In this document: positions 1 through 64,000 of the stretch, one piece after another | Layout: every line of letters begins with the position of its first letter | How positions within the stretch are numbered: position 1 is the first letter of the stretch | Made by a program: the position numbers and the translations under genes | NCBI GenBank assembly: GCA_009781315.1 | Contig: WQYI01000007.1 | Location: forward strand, 1 to 64,000 | Direction of reading: 5' to 3' | Length of the DNA: 64,000 nt | Origin: Candidatus Endomicrobium embiratermitis | GTDB taxonomy: Bacteria; Elusimicrobiota; Endomicrobiia; Endomicrobiales; Endomicrobiaceae | The notes under the pieces: model-generated | What the model was told of the DNA's origin: nothing | Databases searched by the model: none | What the model saw: the letters and a program-made list of their open reading frames with translations, nothing else

Positions 1-388
<388 letters not shown>

Positions 389-436
389 ATTTATAGAGAT
401 TTGTTAATAAGCTCTTAATTACTGATACTACTCTCT

Positions 437-749
437 ATGAAAGCCTTTCGGCTTTCATGAATTGATTTTTACAAATGACCCTTGAATTACATGATTGCCT
501 CTTTTAATCGAGGCGCTTGTCTGCGTGTTATTTAGTATTCAAAGAACTTCTTTATTATTTCAAAGACGCTTTCGCGTCATTTTTACAGAGAAAAATATTA
601 TAACCCTTGTTTTCCGCTTTTTTATTAAACTTTTTTAAGTTTAATAAAGCTAACAAAGGTTTTTCTTTTAAATATTTAGTTAGGGTGTCTTTCTCTTAAG
701 GAAAGAATCTTATTGACCCTTGAAACTATCTAATCTTCTGCTGAAGATT
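437..749 (-). ncRNA. rRNA operon leader with boxA-like site and several hairpins
   Basis: Between the promoters and the 16S start is a leader of about 400 nt. It has perfect short hairpins at 438-445/450-457 and 565-569/574-578. In the transcript both carry a GAAA (GNRA-type) loop. Further hairpins lie at 497-501/510-514, 621-630/639-648 and 732-738/743-749. At 547-535 the minus strand reads GTTCTTTGAATAC, very like the boxA antitermination motif of rRNA leaders. Weaker boxA-like sites (GTTCTTT) lie near 775-788 and 894-905. The hairpins are seen directly. Their role in Nus-type antitermination or RNase III processing is inferred from how rRNA leaders work in general. Confidence 0.6.
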
Positions 750-808
750 TTCAAAACCATTTTTATTTGCTGCTTAAAACAAAAGAACTTTTCTGCGACT
801 GCTTTTTA

Positions 809-837
809 ATTAGACAAAATTTTAAAAATTTTGTCAA
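809..837 (-). promoter_or_regulatory. rRNA promoter P3
   Basis: On the minus strand: TTGACA (837-832), 17-base spacer, TCTAAT (814-809). The spacer lies within an AT-rich inverted repeat (GACAAAATTTT and its complement, about 813-835), which could be an operator or only a by-product of A/T tracts. The -10 is weaker than that of P1. Confidence 0.55.
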
Positions 838-858
838 GCATTTTTTTGCAACTCTATT

Positions 859-887
859 AGTTTACATAACTTATATTTTTTTGTCAA
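859..887 (-). promoter_or_regulatory. rRNA promoter P2
   Basis: On the minus strand: TTGACA (887-882), 17-base spacer, TAAACT (864-859). The -35 is preceded by the same A-run plus CTTGACA arrangement as P1 and P3, which suggests an UP-element-like A tract. Confidence 0.7.
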
Positions 888-964
888 GTGTTTTTTTAAA
901 GAACTTATTTTTCAGCTGACGCCTTATCGCGCAACAACTCCAAAATATTGTCTAACGCCTGATA

Positions 965-993
965 GTTATATAACATTTTAAAAAATGTGTCAA
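965..993 (-). promoter_or_regulatory. rRNA promoter P1
   Basis: On the minus strand: TTGACA (993-988), 17-base spacer, TATAAC (970-965), with an A-rich tract upstream of the -35. The -35 overlaps the stop codon of the AsmA-like gene. It is the most distal of three similar promoters reading into the 16S gene. Confidence 0.8.
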
Positions 994-1904
994 GCGGTTT
1001 TTTGATCTTTGCCGGAGGAATTTGCAAATGGATATGTAATTATTATTTCCTCGTCAATGTCATCGCTTTCGGTTTCAATATTGAATCCGGTATAATTGGA
1101 AATAATATCGCGCAATTTTGTTTTATTTATTTTCGCGACATAAGAAACTTCAAGTTCGCCTTCTTCCAAAAATTTTATTTCTCCTTCCGCGGAAAGAGAA
1201 AGCTCGGGAGATAAAAAGTCTCTTATATAAATTGTTTTAACGGAATTGTTGTATTTAAACGAAAGACTGCCGCTCCCGGAAAAAACAACAATACCGTATC
1301 CGGAAACTATTTCATAATCAAAAGAAATTTTTCCGTTGAAATTATCTTCATTGTCAAAACCGTCGGACTTTAAAATTACGTTTTTAAAATCTATTTCAAA
1401 CAAATTAAATTTTAAATTAACTTTGCTTTCGTCTATAAATACAGAACGGATTTCAAAGCTTTTAATTAATCCTTGTTTAAGCGATTTTCCCATAAACAAA
1501 TACTTCAGATTTGAAAAAAGACCGGCGTACCCCGTTTTATTATTTTTTCCGTAATCCAAATTTAAATTAACTCCTTTGACATAAACATTTTCAACATAAA
1601 AATCTCTGCGCAGCATTTTTAAAACCGATATTTTTGCCGCAGCCGAATTTATTGAAACCAATGTTCCGGATTTGAATCCGCCTTTTGCGGCGATAGAATA
1701 ATCTTTTAAGTTAAATCTTCCGAAAGGAGACAGCGAAACAAGCGATACGTCGTTCTCCCTCTGAAACAGCATTCTCGTAATTCTTTTGGTTTCTTTTGCC
1801 AATCTGTCGTTGCTGAAATACGCGTTAAACGCCAACAGGTACGCGCAAAACACAAACCCGAACAACAACAATACGAGAAAAAATATTATTACGAGATTTT
1901 TCAT
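990..1904 (-). CDS. AsmA/TamB-like membrane-anchored protein
   Basis: A 304-residue protein with one N-terminal membrane segment (about residues 4-25) followed by a beta-rich extracytoplasmic part. The stretch from about residue 55 (SPFGRFNLKDYSI and on) resembles the N-terminal region of AsmA/DUF748/TamB-type proteins, which act in envelope lipid transport or outer-membrane assembly. It is much shorter than classic AsmA, so it is either a small family member or only loosely related. Its ATG overlaps the stop of the preceding gene (ATGA at 1904-1901), so the two are translationally coupled. Its own stop lies inside the -35 of rRNA promoter P1. Topology is clear; family assignment is moderate and function is unknown. 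Confidence 0.6.
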   Translation of the reverse strand: MKNLVIIFFLVLLLFGFVFCAYLLAFNAYFSNDRLAKETKRITRMLFQRENDVSLVSLSPFGRFNLKDYSIAAKGGFKSGTLVSINSAAAKISVLKMLRRDFYVENVYVKGVNLNLDYGKNNKTGYAGLFSNLKYLFMGKSLKQGLIKSFEIRSVFIDESKVNLKFNLFEIDFKNVILKSDGFDNEDNFNGKISFDYEIVSGYGIVVFSGSGSLSFKYNNSVKTIYIRDFLSPELSLSAEGEIKFLEEGELEVSYVAKINKTKLRDIISNYTGFNIETESDDIDEEIIITYPFANSSGKDQKTA

Positions 1905-2686
1905 TCTGATTGTTCCGTTTTATTATTTTCCAAAACCTGTTCTTTTTCTTTAGGATATTCTATTACGGATATTTCATATTTTACGCTTTCTTTATTGCCG
2001 GCCCTGTCTGATACCAAAAATATTATTCTATAATTTCCCGGACGCAAAAAAGCGTCATATATGTCGTCGGTTCCGTCCCACGTTATAATCTCGGGAATTT
2101 TTTCTTCAAACTTGAAATCTTTTACTTCTTTATCCTTGTAATTGATGACTTTAATGTAACTTCCGGAGGAATCTATTTCATTTTCATCGCCGCAACTCAA
2201 ATACAAGTTTATATTTTTATTCATTTTGCCGTTACGGTCTATAAAATAAACGTCGTCGGCTGCCTTAAGAGACACAAAAGGCGGCGTATTGTCGACGATA
2301 ATCCCCGGATCGTCAAATTTAAAATCGCCCTTGTCGGTTTGCACGTAAATTTCCGCGCTATAACGCCCGTCGGCAACAATAAATCCGTCGTTATTTAATC
2401 CGTCCCATACGATTTTTTCCGGAAGTTTTTTTCTGCCGCTTAAGATTTTAACAATATCGCCGTTTTCGTCCCGTACGGTAAACGTCCATAATTTTATTTT
2501 ATTAGCCCCTTTAACCGCCGGATAAAATATAACGCCTTCTTTAGTCTTTGTCAAAGGAGAAAATAAAATGTTTTCCAATACGACATTTAAAGAAGGTTTT
2601 ACCGTTTGCCCGTCTCGTACTTCCTGAGAATTTGCAAAACAAACAAATATGAATACAACGGATAGCGAGGCTATAATCTTTTTCAC
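1901..2686 (-). CDS. Secreted FlgD-Ig-like repeat protein
   Basis: A 261-residue protein with an N-terminal signal peptide (cleavage probably after the ANS in residues 18-20). Two similar halves follow, each with the FlgD Ig-like pattern: 'W-T/F..D..G..V', then 'P.K/EIVWDG-N..G' and 'DGRY...I.V.D' (about residues 65-125 and 165-245). Such domains occur in cell-surface proteins of Gram-negative phyla. The start codon is GTG. It sits directly behind an extended -10 (TGTTATAAT at 2702-2694) with no Shine-Dalgarno, so the transcript may be leaderless. Overlaps the AsmA-like gene by 4 bases and probably forms a two-gene operon with it. Exact role unknown. Confidence 0.6.
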   Translation of the reverse strand: MKKIIASLSVVFIFVCFANSQEVRDGQTVKPSLNVVLENILFSPLTKTKEGVIFYPAVKGANKIKLWTFTVRDENGDIVKILSGRKKLPEKIVWDGLNNDGFIVADGRYSAEIYVQTDKGDFKFDDPGIIVDNTPPFVSLKAADDVYFIDRNGKMNKNINLYLSCGDENEIDSSGSYIKVINYKDKEVKDFKFEEKIPEIITWDGTDDIYDAFLRPGNYRIIFLVSDRAGNKESVKYEISVIEYPKEKEQVLENNKTEQSE

Positions 2687-2693
2687 GACACAT

Positions 2694-2702
2694 ATTATAA
2701 CA
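2694..2702 (-). promoter_or_regulatory. Extended -10 promoter just upstream of a GTG start
   Basis: Minus strand TGTTATAAT, a consensus extended -10, ends 7 bases before the GTG at 2686. There is no convincing -35; the upstream DNA is the ppdK terminator. The predicted transcription start falls on or next to the start codon. Confidence 0.5.
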
Positions 2703-2713
2703 TTTTTAATAAA

Positions 2714-2753
2714 ACAAAAACGCCCGCTTTTTTGTATACTCGGGCGTTTTTGT
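2714..2753 (-). terminator. Rho-independent terminator of ppdK
   Basis: A 13-bp perfect stem (2714-2726 with 2741-2753, GC core CGCCCG/CGGGCG) and a 14-base loop, flanked by A/T runs on both sides so it can work in both directions. It lies 14 bases beyond the ppdK stop codon. Confidence 0.85.
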
Positions 2754-2766
2754 TTTTACGGATAAT

Positions 2767-5562
2767 TTATTTCTTTTTTGATTTGGACTTTTTAACAGGC
2801 TTAGCCTTAGATTTTGCCTTGGGCTTTGCCTTTTCTTGTTTTTTCTCTTTAATTACCGCCTGCGCCGCAGACAATCTCGCAATCGGAACTCTGAAAGGCG
2901 AGCATGAAACGTAGCTCATGCCCACATTATGGCAAAACTCTATGGATTTCGGGTCGCCGCCGTGTTCGCCGCATATGCCTATTTTCATATCTTTTCTTAC
3001 GTCTCTGCCGAGCTCTACGCCGTAAGCTATAAGCTGGCCTACGCCGTCAACGTCTATGGTCTGGAACGGATCGTCGGAAAGAACTTTTTTACTAAGATAA
3101 TCTCCGAGGAAACCGCCTATATCGTCTCTTGAAAAACCGAAACTCATCTGCGTTAAATCGTTCGTGCCGAATGAGAAAAATTCCGCGACTTCCGCCATCT
3201 GGTCGGCAAGTAAAGCGGCTCTCGGTATTTCTATCATCGTGCCGAAAGAATAACCCAGTTTCTTGACGCCCATTTTCGAGATAACTTCCTGATAAACTCT
3301 GTCTACTATGGCTTTCTGGTTTTTAAGTTCATTAACCGAACATGTCACGGGAACCATTATTTCGGGGAAAACTTTTTTACCCTCTTTTACAAGTTCAGCC
3401 GTCGCTTCAAATATCGCTCTCACCTGCATCTCGGTTATTTCGGGATAGGTTACGCCAAGACGAACGCCTCTGTGTCCCATCATCGGGTTTGTTTCATGCA
3501 GAGATTCGGCTCTTTTATCAAATTCGGCAATGTTTATACCGATGCTGTCCGCGATAATCTGTTTTTTGCTTGTTTCATTGGGAATAAATTCGTGTAAAGG
3601 CGGGTCAAGAAGCCTTACTGTTACGGCATAGCCGTCCATGGCTTCCAAAGTGCCTTTAATAGAATCTTTAAAGAACGGGAAAAGCTCGTTAAGCGCTTTA
3701 ACTCTTTCTTCCGTCGTGTTTGAAACTATCATTTTTCTTAACGCGAAAAGAGGTTTTTCGGAATTCTCGCCGTAGAACATATGCTCGGTTCTGAAAAGAC
3801 CGATGCCTTCCGCGCCGAAGAGCCTTGCTTTTTTCGCGTCGGCGGGAGTATCCGCGTTAGTGCGGACTTTTAGAGTTCTTACGGAGTCGCAAACTTTCAA
3901 GAAATCGAAAAGAAGCGCGTTTTCCGTAGCGTCAACCATTTCCAGTTTACCTTCGTAAACGTTACCCTTTGTTCCGTTAAGCGTGAACCAATCGCCTTCT
4001 TTATATTCTTTTCCGTCTATTTTTACCGTTTTAGCGTTCAAATCCACATGCAACGCGGCGCAGCCGACTATGCAGCATTTTCCCCAGCCGCGGGCTACAA
4101 GAGCCGCGTGGGAAGTCATACCGCCGCGCGCCGTGAGAATTGCCTGAGCCGCTCTCATGCCTTCAACGTCTTCGGGATTTGTTTCTTCTCTTACTAAAAT
4201 AACTTTTTTGCCTTCATCGTTCCATTTAACCGCGTCTTCAGCCGAGAAAACTATCATTCCCGCCGCTCCTCCCGGACCCGCGGGAAGACCTTTTGCCAAA
4301 ACTTTTGCCGCGCTTTCGGCTTTAGGATTTATTATCGGATGAAGAAGTTCGTCAAGCTGGGCCGGCGAAACTCTTAAAACGGCTTCTTCTTTGGATATAA
4401 GCTTTTCTTTCAGCATATCCATCGCCATTTTTACCGCGGCAGGACCGTTTCTTTTGCCCGAACGGCATTGGAGCATCCAAAGTTTACCTTCTTCTATAGT
4501 AAACTCGATGTCCTGCATATCTTTATAGTGTTTTTCAAGTTTTTTCTGTATCGAGAAAAGTTCTTTATAGTCTTTAGGCATTGCTTGTTCAAGCGTTTTC
4601 TCGCCTTTATTGTGCTCGCTCTGGGAAGCCGCGTTTATCGGGGCCGGGGTACGGATACCGGCGACAACGTCTTCGCCCTGCGCGTTGACTAAATATTCTC
4701 CGTAAAATCTGGAATCGCCGTTACCCGGATTTCTGGTAAAAGCCACGCCCGTCGCGGAAGTGTCGCCCATATTTCCGAAAACCATTGACTGAACGTTGAC
4801 GGCTGTTCCCCATTCGTCCGGAATTCCTTCGATTTTTCTGTAAGCTATCGCTCTTTTTCCGTTCCATGAAGCAAAAACCGCGCCGACTCCGCCCCAAACT
4901 TGTTTGTAAGGATCGTCCGGAAAATCTTTTCCCAAAACTTCTTTTACCTTAACTTTAAACTGAGCGCAGAGTTTTTTGAGGTCTTGCGCGTCAAGATCCG
5001 TGTCGAGGGTTACGCCTTTGGCTTTTTTCGCCGCTTCCATTATTCTTTCAAGCTGTTTACGTATACCCATATCGTCTTTAGGCTCTATACCTTCGGCTTT
5101 CTCCATAACTACGTCGGAATACATCATTATAAGCCTTCTGTACGCGTCGTAAACAAATCTTTCATTTTTGGTTTTTTCTATCAAAGCCGGAATTGTTTTT
5201 GTGGTAAGACCCACGTTTAAAACGGTTTCCATCATTCCCGGCATCGAGCTTCTCGCGCCTGAACGCACCGAAACAAGCAAAGGATTTTTTTCGTCGCCGA
5301 ATTTTTTGCCTATAACTTTTTCAACGTCTTTCATCGCGTTTGTAACCTGCTTTTCAAGTTCCGCAGGGTATTTTTTGCCGTGTTCATAATAATATGTGCA
5401 TACTTCGGTGGTAATCGTAAATCCGGGAGGAACGGGAAGTTTTAAATCTTTGTGTCCCGCCATTTCCGCGAGATTCGCGCCTTTACCTCCTAGTAAATTT
5501 TTCATGCTGCCGTTTCCGTCGGCTTTACCGCCGCCGAAAAAATACACGTACTTGTTGGGCAT
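2767..5562 (-). CDS. ppdK: Pyruvate, phosphate dikinase
   Basis: Interconverts pyruvate, ATP and Pi with PEP, AMP and PPi in the cytoplasm. In several anaerobes it replaces or complements pyruvate kinase in glycolysis. The 931-residue protein has the family architecture: N-terminal nucleotide-binding region (FGGGKADGNGSMKNLLGGKG near the start), central phosphohistidine domain with the motif GGMTSHAALVARGWGK (about residue 480), and C-terminal PEP/pyruvate TIM barrel (FRTEHMF, SFGTNDLTQMSFGFSRDD, GICGEHGGDP). The ATG at 5562 has a good ribosome site (AGGAG, 7-base gap). After the conserved end (about residue 900) comes an unusual tail of about 30 residues made almost only of Lys, Ala, Pro and Ser. 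A 265-base leader precedes it and a terminator follows, so it is probably monocistronic. Confidence 0.96.
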   Translation of the reverse strand: MPNKYVYFFGGGKADGNGSMKNLLGGKGANLAEMAGHKDLKLPVPPGFTITTEVCTYYYEHGKKYPAELEKQVTNAMKDVEKVIGKKFGDEKNPLLVSVRSGARSSMPGMMETVLNVGLTTKTIPALIEKTKNERFVYDAYRRLIMMYSDVVMEKAEGIEPKDDMGIRKQLERIMEAAKKAKGVTLDTDLDAQDLKKLCAQFKVKVKEVLGKDFPDDPYKQVWGGVGAVFASWNGKRAIAYRKIEGIPDEWGTAVNVQSMVFGNMGDTSATGVAFTRNPGNGDSRFYGEYLVNAQGEDVVAGIRTPAPINAASQSEHNKGEKTLEQAMPKDYKELFSIQKKLEKHYKDMQDIEFTIEEGKLWMLQCRSGKRNGPAAVKMAMDMLKEKLISKEEAVLRVSPAQLDELLHPIINPKAESAAKVLAKGLPAGPGGAAGMIVFSAEDAVKWNDEGKKVILVREETNPEDVEGMRAAQAILTARGGMTSHAALVARGWGKCCIVGCAALHVDLNAKTVKIDGKEYKEGDWFTLNGTKGNVYEGKLEMVDATENALLFDFLKVCDSVRTLKVRTNADTPADAKKARLFGAEGIGLFRTEHMFYGENSEKPLFALRKMIVSNTTEERVKALNELFPFFKDSIKGTLEAMDGYAVTVRLLDPPLHEFIPNETSKKQIIADSIGINIAEFDKRAESLHETNPMMGHRGVRLGVTYPEITEMQVRAIFEATAELVKEGKKVFPEIMVPVTCSVNELKNQKAIVDRVYQEVISKMGVKKLGYSFGTMIEIPRAALLADQMAEVAEFFSFGTNDLTQMSFGFSRDDIGGFLGDYLSKKVLSDDPFQTIDVDGVGQLIAYGVELGRDVRKDMKIGICGEHGGDPKSIEFCHNVGMSYVSCSPFRVPIARLSAAQAVIKEKKQEKAKPKAKSKAKPVKKSKSKKK

Positions 5563-5827
5563 AACTGAACTCCTTTATATAAATTTCTTGTCCGGAATTG
5601 ACAAAAGCAAGTTTTAATTCCGATATATTTCATTCCCGAGGGACATTTGCCCCCTGTTTGCAGAGTTTTTTCAAAACTCCGCCTTCAGCAGTGCGGGGAT
5701 TCATGTTTACAGCTTACCTGGTTTAAAAACCATTTTTTTACTACGGAGTGATTCTGAAGAGTTGAGCGAAGTTAAAGACAACGGCGGATTGAGCCGTATT
5801 TTCAACTTTTAACCTTACCCTTTTTCG
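5563..5827 (-). other. ppdK upstream region with strong RNA-like inverted repeats
   Basis: No gene is seen in these 265 bases. Read on the minus strand there is a long hairpin around 5695-5650: a ten-pair stem (GCGGAGTTTT with AAAACTCTGC) extended by CTG/CAG and CCCC/GGGG pairs around a small bulge. A second 7-bp stem (5593-5599 with 5616-5622) lies just before the ppdK ribosome site. I matched it to no known riboswitch or small RNA. It could be a structured 5' leader or a small RNA. Confidence 0.35.
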
Positions 5828-6724
5828 TTATCTCAGTTCCGCGCTAATTCGTTCCGATAAAAAAACAAAATCAGGGTTTCTAGGGTCCATCGCCAAGGCG
5901 TCTTCCAAATAAGATTTAGCCGTTTCAAATCTTCCTTTTTCAAAATATTTAACGGCTTGACTATATAATTCTTTTGTTCTTTTTTCATTAGGATAAGAAA
6001 TCTGATAACTTTGCATCAATCCCCTGACAAATTTCATACTTTCATATTTTTCGGCCAAATAGGAAACTATGTTTTGAGCTTTTTTAAAATTTTCGTTTTT
6101 AAACGCTTCTACGGAAGTTATAAATTTTTGTCTGTCTTCAGGCGCAAATTTCAAAGACTTGGCCTCTAAGTCCGACTTCATGACGTTATATCTGCGTTCA
6201 TCTTCCATTTCAGGAACTAAATCCACGGCTTTTTTGTAAAACAAAAACCCTTCATAAAAATTTCCGTCGTTTAAAGCCGATTCCGACAGAGTCAAATAAT
6301 CTTCAGCCGTAGTCCTTTTGAAAATATACATTTTCTCTTTTATTATCATAATTGTATTTTTCAAATCAACAGCGTCTCTATATCCGGGATTTGCAAGCAG
6401 AATATCATCTAAAATAGATTCGGCTTTATCTATTTTACCGTCAAGATAATACCGGCGGGCTTTAGCAAAAGACGACAAAGCCTGACTAAGACTCTTAATC
6501 TTAATTTTTTCTTCTTTCTTTTTAATTGAAGAAGAAACCTGGCTCTTACTTTTTTCTTCTTTAATTGAAGGAATAACAGGACTCTTAATTTTTTCTTCTT
6601 CCTTTTTACTTGAAAAGGAAACATCGTCTTTTTTTACAGCTTTCTTTTTGCTTACTCCCGCCCCGTAAGCCGCAGAACCTGCCATAATCAAAGCAACAAA
6701 AATGCAAATCAGTTTATTTCCCAT
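5828..6724 (-). CDS. Secreted TPR-repeat protein
   Basis: About 298 residues from the ATG at 6724. That ATG is chosen because AGGAG lies 5 bases upstream; an in-frame TTG 18 bases earlier lacks a site. An N-terminal signal peptide (LICIFVALIMAGSAAYGAG) is followed by a Lys/Ser/Glu-rich low-complexity stretch (about residues 25-80) with three near-repeated 'IKxxEEK(I/S)KS' blocks. TPR-like helical pairs follow (AKARRYYLDGKIDKAESILD near 90; AVKYFEKGRFETAKSYLEDAL near 265). It lies downstream of pilMNO/PQ and the receiver gene, so it may help pilus assembly as a periplasmic scaffold; that is inference from context. The low-complexity part has no assigned role. Confidence 0.65.
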   Translation of the reverse strand: MGNKLICIFVALIMAGSAAYGAGVSKKKAVKKDDVSFSSKKEEEKIKSPVIPSIKEEKSKSQVSSSIKKKEEKIKIKSLSQALSSFAKARRYYLDGKIDKAESILDDILLANPGYRDAVDLKNTIMIIKEKMYIFKRTTAEDYLTLSESALNDGNFYEGFLFYKKAVDLVPEMEDERRYNVMKSDLEAKSLKFAPEDRQKFITSVEAFKNENFKKAQNIVSYLAEKYESMKFVRGLMQSYQISYPNEKRTKELYSQAVKYFEKGRFETAKSYLEDALAMDPRNPDFVFLSERISAELR

Positions 6725-6732
6725 ACGAGCTC

Positions 6733-7296
6733 CTAATCCCAATAAAATTCTTTTATTCTTCTTATAATTTTATTGGGAATTGTTTTTATTTTTCCCAAAA
6801 CGCTTTCTTTATTTATAGGAATAAGACTATCTTTACTCGCAAGTATTGCTATGTCTTCGTCATTTACGTCTTTTAACTCGCCGATAACGGAATTATGAAG
6901 ATTTGCTTTGCCTTCGTAAAAAGATTCTTTTTCATTAAGCACGATTCTCATTTCAGACACAAGAGCGTCTATATTTACGGGCTTTATCAAATAATCGTAT
7001 GCTCCGACTCTCATAGAATCGACGGCATTTTCAACGGAACTGTATCCCGTAACTACTATCGGCACAGTTTCTTTATCAACCGTCAAAGAATCTTTTATTA
7101 CCGCAAGCCCGTTCGTATCCGGAAGCCTGTAATCCACAAGCAAAATTTCATAATGCGATTGCTTTACCAGCAGCAAAGCTTCCGCGCCGTTTTCAGCGAC
7201 ATCCACATCAAACCCTTTTGCCCTGAGATTTTCAGCCAAAGTATCTCTTGCTATTTCATCATCTTCAACGATAAGAACTTTAATATTCTCAACCAC
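6733..7296 (-). CDS. Response regulator with receiver domain and no DNA-binding output
   Basis: A 187-residue protein with a complete CheY-like receiver domain at 1-120: acidic pocket E11/D12/D13, phospho-acceptor D55, T83 and K105 in IKP. The last 65 residues carry no helix-turn-helix or enzyme motif that I recognise, so output is probably by protein contact. The start is GTG with AGGA 6 bases upstream. It follows pilQ (with a repeat element between) and comes directly before the TPR gene, so it may adjust the pilus machinery in the manner of PilG/PilH-type regulators. No histidine kinase is in the window. Confidence 0.85.
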   Translation of the reverse strand: MVENIKVLIVEDDEIARDTLAENLRAKGFDVDVAENGAEALLLVKQSHYEILLVDYRLPDTNGLAVIKDSLTVDKETVPIVVTGYSSVENAVDSMRVGAYDYLIKPVNIDALVSEMRIVLNEKESFYEGKANLHNSVIGELKDVNDEDIAILASKDSLIPINKESVLGKIKTIPNKIIRRIKEFYWD

Positions 7297-7312
7297 AAAG
7301 CATCCTTTTAAT

Positions 7313-7386
7313 TTAATAATTACGAACCGGCAACAACTCTAAACCGCGGTTTTATTCTTTATTCGTAATTCGCCGTTTGCAATTGC
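7313..7386. repeat. Dispersed inverted repeat, arm type C
   Basis: Arms of the AATTACGAA kind (TAATTACGAA on the left, TTCGTAATTCG on the right) around a central CCGGCAACAACTCTAAACCG. It fills the gap between pilQ and the receiver gene. Same family as 16018-16085, 17579-17690 and 26663-26740. Confidence 0.6.
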
Positions 7387-7395
7387 TTTCCGATA

Positions 7396-8742
7396 TCAAT
7401 TTACAATTTTGGCTGTAATAAATATTGTAAGTTCATGCCTTGATTTATCTTTTGAAACGGATTTAAAGAGATAGCCTAAAATAGGAATATCGCCCAAAAG
7501 AGGAATTTTAGTTATGGTGTCATTTTCAGTTTCTCTTATTAATCCGCCGATAACGGCCGTTTCGCCGCTTCTCAAAATCATTACGGTATTAGCTTTGCTT
7601 ACGTTAATAACAGGAATTCCGTCAAAAGTTTCACCGGTTCTAAAACTTTGTTCGGGAGCTATGTCGAGAACTATTGTTCCGTCTCTGTTAATCTGCGGTC
7701 TGACCTTCATTTTCAATCCTACTTCCTTAAACGAGATAGTTCTGGTAATAAGCCCTGTGGACTCGCTTACGGAACTGTTACTTACGTAAGGTATTTCTTC
7801 TATAATATCAATCGTAGCTTCCTGATTGTTCAAAACGATTAATTTCGGATTTGTAAGAATTTTCGCGTTTGTATTTTGCATACCTGCGAAGAAAGTTCCA
7901 ACAATATTGTAATCGCCGGCGAGAATAGCCGTGCTGAATCTGCCGATTCCGCTGGCGTTTGCCAAAGAAACAAGTTCCTGTTGGTAATTTGCCGTGGGTT
8001 TTAAAGGAGTAGTAACTCCCTGGGCAAGAGAAAGAGGATCCGCCCAAAAATAACCTCCTGCATTATTGTAAGCGTTGGCCATGTATTTTCCGTCATTTTT
8101 TGACACATCCGCCGGAGGTATTATTTCTTTAACGTCGAATTTCGGAGCTCTAAATATATTGTCTATCTGCGTGCCTACCTGTAACCTGTTGCCCAAATTG
8201 ACATCCACGATCTTCGACTCGATTTGAACCTGCGGAGTAGGAACGTCCAAAGTGCGCACCAAAAGTTCTATTTTATCTATTGTGTCGGCCAAATCCGTAA
8301 TCAAAAGAGAATTTGTCCTTTCGTCAAAAGTTATTTTTCCTCCTTTTGTAAGACGGACGTCAAGGATTTTTGCCAAGTCTGCGGCTTTGGCGTAATTGCA
8401 AAAAATTACTTTTGAAACCGTTATAGGAGACACGTCGTTTTTGCTTTTTATAACGTAAATGTCCGTTTCTCCCTGTTTTACGTAATAAAGGTCGTAAGTG
8501 TCGAGCAAGGCGTTTATGGCTTCGTCCGGAGTTACGTCTTTTAAGGTAAGAACTATTTTCTTATTTAAAAGATCGGCGTCAGTAATAAACTTCCTGCCGG
8601 TTTTCATGCTTAAAACATTAAGAACCGTATAAAGCGTCGTCCCCTGAAAATCCACAGATATAAGCCCTTTTGTGGATTGTGCGAAAACCGTCTGAAAACA
8701 CAAAAATACTGAAACGATTAAAACTGCTAACTTTTTCATCAT
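7396..8742 (-). CDS. pilQ: Type IV pilus secretin (outer-membrane channel)
   Basis: A 448-residue protein with a signal peptide (MMKKLAVLIVSVFLCFQTVFA), an STN-type N domain (about 25-105, VDFQGTTLYTVLNVLS), a secretin N1/NolW-like domain (about 110-170, TNSLLITD), and the C-terminal secretin domain with NPKLIVLNNQEATI and VIGGLIRETEND. It forms the ring through which the pilus crosses the outer membrane. It is shorter than proteobacterial PilQ because AMIN domains are missing, as in other non-proteobacterial secretins. The ATG at 8742 has GGAGG 4 bases upstream and overlaps the stop of the preceding gene. It is last of the pilM-N-O/P-Q set. Confidence 0.9.
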   Translation of the reverse strand: MMKKLAVLIVSVFLCFQTVFAQSTKGLISVDFQGTTLYTVLNVLSMKTGRKFITDADLLNKKIVLTLKDVTPDEAINALLDTYDLYYVKQGETDIYVIKSKNDVSPITVSKVIFCNYAKAADLAKILDVRLTKGGKITFDERTNSLLITDLADTIDKIELLVRTLDVPTPQVQIESKIVDVNLGNRLQVGTQIDNIFRAPKFDVKEIIPPADVSKNDGKYMANAYNNAGGYFWADPLSLAQGVTTPLKPTANYQQELVSLANASGIGRFSTAILAGDYNIVGTFFAGMQNTNAKILTNPKLIVLNNQEATIDIIEEIPYVSNSSVSESTGLITRTISFKEVGLKMKVRPQINRDGTIVLDIAPEQSFRTGETFDGIPVINVSKANTVMILRSGETAVIGGLIRETENDTITKIPLLGDIPILGYLFKSVSKDKSRHELTIFITAKIVN

Positions 8743-9659
8743 TATTCCTCCCTGTTGAATTTGACTATATATTTTTTATCTTCCAGGCTGACTACAATGT
8801 CTCTTTCCCTTATATTTACTATTTTCACGTTTTTATAAGTGTCGCCCTGACGGTATAACTTACCTTCAATTATAACTATGGGGTTTTCGCTGTCATACAT
8901 TATGCCCGAAATTTGAATAGTTGGAAGTCTGGACTCCGGCCTTACGGCAGCAGTAGTCTTAACCGCGGGAGCCGGAGCAATATATTCATAAAAAGGACTT
9001 CGCGGAACCAGTTTTATGTCTCTCGAAGAAGGCACATGCCCCAAAGTCTTTAAAGCCATGGAAGATTTTTCAAACAACTCTTTAAAATATCCGGAAGTCC
9101 TGAAATCGTCCATCCTCTCTTTTACTCCGCTGAAATAATTATCTACGGCCGACGAGTACAAAATCGGCGAGCTTACAACCGTAGCGTCGTTGTTCTCATC
9201 TATTAAAACGCTCTTCACAATTGAAAACATTTCAATAGCAAACAAAAATCTGAATGTATTTTCATATTTGGCGTTAAAGTTTATTTTTAAAGTTACCATT
9301 CCGGTTTTTTCGTCTTTTTCAATCGAATAGTTGGTTATGTTAATTTTGCTTTCGGTAGCCGCCTCAAAAACCCTGTCTTTGTAAGTCACTATTAGCACTT
9401 GATTCTGCTCAAATTTCACCGGAATGCCGTTTATTATATCTTCAATTTTCGCTCTTGTATCGTACATGTTTTCGTTCAGCTTTACAAAGTTAAGCAAGTC
9501 GGCGTAAATGACTTTATATTTTTCATTTAAAGAATTACGGTCTTTGATATCGCCTATAAATTTAGCATATCCAAAATTATAAACGAAATATATCGCCGCC
9601 AAAAACAAGACGTTTCTCAACAGTACGGAAATTATATCTTTATACCGATTATTAAACAT
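8742..9659 (-). CDS. PilO-PilP fusion-like pilus alignment protein
   Basis: 305 residues. The N-terminal half has one membrane helix (about 12-30), a coiled-coil-like stretch (IKDRNSLNEKYK and on) and a ferredoxin-like region that fits PilO. After a Pro/Ala-rich linker (about 225-245, APAPAVKTTAAVRP) the last 60 residues (IQISGIMYDSENPIVIIEG, GDTYKNVKIVNI) match the beta domain shared by PilP and GspC, which contacts the secretin. In most bacteria these are two genes, pilO and pilP, between pilN and pilQ, exactly where this gene lies. No separate pilP is present. The fusion reading comes from length, order and pattern, not from alignment. Confidence 0.7.
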   Translation of the reverse strand: MFNNRYKDIISVLLRNVLFLAAIYFVYNFGYAKFIGDIKDRNSLNEKYKVIYADLLNFVKLNENMYDTRAKIEDIINGIPVKFEQNQVLIVTYKDRVFEAATESKINITNYSIEKDEKTGMVTLKINFNAKYENTFRFLFAIEMFSIVKSVLIDENNDATVVSSPILYSSAVDNYFSGVKERMDDFRTSGYFKELFEKSSMALKTLGHVPSSRDIKLVPRSPFYEYIAPAPAVKTTAAVRPESRLPTIQISGIMYDSENPIVIIEGKLYRQGDTYKNVKIVNIRERDIVVSLEDKKYIVKFNREE

Positions 9660-10307
9660 TTATATATTCTCCGGAGTTTCCCCTTCTTTCTTATTTGCCG
9701 GCTTTTTTTCCGCGTCTTTCTTTATTATTTGCACGCCTTTCAAAGGAACAGTCACGTTTATAACGTCGACTGCGCGCCCTTTTACTTTCATAGAATCTTT
9801 CGGCACGGTAATTTCAACGGGCTCGCCTATTAAATCGCTACGGCTAAAAAAGTTTTTCAATTCTTCCTCGGTGGTATTTAATTGAAATCTATCGCGTTTT
9901 AATCCTTTTACCTGAACGGACATTTTTATTATCTTATCCGGCGTCAGTTCAAACCGCACTATTCTATAGCCCTCGGGAATATACAACCCTATGTCTCTCA
10001 AAAGCAATCCGGCTTGAGTCCTGTTTGTTATTATGTCCCGCACGGCAAGAAGTCTATAATAATTCGCTTCCCATTCGCTTTCAATGCTTTTAACTTTATT
10101 GAGCCTTCTCTCTTCGTCAATGTTCATTTTTAACTTTTCGATTTTTCCCGTCGCGTCGTCTTTTTTCAAAAAAGTCATTACCGACAAAGCAAACACTCCC
10201 AGCAAAACAAAAGTCAAAAGCAAAGAAAACAATTTAAAAACATTAACGATTCTAACGGTTTTCTTTAACCTTACAATATTTCTTCCGATAAGATTTATAT
10301 TATACAT
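9660..10307 (-). CDS. pilN: Pilus inner-membrane protein PilN
   Basis: About 215 residues from the ATG at 10307, which overlaps the pilM stop by 8 bases. The upstream in-frame codons would extend far into pilM. The N-terminus MYNINLIGRN resembles the INLLP-type motif of PilN that binds PilM in the cytoplasm. It is followed by a single membrane helix (about 25-47) and a periplasmic coiled coil and fold. It forms the alignment subcomplex with PilO and PilP. The C-terminus is Lys/Glu-rich (KKDAEKKPANKKEGETPE). It abuts the PilO-P gene with no gap (stop 9660, next start 9659). Confidence 0.85.
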   Translation of the reverse strand: MYNINLIGRNIVRLKKTVRIVNVFKLFSLLLTFVLLGVFALSVMTFLKKDDATGKIEKLKMNIDEERRLNKVKSIESEWEANYYRLLAVRDIITNRTQAGLLLRDIGLYIPEGYRIVRFELTPDKIIKMSVQVKGLKRDRFQLNTTEEELKNFFSRSDLIGEPVEITVPKDSMKVKGRAVDVINVTVPLKGVQIIKKDAEKKPANKKEGETPENI

Positions 10308-11325
10308 TTTGACTTCCATCATTAATGGCAAGACCCAGCGCGACCGGAACAAAAAAACCTTTCTCGGCGTCAAACACGCCTCTTATCATTTCGGATTCAA
10401 ACGGATTCCATTTTACCGTATTTACTCCGAGAGTCTCCCAAATAAAAGTATCCATGCTTTTAAGCATGGATCCGCCGCCCGTTATAAATATTTCGTCGAT
10501 TCTGGAAACTTTTTGTTTTGAAATGCAATACTCCATAGACCTGAAAACGGCTTCCAAAAGATTATTAGCGCTTTTTTTGAGAGTGTTTTTAATATTTAAA
10601 CCGATTTGATTCCAAACCGCAAACTGCCTTTTAATTTGCTCCGCCACATAATAACTTACTTCATAAGAAACTGCTATCTCGTCCGTAACATGTTTACCGC
10701 CAAAAGCCGCGTTTCTTATAAACACCAGCCTGCCGTGGTCTATAACCGCGATTTTTGAAACTTCATGCCCTATGTCCACTACCATAACCGACCCCGCCGC
10801 TTTACGGGGATTAAATGTATTAAAACAATTGGCCAAGGCTATATTATCTACACTGAGACCTTTGACTTCAATATCCGCAAGAGAAAGGCTTGAAAGCTTT
10901 TTATCTATTTTTTCTTTAGGCGAAGCTACGAATAAAATATCCGTGCTTTGTGTTGAAGAAAGGTCGGAAACTTCCTGAAAGTCCGAATACAAACCGTCCA
11001 TGGCTTCAAATATGCTGTTTTCCGCCTCTATCATAACCGCGCCGCGAAGAGTCTCGCCGGTCAGTCCGTGCGGAAAAGAAAAATCCCTAAAAATCAAATC
11101 AACGTCGCTTGAGGACAAAACAACGTCGCTGTTTTTTGCTCTTAATTGATCTATAAGTCTTTTGACTTTGTCTTTTATTTCAGTCGCTTCTCCTCTGTTG
11201 TCATATCCCGTATCCGAGGAAAGCATCGCCGCGTAAACTAAATAAGTTCCGTCATTTTTGGGTATGACGGAACAGCCTTTCATAAACTTCGATCCTATGT
11301 CAAGACCTATCAAATTAGCCCCCAA
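10300..11325 (-). CDS. pilM: Pilus assembly ATP-binding protein PilM
   Basis: An actin/FtsA-like cytoplasmic protein of 341 residues that binds the PilN N-terminus. Motifs seen are LIGLDIGSKFMKG (phosphate 1), VMVVDIGHEVSKIAV (phosphate 2) and FITGGGSML (adenosine). The start is uncertain. TTG at 11325 gives MGANLIGLDIG but has no ribosome site. TTG at 11313 gives MIGLDIG with GGGGGC just upstream. First gene of the pilM-N-O/P-Q operon, preceded by two tandem promoters (11410-11438 and 11557-11585). Confidence 0.9.
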   Translation of the reverse strand: MGANLIGLDIGSKFMKGCSVIPKNDGTYLVYAAMLSSDTGYDNRGEATEIKDKVKRLIDQLRAKNSDVVLSSSDVDLIFRDFSFPHGLTGETLRGAVMIEAENSIFEAMDGLYSDFQEVSDLSSTQSTDILFVASPKEKIDKKLSSLSLADIEVKGLSVDNIALANCFNTFNPRKAAGSVMVVDIGHEVSKIAVIDHGRLVFIRNAAFGGKHVTDEIAVSYEVSYYVAEQIKRQFAVWNQIGLNIKNTLKKSANNLLEAVFRSMEYCISKQKVSRIDEIFITGGGSMLKSMDTFIWETLGVNTVKWNPFESEMIRGVFDAEKGFFVPVALGLAINDGSQNV

Positions 11326-11409
11326 AAATAAAGTGCAGTTTATTTGTCATTAATAATTACTGTTTTTAATACCAACCGTAATTCGTCTTAAAAAGCAACC
11401 GACAGTTAT

Positions 11410-11438
11410 ATTGTACTCAAAATATTTTTATAAATCAA
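11410..11438 (-). promoter_or_regulatory. pilM operon promoter, proximal copy
   Basis: Minus strand TTGATT (11438-11433), 17-base spacer, TACAAT (11415-11410). The -35 and much of the spacer lie in a 23-base direct repeat (11419-11441) that recurs at 11566-11588 with one mismatch. Confidence 0.6.
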
Positions 11439-11556
11439 TAAAATTAACAATTTATTTAAATTTTCCTGATTTAAAAAAATAAACCTGAACGGAAACTTTA
11501 ATAAGCCGTTCGTTATGAACTAAAATTTGTTTTTTACAAAACGCTATTATAAAGAA

Positions 11557-11585
11557 ATTATAACTAAAATATTGTTATAAATCAA
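11557..11585 (-). promoter_or_regulatory. pilM operon promoter, distal copy
   Basis: Minus strand TTGATT (11585-11580), 17-base spacer, TATAAT (11562-11557). It uses the second copy of the 23-base direct repeat and lies just behind the fic stop codon. Its -10 is perfect, so it may be the stronger of the two. Confidence 0.65.
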
Positions 11586-11594
11586 TAATTTCTA

Positions 11595-12734
11595 TTAATT
11601 GTCCGCTATTAGCTTATTAATATACTTTTGGTAAGAATAAATTTGTCCCCAAGATTTATCGGTGGCCGGTTTTAAAATACCAAGTTTTATAAGGTGTTCT
11701 ATAGTCTTAGCTATTGTGGGTTTTGACAACTTTGTTAATTTTACAAGCTCTGCAATAGTTAATAACGGCTTTTGTTTAAAACATTCAAATACTACAACGG
11801 CAGAATCTTTTGCCCGCTTCAAAGTTAGTATATTTTCTAAATCTTTGTTAAATGTTTTCTGAATTGATTTTAATATATCTTTCGCATTATTGGCAGTCTC
11901 GAATATTCCTTCCAAAAAGAATTTAATCCATTGTTCCCAGTCGCCATTGAAACGCACGGCATTTAGGTACTCATAATATAAAGACCGATGTTTTTTGAAG
12001 AATAAGCTTATGTATAAGCACGGTGTTTTTAAGAATCCTTTATCATAAAGATATAAAGTAATAAGCAATCTTCCGATTCTTCCGTTACCGTCAAGAAACG
12101 GATGTATGGTCTCAAATTGATAGTGCAACAAAGCGGCTTTTATCAATACGGGAATATCATCTTCTCCGTTCATAAACTTTTCAAATGAGTTAAGAGTATC
12201 CTGTAATTTTTCAACGCCAACAGGCACAAATTTTGCGTTTCCGGGTCTTGTTCCGCCTATCCAGTTTTGCGATTTCCTGAATTCTCCCGGGCTTTTTGTT
12301 TTTCCTCTTGAATTTTTTAGAAGTAAAGCATGGACTTCTCTGATTAATCTCAATGATAAAGGCAATGTTTTTAATCTTTTCAGACCGTATTGCAAAGCGT
12401 TGACATACGAAGAAACTTCTTCGACATCATTGATCGGAAGTCCGGTTATTCTGTCGGACTCATACTTTAGTAAATCGTCAAGCGTCGACTGAGTGCCTTC
12501 TATTTGGGAAGACAACACCGCTTCTTTACGGACATACATATAGTTAATTACCGAAGGGTCCGGCGTAACATCTACAATTCCGTTCAATTCTCCAATCGCC
12601 TTATTTGCTTTTTCAAGCAAAGAGGCGACAGATTCATAAATTATTACAGGCGGCAAAGGATTTGGAAAGTATGTTGAATATTTTTCTTCCCCCGTCTTTA
12701 TTGCGGTTAATGTTCCCTGAATTTTTATTTTCAT
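11595..12734 (-). CDS. Fic-family AMP transferase with N-terminal inhibitory helix
   Basis: About 379 residues from the ATG at 12734. Fic proteins usually move AMP from ATP to a hydroxyl side chain of a target protein. The catalytic loop HPFLDGNGRIGR is intact (about residues 211-222), with the FIC core from about 105. The N-terminal inhibitory motif SSQIEG (about 75-80) marks a class II Fic that keeps itself off through Glu79 or its equivalent. The last 70 residues look like a winged helix (LTIAELVKLTKLSKPTIAKTIEHL). It stands alone between the two pilus operons, with no antitoxin partner, and its promoter places the transcription start almost on the ATG. The isolated position suggests acquisition by transfer. 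Its target is unknown. Confidence 0.88.
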   Translation of the reverse strand: MKIKIQGTLTAIKTGEEKYSTYFPNPLPPVIIYESVASLLEKANKAIGELNGIVDVTPDPSVINYMYVRKEAVLSSQIEGTQSTLDDLLKYESDRITGLPINDVEEVSSYVNALQYGLKRLKTLPLSLRLIREVHALLLKNSRGKTKSPGEFRKSQNWIGGTRPGNAKFVPVGVEKLQDTLNSFEKFMNGEDDIPVLIKAALLHYQFETIHPFLDGNGRIGRLLITLYLYDKGFLKTPCLYISLFFKKHRSLYYEYLNAVRFNGDWEQWIKFFLEGIFETANNAKDILKSIQKTFNKDLENILTLKRAKDSAVVVFECFKQKPLLTIAELVKLTKLSKPTIAKTIEHLIKLGILKPATDKSWGQIYSYQKYINKLIADN

Positions 12735-12743
12735 TGTATTTAT

Positions 12744-12772
12744 ACTATAGCTTTTTATCATTTACAAGTCAA
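12744..12772 (-). promoter_or_regulatory. fic promoter giving a near-leaderless mRNA
   Basis: Minus strand TTGACT (12772-12767), exactly 17 bases, TATAGT (12749-12744). Transcription should start near 12737, 2-4 bases before the ATG at 12734. An upstream in-frame ATG (12761) lies inside the promoter spacer and is therefore unlikely to be the start. Confidence 0.7.
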
Positions 12773-13038
12773 TAACAAAAGTAAACTATAATGCATTAAC
12801 CTTTACAAATATTAAAAACTTGTAAATATTATTCCGGTTGTTAAGCCGTATCTTTCCCTGCTTTAATATTGTCCGTATTGATTCGTCCGCGTATTAAAAG
12901 GTTAGGCCGCTCACATCTTGCGCCCCATGAGCTTCCTTCGACAGGCTCTTATCCGTCGCACAACGGCTGGGGCAGGCTATTATCGAATAACTAACCTTTA
13001 TGCCCCATGACGGCAAAGGGTGGTTTTGGATACAACAA
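12773..13038. other. Non-coding region between fic and the pilin operon
   Basis: No gene is seen. The right part (about 12895-13025) is GC-richer than its surroundings. It contains GGTTAGGCCGCTCAC at one end and ACTAACCTTTATGCC at the other, with CGACAGGCTCTTATCCGTCG inside. This looks like a decayed copy of a dispersed palindromic element. Confidence 0.35.
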
Positions 13039-13072
13039 AAACCCCGTTTATGAAATTTCATAAACGGGGTTT
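13039..13072 (-). terminator. Terminator of the minor pilin operon
   Basis: A perfect 34-base palindrome, with 15 stem pairs if a 4-base loop is allowed (AAACCCCGTTTATGA and its complement), flanked by T-rich sequence on both sides. It lies 63 bases after the PilX-like stop codon and could work in both directions. Confidence 0.85.
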
Positions 13073-13135
13073 AAATTTTTTGAAATTTTTAAGTAAAAGC
13101 GGCCGAGTAATCCGTCCCTTGACCGTTGAGCGCTT

Positions 13136-14263
13136 TTATCTCCTGCCGCGGAAAACATTTATATATCTGTTTACGTCCGGATGCTTATCCGCATAATCTA
13201 TTATAGAATCAATAAGGGTAGCATCAAGGTTGAGTTTATGTAAGTCAAAATTCAATCTAATAAATTGTTGACCTCCTATTGTTGTGTTGCCTGACTGTCC
13301 AGATGAATAAGTATTACTGTTAAATACACTACCAAAAAGATCAAGTATGCCAACGTCAAATTGCACTTGACGTTCAACAAAATAATCAAAATACAAACTT
13401 GTTTCAGAAGTACTGCCTACAGGGCGCGCACGGGCATTTATACTGTAATATCTATCCTCAAGAGGGAAAAAAGCGCTGACACCAGCCAAATCCGATACTG
13501 CCGCCGTCAGCCATCCGCTTAACAGTCCGGGTCCTCCATGCTGATGTCCGTCAAATATACTACCGGAAGAATTATCAAAATCATTGAATGTAATTCCGGT
13601 AGGTGTGCCATCCGCATATTTTATCCCGCTAAGAGGTATATAAACATCCAGATACCTATTATTGGTAAGTGTCGTATTGCTAACAGTTAAAGTAATTGCT
13701 TGACCGGTAAGATCTACAGCAAAGAAAGATCTCGGTACCGTATAAGTTCCGTTAAGGCCGGTTAAAAAAACTCCGAGAGTTTTTTTCAAATTATCATCAA
13801 TGTCAATTTGCCCCATTGTACCGCCACTCGCGTTTGTCGTTGACAGCAGCACGGCACTTACGCTTACTTCAATTGCAGGGTCCATAGAAGTATCATAGCT
13901 AAAAAAGTTGGAATTTCCAGAAAGAGGATACCATGTATTACCACCGGCATAAGAAACTTTAGCTGTAACGGCTGCTCCATTAGAAGAATTATAATACACA
14001 TTGTGATCACCAGCAACGGCAGGCGCAAATATTCCATACTTAACAGAAGCGGGAGCGCCGGTGCCGGGGAGCGAAAACAAACCCATTTTAAACGCGGCTT
14101 CTTCAAGAGCGCTTTCCGCGGCATAGTATGTTCTTGCCGAGTGTAAATCCGTAAATACATCGGCATTACGGCTAACAGCCATACGCATTGAAATGAGCCC
14201 TAAAAGGGAAAATATAAACACAAAAATAATGACGAGAACTAAAACCGTCCCTTTATTATTCAT
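13136..14263 (-). CDS. PilX/GspK-like minor pilin protein
   Basis: About 375 residues. The ATG at 14263 is chosen because a perfect AAGGAG lies 6 bases upstream. The N-terminus MNNKG-TVLVLVIIFVF is a class III prepilin signal cut after the Gly. The residue usually acidic (Glu5) is Leu, as is typical of the PilX/GspK group that sits at the pilus tip. A long beta-rich C-terminal part rich in Ser, Gly, Asn and Thr follows. Last gene of the pilB-C-minor pilin operon. The large size suits a tip protein or adhesin. Confidence 0.75.
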   Translation of the reverse strand: MNNKGTVLVLVIIFVFIFSLLGLISMRMAVSRNADVFTDLHSARTYYAAESALEEAAFKMGLFSLPGTGAPASVKYGIFAPAVAGDHNVYYNSSNGAAVTAKVSYAGGNTWYPLSGNSNFFSYDTSMDPAIEVSVSAVLLSTTNASGGTMGQIDIDDNLKKTLGVFLTGLNGTYTVPRSFFAVDLTGQAITLTVSNTTLTNNRYLDVYIPLSGIKYADGTPTGITFNDFDNSSGSIFDGHQHGGPGLLSGWLTAAVSDLAGVSAFFPLEDRYYSINARARPVGSTSETSLYFDYFVERQVQFDVGILDLFGSVFNSNTYSSGQSGNTTIGGQQFIRLNFDLHKLNLDATLIDSIIDYADKHPDVNRYINVFRGRR

Positions 14264-14285
14264 TTTAAACTCCTTCATAATATTT

Positions 14286-15008
14286 TTATAATTTCGTTAT
14301 CACATCGCTATCCCCGGGACCCGTCACACCGCCTGAAGGATTACCTTTCCAAATAAGAGTCCTTGACACGCTGTTATTTATATAATCTTCGGTAAAGCTA
14401 TAACTTACATTTTTATACGTCGTTTTTGTGTTTAATTCAAGAAAAATCCTTAAATAATTGTTAACAGGTTGGCCGTCAATATTGTTAAATTCCCAATTAG
14501 CAATACCGTTAAACATATTCGTAGCCTGAAACCTTTTGACATCGCGAAGTATAATTTCTTTGTCTATTCTGGAAGTGGCGGACATACTAAAACTGCGCTC
14601 AACATCCTGACGAATACTCCACTCGCTATATACAATATTTTTACCATCGAAAACATATTGTCCTTTTATAATCTCTCCAGGGTTCTCAGGATTTACCGAA
14701 AAAAATGTAACTCCGTTTTGTACTCTATCTGACCAATTACTTGATCCGCCGGCGCCTGACCATTTATCAAATCCGACATCCGCCGCAGGACCGCCGGTTA
14801 ATTCAAACCCGGGACTTACCATTCTCCTTAAATGACTGTCAAGCCTTTTTTTAAAAAATAAATAATCCTGCATACGGCTTCTATCCGAATACATTTCTTC
14901 AAAAGTTTTCTGCCCGTATAACATCATGCCTGCCATAACGGTAATAAGCATAGCCGACAAAACAATCGCAACAAGAACTTCAATTAAAGTAAATCCTTTT
15001 ATTTTCAT
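14286..15008 (-). CDS. PilW/GspJ-like minor pilin
   Basis: A 240-residue protein with a canonical prepilin leader MKIKG-FTLIEVLVAIV: cleavage after Gly5, Glu at mature position 5, then a hydrophobic helix (about 6-28). The soluble part has a Gly-rich loop (about 75-90) and strands compatible with GspJ/PilW. It lies between the PilV-like and PilX-like genes in the usual minor-pilin order and probably primes pilus assembly with them. Ends in SGGVTGPGDSDVITKL. Confidence 0.75.
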   Translation of the reverse strand: MKIKGFTLIEVLVAIVLSAMLITVMAGMMLYGQKTFEEMYSDRSRMQDYLFFKKRLDSHLRRMVSPGFELTGGPAADVGFDKWSGAGGSSNWSDRVQNGVTFFSVNPENPGEIIKGQYVFDGKNIVYSEWSIRQDVERSFSMSATSRIDKEIILRDVKRFQATNMFNGIANWEFNNIDGQPVNNYLRIFLELNTKTTYKNVSYSFTEDYINNSVSRTLIWKGNPSGGVTGPGDSDVITKL

Positions 15009-15037
15009 TGCATTTTACCTCTATATGTTCAATTCGC

Positions 15038-15556
15038 CTACGGTCTGTCTCTAAACATGCCATAAACATAGCGGGTCCTTAAATCCATACGAAACTTGGG
15101 CTTGTTTTCCGGTTCTATCGTAGCATCATATCGTACTTCAAGAAGAGTAGGCCTTATATTATAAGAATTACCGGTAATAGTGCTAGTTACCACATATCCA
15201 GAACTAGTTGCAACTCCATCTGCTATCCGCGGTATTGTAAAACTTGCTTCGCCGCCACCAGTACTACTGGGTTTGGAGGCGTCGGCGGAGGCAAGAGCAT
15301 ATTTATTTGACAGACCAACTTTTATATCACTTTGATAGAACCTATCCGCGCCGCCGGCAATAATGGCCATAGCATTGCGCTTTTGCTTTTCAAGAATATT
15401 AGTTCCGGTATCTAAATTAAATGAGACATCCGAGTACAAATAACTATATCTAAACGCTTTAACAAAAAAAGCAGTGCCTGCCACAAGCGTTAGCGCCACA
15501 AGCAAAAAACTTACCAGAATCTCTACAAGCGTTATTCCTTTATTATTTGTTTTCAT
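15038..15556 (-). CDS. PilV/GspI-like minor pilin
   Basis: 172 residues. Prepilin leader MKTNNKG-ITLVEILVSFLL with Glu at mature position 5 and a hydrophobic helix (about 8-30). The C-terminal part is short and beta-rich with a Ser/Gly-rich loop (DASKPSSTGGGEAS near 95). Gene order pilE-like, pilV-like, pilW-like, pilX-like supports the call. ATG at 15556 preceded by AGAGAGGTAAAA. Confidence 0.72.
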   Translation of the reverse strand: MKTNNKGITLVEILVSFLLVALTLVAGTAFFVKAFRYSYLYSDVSFNLDTGTNILEKQKRNAMAIIAGGADRFYQSDIKVGLSNKYALASADASKPSSTGGGEASFTIPRIADGVATSSGYVVTSTITGNSYNIRPTLLEVRYDATIEPENKPKFRMDLRTRYVYGMFRDRP

Positions 15557-15583
15557 TTTTTACCTCTCTTAAAACTATAATGA

Positions 15584-15997
15584 TTAGGAAAAAGTATAAA
15601 CTATATCCGTATCCCTTGTATATACGCCTTTAGCATTTCCGCCCGGACCTGTAACTTCAACGGTAATTTGAGGGTTTATATTATTAGGACCGCCTACACT
15701 AAGAGACGTAAACTTGTTAAAATAGCTGTTTCTTCTAAGATCAACGCCGAGACGTTTGTCATATTGCGGGTCTTCCAGGTCGGCCATCGTCTTTATATAT
15801 CTGCCGGATTGGGCAAAATATATCCTTTGTTTATTTACAATGTCCTGAATGACCGCTCTGGCTTCATTTTTATACGCGTTTCTTAATTGCATTCTTTTGC
15901 TTCCGACGGCAAAAACGCCGACCATAATTATAACTATTACCAATCCCACGACAAGTTCTATCATGGATACGCCGAGGTTATTTTTTTTAATGTTCAT
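15584..15997 (-). CDS. Type IV minor pilin (PilE/GspH-like)
   Basis: About 137 residues from the ATG at 15997 (AGGAG 6 bases upstream; an earlier in-frame start at 16024 would only add a hydrophilic stub containing that site). Prepilin leader MNIKKNNLG-VSMIELVVGLV with Glu5. The C-terminal part includes LGVDLRRNSYFNKF, closely matching LGIDLRRNKNYRSF in the separate pilin at 50437-50832. First pilin gene after pilC in the operon. Confidence 0.78.
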   Translation of the reverse strand: MNIKKNNLGVSMIELVVGLVIVIIMVGVFAVGSKRMQLRNAYKNEARAVIQDIVNKQRIYFAQSGRYIKTMADLEDPQYDKRLGVDLRRNSYFNKFTSLSVGGPNNINPQITVEVTGPGGNAKGVYTRDTDIVYTFS

Positions 15998-16017
15998 TGT
16001 TTGCTCCTGCTCCTTTA

Positions 16018-16260
16018 TTAACAATTACAAATTCAAAATTACGAATCAACAACAAAGACAAAACTACAATTTAGATTACTAATCAACGTCAAAGACTCAT
16101 TACAAACTTAACGCCAACGACTCTGGATTGCTTCGGAAGCTTTGGTCTTTCAGACCCGGGGCGCTCGCATCTCACGCCCGCGGCAGACTTGTCCTCGTTA
16201 TTCCTCGGACTGCCGTCCTCGCAATGACGCCTATCGCGCCTTTGATAAAAGGATAAGCTT
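16018..16260. repeat. Intergenic repeats between pilC and the minor pilins
   Basis: 16018-16085 is a type C element (AATTACAAATTC..AATTACGAATCAAC arm, then CAACAAAGACAAAAC). 16135-16240 is GC-rich with several small hairpins (GGTCTTTCAGACC; GTCCTCG..CCTCGGAC) and ends CCTCGCAATGACG, resembling the GTCAT/ATGAC-ended family. No gene is seen. Confidence 0.45.
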
Positions 16261-16307
16261 AAAACTTTATTTTGTCAACCTTAATTTTCCGAAAATTGCG
16301 CTGCCGG

Positions 16308-17567
16308 CTATGCTCCCTGACCGGACATCATGGCACCAGCCAGGCTGAATATAGGCAGATACATGGCGACAACCGCTATACCGACCATAATACCCAAGCC
16401 TATAATGAGCACGGGTTCAACTATGGAACTGAGCGACGCCACGGTGCCGTCAACTTCATCATTATAATATTCCGTTATTTTGTCAAACATAGCGTCAAGC
16501 TGGCCGGATTTTTCGCCGACAGCCGTCATTCTTGTGACCATTTTTGGGAAAATTTCAAGCTTAGACATTTCATCGCCCAAGGGATTGCCTTCAAGAACTC
16601 TTTCTTTAACGGTGGCAAGAATTTTTTCAATGTAAACGTTATCAACGACATTTAACGATATTTCCAAAGACTTTATTATATCAACGCCGCTTTTTACAAG
16701 CGTGGATAAAGTCTGGAAAAATCGGGCAAGTATGATTTTTATATAAATTTTGCCGAAGATAGGAATTTTAAACAGCCATTGATCGTATATCATCCTGCCG
16801 CCGGGAGATCTTTTAAATACAATAAAACCGGCAGTAAAAGCTATTGTGCCCAGCGTAATCCAATGTAAGTTAGAAAGCGCAAATCTGCTTATGCCCATAA
16901 CGACCTGCGTCGGCAACGGCAGATCCGCGCCGAAAGACGCAAACATTTCTTCGAATTTGGGAATAATGCCCAAAACAAGGACAAGCAAAACCACCACAAA
17001 AAAAGCGCCTACAACCATCGGATAAGTGCTCGCGGCTTTCACTTTTCTTATAAGTTTTAAATTATTTTCAAGATACAAAGCCAAATCGGCAAGAACGCTC
17101 GCGAGTTTTCCCGACGCTTCGCCTACAGAAACCATCGCTATTAACGTATTTGAAAACTCTTTTTTGTATTTTCTTAAGCTGCTTGAAAGAAATTCGCCGC
17201 CTCTTAAGTCGTCCCCGACCTTTTTTAAAACGTAGCTGAGCCTGACGCTGTTTGTCATTCCGGAAATATCTTCAATGGCTTCCAAAACGCTTACGCCGGC
17301 GTTTACCAAAGTCGCAAGCTGGCGGCAAAAAAGCGCCACATCCTGAAGCTTTACTTTGCCTTTTTGAGTCCTGTTCGCGGCAGATTTCTCGTTTGATTTG
17401 GAAAAAGCCTGCGATATAGCCGACTTTCCGCTTGTTTCTTCGATTTTTACCGGAAAAAGCCCTTCGGCCTTTAAAGCGGAAATGACTTCTTTTTGATTAG
17501 CCGCTTCTTTTACGCCCGATGAATTTTTTCCTTGCGAATCAATAGCCTGATACTTGAATTTAGGCAT
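16308..17567 (-). CDS. pilC: Type IV pilus platform protein PilC
   Basis: A 419-residue inner-membrane protein of the GspF/PilC family. Two T2SF domains are seen (about 75-195 and 280-400). The first has LCRQLATLVNAGVSVLEAIE, the second FFQTLSTLVKSGVDIIKSLE. Three membrane helices lie near 180-205, 230-250 and 380-405. It couples the PilB ATPase to pilus polymerisation. The N-terminus MPKFKYQAIDSQGK is canonical. Follows pilB after a repeat-filled gap of about 125 bases. The C-terminal tail (SLAGAMMSGQGA) is normal. Confidence 0.94.
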   Translation of the reverse strand: MPKFKYQAIDSQGKNSSGVKEAANQKEVISALKAEGLFPVKIEETSGKSAISQAFSKSNEKSAANRTQKGKVKLQDVALFCRQLATLVNAGVSVLEAIEDISGMTNSVRLSYVLKKVGDDLRGGEFLSSSLRKYKKEFSNTLIAMVSVGEASGKLASVLADLALYLENNLKLIRKVKAASTYPMVVGAFFVVVLLVLVLGIIPKFEEMFASFGADLPLPTQVVMGISRFALSNLHWITLGTIAFTAGFIVFKRSPGGRMIYDQWLFKIPIFGKIYIKIILARFFQTLSTLVKSGVDIIKSLEISLNVVDNVYIEKILATVKERVLEGNPLGDEMSKLEIFPKMVTRMTAVGEKSGQLDAMFDKITEYYNDEVDGTVASLSSIVEPVLIIGLGIMVGIAVVAMYLPIFSLAGAMMSGQGA

Positions 17568-17578
17568 ATATCCCCTCT

Positions 17579-17690
17579 ATCATTTAATTTCGAATTCAAA
17601 ATTATGAATACGAATCAACGGCAACTTCTAAACTACAATATTTTCTGTCTTTGGCTCGTAATTCGCCATTCGTAATTTGTAATTGTAGTT
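17579..17690. repeat. Dispersed inverted repeat, arm type C
   Basis: Left arm with AATTTCGAATTC..ATTATGAATACGAATC, centre AACGGCAACTTCTAAACTAC, right arm GTAATTCGCCATTCGTAATTTGTAATTG. It fills the whole pilB-pilC gap inside an operon. Confidence 0.65.
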
Positions 17691-17694
17691 CTTG

Positions 17695-19377
17695 TTAGCC
17701 GGCAATAGTGACGCTCAAAACTTCTTCGATTGTAGTTACGCCTTCTTTCAATTTATTAATAGCGGCGCCTCTTAAAGTTACAAACCCCTGCTCTAACGCT
17801 TTATCTCTTATCTGTAAGTCAGTAGCGTCGGAAACAATCAGCTCTTTTATTTCTCTGGACATCCCTAAAATTTCAAATATTGCCGTTCTGCCCTTATAAC
17901 CCGAACCGCCGCACTTTTCACATCCCGCGCCTTGATATATGGGAACGTCTTTTGTTAATCCCAGACTTTTATAGACATTGTCCGGAACGTCCGTTAACTC
18001 CTTTTTACAGTCCGGACATATTTTTCTTACAAGCCTTTGCGCCATAACCAAATTTACCGAGTCGGCGACTAAATACTTTTCTATTCCCATAAACGTCATT
18101 CTTGAAAGCGTGCTGACCGAATCATTGGTATGAAGCGTGGAAAACACCATGTGTCCCGTAAGCGCCGCCTGTATGGCGATGCCCGCGGTTTCCTGGTCTC
18201 TTATTTCTCCGACCAGAATAACATCGGGATCTTGACGCATAAAAGTACGCAAAACATTCGCGAAAGTCAAACCTATATCCGCGCGTATCTGAACCTGATT
18301 TATGTTTTTAAGTTCGTATTCGACAGGATCTTCCGCGGTCAAAATATTTAAGTCGGGAGTATTTAAATACTGCAAAGCCGCGTAAAGGGTAGTGGTTTTA
18401 CCGGAACTTGTAGGTCCTGTCACAAGTATCATTCCGTAAGGCATACTGATTGCTTCTTTAAACATTTTCAGCTCGGATTCGCTCATGCCGATTTTTTCCA
18501 CGTCAAGCGAAACCGCGCCCTTGTTTAACATACGCAAAACGGCTTTTTCGCCGTATATGGTAGGCACAAGCGAAACACGGACGTCTATTTTATTTCCGTT
18601 TACTTTGATTTTACATTTTCCGTCCTGAGGCAGCCTTCTTTCGGCTATGTCCAGATCCGACATAATTTTTATTCTCGAAATTATGGCGTTATAATATTTT
18701 TTCTGCGGGGCCGGAAATTCTTTGAGAGCTCCGTCTATTCTCATTCTTAACGCGACGTCTTTTTCAAAAGCTTCCAAATGAATATCCGAAGCTTTTTTAA
18801 CCGCGGCGTCAAAAAATATGGAATTAACGTATCTTATTACGGGAGCGGCTTCCGCGTCGCCCAGATCGTCGTTGAGGCCCTCGTCTTTCACGGACACGTC
18901 GGGCGTGGTGCCGATATCGTCGTCACCGAGGCTCGTTCTTACATAGTATCTCTCTATGGCTTCTTTTATTTCGGTTTCATCCATAAGGCTGACCGAAATT
19001 TTCATATTAAGGATTTTTTCGATTTCGTCTTTTACGATAACATTGGAAGGATCCGCCATCGCGACGTTTAAAACGCCGTCCATTACCGAAAGGGGCAATA
19101 TCATAAACCTTCTGGCGGTTTTTTCGGACATTAAGGCAAGTATGTTTCTTTCAACTTTAACGTCATTGCCTCTTAAAAAAGGAACTCCCAGGCAATAAGA
19201 CATCGCGCTCAAAAGGTTTTCTTTGCTGACGTAATTGTTTTTAAGTAAAATATTTCCGAGACTGTCTTTTGTTTCCTGTTGTTTTAAAACGCACGCGTCA
19301 AGCTGTTCTCCGGTAATCAAGCCCCGCGCAATTAATGTCTCTCCCAAATCTTTTCTTTTCAAAACGGAAATAGCCAT
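17695..19377 (-). CDS. pilB: Type IV pilus assembly ATPase PilB
   Basis: About 560 residues from the ATG at 19377 (AGGAGA 6 bases upstream; an earlier in-frame start at 19404 is rejected because it precedes that site). MshEN/T2SE-N domain at about 1-150. ATPase core with Walker A GPTSSGKTT, Asp box and Walker B-like DPDVILVGEIRDQETA, and His box GHMVFSTLHTND. The zinc-binding tetracysteine is present (CPDCKKE, then CEKCGGSGYKGR). Powers pilus extension. No retraction ATPase PilT is in the window. Preceded by a clear promoter at 19418-19446. Confidence 0.95.
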   Translation of the reverse strand: MAISVLKRKDLGETLIARGLITGEQLDACVLKQQETKDSLGNILLKNNYVSKENLLSAMSYCLGVPFLRGNDVKVERNILALMSEKTARRFMILPLSVMDGVLNVAMADPSNVIVKDEIEKILNMKISVSLMDETEIKEAIERYYVRTSLGDDDIGTTPDVSVKDEGLNDDLGDAEAAPVIRYVNSIFFDAAVKKASDIHLEAFEKDVALRMRIDGALKEFPAPQKKYYNAIISRIKIMSDLDIAERRLPQDGKCKIKVNGNKIDVRVSLVPTIYGEKAVLRMLNKGAVSLDVEKIGMSESELKMFKEAISMPYGMILVTGPTSSGKTTTLYAALQYLNTPDLNILTAEDPVEYELKNINQVQIRADIGLTFANVLRTFMRQDPDVILVGEIRDQETAGIAIQAALTGHMVFSTLHTNDSVSTLSRMTFMGIEKYLVADSVNLVMAQRLVRKICPDCKKELTDVPDNVYKSLGLTKDVPIYQGAGCEKCGGSGYKGRTAIFEILGMSREIKELIVSDATDLQIRDKALEQGFVTLRGAAINKLKEGVTTIEEVLSVTIAG

Positions 19378-19417
19378 TAATATTCTCCTGTATCTTATAT
19401 ACAATTATACAATATAA

Positions 19418-19446
19418 ATGATATTTTAATTCGATTAAAATGTCAA
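19418..19446 (-). promoter_or_regulatory. pilB operon promoter
   Basis: Minus strand TTGACA (19446-19441), 17-base spacer that is itself a palindrome (TTTTAATCGAATTAAAA), TATCAT (19423-19418). The palindromic spacer could bind a regulator. A second TATAAT (19409-19404) lacks a matching -35. Confidence 0.65.
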
Positions 19447-19535
19447 TGATAAAACTCTCTTTTTCGTTTGAGAGGAAGTATAACGTAAATATTTTGATTT
19501 TTCAATAATAATTTTCGAAATTATCCCATAACACG

Positions 19536-19760
19536 CAAGTAATGTCATCCCGCGAGTTTATCCTGCGCGAAGCCGCAGGAAAGCAATAGCAGATGCTATG
19601 AATTAATAGCCCATGCGGCACTGCAACTTCGCTTAGTACAGGCCTAGCGCAGAATGACAACTGATTAGAGTGTATACAAAGTCATTGCGGGCGCGCACCC
19701 GCAATTTATAATTTTCGACGAGATTGCGGCTCAGGGGCCGCAATGACGGCAAAGACGGGT
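19536..19760. repeat. Palindromic repeat cluster (GTCAT/ATGAC-ended)
   Basis: The gap between pilB and rpsI holds two hairpin-ended units: GTCATCCCGCG..CGCAGAATGACA (about 19539-19659) and GTCATTGCGGG..CCGCAATGAC (about 19681-19746). No gene is seen. Same end signature as the elements at 24217 and 25664. Confidence 0.6.
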
Positions 19761-19772
19761 TTTTGCGCATAA

Positions 19773-19807
19773 AAAACGCCCTCCGAAGAATTTTCGGAGA
19801 GCGTTTT
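19773..19807 (-). terminator. Terminator after rpsI
   Basis: Stem AAAACGC-C-CTCCGAA (19773-19787) with TTCGGAG-A-GCGTTTT (19793-19807), one internal mismatch, and an A run on the left that becomes a T run in the minus-strand transcript. Confidence 0.8.
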
Positions 19808-19823
19808 GGATATCCCGTAAAAA

Positions 19824-20219
19824 TTAACGTTTTGAAAACTGGAAGCGCTTTCTCGCTTTCGGTCTGCCGGGTTTCTTTCTTTCTACCATTCTTGAATCTC
19901 TGGTTAAAAGACCTTCTTTTCTCAAAGAGGCTTTGGCAGTTTCGTCAATGCTTAAAATGGTTCTGGATAAAGCATGGCTTACGGCGCCGGCCTGCCCGCT
20001 TATTCCTCCGCCGGAAACGTTTACAAAGAAATCGTAACCTTTCGCGCCTTTCCAGACCTCGAAAGGCTTCATAACTACGCGTTTATTTCTTTCAAGTCCG
20101 CCAAAATATTCATTGACGGTTTTGTCGTTGATTATTAATTTCCCGCTGCCTTTTTCAATTGTAACGCGCGCTATCGCGTTTTTTCTGCGTCCCGTGCTTA
20201 AATAAGAAACTTTGCTCAT
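19824..20219 (-). CDS. rpsI: 30S ribosomal protein S9
   Basis: 131 residues, full length. YLSTGRRKNAIARV at the start, GGGISGQAGAVSHALSRTIL in the middle, and the conserved C-terminus GRPKARKRFQFSKR whose last residues reach the tRNA P-site anticodon in the ribosome. It directly follows rplM (stop and start touch at 20219/20220), the standard pairing. Confidence 0.97.
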   Translation of the reverse strand: MSKVSYLSTGRRKNAIARVTIEKGSGKLIINDKTVNEYFGGLERNKRVVMKPFEVWKGAKGYDFFVNVSGGGISGQAGAVSHALSRTILSIDETAKASLRKEGLLTRDSRMVERKKPGRPKARKRFQFSKR

Positions 20220-20663
20220 TTATTTTACCTCTTTACTATTTGCCGGCGACAGTTGAGCGCCGTGTTCATGATTTTCATCCCTGTAAACTTTAAGCCTTTT
20301 AAGCTGTTTCGCCGCAAGTTTGTTTTTGGGAAGCATACCTTTAACCGCGACGGTCAAAGCTTTCTCCGGATTTTCTTTCATCAAAACGGAATAAGGGGTA
20401 AGTCTTGCTCCGCCCGGGTATCCCGAAAACGAAAAATGAGTTTTCTGGTCAAGCTTTTTTCCCGTAAGCGTTATTTTGCCGGCGTTTGTAACAACGACAA
20501 AATCTCCGCAATCTATATGGTTAGTATAGATAACTTTTTTCTTGCCTCTTAAGATGTCGGCTATTTCAACGGCCAACCTTCCCAACACTTTTCCGTCGGC
20601 ATTTATCAAATGCCATTTTCTGTCAATCGCGTCAACTTTTGGTAAATACGTTTTTTTGTTCAT
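20220..20663 (-). CDS. rplM: 50S ribosomal protein L13
   Basis: 147 residues. Starts MNKKTYLPKVDAIDRKWHLI and contains the conserved GKVLGRLA, VVTNAGKITLTGKKLDQK, and PEKALTVAVKGMLPKNKLAAKQLKRLKVY. Operon partner of rpsI. The leader contains an intrinsic-terminator-like hairpin at 20711-20736, so expression may be attenuated; L13 leaders are known to be autoregulatory in some bacteria. Confidence 0.97.
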   Translation of the reverse strand: MNKKTYLPKVDAIDRKWHLINADGKVLGRLAVEIADILRGKKKVIYTNHIDCGDFVVVTNAGKITLTGKKLDQKTHFSFSGYPGGARLTPYSVLMKENPEKALTVAVKGMLPKNKLAAKQLKRLKVYRDENHEHGAQLSPANSKEVK

Positions 20664-20710
20664 CTTTAAAAACCTGTCCTGTTAATTCTTTAATATTACT
20701 TGATAAAGAC

Positions 20711-20736
20711 AAAAAAACTCCTGCGGGGCAGCAGGA
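20711..20736 (-). terminator. Hairpin plus T run between rpsA and rplM
   Basis: Minus strand TCCTGC-TGCCCC-GCAGGA followed by G and seven T. It ends rpsA transcripts or acts as an attenuator in the rplM leader; it lies about 50 bases before the rplM ATG. Confidence 0.65.
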
Positions 20737-20810
20737 TTTTCAAACGTCTTTATGCCAAGAGCGTTTATTATACATATTTTTAAACAAAAAAATCAAGTTT
20801 TTTTGTTTAG

Positions 20811-20893
20811 GCGCATGGATGCAAGGATGCGGAGATGCATAGCAACGACTTTTGTTTTTACTATACCTCTATGCATCTATGCGTCTAATCTTC
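20811..20893. repeat. Dispersed inverted repeat, arm type A
   Basis: 8-base units of the GATGCATG kind (GCGCATGGATGCAAGGATGC..GATGCATA) around core AGCAACGACTTTTGTTTTTAC, then the complementary arm (CTATGCATCTATGCGTC). It ends a few bases from the rpsA stop codon. Copies: 23470, 41008, 49942 and 63780. Confidence 0.75.
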
Positions 20894-20898
20894 AGCCG

Positions 20899-22578
20899 TT
20901 ACTCTTCTTCTGTTAAAATCTGCCCTAAAGTCGGTTTATCTTCGCTGTTAGCGTATTTTTTTACCAGTTCTTTTTCTCTGTCAAATTCAAGTTTTTTTAT
21001 CGAAGCTTCTATTTTTCTCTCTCTTGCGTCGTTCTTTATTATTTTAGCTTCGACTTCATCGCCTTCTTTGAGAATTTGCTGAGGCTGGTTTTTATCCGCC
21101 GGTTTAACGGACGAAGCTTCATTATTTTTAATCAACGCTTCAATTCCCGGCTCAAGTTCCATAAAAGCGCCGAATTCGGCGACCCTTACGATTTTACCTT
21201 TTACGGCCGTTCCAGCTTTGTATTTTTTATAAGGATCGGCTTGCGTATGTTTTATCGAAAGGGAAATCTTTTCGTTTTGCGGATTTACTTCCAAAACCAT
21301 TACGTCTATTTCCTGTCCTTTTTTGACAAAATCTTCAGGACGCTTAACTCTGCCCGTCCACGAAAAATCGCTTATATGGACAAGCCCTTCAATGCCTTCC
21401 GGAAGTTTTACAAAAGCGCCGAACGGCATAATATTTTGAACGGTGCCTTTAACCAGCGTTCCGGGAGCATAATGTCTGAACGCTTCGTCCCATGGATTCG
21501 TATGCATTTTTTTAACGGATAAAGATATTTTCTTTCCGTCTTTATCTACTTCAGCAATCTTTACTTCTATTTCCTGCCCTTTCTTTACGCTGCGTTTAAA
21601 TTCGCCTTCGCTGTCGTTCCATGCGTATTCCGAAGCGTGCAAAAGGCCTTCCACGCCCGGTTCAAGTTCCACAAAAGCGCCGTAATCCATAACGGAAGTC
21701 ACAATGCCTTTCATTATAAGCCCGACGGGAAATCTTTCAACCGCCGAATCCCAAGGGTTTGGCGCGAGGTTTTTCATGCTCAGAGAAATTTTGCCGTTAT
21801 TTCTGTCAACCCTGACAACCTGCACGCGGACTGTCTGCCCTTTATGAAGTATCTCGTCAACCTTTTTGACTTTATGCCACGCGAGTTCGCCTATATGAAG
21901 CAACCCGTCGGCGCCGCCCAAATCTATAAAAGCGCCGAAATCGGTAATTTTTGAAACCGTGCCGTCGAGAATCTGCCCTTCGGCTATTGAATTTAAAACC
22001 GAAGCTCTTTTCGACGATTTTTCGTCTTCCAAAATCTTTTTACGCGACACTACGGCTTTTTTAGCTCTTCTGTCAAATTCGGTTATCGCAAACTCATAAG
22101 ATTTGCCGACGTATTTTTCGGGATCGCTGACAAAATGCGTGTCAATCTGGGAAATATGTAAAAACGCGCTGACGCCTATATCCACCATCAACCCGCCCTT
22201 AACGGCTTTTTCTATTGTTCCGTGAATATGCTTGCCTTCATTAAAAGTTTTTTCGACATTGTCCCATTTTGTTTTTTCAACAACTTCCCTGTAAGAAAGA
22301 ACAGGCTGGCCGTGAAGATTTACGACTTTCACTTTCACTTTATTTCCGACTTTCAATTCCGCGGGGATTTTTCCTTCCTCATATTCTTTTTTAGGGATTA
22401 AACCTTCGGATTTTATTCCCAAATCAACCATAAACCCGTCCGCGTTTTCTTCTATAATCGTCACTTCAAGTTCTTTGCCTAACGACAAATTGCCGGCGCC
22501 GTCATATTCTTTCATCAGGTCTGCCATGCTGAGCTCTTCATTTTCTTCAAAATTGGTTACAGTTTTATTTAAAGACAT
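20899..22578 (-). CDS. rpsA: 30S ribosomal protein S1
   Basis: About 559 residues. The ATG at 22578 is chosen because GGAG lies 6 bases upstream; the earlier in-frame ATG contains that site. Six S1 (OB-fold) repeats are seen, with hallmark pieces such as GTVSKITDFGAFIDLGGADGLLHIGEL, GIVTSVMDYGAFVELEPGVEGLLHASE and GTVQNIMPFGAFVKLPEGIEGLVHISD. Binds mRNA on the small subunit. Downstream of ispH, as in several phyla where ispH-rpsA are neighbours or fused. C-terminal acidic tail (KPTLGQILTEEE). Confidence 0.95.
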   Translation of the reverse strand: MSLNKTVTNFEENEELSMADLMKEYDGAGNLSLGKELEVTIIEENADGFMVDLGIKSEGLIPKKEYEEGKIPAELKVGNKVKVKVVNLHGQPVLSYREVVEKTKWDNVEKTFNEGKHIHGTIEKAVKGGLMVDIGVSAFLHISQIDTHFVSDPEKYVGKSYEFAITEFDRRAKKAVVSRKKILEDEKSSKRASVLNSIAEGQILDGTVSKITDFGAFIDLGGADGLLHIGELAWHKVKKVDEILHKGQTVRVQVVRVDRNNGKISLSMKNLAPNPWDSAVERFPVGLIMKGIVTSVMDYGAFVELEPGVEGLLHASEYAWNDSEGEFKRSVKKGQEIEVKIAEVDKDGKKISLSVKKMHTNPWDEAFRHYAPGTLVKGTVQNIMPFGAFVKLPEGIEGLVHISDFSWTGRVKRPEDFVKKGQEIDVMVLEVNPQNEKISLSIKHTQADPYKKYKAGTAVKGKIVRVAEFGAFMELEPGIEALIKNNEASSVKPADKNQPQQILKEGDEVEAKIIKNDARERKIEASIKKLEFDREKELVKKYANSEDKPTLGQILTEEE

Positions 22579-22617
22579 TATTTTCTCCATTGATATTTTA
22601 AGGCTTTAATTTTTTTT

Positions 22618-22662
22618 GTCGTTAACTACTCATTCCTCATTACTAACTCCTAATTGTCGTTT
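22618..22662. repeat. Repeat arm type F overlapping the ispH stop
   Basis: GTCGTTAACTACTCATTCCTCATTACTAACTCC: 7-8 base units of the TACTCA kind. It supplies the last codons of ispH (GVSNEE and stop). Related sequence occurs inside tyrA (26308-26338) and at the hydF stop (30186-30212). Confidence 0.5.
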
Positions 22663-23589
22663 AACCTCCTCCTTAACCTTATCTATAATCCAATCCGGCG
22701 TCGACGCGCCCGCCGTCAAACCTATTTTCTTTTTATTTTTAAACCATCCGGCTTTTATGTCTTTAACCGTTTCTATATGATAGGTCTCTGTTTTCGCGGA
22801 ACAAATTTGGGCAAGCCTTGTGGTATTGCCGGAATTTTTGCCGCCGATAACTATCATCAAATCCGCGGTTTTTGCAAGTTTTTCCGCGGACTTCTGCCTG
22901 TCAAAAGTAGCCTTGCATATAGTGTTATAAACTTTTATTTTATAGCGTTTTTTTAAACATTTTACAATAGCGTTAAAATTTTCCGGCGTCTGGGTTGTCT
23001 GGCTTACGATGTTTAAATTTCCTTTCCCTTTAAGTTTTTGCGCTTCTTTGACGTTTTCAACCACAACGCATTTGCCTTTGCCGTAAGACACAAGAGCCAC
23101 GACTTCAGGGTGGATTTTTTCTCCCACAATAACTATGGTTTCGTCTTTATCTCCGAGTTCTCTTACTATATCCTGCGCTCTTTTCACGAAAGGGCAGGTA
23201 GCGTCTATAATTTCTATCGATTTCCTTTTTTCCAGTTTGCCGTGAAGTTCTAACGGTATTCCGTGAGTGCGCAAAATTATTGTCCCGCTTTCCACGCTTT
23301 TAATGTTTTTTAAAGTTTTGATTCCCTTTTTTTCAAGGCGTTTTACTTCCTGGGGATTATGAATAATAGGACCCAAAGTATAAACTTGCCGGGTTAAACC
23401 TGCGGTTTCCTCGGCTAAATTAATAGCCCGTTTGACTCCGAAACAAAATCCTGATCTTTCCGCAACCCAGATGCGTGTATGCTTTTTGGAAGATTGGACG
23501 CATGGATGTATAGATGCATGGCAAAGACTTTGTCCTTTGTTTTTATGCCTCCATGCCTCCATGCCTCTATGCTTCCGCTGTTTTGCCAT
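22630..23589 (-). CDS. ispH: 4-hydroxy-3-methylbut-2-enyl diphosphate reductase
   Basis: Last step of the MEP isoprenoid pathway; a [4Fe-4S] enzyme giving IPP and DMAPP. The three cluster cysteines are present in SGFCFGVKRA, DATCPFVKRAQD and NTICKATFDRQ, as is the catalytic region VGEKIHPEV. The core starts at about residue 47 (IWVAERSGFCFG). The 46 residues before it (MAKQRKHRGMEAWRHK and so on) are translated from a type A dispersed repeat and resemble no IspH. No ATG, GTG or TTG lies closer in frame, so a start inside the repeat (23589 or 23562) seems to be used; GGAGG sequences of the repeat could serve as ribosome sites. The C-terminus also ends in repeat sequence. Confidence 0.9.
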   Translation of the reverse strand: MAKQRKHRGMEAWRHKNKGQSLCHASIHPCVQSSKKHTRIWVAERSGFCFGVKRAINLAEETAGLTRQVYTLGPIIHNPQEVKRLEKKGIKTLKNIKSVESGTIILRTHGIPLELHGKLEKRKSIEIIDATCPFVKRAQDIVRELGDKDETIVIVGEKIHPEVVALVSYGKGKCVVVENVKEAQKLKGKGNLNIVSQTTQTPENFNAIVKCLKKRYKIKVYNTICKATFDRQKSAEKLAKTADLMIVIGGKNSGNTTRLAQICSAKTETYHIETVKDIKAGWFKNKKKIGLTAGASTPDWIIDKVKEEVKRQLGVSNEE

Positions 23590-23627
23590 GCGCCTATGCC
23601 TCCATACCTCTATGCATCTACATCGCC
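23470..23627. repeat. Dispersed inverted repeat, arm type A (long or double copy)
   Basis: Runs of GACGCATGGATGTATAGATG, core GGCAAAGACTTTGTCCTTTG, then CTCCATGCCTCCATGCCTC, a second TTTTGCCATGCG and CTCCATACCTCTATGCATC. It bridges plsC and ispH and is read as coding sequence by ispH. Confidence 0.75.
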
Positions 23628-24205
23628 GCTATCGCGTCCAGCGCTTTTTGCGAAAGTTCGGTATAATCGTTTTTCGTAAAATTTTCCGGCGGATATATTG
23701 GTTTTCCGAATTTTATTTTTATTTTTTTGAATTTAAGCATCTTGTCCGTGTTCTCTATTTTTACGGGTACCAAAGGAACGCGGGCATTACACGCGACCAT
23801 TCCGGCGCCGGCTCTTGCTTTGCCTATATGTCCGTCTTTGGAACGAGTTCCTTCCGGAAACATCAAAAGTAATTTTCCGCTTTCCAGAAGAGAAAACGCG
23901 TTTCTCATCGCAGCCATATCCTGCACGCCGCGTTTAACGGGAAAAGCGTTTGTCTGACTTATGGCCCATCCGAAAACGGGAATATCAAAAAGCTCCTTTT
24001 TCGCCATAAAATATAACGGACGTTTCATTGCCGCTCCCGTTAACGGAGGATCAAGCCAGCTTATATGGTTAGGAGCGATTATAGCTCCCGAATTTTGCGG
24101 AATATTTTCTGCGCCCGAAATTTCACGGCGGTAAAATAACGCAAACATTATTCTGAAAAATTGCCTGCCCAAAAGAAATAAAAAAGTCGATTTTTCTTTT
24201 TGCAT
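23618..24205 (-). CDS. plsC: 1-acyl-sn-glycerol-3-phosphate acyltransferase
   Basis: Makes phosphatidic acid from lysophosphatidate. Catalytic motif NHISWLDPP (the H-X4-D box), FPVKRG (block II) and FPEGTRSKDG (block III) are present; an N-terminal helix probably touches the membrane. About 195 residues from the ATG at 24205 (MQKEKSTFLF). The frame stays open to 24283, but that extension (with SRAARSRSIMGMTRM) is read from a GTCAT/ATGAC-ended repeat, so I prefer the inner start although its ribosome site is weak. Lies between aroA and ispH, where many bacteria have cmk-plsC-ispH-rpsA; cmk is absent. Confidence 0.85.
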   Translation of the reverse strand: MQKEKSTFLFLLGRQFFRIMFALFYRREISGAENIPQNSGAIIAPNHISWLDPPLTGAAMKRPLYFMAKKELFDIPVFGWAISQTNAFPVKRGVQDMAAMRNAFSLLESGKLLLMFPEGTRSKDGHIGKARAGAGMVACNARVPLVPVKIENTDKMLKFKKIKIKFGKPIYPPENFTKNDYTELSQKALDAIAAM

Positions 24206-24216
24206 GTTAAAGTTCC

Positions 24217-24376
24217 ACATTCTTGTCATTCCCATGATACTGCGACTTCGCGCAGCACGGGAATCCATTTTTACTAAAAACAATACTTATTCCTTATGTC
24301 TTTTAATAATAACGTGGATCCCCGATTACGAACTTCGGGGATGACAAAAGAGAAGATTTAAAACCTGCTTTTGTCA
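24217..24376. repeat. GTCAT/ATGAC-ended element, copy 1 (aroA-plsC gap)
   Basis: GTCATTCCC..GGGAATCCATTTTTACTA, then TTCCTTATG..TTTTAATAATAAC, then GGATCCCCGA..TTCGGGGATGAC, then AAAAGAGAAGATTT..CTGCTTTTGTCATTT. It aligns closely with 25664-25820. Its last GTCA holds the aroA stop codon (minus strand TGA). Confidence 0.8.
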
Positions 24377-25654
24377 TTTGCTTACCTTTTTCAAAAGTTC
24401 GTAAAAGTTAGGAAACGAAATATTCACGCAGTCCGCGTCTTTTATCGTCATATCTCCTGCCGCGGCTAAAGACGCGACGGCCAAAGTCATAGCTATTCTG
24501 TGATCTTGGAAACTTTCGACCGTTGTCCCTACGGGTTTAAAATCCGGGCTGCCGTTTATAATCATTCCGTCTTCAAGTTCTTCAATTTGCGCGCCTGTTT
24601 TTTTAAGCTGCGAAACAACAGCCGTTATTCTGTCGCTTTCTTTAACCCTCAATTCTTTCGCGCCCGTAATTTTTGTCACGCCGACCGCCATAGCGGCAAT
24701 CAGCGCAAATACAGGAACTTCGTCAATCATTCTCGGTATTATGGAAGCGTCTATATTTACGGCTTTAAGTTTTGAATATTTTACGTTTATGTCCGCTGCG
24801 GGTTCGTCTGAAACATTCTTAACGTTTTGCAAAGTTATTTGAGCGCCCATTTTTTTGAGAACTTCTATAATTCCGTCTCTTGTCGGGTTTATTCCCACGT
24901 TTTTTACCGTTAAATCCGAGCTGGGCGCAATTAACGCCGCTGCTATAAAAAATGCGGCTGAAGATATGTCTCCCGGAACGCAAATTTCATTAGCGGCCAG
25001 TTTTTCCGCGGGATAAACGGTAACGGCATTACCGTCAACTTTAATTTCCGCGCCGTAAGCCGCAAGCATTCTTTCGGTATGGTCGCGGGATTTAACAGGC
25101 TCAATATATGTAGTCGCGCCGTCCGCGTATAATCCCGCAAGAATAACCGCGGATTTTACCTGCGCGCTGGACTTGCCGCTTTCATAACGTATTCCTTTGG
25201 GCGTTCCGCCCTTGATAATTAAAGGAAGTAATCCGTTGTTTGATTTTATATCCGCGCCCATTTGAGAAAGAGGCTCAATGACTCTTTGCATGGGTCTTTT
25301 AGAAAGGCTCGGGTCGCCGGTAAGCTTTGTTTCAAAATCCTGCCCGCAAAGTATTCCCGTTAACAATCTCGCGGTTGTACCGGAATTTCCGCAGTAAACC
25401 TCATTTTGAGGTTTAACAAGTTTTAAGCCTTTGCCCTTTATATATAAGGTGTCTTTGATACTTTTTATTTCCGCGCCCATTTGCCTGAAAGCGTCTATAG
25501 TCCTTAAACAATCATCCGACGGAAGATAATTTTTTATTACCGAATCCCCTTGCGCGATAGACGAAAACATAACCGCTCTGTGCGTTATGGATTTATCGGC
25601 CGGAACTTCTATTATACCTTCTATTTTGTTGACTTTTTTTAATGTTATGTCCAT
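24374..25654 (-). CDS. aroA: 3-phosphoshikimate 1-carboxyvinyltransferase (EPSP synthase)
   Basis: Shikimate pathway step joining PEP to shikimate-3-phosphate. About 426 residues. The N-terminal motif VPADKSITHRAVM, the LTGDPSLSKRPM loop, CGNSGTTARLL, and KESDRITAVV near the C-terminus are all canonical. The ATG at 25654 (MDITLKK) is the natural N-terminus. An upstream ATG at 25669 lies in the ATGAC end of a repeat and would add MTDKK. The stop codon TGA also lies in a copy of the same repeat type. Part of the pheA-hisC-aroF-tyrA-aroA run. Whether it is of the glyphosate-tolerant class was not judged. Confidence 0.95.
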   Translation of the reverse strand: MDITLKKVNKIEGIIEVPADKSITHRAVMFSSIAQGDSVIKNYLPSDDCLRTIDAFRQMGAEIKSIKDTLYIKGKGLKLVKPQNEVYCGNSGTTARLLTGILCGQDFETKLTGDPSLSKRPMQRVIEPLSQMGADIKSNNGLLPLIIKGGTPKGIRYESGKSSAQVKSAVILAGLYADGATTYIEPVKSRDHTERMLAAYGAEIKVDGNAVTVYPAEKLAANEICVPGDISSAAFFIAAALIAPSSDLTVKNVGINPTRDGIIEVLKKMGAQITLQNVKNVSDEPAADINVKYSKLKAVNIDASIIPRMIDEVPVFALIAAMAVGVTKITGAKELRVKESDRITAVVSQLKKTGAQIEELEDGMIINGSPDFKPVGTTVESFQDHRIAMTLAVASLAAAGDMTIKDADCVNISFPNFYELLKKVSK

Positions 25655-25663
25655 TTTCTTATC

Positions 25664-25820
25664 TGTCATTCCGGACTTGATCCGGAATCCATTTTTACTA
25701 TTATCGTCATTGCGGGCTTAACCCGCAATCGCTTCCTTATGTATTTTAACAATTAACATGGATCCCCGACTAAAGTACTCGGGGATGACAAAAGAGAGGA
25801 TTTGAAACCTGCTTTTGTCA
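25664..25820. repeat. GTCAT/ATGAC-ended element, copy 2 (tyrA-aroA gap)
   Basis: GTCATTCCGG..CCGGAATCCATTTTTACTA, an inserted GTCATTGCGGG..CCCGCAATCG hairpin, then TTCCTTATGTATTTTAACAA, GGATCCCCGA..CTCGGGGATGAC, then CTGCTTTTGTCATTT. Its end supplies the tyrA stop codon and its other end an in-frame ATG before aroA. Confidence 0.8.
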
Positions 25821-26657
25821 TTTTTGCGTGTTCAAAATTTCTCTTTTTACTTTGCCTTTGCTTTTTAAAATTTTCTTAAAAACGTTGAGCTCTTTTATAA
25901 AAGCGTCCAGATGTTTAATTATATTTTTGTTATTCGCGGCAAATATCGGCGCCCACATATCCGCGCTTGACGCCGCCACGCGCACCATGCTTTTAAACGA
26001 TCCCGCCGTAATTTTGTCGACTTCGGGGTTTTTCTTCTTGACGTCTTTATATATCTTGTTAAACGAAAAAGCTACGCAATGCGTCAAATGGCTTGTCAAA
26101 GCGACAAGCTCGTCGTGTTTTTTTGCCGGCATATTGATTATATTCGCGCCGGCGTCTTTCCACATTTTAGCGACAAGTTTTTCGTTCTTTTCGGATTTCT
26201 TAAACGAGCCTGTTATTATGACATTCGCGTTTTTAAACATTTCAGCGTCGGCAGAAAGGATTCCGCTTTTTTCTTTGCCTGCCATGGGGTGAACTGCTAC
26301 AAAAGGCAGTGAGCAGTGAGTAGTGAGTAGTGAGTATTTAATTTGTTTTTCTATTTCTTCTTTTACGCTGCCCGTGTCTGTAATAATTGTGTCTTTTTCA
26401 ACGATTTTTGACAATTGTTTATAAATCGGAACAATAGTATCGACAGGCGTACATATAACAACGATATCGCAATCTTTAGCGTCTTGCAAAGACAAAGAAA
26501 CTTTGTCAACCGCGCCGATTTTAAGCGCGGTTTTCAAAGTTTCCTGTTTTCTTGCTATACCTATTATATAGTATTTATTTCCGGCTGATTTGCTTTTTAA
26601 AGCAAGCCCCAAAGAACCGCCCATCTGTCCCAAACCGATTATTGCAACATTTATCAT
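25818..26657 (-). CDS. tyrA: Prephenate dehydrogenase
   Basis: Tyrosine branch: prephenate plus NAD(P) to 4-hydroxyphenylpyruvate. 279 residues. The Rossmann motif GLGQMGGSLGLAL is at the start, and the active-site region HPMAGKEKSG and LTSHLTHCVAF are present. Between the second strand and HPMAG is a stretch KYSLLTTHCSLP that comes from a tandem TACTCAC repeat in the DNA (26308-26338), where the family normally has a short loop. It carries no ACT domain. The ATG is at 26657, with the type C repeat just upstream. Confidence 0.93.
   Translation of the reverse strand: MINVAIIGLGQMGGSLGLALKSKSAGNKYYIIGIARKQETLKTALKIGAVDKVSLSLQDAKDCDIVVICTPVDTIVPIYKQLSKIVEKDTIITDTGSVKEEIEKQIKYSLLTTHCSLPFVAVHPMAGKEKSGILSADAEMFKNANVIITGSFKKSEKNEKLVAKMWKDAGANIINMPAKKHDELVALTSHLTHCVAFSFNKIYKDVKKKNPEVDKITAGSFKSMVRVAASSADMWAPIFAANNKNIIKHLDAFIKELNVFKKILKSKGKVKREILNTQK
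26308..26338. repeat. Tandem 7-base repeat inside tyrA
   Basis: The plus strand shows four consecutive imperfect units of the GTGAGTA kind (GAGCAGTGAGTAGTGAGTAG and on). It is in frame with tyrA and related to arm type F repeats found at gene ends. Confidence 0.6.
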
Positions 26658-26662
26658 TAAAA

Positions 26663-26740
26663 CCTCGAATCAAACAATAATTACGAATCAACTACAACTA
26701 CTCCCTTGTCGTTTACTTTTGATTCGTCATTCGTAATTGC
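26663..26740. repeat. Dispersed inverted repeat, arm type C
   Basis: CTCGAATCAAACAATAATTACGAATCAAC, centre with ACTACAACTACTCCCTTGTCG, then TTTGATTCGTCATTCGTAATTG (given here in parts). It fills the aroF-tyrA gap almost exactly from stop to start. Confidence 0.65.
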
Positions 26741-26742
26741 CG

Positions 26743-27762
26743 TTATAGCAGCTCTCTGCCTACGGCTTTTGCTACCAAATCCAATTCTTTCATAAGAGCA
26801 GCAAATTGCCCTGGAAACAGACTTTGCGGCCCGTCGGAAAGAGCTTCTTCGGGATTCGGATGAACTTCTATAATAAGACCGTCAGCGCCGGCCGCTATAC
26901 AGGCTTTTGCCATAGTGCCTACGTGCTCTCTTATGCCAATACCGTGCGACGGATCTAAAATCACCGGCAAATGGGTAAGTTTTTTAAGAACCGGAACAGC
27001 GTTTAAATCCATAGTGAATCTCGTTGAATCTTCAAACGTTCTTATTCCTCTTTCGCATAGCATAACGTTATAGTTGCCCTGCGAAAGAACATATTCCGCG
27101 GAAAGCAAAAGCTCTTTTACCGTAGTAGCCATGCCTCTTTTTAAAAGCACGGGCTTTTTTTGTTTTCCCGACGCTTTAAGCAAATCATAATTTTGTATAT
27201 TTCTCGCGCCTATCTGGATAATATCGCAATATCTTGACAAAAGGCCAACCTGCTCAACGGTCATAGCTTCGCTTATGGTCGGCATATGGTATTTTTCGCC
27301 CGCGGCTTCAATATATTTTAAGCCTTTTTCGCCAAGCCCCTGAAAAGCGTAAGGCGAACTTCTCGGTTTAAACGCGCCTCCTCGAAGTATCGCCGCTCCC
27401 GCGTCTTTAACCGCTTTCGCGGTGCTAAACATTAAATCTTTGCTTTCTATGGCGCACGGACCTGCCATAACATGTATTGTTTTGCCGCCTATTTCAACGT
27501 TTCTGTTTATTTTAATTACGGTATTTTCTTTTTTGAACTCTCTTGAAGCAAGCTTATAAGGCTTTTGAATCTCGCTTATATGCTCAACCGCGTCCATGGA
27601 TTCAAAAGAATCTTTATATTTTTCGGCATACTCGCCTATCATACCTACGATAGTTACGTCTTTGCCTCTGGATACGTGAGGCTTATACCCGAGCTTTTTT
27701 ATTTTATCTAAAACTACTTCAACTTCTTTTTTCTTTGCGCCTTTTTTTAGCGTTATTATCAT
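26743..27762 (-). CDS. aroF: 3-deoxy-7-phosphoheptulonate synthase (DAHP synthase)
   Basis: Entry enzyme of the shikimate pathway (PEP plus erythrose-4-phosphate). 339 residues of the class I-beta form. An N-terminal ferredoxin-like regulatory domain (about 1-70, [20 protein letters not shown]) precedes the TIM barrel with [39 protein letters not shown], and [12 protein letters not shown]. The N-terminal domain is where aromatic amino acids or prephenate inhibit related enzymes. Followed closely by tyrA and preceded by hisC (15-base gap). The gene symbol follows common usage for this type. Confidence 0.94.
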
Positions 27763-27777
27763 AAAAATTTACCCCAT

Positions 27778-28893
27778 TTATCTTATTGTTTTTTTCAACT
27801 TTTCAACAAACAAAACATTCTCTTTATGCAGTCCCACTGTCACTCTTACCCAGTCCGGCAAATCGTATTCGTCCATAGGTCTTGTTATTATTCCTTCTTT
27901 TAACATCCGCGTAAAAAATTCTTTGCCTTTAAGCGGCGCGCAGTTAAACAGAATAAAATTTGCCGCGGACTTCAAAAACGGAACTTTAAGTTTTGCGAAC
28001 TCTTTATACAAAAACGCTTTTTCCGCTTTAACGAGTTTTTGGCTTTTTTTGACCTGCTCTAAGTCGTCAATCGCAGCGGCAGCCGCGACCTGCGCCAAAA
28101 GGTTTACGTTAAACGGAGGTCTTGTCCTTTCTATAAAATCCGCTATGGCCGCGTTTGCAAAACCGTAGCCTACTCTTAAACCCGCAAGACCGTAAATTTT
28201 CGAAAAAGTCCTGAACACTATTAAGTTCTGATTGTCTTTTAAAAAAGTCAGACCGTCGGGATAATCTTTTTCAATCTTGGCGTATTCGTAATACGCTTCG
28301 TCCAAAATCACTATCGGTTTTACTTCGAAATTATTTTCAGGCAGGTCTTTTAAGAATTTCGACAGCTCCGATTTCGTGTTATATGTTCCCGTAGGGTTAT
28401 TGGGATTTGTTATAAAGACCGCTTTTGTTTTTGGCCCGCACGCTTTTGCCATCGCTTTCAAATCGTGCGTGAACCCTTCTTTCATCGGCACAACCACGGC
28501 TTTAGAACCCATAAGTTTTGCCGCCATACCGTATCTTATAAACGAGTGTTTCGAATACACAATTTCATCTTCGGGATTAAAGAACACTTTGGCGATAAGT
28601 TCTATAATCTCGTCTCCGCCGGCTGCGGTAAAAATATTACCTGCCGGCAATCTATATCGTTTTGACAAAGCCTGCTTCAGCAGATAAGAGTTTGAGTCCG
28701 GATAGAAAAATATTTTTTCGATATTTTCTTTTATCGCTTTTATTGCTTTAGACGAAGCGCCCAAAGGATTTTCGTTTGAAGCCATTTTTATGACGGACTT
28801 CAATCCCAGTTCTCTTTTTATAGTCTCAACGGGCTTTCCCGCCACATAAGGCTCAAAACCCAGACATGTTTTTCTGACAAGCTTTTTTATCAT
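27778..28893 (-). CDS. hisC: Histidinol-phosphate/aromatic aminotransferase
   Basis: A PLP-dependent class II aminotransferase, 371 residues. Key pieces: ASNENPLGAS near residue 40, TNPNNPTGTYN, ILDEAYYEYA, the PLP lysine in FRTFSKIYGLAGLRVGYG, and the C-terminal RPMDEYDLPDWVRVTVG. By sequence it is HisC-like. Its place between pheA and aroF, with no other his gene around, suggests it transaminates phenylpyruvate and hydroxyphenylpyruvate, as HisC-type enzymes do in other aromatic clusters. Confidence 0.92.
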   Translation of the reverse strand: MIKKLVRKTCLGFEPYVAGKPVETIKRELGLKSVIKMASNENPLGASSKAIKAIKENIEKIFFYPDSNSYLLKQALSKRYRLPAGNIFTAAGGDEIIELIAKVFFNPEDEIVYSKHSFIRYGMAAKLMGSKAVVVPMKEGFTHDLKAMAKACGPKTKAVFITNPNNPTGTYNTKSELSKFLKDLPENNFEVKPIVILDEAYYEYAKIEKDYPDGLTFLKDNQNLIVFRTFSKIYGLAGLRVGYGFANAAIADFIERTRPPFNVNLLAQVAAAAAIDDLEQVKKSQKLVKAEKAFLYKEFAKLKVPFLKSAANFILFNCAPLKGKEFFTRMLKEGIITRPMDEYDLPDWVRVTVGLHKENVLFVEKLKKTIR

Positions 28894-28907
28894 ATTTTCC
28901 CCAAATT

Positions 28908-29045
28908 AACGACAAAGTTAAAAGTTGAAAGTGAAGAGTGAAAATGTCGTGTTTCGGCAAAGCCGAAACTAATTTTAGGTTTTCGCTTTGCGAAAACACA
29001 GTAATTTCACTTCTAACTTTACACTTTTCACTTTATACTTTCAGT
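28908..29045. repeat. Dispersed inverted repeat, arm type D
   Basis: Left arm of 7-base AAAGTGA-like units (AAAGTTGAAAGTGAAGAGTG), two inner hairpins (TTTCGGCAAAGCCGAAA; GTTTTCGCTTTGCGAAAAC), right arm TTTACACTTTTCACTTTATAC. It fills the hisC-pheA gap up to the pheA stop codon. Confidence 0.7.
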
Positions 29046-30107
29046 TCAGTTTCTAGGATAAGACCCCAAAACTTTTACAAATACGCATTCTTGTTTAAGT
29101 TCTTTCAACGCTTTCGCTACGTTTTTATCTTCTGTATGTCCTTCCAAATCCGTGAAAAACACGTATTCCCAAGCCTTTTTCTTAGTAGGACGCGATTCGA
29201 TTTTCGTAAGGTTTATCTTATTTTTATCAAAAATCCCCAGAATATTATAAAGTATTCCGACTTTGTCTTTTACCATAAAAACCAAAGCGGTTTTATCTTT
29301 TCCCGTAGGCTGCGTTTGAATTTTTCCTATTACGAAGAATCTCGTAAAATTCTGTTTGCTGTCCTGTATGCCTTTATTTAAAACTCTCAAGTCGTATATT
29401 TTCGACGCGGCTTCCGAAGCTATTGCCGCGGCATGGCTTTCTTTTGACGCGTTTTTAGCGGCTTCCGCGGTGGAAGAAACCGAAATAAGTTCAGCGTCCG
29501 GATAATTTTTGTTAAGCCAGCTTCTGCACTGGGCTAATGCGTGAGTATGAGAATAAACTCTCATAATTTTCGCTTTCGGATCTTTTGCTAAAAAACACTG
29601 TTCTATTTTTAAACTTATTTCGCCGCAAACAGAAAGTTCGGTATCAATAAGCAAGTCCAGAGTAACGTTTACCGAGCCTTCGTTAGAATTTTCAACGGGA
29701 ATAACGCCGAAATTCGCGCGCCCGCTTTCGACTTCGGCAAGCGTTTCCTGAGGCAAAGCGCACGGGACAAAACACGCGGTTGAACCAAACTTTTTTATCG
29801 CCGCCTGATGAGTAAACGTAGCCCATGGCCCCAAAAAGGCCACTTTAACCGGAGATTCCAAATCCCTGCACGCTCCGATAATTTCCATATAAATTGATTC
29901 AACGGCTTCATGGCTTAACGCGCTTTTTACGGAAACGACATTTTTCAACACTTCTTTTTCGCGGGACGGCACATAAACGGCATTGCCCGAAGTCCCTTTT
30001 ATTTTTCCGACTTCAATGGCAAGCCTGGCGCGCTTATTTATAAGCTCCGCTATTTCTCTGTCGACTTTGTCTATCTGTTTTCTTGTCTGCTGTAATTTTG
30101 ATTTCAT
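29046..30107 (-). CDS. pheA: Chorismate mutase/prephenate dehydratase (P-protein)
   Basis: Bifunctional enzyme of the phenylalanine branch, 353 residues from the ATG at 30107 (an in-frame TTG 12 bases upstream is the alternative). AroQ chorismate mutase domain at about 1-85 (LQQTRKQIDKVDREIAELIN). Prephenate dehydratase domain from about 90 (VAFLGPWATFTHQAA, GVIPVENSNEGSV, NKGIQDSKQNFTRFFVIG). C-terminal ACT domain from about 265 (DKTALVFMVKDKVGILYNIL, KINLTKIESRPTKK) for feedback inhibition by Phe. First gene of the aromatic run. Confidence 0.95.
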   Translation of the reverse strand: MKSKLQQTRKQIDKVDREIAELINKRARLAIEVGKIKGTSGNAVYVPSREKEVLKNVVSVKSALSHEAVESIYMEIIGACRDLESPVKVAFLGPWATFTHQAAIKKFGSTACFVPCALPQETLAEVESGRANFGVIPVENSNEGSVNVTLDLLIDTELSVCGEISLKIEQCFLAKDPKAKIMRVYSHTHALAQCRSWLNKNYPDAELISVSSTAEAAKNASKESHAAAIASEAASKIYDLRVLNKGIQDSKQNFTRFFVIGKIQTQPTGKDKTALVFMVKDKVGILYNILGIFDKNKINLTKIESRPTKKKAWEYVFFTDLEGHTEDKNVAKALKELKQECVFVKVLGSYPRN

Positions 30108-30121
30108 TGTTATATCCAAAT

Positions 30122-30146
30122 AAAAAAATAACCCCTCTGAAAGAGG
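30122..30146 (-). terminator. Weak terminator-like hairpin after hydF
   Basis: Minus strand CCTCT-TTC-AGAGG, then GGTTA and a run of seven T. The stem is only 5 bp, so read-through into pheA is likely. Confidence 0.45.
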
Positions 30147-30192
30147 CGTTTTTATTATACAAAAGTAAAAAACAATTTAAAACAGCAATTAC

Positions 30193-31434
30193 TCACTTCC
30201 GACTATTCATTGCCTTTTTATAGGCTTTCAGAGCTTCCGGAAAAATTTCCAAAACTTTTTCTATGACGCCTTGCATTACCGATATTGCTATGCCGTAATT
30301 TGTTACCGGAACTCGCGCTTCGACGGCTTTATTAAGCCTTGCCAGCATGCCTTTTCTGTTTAAAGTACACGCCCCGCAATGAATTATGATTTTATATTTT
30401 TTTAATTCCAATTTGTCCGGAAAATCCTGACCGCAAACACGGACGATTTCAACGTTTTGACCGGCATATTCTTTTATCCATTTCGGAAGTTTTATTTTGC
30501 TTATGTCGTCAGCCGAAGCGTGATGAGTGCAGGCTTCGGAAATTAAAACTTTGTCGCCGTCTTTAAGAGCGTTTAAAGCCGCCGCGCCTTTAGCCATCTC
30601 TATAATATCGGATTTATCCGCGGCATAAACAGTCGAAAAAGTCGTAAGTTTTATATCGGGCGGCGTAATTGCCGCAATTCTTTTAACAGCCTGAGAATCC
30701 GTTATCGCAAGAACCGGCTTTACTTTCATATTGTTTAACGCCGCATGATATTGCCCGTCCTGAAGAATATAGGCGCAGGCGTTCAAATCCAAAATATGCC
30801 TTATAGTCTGTATTTGCGGCATTATGATTTTACCCCGCGGAGCGCCCGCGTCTATAGGCGCGATCAAAACAACCGTATCGTCTTTTTTAACGATATTTCT
30901 AAGCGACAAATAATTTTCCGTGTAATTATCAGGCAAAACTTCGGCAAGTATTTTTTTTAACCCGTTAAGGAAATCATCTCTGTTTCCGGTTACCGAGGAA
31001 AACTGCAAAACATTTTTTGAATAGGAGTTTAGATCCTTAACAAAAGCGGCGTCCGGCGGGTTTAAATCGATTTTAGATACAACTATCACTACGGGTGTTT
31101 TTCTTTTATCAGCCTCTTTTATTATTTCTTTTTCAAAAGTTCCGAACTTATCCGTTTCGGCAAGCAAAATGATAATGTCGGAAGAATCAAAGATTCTTTT
31201 TGTTTTTTCTATTCTGGCAGAACCTAAAACGGACGCATCGTCCATGCCCGCGGTATCGAACAGCGTTATTTGTCCCAAAGGATTCAGTTCCATCTGCTTT
31301 TGGACGACGTCCGTGGTAGTCCCGGGAATTTTCGAAACTATAGATGTGTTTTGATTGGTTATAAAATTTATTAGAGAGGACTTTCCGGAGTTTGTCCTGC
31401 CGAAAATGCCTATCTGGGCGGTAAGCGCTTTCAT
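30193..31434 (-). CDS. hydF: [FeFe]-hydrogenase maturation GTPase HydF
   Basis: Scaffold and GTPase that builds and delivers the 2Fe part of the H-cluster. About 413 residues from the ATG at 31434, which overlaps the previous stop as ATGA. G domain: Walker A GRTNSGKSSL, G3 DTAGMDD, SKID. The C-terminal cluster domain has the HydF cysteine/histidine signature: CTHHASAD, then about 50 residues on HCGACTLNRK. HydE, HydG and the hydrogenase itself are not in the window. It shows that the organism makes or uses H2 with an [FeFe] enzyme. Translationally coupled to the envelope lipoprotein genes upstream, which is an unusual setting. Confidence 0.94.
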   Translation of the reverse strand: MKALTAQIGIFGRTNSGKSSLINFITNQNTSIVSKIPGTTTDVVQKQMELNPLGQITLFDTAGMDDASVLGSARIEKTKRIFDSSDIIILLAETDKFGTFEKEIIKEADKRKTPVVIVVSKIDLNPPDAAFVKDLNSYSKNVLQFSSVTGNRDDFLNGLKKILAEVLPDNYTENYLSLRNIVKKDDTVVLIAPIDAGAPRGKIIMPQIQTIRHILDLNACAYILQDGQYHAALNNMKVKPVLAITDSQAVKRIAAITPPDIKLTTFSTVYAADKSDIIEMAKGAAALNALKDGDKVLISEACTHHASADDISKIKLPKWIKEYAGQNVEIVRVCGQDFPDKLELKKYKIIIHCGACTLNRKGMLARLNKAVEARVPVTNYGIAISVMQGVIEKVLEIFPEALKAYKKAMNSRK

Positions 31435-32375
31435 AATGTTGTTTTTAGGAAATCGCAAATCATATTGTTCAGTTCGCTTTCAGCCGAAAGCCCGGCTTTT
31501 TCTTTCGCGTCATTTTCTACGGCGCAATACTCTTCGCCGGCAGACGTGTCGGAATTTATAACTATATCGGAATTATAGGCGTCCGCGAAAACAACGTCGG
31601 CAACCCAGTCGTACGCGAAGCCTTCCCTCGAGACTCTTTTTAAGACGCTTTTGGAACAATTTATAGTTATTACGTCTTTTTCCGAATTCTCGTCCGGAAC
31701 GGCGTTAAGTAAAACCAACCCGTTCTCGGAAAAAAACTTTTTCACTTTAGCATTGTCAAAACCTGAACCTTTAAGGAAATACGAAACTTTTTTAAATAAA
31801 TCTTTTCTCTGCCGCGCAAGTCTCTCTCTCTCAAAAGACAGCGGTTCAAGAACAAGCGGTTCGCCTTTTAAATACTGCTTTAACAAAATCATAATATCAT
31901 AATGTCTGTACCGCTCTAAAATGCCGTCAATCTCTTTAATCTTTTGAACGGTCTTGGAAACCGATTCATCAAGAGCCATTAAATTATAAATCGTGTCTCT
32001 TTCGACAAGCAGTATTTCGTTTTCAATATCCATTCTTATAAGGTTTTTATTGACTGTTCCCAAAACATAAAATTCACCGGTCGATCTGTCGTTATAAGAC
32101 AGAGACGAGGAATACGATTTGAGAATAAAAAAGTCGAGATTATCCGTTTTATATATTTTGCCGCCGCTTTTTTTTATCGAATTAAAAATTTCGTTTACTA
32201 TAGCGTTCCTTGCCGAAATTTCGGCTTCTTTTAAATCCGCGCCTTTTCCCACTGCCGTAATAAAAGTATGTTTCGGATAATTGACGTTATTTCCCGTTTT
32301 AACCCATTCCGGAATCGCGGCAAAAGCCGGTATAAAAGCAAATAAAAATAATAAAGACAACATTGTCGTTTTCAC
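31431..32375 (-). CDS. LPP20-like secreted protein
   Basis: 314 residues with a signal peptide (MKTTMLSLLFLFAFIPAFA) and an LPP20-type domain at about 20-130 (PEWVKTG, FITAVGKGADLKEAEISARN). This domain is common in outer-membrane-associated proteins. No lipobox Cys is seen, so it is probably periplasmic. It overlaps the stop of the COG3014 gene by 4 bases and is overlapped by hydF by 4 bases. In several phyla LPP20-like proteins travel with LpoB and COG3014 proteins, as here. The role in the envelope is inferred only. Confidence 0.7.
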   Translation of the reverse strand: MKTTMLSLLFLFAFIPAFAAIPEWVKTGNNVNYPKHTFITAVGKGADLKEAEISARNAIVNEIFNSIKKSGGKIYKTDNLDFFILKSYSSSLSYNDRSTGEFYVLGTVNKNLIRMDIENEILLVERDTIYNLMALDESVSKTVQKIKEIDGILERYRHYDIMILLKQYLKGEPLVLEPLSFERERLARQRKDLFKKVSYFLKGSGFDNAKVKKFFSENGLVLLNAVPDENSEKDVITINCSKSVLKRVSREGFAYDWVADVVFADAYNSDIVINSDTSAGEEYCAVENDAKEKAGLSAESELNNMICDFLKTTL

Positions 32376-33808
32376 GACCTTACCCTCACAAACATAAAAT
32401 TTTTCTTTCCTCTTTTTATATCAACAATTGCATTTTCGAATCTTATTCTGTTTCCGTTTCCGTCTAAAAAATTTAAGGTGATTTCGTTTTTACCTTCTGG
32501 CAGAAAAAGTCTTGCCATTAGTATATTTTCGGGAATGATATTCCACGCTCTTGTATCCGCGGTTTCGGTAAGAGCCGTAAAAACGTTAAACGCAGTCCGC
32601 GTAACAGCTCCCCAAGTGGCATTTCCGGTTTGGTCGGCAACGGCTTTTGAAGTAGTTCTGCCCAGAACATATCTGACCGCGGCTCTAGCGAGAGCTTTAG
32701 CGCGGATTTTAGTTATCTGGTCGTCAAGATATCTCTCGGCAAGCTGCGCCAAGTCCTGCGCCATATAAGAAGTTTCCGTTTTCGCGCCGGCTTCTACCGA
32801 AAAAGAAACTATATTGTTGGGTATTCTTTGGTATTGCGGAAAAGCGACTCTGACATAATCGTTTGCTAAAGCCGCGACCGTGACGGACCTTGCCCTGTTA
32901 AATTCCGCGGCCTCACTTTCACTGTCAACTTCAACCTGATTTATGTACGGCCATATGTCAAAAAGCGCGAACTCAAAAACCCTGCTGATTTTTCTGGGTA
33001 TAAAACCGTTGTAGCACAATATTACAAGTTCGCCTTGCGAAGCGGGAATTCTGTTGTCGCGTGCCGAAGGGAAATCGGCTTTTATCTGGGCGGCCCTTGC
33101 TGACATTCTCAAACGCAAAGCCGTGGTATAAGCGTCGTTAATTAAATCCTGGGGGGGCGCGATACTTACGATTCCGTCGCGATACGCCCTAAGCGCCACA
33201 AAATAAGAAACATGCGCGTCGTTTAATTGACCTGCGTTTTCATAAACAAGTCCCATAAAATATCTTATAAAACCGTCGTCTTTATAAAAATTCCTGTTAT
33301 TGCTTTCAACGGCAAATCTTATAAACAGCCTGTTTGCCTGTCTTGCTTCTACGGCGGCAGCCATATTGTCGCCCGATAAAATATGGTTCATAGCCGCAAA
33401 AACAAGCATATGGGTGTTTTCAAAATCTTTCCCGGAATAAGGCAAGGTCGAATCGTTGAAAAACATAGACGCGGCCCCCGCGCTTATGCTTCTTTGCCAA
33501 AATTCGTCAAACGCCGATTTCGCATTTTCAAAACTTCTGAAAGATATTTGGAAATTTTCGGCAAGATGATTTGTAAATCCGCTGTCAAGATAAAATAAAA
33601 GAATATTTCTTTGTCCGTATTTTTTTTTGGAACTATCGACAAAATCCGCGGCAGCCTGAAAATTTCCCGAGTCGATTTTATCTCTTAACTTGGAATAATA
33701 TCTGCCGTTTAAACCTGAAGCGCATCCCCCGAGCGACGCCGCCATAAAAAATAAAACAGCGACGCGCAAGGAATGCGCTTTTATAGTTGTAAAACCTATA
33801 CCGGTCAT
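32372..33808 (-). CDS. COG3014-family outer-membrane lipoprotein
   Basis: 478 residues. Signal peptide with lipobox (AASLGGC, Cys at about residue 29). A helical TPR-like part follows (about 35-230: RYYSKLRDKIDSGNFQAAADF, YFMGLVYENAGQLNDAHVSYF), then a beta-rich C-terminal part (from about 260). The pattern fits the COG3014 family, often encoded beside lpoB. LpoB-type lipoproteins activate penicillin-binding proteins, so this may belong to a peptidoglycan-regulating complex. The start is 3 bases after the lpoB stop. Confidence 0.72.
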   Translation of the reverse strand: MTGIGFTTIKAHSLRVAVLFFMAASLGGCASGLNGRYYSKLRDKIDSGNFQAAADFVDSSKKKYGQRNILLFYLDSGFTNHLAENFQISFRSFENAKSAFDEFWQRSISAGAASMFFNDSTLPYSGKDFENTHMLVFAAMNHILSGDNMAAAVEARQANRLFIRFAVESNNRNFYKDDGFIRYFMGLVYENAGQLNDAHVSYFVALRAYRDGIVSIAPPQDLINDAYTTALRLRMSARAAQIKADFPSARDNRIPASQGELVILCYNGFIPRKISRVFEFALFDIWPYINQVEVDSESEAAEFNRARSVTVAALANDYVRVAFPQYQRIPNNIVSFSVEAGAKTETSYMAQDLAQLAERYLDDQITKIRAKALARAAVRYVLGRTTSKAVADQTGNATWGAVTRTAFNVFTALTETADTRAWNIIPENILMARLFLPEGKNEITLNFLDGNGNRIRFENAIVDIKRGKKNFMFVRVRS

Positions 33809-33810
33809 TT

Positions 33811-34419
33811 TTACGCTCTAAAACGCCTTCTTGAAACTACTTTTCTTATTTGTTTCTGTCCTATCCAGACCTTTTCGTTAGTTTCAATGTTAATCATTTC
33901 AAGCTCTACCTGATAAACTAATAACTGCGTTCCGCTTCCCGAGTCAAACATCGAGTTAATCTGCCCTTTAAGCATAAAATCCGCTCCGGTTTCATTTCTC
34001 TGCTGGCTTACGGTGGAAGCCCTCGCGTTTTCCGCCTGATCAGCTCTTTCTTCCCTTATCGCTTCGCGCTGGTCTCTTGAAGCGACAAAAGTAACGTTGC
34101 CCGAATTTAAGAGATTTCTTTCAAGATCTCTTATGAATGTTTCCGTGCTTATATGCTCTTCGGTCTTGTTTAAAACGTCCCCCACTATGACAACCGGCCT
34201 TCTTCCGTATTTCTCCGTAAAAATTCTCCACCAAGGAAAAGACATAGTTTCTTCTATCATTTGCTGCGACACAAGCCTGGAATCCGTATCGTTCCAGTTT
34301 CCGCTTAAATCAATCGCCTGATCAGTGTTAACTCTTGTGACTTTCTTACCGGAACATGCCGACATGCTTACCGCAAAAATTACCGCTAAAAGACATAACG
34401 ACAAAACTTTCAATTTCAT
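33811..34419 (-). CDS. lpoB: LpoB-like penicillin-binding protein activator
   Basis: 202 residues, lipoprotein signal peptide (lipobox VSMSAC, Cys at about 22). The C-terminal domain matches the COG3417/LpoB fold: [46 protein letters not shown], and [17 protein letters not shown]. In E. coli LpoB reaches through the peptidoglycan to stimulate PBP1b. Its ATG overlaps the tyrS stop (ATGA), so it is co-translated with tyrS. Equivalence to E. coli LpoB is at family level. Confidence 0.8.
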
Positions 34420-35588
34420 TTTTCCTCTCCTATTTTTACGACGATTTTCTTAAACTTCCTTTTTCCCGCCTGTAAAATAAAATCTTTTCCGGTTTTTATT
34501 TCGCAATCTCCGGCGCTTTTTTGCGAATCTATTTTAACCCCGCCCTGCTCTATAAGCCTTCTGGCTTCGTTTTTGCTTGAAACCATATTGCTGTTAACGA
34601 GCAGATCGGATAATTTTATTGCATGACTTTTGATAACGAACTCTTCTATGTCATCCGGAATATCTTTTTTGGCAAAAACTTTGTCAAACTCCTCTCTGGC
34701 TTTAAAAGCTTCGCTTTCCCCCCAGTATCTTCCGGTAATTTCAAGAGCAAGAGCGACTTTTGCCTCTTTAGGATGCATTTCTTTTATTTTTTTCAAATCT
34801 TCTTGAGTCAAAAGTTCGTAATATTTATACATCAGCTCGTCTGATATAGACATTATTTTCCCGAACATATCTTTCGGCGAGTCGTTTAAAGCTATATAAT
34901 TGTTGTAACTTTTCGACATTTTTTTAACACCGTCCGTGCCTTCAAGAAGCGGCATTGTTATTACAATCTGCGCTTCCTGACCGAAATCTCTTTGCATATC
35001 ACGCCCGAGAAGCAAATTAAATTTTTGGTCGTTTCCGCCAAGTTCAATATCCGCTTTTAAAGCGACCGAATCATAAGCCTGAAGAAGCGGATACATAAAT
35101 TCCACTATGCTTATCGGTTTGTCTTCTTTATACCTTTTTTCAAAATCGTCCCTGACAAGCATTTGTGCGACGGTATTTCTGGCCGCAAGCCCGAGCAATC
35201 CTTTTATTCCGAGTTCTTCAAGCCATTTGCTGTTATATACGACTTCGGTTTTGCTTTCATCAAGTATTTTAAAAACCTGCGCAGTGTACGTTTGTATATT
35301 TTTGGATATCTGTTCGTTGGACATCATAGGGCGGGTTTCGGAACGTCCGGAAGGGTCGCCTATCCTGGCGGTAAAATCGCCTATCAAAAAAACGACCTGA
35401 TGGCCCAAATCCTGAAAAGTTCTTAACTTGTTTATTATTACGGTATGGCCTAAATGCAAGTCCGGCGCGGTAGGGTCAACGCCGAGTTTTACCCTTAACT
35501 TTTTGCCTGAAGCGAGTTTTTTTTCAAGCTCTTCAAGCGATATAATTTCGTTCGTTCCGCGTCTTATTTTTTCAAGGATTTCGTTCAT
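34416..35588 (-). CDS. tyrS: Tyrosyl-tRNA synthetase
   Basis: About 390 residues from the ATG at 35588 (MNEILEKI), preceded by GAGG 8 bases upstream. The frame is open to 35633, but that part is the ATGAC end of a repeat. Class I motifs: HIGH as HLGH in [17 protein letters not shown] as KMSKS in [14 protein letters not shown]-terminal S4 domain ([20 protein letters not shown]). The [14 protein letters not shown] start and length fit the TyrRS group with the longer insert found in many bacteria. First gene of the tyrS-lpoB-COG3014-LPP20-hydF operon. Confidence 0.95.
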
Positions 35589-35605
35589 TAAATATTCCTC
35601 AATTG

Positions 35606-51902: not shown

Positions 51903-52475
51903 TTATTTTTTCTTTTTATTTTTCTTTGACGGCTTTTCTTTTTCTTTAAGAGCTTTATTTTCAGCTTCAATATTTACTTTGCTGCCGATAATCATTGTCT
52001 CTATATTTTCGCCGGTATATTTTGCTTTTTTAGCGGCGGACAGCCATTTTAAAGCTTCCGAATAATTTTTCTTTAAAGATTGTCCGCCTTTATAATACAA
52101 AACTCCCAGATTATACTGTGCTCTGGCGTAACCGCTTTCCGCTGATTTAGTCAGCCATTTTAATCCGGAGTCAAAATCCTGTTTTACCGTTTCGCTCCCT
52201 TCAAAATATAATTTCGACAAAACATACTGGGCTTTTCCGAAACCGTTTTCCGCAGATTTCATAAGCCATTTAAGAGACTCTTTTTCATCCTGCTTGTAAG
52301 CGTAAACCATGCTTAACTCGTATTGCGCGCCTCTGTCGTTATTTTCAGCGTCTTTTTTTAAGTCGGCTATATCGGACGCGGAATTAAGATTTACCGGACC
52401 TTTTTTAGCAAAAGACAAGTCGCAGAAAAATAACACTAAAGCAAATACAAATAACACGATTATTCTATTTATCAT
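51903..52475 (-). CDS. Secreted Sel1-repeat protein
   Basis: 190 residues. Signal peptide (about 1-23, LFFCDLSFA) and three to four Sel1-like repeats (about 35-150): AQYELSMVYAYKQDEKESLKW, AQYVLSKLYFEGSETVKQDF, and AQYNLGVLYYKGGQSLKKNY (spelled here by their first residues). The C-terminus is a Lys-rich tail (KEKEKPSKKNKKKK). Sel1 proteins act as scaffolds in envelope or signalling complexes. It is followed by the DUF4833 promoter and preceded by argC across a type D repeat. Confidence 0.8.
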   Translation of the reverse strand: MINRIIVLFVFALVLFFCDLSFAKKGPVNLNSASDIADLKKDAENNDRGAQYELSMVYAYKQDEKESLKWLMKSAENGFGKAQYVLSKLYFEGSETVKQDFDSGLKWLTKSAESGYARAQYNLGVLYYKGGQSLKKNYSEALKWLSAAKKAKYTGENIETMIIGSKVNIEAENKALKEKEKPSKKNKKKK

Positions 52476-52493
52476 TCAATATCCTTTGCCGTT

Positions 52494-52529
52494 ATTTTCA
52501 CTTTTCACTCTCAACTTTTCACTTTGCCG
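52494..52529. repeat. Repeat arm type D
   Basis: ATTTTCACTTTTCACTCTCA, ACTTTTCACTTTGCCG: 7-base AAAGTGA-like units on the minus strand. It directly abuts the argC stop codon. Confidence 0.6.
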
Positions 52530-53552
52530 TTATAAAAGTCCTTCCGACTCTTTCAGCCCGAACATAATGTTCATATTTTGAACAGCTTGTCCCGAAGCGC
52601 CTTTAACTAAATTATCTATAACAGAAACTATGATAAGCCTGTTTGCCCTTTCATCAACTTTCATTCCTATTTCACAATAGTTTGTATTTACCGCTTCCGC
52701 AATGCCCGGCATAATATCTTCGTCTAAAATTTTTATAAACGTTTTTCCTTTATAAAATTCTTTATACAAATCTATAATTTCCGCCGTGGAAATTTTCTTT
52801 TTCAGATTTACGTATATTGTGGAAAGCATACCCCTTTCCACGGGCATGATATGCGGAGTAAAACTTACGGTAATATCCTGAGACGACAGGATTGAAAGTT
52901 CCTGCTCAATTTCAGGTATATGCCTGTGTCCTCCCGCGATTTTGTAAGCCCTGAAATTAGGATGCTCTTTTTCGTAATATTCCCGCGTGCTTTTTCTGCC
53001 TGCGCCGGATATTCCGCTTTTGGAATCGATTATTATTCCTTTCAAATCGATTATACCGTTCTTTACCGCCGGAGCGCAGCCTAAAATAATCGTCGTGGGA
53101 TAACAGCCCGGATTTGCTATAAGCGCCGCCGTTTTTATTTTGTCCGCGTTAAGTTCGGACAAACCGTATACGGCTTTGTCTATAAACTCTTTTGCCGTGT
53201 GATTTACTTTATACCACTTTTCGTACACATCGGGTTTATTAAGCCTGAAATCCGCGGACAAGTCTATGACTTTGACGCCGGCGTTTAAAAGCTGCGGAAC
53301 GACTTCAAAAGCTATCGAATGCGGCAAGGCAAGAAAAACCGCGTCGCAGGTTTTCGCGATTTTTTGCGCGTCAAGAGGTTCGATTTTTAAGTTTAAACCG
53401 GAAAATTGCGGATAAATGTCTTTTAAATCTCTTATTTCAGACGCTGCCCGTCCGTAAAGACCCGATATTTTAACGCTTGGATGTTTGGATAAAATTTTTA
53501 AAAGTTCTTCCCCCGTATAACCGGTTATGCCTATAATGCCCGCTTTAATCAT
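52530..53552 (-). CDS. argC: N-acetyl-gamma-glutamyl-phosphate reductase
   Basis: Arginine pathway: NADPH-dependent reduction of N-acetylglutamyl phosphate. About 340 residues from the ATG at 53552 (GGAG 6 bases upstream; an earlier in-frame start is rejected). [14 protein letters not shown] (NADP site), catalytic cysteine in [19 protein letters not shown] with the active-site His, and [18 protein letters not shown]. No other arg gene is in the window. It is flanked on both sides by dispersed repeats. Confidence 0.95.
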
Positions 53553-53562
53553 AAAATTCTCC

Positions 53563-53640
53563 AAAATTAACAAATAACAATTTACAAATTACAATTAACA
53601 GCAACGTAAGTTTTTAATTGTTATCTGTAAATTGTTCATT
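53563..53640. repeat. Dispersed inverted repeat, arm type E
   Basis: AATTAACAAATAACAATTTA and CAAATTACAATTAAC, centre AGCAACGTAAG, then TTTTTAATTGTTATCTGTAA, ATTGTTCATT. It lies in the rsmI-argC gap and supplies the last codons of rsmI (EQFTDNN and stop). Confidence 0.6.
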
Positions 53641-54318
53641 ATTTTCAGGGTAAATCAAAACTACAAACTCTCCCAACAAGTTTTGTCTGTTTTTTATATT
53701 CTCTAAAACTTCGCGTATGTCGCCTCTTATAAACTCCTCAAATTTTTTGGTCATCTCTCTGGCAAGACACATTTGCGCGGTATCGCCGAAAACTTCAAGG
53801 CATATTTCCACGGTTTTTAAAACTCTGTGGGGAGACTCGTAAAAAATTACGGTCTTGCCGAGATTTAAAAATTCGGAAAGTTCTTTTTTCATCTTTCCCG
53901 GTTTTCTCTTTAAAAAACCGCAAAAAATAAAACCGTCCGTAGGAAGCCCCGACCCTACAAGAGCGGTTATCGCCGCATTGGCTCCCGGCAGAATTTCAAC
54001 TTTTATCCCTTTTTCCAAAGCTTCTTTTACAAGGATATAACCGGGATCCGAAACAGCGGGAGTTCCGGAGTCTGAAACCAAAGCAGCTTTTTTTCCGCCG
54101 CAAAGTTTAGCTATTATCTGCGGCAGCCTATGCTGCTGATTATATGAATAAAAACTAACCAGAGGTTTTGAAATTTCAAAATGCGTAAGAAGTTTCAAGC
54201 TCTGGCGCGTGTCTTCACAAGCTATAAAATCGCATTCTTTGAGAATGCGAAGCGCTCTTAACGTAATATCTTCAAGATTTCCTATAGGAGTGGGGACAAC
54301 GTATAAAATTCCGGTCAT
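53614..54318 (-). CDS. rsmI: 16S rRNA 2'-O-methyltransferase (C1402)
   Basis: 234 residues of the tetrapyrrole-methylase fold. LYVVPTPIGNLEDITLRAL at the start, CEDTRQSLKLL, VSDSGTPAVSDPG (SAM site), LPGANAAITALVGSGLPTDGF, and FYESPHRVLKT are diagnostic for RsmI. It modifies C1402 in the decoding centre. Full length except that the last seven residues (EQFTDNN) are read from a type E repeat. Confidence 0.95.
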   Translation of the reverse strand: MTGILYVVPTPIGNLEDITLRALRILKECDFIACEDTRQSLKLLTHFEISKPLVSFYSYNQQHRLPQIIAKLCGGKKAALVSDSGTPAVSDPGYILVKEALEKGIKVEILPGANAAITALVGSGLPTDGFIFCGFLKRKPGKMKKELSEFLNLGKTVIFYESPHRVLKTVEICLEVFGDTAQMCLAREMTKKFEEFIRGDIREVLENIKNRQNLLGEFVVLIYPENNEQFTDNN

Positions 54319-54325
54319 ATTATAA

Positions 54326-54417
54326 AATAATTAACAATTTACAGATAACAATTAACAATTAAAAAGTTATGTTGCCATTAATATAATTTGTAAATTGTTA
54401 TTTGTTAATTGTCGTTA
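54326..54417. repeat. Dispersed inverted repeat, arm type E
   Basis: AATTAACAATTTACAGATAA, CAATTAACAATTAA, centre AAAGTTATGTTGCC, arm TTGTAAATTGTTATTTGTTA. It fills the gap up to the stop codon of the HD-GYP gene, which overlaps it. Confidence 0.65.
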
Positions 54418-55647
54418 ATTCAGGGTTTCGTCTTTCAATATGTTTACAAAAACTTCCACAACATTAGGGTCAAACTGCGTCCCCGCGCCTCTGACAAGTT
54501 CCGAAATGGCGTATTCTTTGGGAAGCGCTTTTCTGTACGGTCTGTCCGAAGTCATCGCGTCGTAAGCGTCTATGGCAGCCACTATCCTTGAGCCAAGCGG
54601 AATTTCTTCGCCTCTCAAGCCTTCGGGATAGCCGTTCCCGTCATACCATTCCTGATGGTATAAAACCATCGGAGCAACCGGAGAAAGAAAAGTTACCGGA
54701 GAAATTATTTTATTGCCTATCACGGGATGTTTTTTTATAATCTCAATTTCATCCGGCGTAAGCTTGCCCGGTTTTCTTAAAATAGTGTCTTCTATGCCGA
54801 TTTTACCTATGTCGTGCATTAAAGCCGCGTATTCCACGTGGCGGACTATTGCCTGAGGCAAATGCATTCTTTCGGCAATGAGTTTGGCGTAACGCCTTGC
54901 TCTGTCCGCGTGGTCGAAAGTGTAAGAATCTTTCGCGTCTATGGCTCTTGCCAAAGTCTGTATCATTTCAAAATAAAAATTCTGAAGATTATTGTAAAGC
55001 TCTATATTTTCCAAAGTCATAGCCGCCTGATCGGCAAGAATAGTCAAAAGGCGGACGTCCCTGTCTTCAAAACTTTTGATTTCGCGCGGAGCGTTTATAT
55101 TTAAAACTCCCACAACCCTGTTTTTTACCCTTAACGGAACGGAAATAAACGATTTTGAATGGTACCTGTCGCCGGTGTTAGGCCTTAAAAATCTTATGTC
55201 GGATTCTATGTCTTCGACAAAAATCGGTTTTCCCGTCTGTGCTACGCGTCCCGCTATACCCTGCCCTATTTTCATTTTTACGGAAGATACGACGTCGGGA
55301 GGCAGACCTCTTGACGCGGCTATGTAAAGTTCGTTATTATCCTGATTTATAAGCATAAGCGAACCCGCGTCGGAATGTATGAGTTTGCATGATACGTCTA
55401 TTACGGATTCGGCAAGCTCTTCCTTGCTTATTATATCTGTAGCCGACATCCCGAACTCGTGAAGACCCACAAGCATTACCAAAAGATTATCCAAATCCAT
55501 GGTATTGGACTGAAGTTTTCCCAAAAGGTCAAGAATCTGCTTCTGGTAAGATTCCTCGCGGACATTAGCCTTGCGGCGGGACGATTCCGTCCACACTAAT
55601 AGTCCGACAAAAAAAACGAAGAAAATAATAGAAGTAATTAAACTCAT
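54415..55647 (-). CDS. GAF/HD-GYP c-di-GMP phosphodiesterase
   Basis: 410 residues. One N-terminal membrane helix (about 3-20), a GAF domain (about 60-215, with KIGQGIAGRVAQTGKPI and FISVPLRVKNRVVGVLN), and an HD-GYP domain (about 225-400). The metal and signature residues are present in MHDIGKIGIED, KKHPVIGNKI, YHQEWYDGNGYPEGL, and IDAYDAMTSDRPYRKAL. Predicted to break down c-di-GMP, opposing the two GGDEF proteins at 36866-39596. One base separates it from the GH57 stop, so it is co-transcribed with glycogen metabolism genes. Confidence 0.92.
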   Translation of the reverse strand: MSLITSIIFFVFFVGLLVWTESSRRKANVREESYQKQILDLLGKLQSNTMDLDNLLVMLVGLHEFGMSATDIISKEELAESVIDVSCKLIHSDAGSLMLINQDNNELYIAASRGLPPDVVSSVKMKIGQGIAGRVAQTGKPIFVEDIESDIRFLRPNTGDRYHSKSFISVPLRVKNRVVGVLNINAPREIKSFEDRDVRLLTILADQAAMTLENIELYNNLQNFYFEMIQTLARAIDAKDSYTFDHADRARRYAKLIAERMHLPQAIVRHVEYAALMHDIGKIGIEDTILRKPGKLTPDEIEIIKKHPVIGNKIISPVTFLSPVAPMVLYHQEWYDGNGYPEGLRGEEIPLGSRIVAAIDAYDAMTSDRPYRKALPKEYAISELVRGAGTQFDPNVVEVFVNILKDETLN

Positions 55648-55648
55648 A

Positions 55649-57232
55649 TTATTTATAAACCCTGTAGTTGATTTCGGGAAAAATGTTGTTTTTGCTTTCC
55701 AAATCGGCTATGTATCCCCCGTCAACAGAGTTTCCTTTTATCTGATTATAAATGTTTGTAAAATTCACAAGATGGTCGCGCGTTCTTTTTTCAGCGTATT
55801 CAACCATAGTTCCCGTTGTCATTATAAACGCCCAATCCGAAGACTGCGCTAAAAGCAGTTCCCTTGCCGCCTGATTTAAAGCTCTTTCTAAAAGTCCCGA
55901 CGCATTTGAAAATTGATTGGCAAGTTCGACCATTCTTTCCGCGGCTTTATGCAAATGCCTGTAAATGTAATCGTTTGCCCCGTTAAGCCATACTTCATAA
56001 TAACCTTTGTCGCCCCAAGACGACGCCGCGGGAGTCAAAACCTGATTCACGGGAAATTTGTCGAGATATTCGACCGGCGTTATAGGTTTAACTGTATTTT
56101 GGTCGTGATGCATTTTTCTGAAAAGAAAATTTATAAAATCCGGTCCCTCAAACCACCAGTGACCGAAAAGTTCCGCGTCGTACATTGAAACAACAAGAGG
56201 CTGCTTTCCTAATACTTCCGACAAATATTCAACCTGTTTGGTTCTGTTAAACAGGAAGTTTCCGGCGTGTTCCGCAGATTTACTTCTCGCCCATTCGGGA
56301 ATATAAGGCTGCTTTTCATGTAAAGGAACTTTTCCGGTTATCCGATAATATTTTAACCCAATATTTCTTCTTTCGCCATCGGAATGTAAATAGGGCTTTA
56401 CATACTCATACTCCAAATCATAGCCCAAATCCCTGTAAAATTCTCTGTAATCGGCATCCCCGGGATAGCCGGTTTCCGCACTCCATACCTGATGAGCCGT
56501 TTCCATGTCTCTTGAAAACGCGGCGACGCCGCTCGGACAATATACCGGAGCAAAAACCCCGTATTTTGGGCGCGGGGTCCCGTAAAGAATTCCATGGGCC
56601 TCAAGAAAGAAAAATCTTATTCCTTCCTCTTTCAAAAGTTTATCTATGCCCGGATAGTACGCGCATTCCGCAAGCCACATTCCCTTCGGCCTTCTTCCGA
56701 AATGTCTTTCGTAGTCGTCGCAGGCGACTTTTATCTGCGCCCTTTGCGCTTTTTCATTGTTCATTAAAGGCAAAAAACCGTGCGTGGCGCAGCAAGTAAT
56801 AATTTCGAGTTTGCCCATATCCTGCAGATCTTTAAATCCCCGCAAAATATTTCCGTTGTATTTTTCCCAAAGCCTTTTGCATTCTTTAAAACGGTTGTCG
56901 TACATTTCCGCCGCCGGCTGAAATTCCGGAAAGTTTTTCGTGCGCCAAAGTTCTTTTTCGGCGAGTTCTATATGTTTATTGAGCCTTTCGTAATATCTTG
57001 ATTGTAAAAGCGGGTCGGCAAGCATATTGGCAAGCGACGGAGTTATCGTCATAGTAAGCCTGAAGTCAACGCCGTCTTTTACAAAATTTTCAAAAACCGA
57101 AAGGAGCGGGAGATATGTTTCGGACAGAGCTTCATAAAACCAATCTTCTTCTAAAAAATCGGGATATTCCGGGTGGCGAACATAAGGCAGATGAGCGTGC
57201 AGTTGCAAACACCAATAACCTTTAGGATCCAT
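55649..57232 (-). CDS. GH57 1,4-alpha-glucan branching enzyme
   Basis: 527 residues. N-terminal GH57 barrel (LQLHAHLPYVRHPEYPDFLE at the start); nucleophile Glu in MWLAECAYYPG (about residue 184); acid Asp in SMYDAELFGHWWFEGPDF (about 350); C-terminal DUF1957 helical domain (WGDKGYYEVWLNGANDYI). Creates alpha-1,6 branches in glycogen. It is the non-GH13 type found in Thermotoga, cyanobacteria and several anaerobes. It follows the DUF4912 gene, a pairing often seen with GH57 enzymes. Confidence 0.93.
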   Translation of the reverse strand: MDPKGYWCLQLHAHLPYVRHPEYPDFLEEDWFYEALSETYLPLLSVFENFVKDGVDFRLTMTITPSLANMLADPLLQSRYYERLNKHIELAEKELWRTKNFPEFQPAAEMYDNRFKECKRLWEKYNGNILRGFKDLQDMGKLEIITCCATHGFLPLMNNEKAQRAQIKVACDDYERHFGRRPKGMWLAECAYYPGIDKLLKEEGIRFFFLEAHGILYGTPRPKYGVFAPVYCPSGVAAFSRDMETAHQVWSAETGYPGDADYREFYRDLGYDLEYEYVKPYLHSDGERRNIGLKYYRITGKVPLHEKQPYIPEWARSKSAEHAGNFLFNRTKQVEYLSEVLGKQPLVVSMYDAELFGHWWFEGPDFINFLFRKMHHDQNTVKPITPVEYLDKFPVNQVLTPAASSWGDKGYYEVWLNGANDYIYRHLHKAAERMVELANQFSNASGLLERALNQAARELLLAQSSDWAFIMTTGTMVEYAEKRTRDHLVNFTNIYNQIKGNSVDGGYIADLESKNNIFPEINYRVYK

Positions 57233-57284
57233 TTATACCTCAAATAGGAAAGCGTTTTTTAATTAAAAAGAATTCGTACGGCAA

Positions 57285-57393
57285 ACAATATCCCCGATTA
57301 AGCTTGTCCCCGAAATTTCCCCAATTACAAATTTTAGGGATAAACTCCATCGGAGCATGCCCGGGGGGATGACAAAACAAACCGACTTTGTCA
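57285..57393. repeat. GTCAT/ATGAC-ended element, degenerate copy
   Basis: TATCCCCGATTAAGC, ..CCCGGGGGGATGAC, AAAACAAACCGACTTTGTCA. It contains the DUF4912 stop codon (TGA in the terminal GTCA), as the related copies do for aroA and tyrA. Confidence 0.55.
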
Positions 57394-58269
57394 TTTTGTT
57401 TCTTTTTTGACGTTAAACGTAATTCTGCGAGACATTGTTCCGCAGGAAGAAACCGCTTCTATAGGATAACTCTGTTCCCCGTCGGGAAGGTAAAATCTCA
57501 GAGTAAAAGATCCGTCTTTGGCAAGGGGAACGTTTTTACCCTGGACGGTAAGCGTCGCGTCCGGTTCGGTCGCGCCGTAAACCACTATTTCCGTATCGGC
57601 TTTAAGCCAGAACGTTTTTTCTTTATGTTTTGAACTTTCAACTTTTTCTTTTCTTCTTAAAGACGAAGAACTCGCCCCTCCGAGAATTCTGCTTGTGGGA
57701 AGCTTTGTTATCTCTTCCCAGCGTTCGCGCATAAGTTTCACCAAATCATAAGAACTTTTGCCAAGCCCGCCGGCTCCGGATATTTTAAGAAGTTTTTCAA
57801 ATTCAATCTGTAAAAGCGCCCACTGTTCGTCGGTAACATTAGAAACGCCGTGTCTCGGCATTGCAATCGCGTTGGATCTTGAGACGGTCACAAACTCGCC
57901 GTTTTTAAGAACATACCCAATGTCAACGCACCACGAACGGTTGAACTCGCCGACATTTATGTACCAGCTTAAAGCGTTATGATTGACTTTTACGTCAAAA
58001 TATCTGTTCGCGTTTGAACCGTCGAAATTTATATCGGTAACGTCGTAAACCCTTATTGTTACGGACGAAGCGTCAAAAATATCTTTATATTTTTTTGAAA
58101 ATTCATTTTTAGTTCCCGCGGAAATATCCCAGTAAACATATATCCATAACGGATCCCTGGGAAGTAAAACTACTTTTGTTTCATCGTAATAATCGGGAAG
58201 CCCCGATTTATTTATGGACAAAGCATCTTTTTTACCGCCCTGCATTTTAGAGCTTAAATTCTCGCTCAT
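57391..58269 (-). CDS. DUF4912 protein
   Basis: 292 residues, no signal peptide. The DUF4912 region (about 20-175) has the family pattern YYDETKVVLLPRDPLWIYVY, W-D-I, SVTIRVYDVTDINFDG, and SWYINVGEFNRSWCVDIGYV. The C-terminal part (about 210-290) is an Ig-like or CBM-like strand domain (EIVVYGATEPDATLTVQGKN). It is usually found near glycogen or GH57 genes, as here, so a carbohydrate-related role is likely but not shown. It has a strong ribosome site (AAGGAGGT) and a promoter at 58317-58345. Its stop codon lies in a repeat. Confidence 0.85.
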   Translation of the reverse strand: MSENLSSKMQGGKKDALSINKSGLPDYYDETKVVLLPRDPLWIYVYWDISAGTKNEFSKKYKDIFDASSVTIRVYDVTDINFDGSNANRYFDVKVNHNALSWYINVGEFNRSWCVDIGYVLKNGEFVTVSRSNAIAMPRHGVSNVTDEQWALLQIEFEKLLKISGAGGLGKSSYDLVKLMRERWEEITKLPTSRILGGASSSSLRRKEKVESSKHKEKTFWLKADTEIVVYGATEPDATLTVQGKNVPLAKDGSFTLRFYLPDGEQSYPIEAVSSCGTMSRRITFNVKKETK

Positions 58270-58316
58270 TACGACCTCCTTCTAATAGTGCATAAATATA
58301 GATTCAATTTTCAATA

Positions 58317-58345
58317 ATTTTATATTTTTAAAAAAAATTAGTCAA
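58317..58345 (-). promoter_or_regulatory. Promoter of the DUF4912-GH57 operon
   Basis: Minus strand TTGACT (58345-58340), 17-base spacer, TAAAAT (58322-58317), divergent from the dprA promoter. Confidence 0.6.
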
Positions 58346-58471
58346 CCATATATTTTTCGTTTTTTAAATCTTTTAATTCGCAGGTAATTTATCCCCCGCG
58401 TTAACGCGCTTTACATAAACAAAACCGGATTTTTAAAACCAACGATAATTGCTAACCGGGTTTGGAATTTT

Positions 58472-58499
58472 TTGACAAAATTTTAATAATTTGTATAAA
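58472..58499 (+). promoter_or_regulatory. dprA promoter
   Basis: TTGACA (58472-58477), 16-base spacer, TATAAA (58494-58499), about 40 bases before the dprA ATG. The rest of the 58270-58539 gap is AT-rich with no gene. Confidence 0.7.
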
Positions 58500-58539
58500 A
58501 TAGAATCCGCAAAAAAAAATTAAAAGGTAAAAAAATCGC

Positions 58540-59652
58540 ATGAACGAAGAAGAATTATCGGTTTTCAAACTTTTTTTAGCCGCGGATATAGGAGCCAGAC
58601 GTTTATCAAACCTGATTGAAACATTCGGCAGCGCCAAAGCGGCGTTTAACGCGTCAAAAACCGATCTTTTACAAATCGAAGGCGTCGGCGCGAAAACCGC
58701 CGATGAAATTTTAAATATCAAAAATTCAGGCATTGCCGAACAAGAACTTGAAAAAGCGCGCGAAAGAAATATAAAAATTCTTTTAGCCGGTAATAAAGAC
58801 TATCCGCAAGTTTTAAAAGATTTTTCCGACAGTCCTGTCGTTTTATACGTCAAAGGCGATTTAACGGAAAAAGATTTGAACTCCATAGCTGTCGTAGGTT
58901 CGCGAAAACCCACAAATTACGGAAGATCCGTAACCTGTGAATTCGCGGGTTACTTTGCAAAAAAAGGCTTGACCGTAGTTTCAGGGCTTGCAAGAGGAAT
59001 AGACACGGAAGCGCATACGGCGGCTCTTAAAAATAACGGAAGAACCATAGCGGTTTTAGGCAACGGACTTTTTGTGAATTATCCTCCTGAAAACGCAAAG
59101 CTTCAGGAAAAAATATCCGCGGCGGGAGCCGTTATAAGCGAGTTCCCTCTGGAACAAAAACCGGACTTATGGACATTCCCCAGGAGAAACAGAATCATAG
59201 CGGCTCTTTCAAAAGCAACGCTTGTTACGGAAGCGGCGCAAAAAAGCGGAGCGGTTATTACGGCAAGGTTTGCCGCGGAATACGGAAAAGACGTTTTTGC
59301 CGTTCCCGGAAGCGTTTACTCCGTTCTTTCCAAAGGCGCAAACAGCCTTATAAAAGACGGCGCTTTTTTAGCTTTAACCCCGCAGGATATGCTTGAACAG
59401 ATTACGGACATCAATATATATAGTGATAATGAAAACGAAAAAAGCCCGAATCTTTCGGCTTCGCTTTCGGAAAACGAACAAAAAGCGCTTAATCTTATAA
59501 AAGACTGCGACGAAGGATTGCATTCGGACATTATAGCCCAAAAATTAAACATTGAAATTTCTGAAATCGCGGCTATAATTTTCAAATTGGAAGCAGAAGG
59601 TCTGATAAAGGCAGCCCCCGGACAATTTTATACGGCAGTCAGAACGACATAG
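58540..59652 (+). CDS. dprA: DNA processing protein DprA
   Basis: Loads RecA on incoming single-stranded DNA during transformation. 370 residues. N-terminal SAM/HhH region (about 1-65, LLQIEGVGAKTADEIL). Rossmann-like DprA core with AVVGSRKPTNYGR, VVSGLARGIDTEAH, FPRRNRIIAALS and FAVPGSVYSVLSKGAN. C-terminal winged helix (about 300-370, GLHSDIIAQKLNIEISEIAA). With the type IV pilus genes it points to natural competence, although comEC and comEA are not in view. Followed by topA, as in many bacteria. Confidence 0.94.
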   Translation: MNEEELSVFKLFLAADIGARRLSNLIETFGSAKAAFNASKTDLLQIEGVGAKTADEILNIKNSGIAEQELEKARERNIKILLAGNKDYPQVLKDFSDSPVVLYVKGDLTEKDLNSIAVVGSRKPTNYGRSVTCEFAGYFAKKGLTVVSGLARGIDTEAHTAALKNNGRTIAVLGNGLFVNYPPENAKLQEKISAAGAVISEFPLEQKPDLWTFPRRNRIIAALSKATLVTEAAQKSGAVITARFAAEYGKDVFAVPGSVYSVLSKGANSLIKDGAFLALTPQDMLEQITDINIYSDNENEKSPNLSASLSENEQKALNLIKDCDEGLHSDIIAQKLNIEISEIAAIIFKLEAEGLIKAAPGQFYTAVRTT

Positions 59653-59696
59653 CGGAAAATGAAGAGTGAAAATAACGACAAAAAAAGGAAAAACAA

Positions 59697-61904
59697 ATGC
59701 CCAAGTATCTTGTAATAGTCGAATCGCCGGCTAAAGAAAAAACGATTTCAAAAATTTTAGGCAAAGATTTTACCGTAAAAAGCTCTTTCGGACACATACG
59801 GGATTTGCCTAAAAGCAAACTGAGCATAGATATTGAACACAATTTCAAGCCTACTTACGTAAACATCGCAAAAGCGAAAAAAACAATTTCAGATTTAAAA
59901 AAATATTCGAAAGATTCCGACACAATTTATCTAGCGACCGATTTTGACCGCGAAGGAGAAGCAATAGCATGGCATTTAAAAGAAGCCCTTGATTTGCCCG
60001 ATTCCAAAATTTCAAGAATAACGTTTCACGAAATAACTCCGGAAGCCATAAAAGAAGCCGTGCAAAATCCGAGAAAAATCGACTACGCTCTTGTCGACAG
60101 CCAGCAGGCAAGAAGAATTTTAGACAGGATAGTAGGCTATAAACTTTCGCCTCTTTTGTGGAAAAAAATAAAAATAGGGCTTTCCGCCGGAAGAGTACAG
60201 TCCGTAGCGGTAATGATAATTTGCGACAGGGAAGAAGAAATAAAAAGATTCGTTCCCGTTGAATATTGGAGCGTGGAAGCGGAACTGTCTAAAAAAGGCA
60301 TTGAAAACTTTTTCACCGCGACGCTTGCTTCAAAAAACGGCGTAAAATTTGAAAAACTTTCAATTAAGAATAAAGAAGAAAGCGATACAATATTAAAAGA
60401 ACTCGAGGGCGCGAAATATATTGTCAAATCCGTGGAATCCAAACAGCGCAGGCGTTCGCCTTACGCTCCTTATACTACTTCCACAATGCAGCAGGACGCT
60501 TCAAGGCGCCTGGGGTTTTCGGCCTCAAAAACAATGATGGTAGCGCAAAAACTGTACGAGGGCATAAACGTAGGAGGCGACGGCAGCGCGGGGTTGATAA
60601 CTTATATGAGAACCGACTCTTTAAACATAGCAAAAAGCGTCCAGAACGAAACATTAAAATTTATAGAAGACAATTACGGCAAAAATTTTGCGCCGGAAAC
60701 TCCGCGTTTTTATAAGACAAAATCAAAAGGCGCGCAGGAAGCCCACGAAGCAATAAGGCCGACTTCGCCCAGAAGACTGCCGGCGTCAATAAAACAATTT
60801 CTTTCTCCCGACGAATTTAAACTTTACGATTTAATATGGAAAAGATTTATGGCAAGCCAGATGTCCGACGCCGTATATAATACGGTAAGCGCCGATATTT
60901 CGGCAAACGATTATATTTTCAGGGCGTCCGGCAGCACGCTGATTTTTGACGGATTTCTAAAAGTTTATCACATTGAAGACGACGAAAAAGAATCAAAACT
61001 TCCCGAATTAAACGACGGCGAAGTCTTGGATTTAAAACAGCTTCTTCCGCAGCAGCATTTTACGGAGCCGCCTCCGCGCTATAACGAAGCAAGTTTAATC
61101 AAAGCTTTGGAAGAACACGGCATAGGCAGACCTTCAACCTACGCTCCTACTATAAAAACAATTTTGGACAGAGTTTACGTCAGGCTTGAAAATAAAAAGT
61201 TCATGCCTACGAATTTGGGCATTGTAGTCAACGATGTTTTAAAGAAACATTTCGGAAACATTATAAACGTCGAATTTACCGCGGAAATCGAAGAAAAATT
61301 AGACGAAATAGCGGAAGACAAAATCGCGTGGCAAAACGTTTTGAAAAACTTTTATGAGCCGTTTGAAAAGGATTTGAGCGAAGCCGAAAAAAATCTTGAA
61401 AGGCAAAAAATAGAGCCGCAAAAAAGCGGTGAAATATGCCCGAACTGCGGCAAGTCCATGGTTATAAGGGATTCCAGAATCGGCCGGTTTTTAGGATGCT
61501 CGGGTTATCCGGAATGTAAAACCACTATGCAGCTCGGGAAAGACGGAAAAGCCGCGCCTGAATCCGAAGAAACGGATATGAAATGCGAAAAATGCGAAAG
61601 TCCTCTTATTAAAAAAATCGGCTTCAGAGGCAAGCCTTATCTTGCGTGTAAAAAATATCCCGAATGCAAAACCACCTATAATATAGATAAAAACGGAAAC
61701 AAAGTTTTAAAACCGGAACCCGAAAAAACGGATATTAAATGCGAAAAATGCGGCTCGATGATGCTTAAAAGGATAGGGAAAAGAGGACCTTTTCTCACAT
61801 GTTCGGCGTTCCCCAAATGCAGGAATCTACAATGGATAAACCAGAAAAAAGAAACGGACAAAAAACCGGAATCTCAAAAAAAGAAACCTTTAAAAAAGAA
61901 ATAG
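59697..61904 (+). CDS. topA: DNA topoisomerase I
   Basis: 735 residues. Toprim domain (MPKYLVIVESPAKEKTI, ATDFDREGEAIAWHL), catalytic Tyr in GLITYMRTDSLNIA (about residue 302), and the type IA clamp (HGIGRPSTYAPTI). Three C-terminal zinc fingers of the C-X2-C...C-X-Y/F-P-X-C kind: CPNCGKSMV, CEKCESPLI and CEKCGSMML. Relaxes negative supercoils. Lys-rich C-terminus (KPESQKKKPLKKK). AAAGGA ribosome site. Its 3' end overlaps the recombinase gene by 73 bases. Confidence 0.96.
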   Translation: MPKYLVIVESPAKEKTISKILGKDFTVKSSFGHIRDLPKSKLSIDIEHNFKPTYVNIAKAKKTISDLKKYSKDSDTIYLATDFDREGEAIAWHLKEALDLPDSKISRITFHEITPEAIKEAVQNPRKIDYALVDSQQARRILDRIVGYKLSPLLWKKIKIGLSAGRVQSVAVMIICDREEEIKRFVPVEYWSVEAELSKKGIENFFTATLASKNGVKFEKLSIKNKEESDTILKELEGAKYIVKSVESKQRRRSPYAPYTTSTMQQDASRRLGFSASKTMMVAQKLYEGINVGGDGSAGLITYMRTDSLNIAKSVQNETLKFIEDNYGKNFAPETPRFYKTKSKGAQEAHEAIRPTSPRRLPASIKQFLSPDEFKLYDLIWKRFMASQMSDAVYNTVSADISANDYIFRASGSTLIFDGFLKVYHIEDDEKESKLPELNDGEVLDLKQLLPQQHFTEPPPRYNEASLIKALEEHGIGRPSTYAPTIKTILDRVYVRLENKKFMPTNLGIVVNDVLKKHFGNIINVEFTAEIEEKLDEIAEDKIAWQNVLKNFYEPFEKDLSEAEKNLERQKIEPQKSGEICPNCGKSMVIRDSRIGRFLGCSGYPECKTTMQLGKDGKAAPESEETDMKCEKCESPLIKKIGFRGKPYLACKKYPECKTTYNIDKNGNKVLKPEPEKTDIKCEKCGSMMLKRIGKRGPFLTCSAFPKCRNLQWINQKKETDKKPESQKKKPLKKK

Positions 61905-62761
61905 AATCTTTTTTAAAATATCTTAAAGCCGAACGGAATTTTTCCGAACACACTCTGAGAGCTTATGAATCCGACGTTTCGGATTTTGCTTTGTTTTTAA
62001 AAAACAAAAAAACCGGATTTGCCGGAGCGGATAAACATTTGTTCAGGGAATATCTGTCCGAGCTCAATAAAAAAAATCTCGGTAAATCTTCGCTTGGCAG
62101 AAAGTTTGCTTCTCTGAGAACCTTTTATAAATTTCTGGCAATAAACGACTCGATAGAGAAAAGCTTTCTTGAAGACATGTCCGGACCGAAAAAAGAAAAA
62201 AAAGTGCCGGTGTTTTTAACCGAAGAAGAAATGCGCTCTTTATTTGAAATTCCGGATTTAAAATTGCGCGACAGGGCGATTATAGAACTTCTTTATTCGT
62301 GCGGACTGCGTATTGAAGAGCTTATGAGTCTGGATATAAAAAACATAGATTTCATATCGAATACCGTTACGGTTATCGGAAAAGGAAACAAAGAACGTAT
62401 TGTTCCGGTAGGCGATAAATGCCTTGCGGCAATAAAAAATTATATAGACGAAAGAAGGTCCGCGGGACTTTCATTTGACAGAAATTCCCCCGTGTTTTTA
62501 AGCATGCGCGGCGTGCGGCTTGAACAAAGAACAGCCAGAAGAGTTTTACATAACTGGTTTATAAAAGCCGGAATTACAAAAAAAGTCAGCCCGCACACTT
62601 TAAGGCACACTTTCGCGACGCATATTCTTGACAAGGGCTGCGACTTGAGAAGCGTTCAGGAAATGCTCGGACATAAGAATCTCTCTACTACCCAACATTA
62701 CACGCACGTAACCATAGAAAGCCTGAAAAAAGTTTATGAAAAAGCGCACCCGAGAAACTGA
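61832..62761 (+). CDS. xerC: XerC/XerD-type tyrosine recombinase
   Basis: About 309 residues from the ATG at 61832 (AGGA 7 bases upstream, inside topA). There is no later in-frame start before the core. SAM-like DNA-binding domain (FLKYLKAERNFSEHTLRAYE) and catalytic domain with the full R-K-H-R-H-Y set: CGLRIEEL (Arg), GKGNKERIVP (Lys), HTLRHTFATHIL (His, Arg), GHKNLSTTQHYTHV (His, Tyr). It resolves chromosome dimers. The position after topA is the usual one for the housekeeping XerC/D of many bacteria, so it is not a mobile-element integrase. XerC versus XerD is undecided. Confidence 0.92.
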   Translation: MDKPEKRNGQKTGISKKETFKKEIESFLKYLKAERNFSEHTLRAYESDVSDFALFLKNKKTGFAGADKHLFREYLSELNKKNLGKSSLGRKFASLRTFYKFLAINDSIEKSFLEDMSGPKKEKKVPVFLTEEEMRSLFEIPDLKLRDRAIIELLYSCGLRIEELMSLDIKNIDFISNTVTVIGKGNKERIVPVGDKCLAAIKNYIDERRSAGLSFDRNSPVFLSMRGVRLEQRTARRVLHNWFIKAGITKKVSPHTLRHTFATHILDKGCDLRSVQEMLGHKNLSTTQHYTHVTIESLKKVYEKAHPRN

Positions 62762-62765
62762 ACTA

Positions 62766-62866
62766 CAGAAGATGGGAAGATGAGAGGTTGGGAAGCTGAG
62801 CAACGGCAAGAACTTTAACGACCAGAGCTCCTCCCAACATCTCAACTTCTCTTCATCTCATCTTCT
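62766..62866. repeat. Dispersed inverted repeat, arm type B
   Basis: AGAAGATGGGAAGATGAGAG, GTTGGGAAGCTGAG, core CAACGGCAAGAAC, arm CTCCCAACATCTCAACTTCT, CTTCATCTCATCTTC. It fills the gap between xerC and the next gene. Confidence 0.75.
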
Positions 62867-62874
62867 AAAAAATT

Positions 62875-63777
62875 ATGAAAGAAAAAGACAGTATACAATT
62901 ATTAATGGAAGAAACGGGCTGCGACCGTTCGGAAGCGGAATTTGCGTTGTCTGTTTCGGACAATAATCTTGAAAAAGCGATTACCGCCATAGGCTTTTTG
63001 CTGAAATTTATAACCGCTTTCAAAATCAAGCTGATTTTTCCTCAGGAAAATATTTACGGGCTTATACATATAGCGGTCAATATGAAAACGGGAGAAATTC
63101 TGCGTTTCAGCGAAGTGTTTTCGCATAATCCGGCGATATATGAAATTTCCGCCCAAGCCGACTGGTTTTCTTTTGAAAAAGCAATTTTCTCGGCAAGGCT
63201 TGACGCGGGCGCTATGGAAAACTACACTCAAAGCATAGAAGAAAATTTTAAGAATTATACCGGAAAAGCCATAAAAGGAATCCCGACCGTAACCGCTGAA
63301 GAAATAAAAAAAATAGCCGAATCTTTCTTTCAGCCGACGCAAATCAAAGCGGAAATCGTAAGCGAAGAGCTTAACCTTACCCAATACAAAAAACTTCCGG
63401 ATTATTTGTCAAAACAAAATGAAATTTCTTTTACAGGCTACGAGCTCGGATTTATAAAACTTGACGCGGAAATTCTGGAAGATTTAAACGGCAAACCCGT
63501 AAGAAAAATCGCAGAAGGCGATACCGTTTTATCTCTTATAACCGACGAAAGGGACATAGCGCATTACCTGGCGCATCTTATCGGCGGAAGAAAAGACGGC
63601 GTAATGATACCTCTTCCGGCCGCCGTAAAAAAAATAACGTCAAAAAACAATGACTTTGAAATACATCTCAATTACACGCCGTCCGTAACGGGTCTTGCGA
63701 AAATAAAAGGCGACGCCTTTCTCAAAGTTTTAGAAACCAAAAACCGCACATGGTGGAAAAAAATAATGCCGTGGTAA
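62875..63777 (+). CDS. UBA/TS-N-like domain protein of unknown function
   Basis: 300 residues, no signal peptide or membrane helix. The first 40 residues (SIQLLMEETGCDRSEAEFAL, LEKAITAI) have the UBA/TS-N three-helix pattern known from EF-Ts and NAC. The rest (about 42-300) is mixed alpha/beta with no motif I recognise; the region GYELGFIKLDAEIL and GKPVRKIAEGDTVLSLITDE suggests a small beta domain. It ends with KNRTWWKKIMPW. In line with topA and xerC but separated by a type B repeat and followed by a type A repeat. I do not know its function. Confidence 0.7.
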   Translation: MKEKDSIQLLMEETGCDRSEAEFALSVSDNNLEKAITAIGFLLKFITAFKIKLIFPQENIYGLIHIAVNMKTGEILRFSEVFSHNPAIYEISAQADWFSFEKAIFSARLDAGAMENYTQSIEENFKNYTGKAIKGIPTVTAEEIKKIAESFFQPTQIKAEIVSEELNLTQYKKLPDYLSKQNEISFTGYELGFIKLDAEILEDLNGKPVRKIAEGDTVLSLITDERDIAHYLAHLIGGRKDGVMIPLPAAVKKITSKNNDFEIHLNYTPSVTGLAKIKGDAFLKVLETKNRTWWKKIMPW

Positions 63778-63779
63778 CT

Positions 63780-63870
63780 GTGGAAGATTAGATGCATAGA
63801 CGCATGGATGCATGGTAAAAATAAGAGCCGTTTCTATGCATCTGTGCATCCAAACCTCCATGCATCTGTT
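63780..63870. repeat. Dispersed inverted repeat, arm type A
   Basis: GTGGAAGATTAGATGCATAG, ACGCATGGATGCAT, core GGTAAAAATAAGAGCCGTTTC (21 bases, here noted as GGTAAAAATAAG plus AGCCGTTTC), arm TATGCATCTGTGCATCC, CTCCATGCATCTG. Directly after the UBA-like gene's stop codon. Confidence 0.75.
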
Positions 63871-63876
63871 TGTCAT

Positions 63877-63905
63877 TTGACAACACACGCCGAAAAGAGT
63901 ATATT
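63877..63905 (+). promoter_or_regulatory. Promoter of the right-edge gene
   Basis: TTGACA (63877-63882), 17-base spacer, TATATT (63900-63905), about 26 bases before the ATG at 63932. Confidence 0.75.
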
Positions 63906-63931
63906 TTCAAAAAATTTACCGGAGATGACTT

Positions 63932-64000
63932 ATGCCTATTCCCGTTATATCAAAAAAACCTTTAAAGAATTTTTCTTTTCTTATATACGAAGCCGCGCAG
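63932..64000 (+). CDS. Unknown gene, 5' end only (runs off the right edge)
   Basis: An open frame from the ATG at 63932, with GGAG 7 bases upstream and a good promoter before it. Only 23 residues are visible (MPIPVISKKPLKNFSFLIYE and on), too few to name a family. Confidence 0.6.
   Translation, partial: MPIPVISKKPLKNFSFLIYEAAQ

Follow-up and report, generated by a model that had tools for sequence, protein, structure and literature searches.

The elements described here are probably non-autonomous pairs of REP hairpins placed with precision at gene junctions, with a TGAC-ended subtype whose boundary TGA is the stop codon of the gene reading in and whose presence mostly leaves the native length of that protein intact. 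They were analyzed in a window of 64,000 nucleotides, the whole stretch of DNA studied (contig C7, positions 1–64000), and in the 1.90 Mb genome of 25 contigs, from an Endomicrobium (Elusimicrobiota) of the termite gut, to which it belongs (G000; other G-numbers denote the genomes of relatives, C a contig and L a locus). By AroA identity the closest named relatives are Candidatus Endomicrobium labiotermitis (80%) and E. macrotermitis (82%), and orthologous junctions were compared at about 80% identity. Genes were called with a small home-made Markov gene finder, in which stops are fixed by frame and starts are soft, and element counts are based on stretches around pattern matches. At window positions 1–386 on the minus strand, Rfam identified a 16S rRNA gene cut at its 3′ end.

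The four window copies recognized in the preliminary description were recovered (Table 1), and its account of a conserved middle with variable hairpin tips held: stems and tips differ between copies, and the stems stay complementary. All four copies consist of CGTC-type REP hairpins paired head to head, GTCATTCC..GGAATCC. The unit pattern, a hairpin GTCAT[T/C/A]SC..GS.ATCC with variable yet paired stems, was matched by 115 units genome-wide and by 0 with a reversed control pattern. The genome holds 59 GTCATTCC units with GGAATCCA, which agrees with a short CCA-consensus tail. For scoring, a unit required an 8-bp stem from GTC[AT..], in which one mismatch was tolerated (reversed control, 0). 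Among 107 scored units, all starting with GTC by pattern, the preceding base was T in 89 and C in 18, and loops measured 4 nt in 30, 5 nt in 31, 6 nt in 11 and 9 nt in 34. Close pairs of scored units were head-to-head in 24 of 26 cases. No Rfam family covered the elements at gathering score. Units per genome were patchy across the family, ranging from 0 to 464, which is consistent with mobility or loss. Five elements lie within called ORFs of G000 (C1:46652, C1:270540, C1:390300, C2:168882 and C2:193971), like the RPEs of Rickettsia. Other short repeats, GGGTCTCTTGAAAAA(CC), were seen beside elements at C12:2181, C14:14399 and other flanks of the same genome, where runs resembling AATTAGGAGTTAGGAATTA or AATTACGAATTACGAATT also adjoin them.

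Table 1. Elements in the window and their parts
Feature	Position	Strand	Remark
Element A	24225..24376	.	Between aroA (stop 24374-24376) and plsC (native start 24205, minus strand)
REP unit of element A	24225..24265	+	Plain GTCAT end; ATGAC gives in-frame ATG 24229 before plsC
REP unit of element A, GTCATCCCCGA..TCGGGGATC	24317..24345	-	Unit pattern search
Terminal palindrome of element A, TGACAAAAG..CTTTTGTCA	24342..24376	-	First TGA is the aroA stop
Element B	25665..25820	.	Between tyrA (stop 25818-25820) and aroA
REP unit of element B	25665..25689	+	Plain GTCAT end; in-frame, open ATG 25669 before aroA
Extra REP unit, GTCATTGCGGGC..GCCCGCAATC type	25706..25730	+	Within the spacer of element B
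REP unit of element B, GTCATCCCCGA type	25761..25789	-	Unit pattern search
Terminal palindrome of element B	25786..25820	-	First TGA is the tyrA stop
Element C	35608..35732	.	Between pfkA and tyrS; REP pair without terminal palindrome
Decayed element D	57285..57393	.	Between DUF4912 gene (Pfam) and GH57/branching-enzyme-like gene
Remnant terminal palindrome of element D	57370..57393	-	First TGA (57391-57393) is the DUF4912 gene stop

The TGA stops of aroA, tyrA and the DUF4912 gene do lie in a terminal TGAC, as had been stated, but the two ends of the element, previously treated alike, are different structures. GTCAT is the tag of a REP unit, and TGAC is the outer end of an additional terminal palindrome, TGACAAAAG..CTTTTGTCA, which is where the stop TGA sits. 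This palindrome has the form TGACAAAAGCAGGTTTTAAATCCTCTCTTTTGTCA. Its inner GTCA doubles as the tag of the adjoining REP unit, and its outermost TGAC complements the GTCA tag found at the base of the REP hairpin. A plain GTCAT end therefore gives no stop to a gene reading in. Most copies lack the terminal palindrome, element C among them, where pfkA ends 8 bp outside the element and an in-frame ATG precedes tyrS.

We examined 38 palindromes of the TGACAAAAG type. Some further arms were shorter and differed in sequence (GCGAAGC, ATCCGCAAGGAT and ACYTTAGT) but kept the TGAC..GTCA ends. Of 123 unit ends, 23 had complementary outer arms, where shuffled sequence would give 0.5. A TGAC 5′ of all GTCAT ends was considered as a general feature and rejected, the excess coming mainly from arm-bearing ends. 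Eight palindromes of our own genome carry CGAC instead of TGAC; none of these is entered by a gene, compared with 12 of the other 30 (Fisher p about 0.03, hand arithmetic). Outside TGAC ends that point to the 5′ side of a gene, a TTGACA-like sequence is immediately adjacent in 9 of 16 cases (raw count over the first 14 bases outside, one mismatch allowed), for example at G000 C16:7495, C6:58733, C5:17146, C22:2403 and C3:142789, and in places a TATAAT-like box follows about 17 bp beyond. Such elements may directly adjoin a promoter at its −35 box.

Stop codons coincide with the boundary TGA more often than reading frame alone would give. In our own genome 22 genes head for a TGACAAAAG palindrome, with 10 stopping before it, 7 exactly at the TGA and 5 passing through in another frame, which makes the stop exact in 7 of 12 boundary-reaching genes. 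In four relatives (G003, G001, G081 and G082), where the search pattern required TGAC, 3 genes stopped before the boundary, 12 exactly at it and 3 passed through (12 exact of 15 reaching it). Counting orthologous sites once, including the other arms and leaving out the three loci of the preliminary description, 17 of 24 unique loci from four species had exact stops, where 8 would be expected (1/3 by frame; p = 2e-4); the orthologous sites were grouped by eye and the loci are not fully independent by descent. A further exact-stop locus, C2:28499, comes on top of this count. Our own genome alone, likewise without those three loci, gave 8 of 15 (p = 0.09, not significant), and seven of its genes cross the boundary in other frames.

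The position of these stops was compared with relatives by searching the flanks of 28 elements, as one joined query, in three genomes of the same genus, and 12 further loci in eight genomes. Orthologues were available for 19 exact loci. In 13 of these, the stop occupied the same codon column as that of an orthologue scored as element-free, and in the remaining 6 it was off by 1–5 codons in the relatives compared. The nearest element-free orthologue ended in TGA in 7 of the 13 cases and in TAA or TAG in 6; the TGA share exceeds genome usage (79/326, p = 0.02). The stop position is therefore native, and the codon itself is native in about half of the cases. The claim that the element supplies stops thus stands for the exact coincidence and fails for the position. 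The TAA and TAG codons of the nearest orthologues leave a pure TGA target unproven.

The window copies gave the same picture in detail. The aroA stop at element A falls in the same column in G001, G002 and G023, and the tyrA stop at element B does so in G001, G002 and G004, but there as TAA. Element B is also present in G003, where the REP unit farthest out towards aroA is missing (L073); at this locus the aroA start (AAAATGGAAATTACA) appears fused to the AAAAATGGATTCC of the element, and element B may form the aroA start region there. The place of the decayed element D is held by an intact copy at the orthologous site in G003 (L230). At the end of the DUF4912 gene in G081 (L259/L218) the boundary occurs twice in succession, TGACAAAAGTGACAAAAGCAGG, which looks like a second addition of the same end at a single stop codon, and at the same stop G082 has TGACGCGG.. 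with REP-like sequence. Some sites scored as element-free may be decayed copies, namely G082 at the DUF4912 gene and G001 at C23:6253. Cleaner element-free sites are G001 at aroA/plsC and at C4:25389, G002 at C23:6253, G000 at L212, and G015 and G023 at L216.

The element-free aroA/plsC junction of G001 reads GCGAATGAAAAAAG, with TGA and ATG overlapping as ATGA. In the window, both this stop and this start are retained, about 170 bp apart. Genes also overlap or abut in relatives at tyrA/aroA (G023), C23:6253 (G002), C1:388507 (G002) and C6:61846 (G001). Several junctions that overlap in relatives have been separated by the element, probably with translational coupling lost as the cost. The earlier remark that ATGA holds both a start and a stop is thus relevant in another sense, through overlapping junctions separated by the element. 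At about 80% identity no clean target-site duplications could be made out. Short repeats such as ATG(A) flank elements on both sides, but the genes themselves also require them.

Start codons behaved differently from stops. For 37 plain ends, a gene reading outward starts no more than 150 bp away; ATGAC shares the frame of that gene in 8 of these and is open in 4. Manual addition of plsC brings the in-frame count to 9 of 38, against a chance value of 12.7 (lower-tail p = 0.14). The in-frame ATGAC before plsC, aroA and tyrS is real locally but unrepresentative of the genome. PlsC and AroA of G001 begin at the ATG further downstream, which speaks against the upstream starts. ATGAC was rejected as a general start codon, its in-frame rate being at or below chance, and the element is no device for supplying start codons.

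In the account we favor, the elements are non-autonomous head-to-head pairs of CGTC-type REPs that are, or once were, mobile. The subtype with the terminal palindrome often sits precisely at the 3′ end of a gene with its boundary TGA as the stop codon, the upstream protein mostly keeps its native length, and the downstream gene retains a start further on, even where the genes of relatives overlap. The anatomy, the surplus of exact stops and the conserved stop column are observed directly. The precision would reflect insertion at or beside a stop codon or TGA site, beyond the mere survival of harmless insertions. That survival could by itself produce the pattern if elements landed anywhere, only intergenic insertions persisted in a compact genome and the TGA was used when the frame happened to fit. 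Such an origin would account for the intergenic position of most copies, for plain ends lying a few to 30 bp past stops, for ends facing gene starts at a distance of at least 36 bp, as if placed harmlessly, and for the lack of enrichment at co-directional junctions (78/97, or 80%, against 86% of gene pairs). However, a frame chance of 1/3 falls short of the 17 of 24 exact stops, and a native column hit in 13 of 19 is unexpected if any position near a gene end were tolerated. We therefore consider survivorship a rather unlikely explanation.

The TGACAAAAG palindrome might instead be an independent repeat of earlier origin, or a target palindrome next to which REP pairs insert, in which case its link to stops, for example as a 3′ end hairpin, would predate the pairs. 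There is a parallel in Halothiobacillus neapolitanus, where CGTC-1 dimers lie inside a 41 bp palindrome (PMC3733652), and at least one palindrome here, at C1:400507, has no recognizable REP alongside. Most of the 38 nevertheless lie next to a REP unit, intact or decayed, with which they have GTCA in common, and several element-free orthologous junctions have no palindrome, which makes a separate origin very unlikely. The idea put forward in the preliminary description, that the ends are shaped to give neighboring genes both stop and start codons, is extremely improbable: its local examples are true, but the ATGAC frames and the downstream starts of G001 contradict it, and plain ends cannot give stops.

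How precise placement would be achieved was considered by analogy with IS200/IS605 elements, whose ends combine a target tetranucleotide with a guide sequence (PMC6006769). The arrangement TGAC-linker-GTCA-hairpin resembles such an end, and the tetranucleotide 5′ of the hairpin foot could, hypothetically, pair with a flanking target tetranucleotide. By this analogy the GTCA tag might act as a guide choosing TGAC/TGA targets by base pairing, with the outer TGAC derived from the target, a possibility that we regard as quite improbable. Elements in G081 contain further internal copies of this inner sequence that lack TGAC (L210, L216 and L222), which fits a target-derived TGAC. If the guide reading were true, stop codons and ATGA overlaps would be natural landing sites, and the fit would be precise with neither gene lost.

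A search for Y1_Tnp yielded no mobilizing enzyme and, unlike IS200/IS605, no cognate HUH enzyme for these elements. The sole Y1_Tnp gene of our genome (L031, G000 C1:61416-64751) lies between inverted repeats TGTCAAGGGGACGTTGTTTTTGACA and was rejected as a cognate RAYT/IS200 transposase, since its ends are unrelated and are not GTCAT units. G003 and G023 had no Y1_Tnp match despite 80 and 87 units, respectively (stricter pattern).

Among known repeats the closest are the CGTC-tagged REPs, comprising the CGTC-1 and CGTC-2 families, which include dRS3 of Neisseria and RPE-6 of Rickettsia conorii, and found in several phyla without a dedicated transposase; the phyla named do not include Elusimicrobiota, the tag is CGTC, TGTC or CCTC, the stem has 8 or 9 bp and starts with AT, dimers are predominantly head-to-head with other arrangements rare, and loops are usually 4–5 nt, with others allowed in some species (PMC3733652). 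The units described here share with them the (C/T)GTC tag, an 8-bp stem starting with AT, the CC(A) tail, mostly head-to-head pairing, conserved spacers, a position near gene 3′ ends and the lack of an associated transposase in our Y1_Tnp search. They differ in belonging to a phylum outside the published list, in having many 6- or 9-nt loops and in the TGAC..GTCA subtype with its stop TGA. GTAG REPs also have paired hairpins and a terminal tag, and their termini often give the TAG stop of flanking ORFs (PMC3733652). Compared with GTAG REPs and REPINs with RAYT, however, our elements have another tag, no RAYT flanked by units, and unit-rich relatives without Y1_Tnp. Mycobacterial MIRUs insert at start codons and contain an ORF with a −4 nt coupling to the gene that follows (PMC12548453). 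The likeness lies in insertion at a gene junction where neighboring coding sequences stay usable, whereas here the precise junction is the stop codon, no ORF is carried, and element ATGs are in frame at or below the chance rate. This kind of behavior is not new, because GTAG REPs giving TAG stops and MIRUs at start codons have already been published. What is added here is the subtype, the phylum and the evidence from orthologue columns. For Endomicrobia, a search for an earlier description of these repeats led to genome-paper passages that mention only transposons and CRISPR (PMC11257099).

Our findings show how a compact genome can absorb insertions of 130–160 bp at overlapping or abutting genes without the loss of a stop or a start, and translational coupling is probably the price. 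The subtype that sits on stop codons, together with the element-free junctions of sister species, provides a handle on how CGTC-REPs choose their targets.
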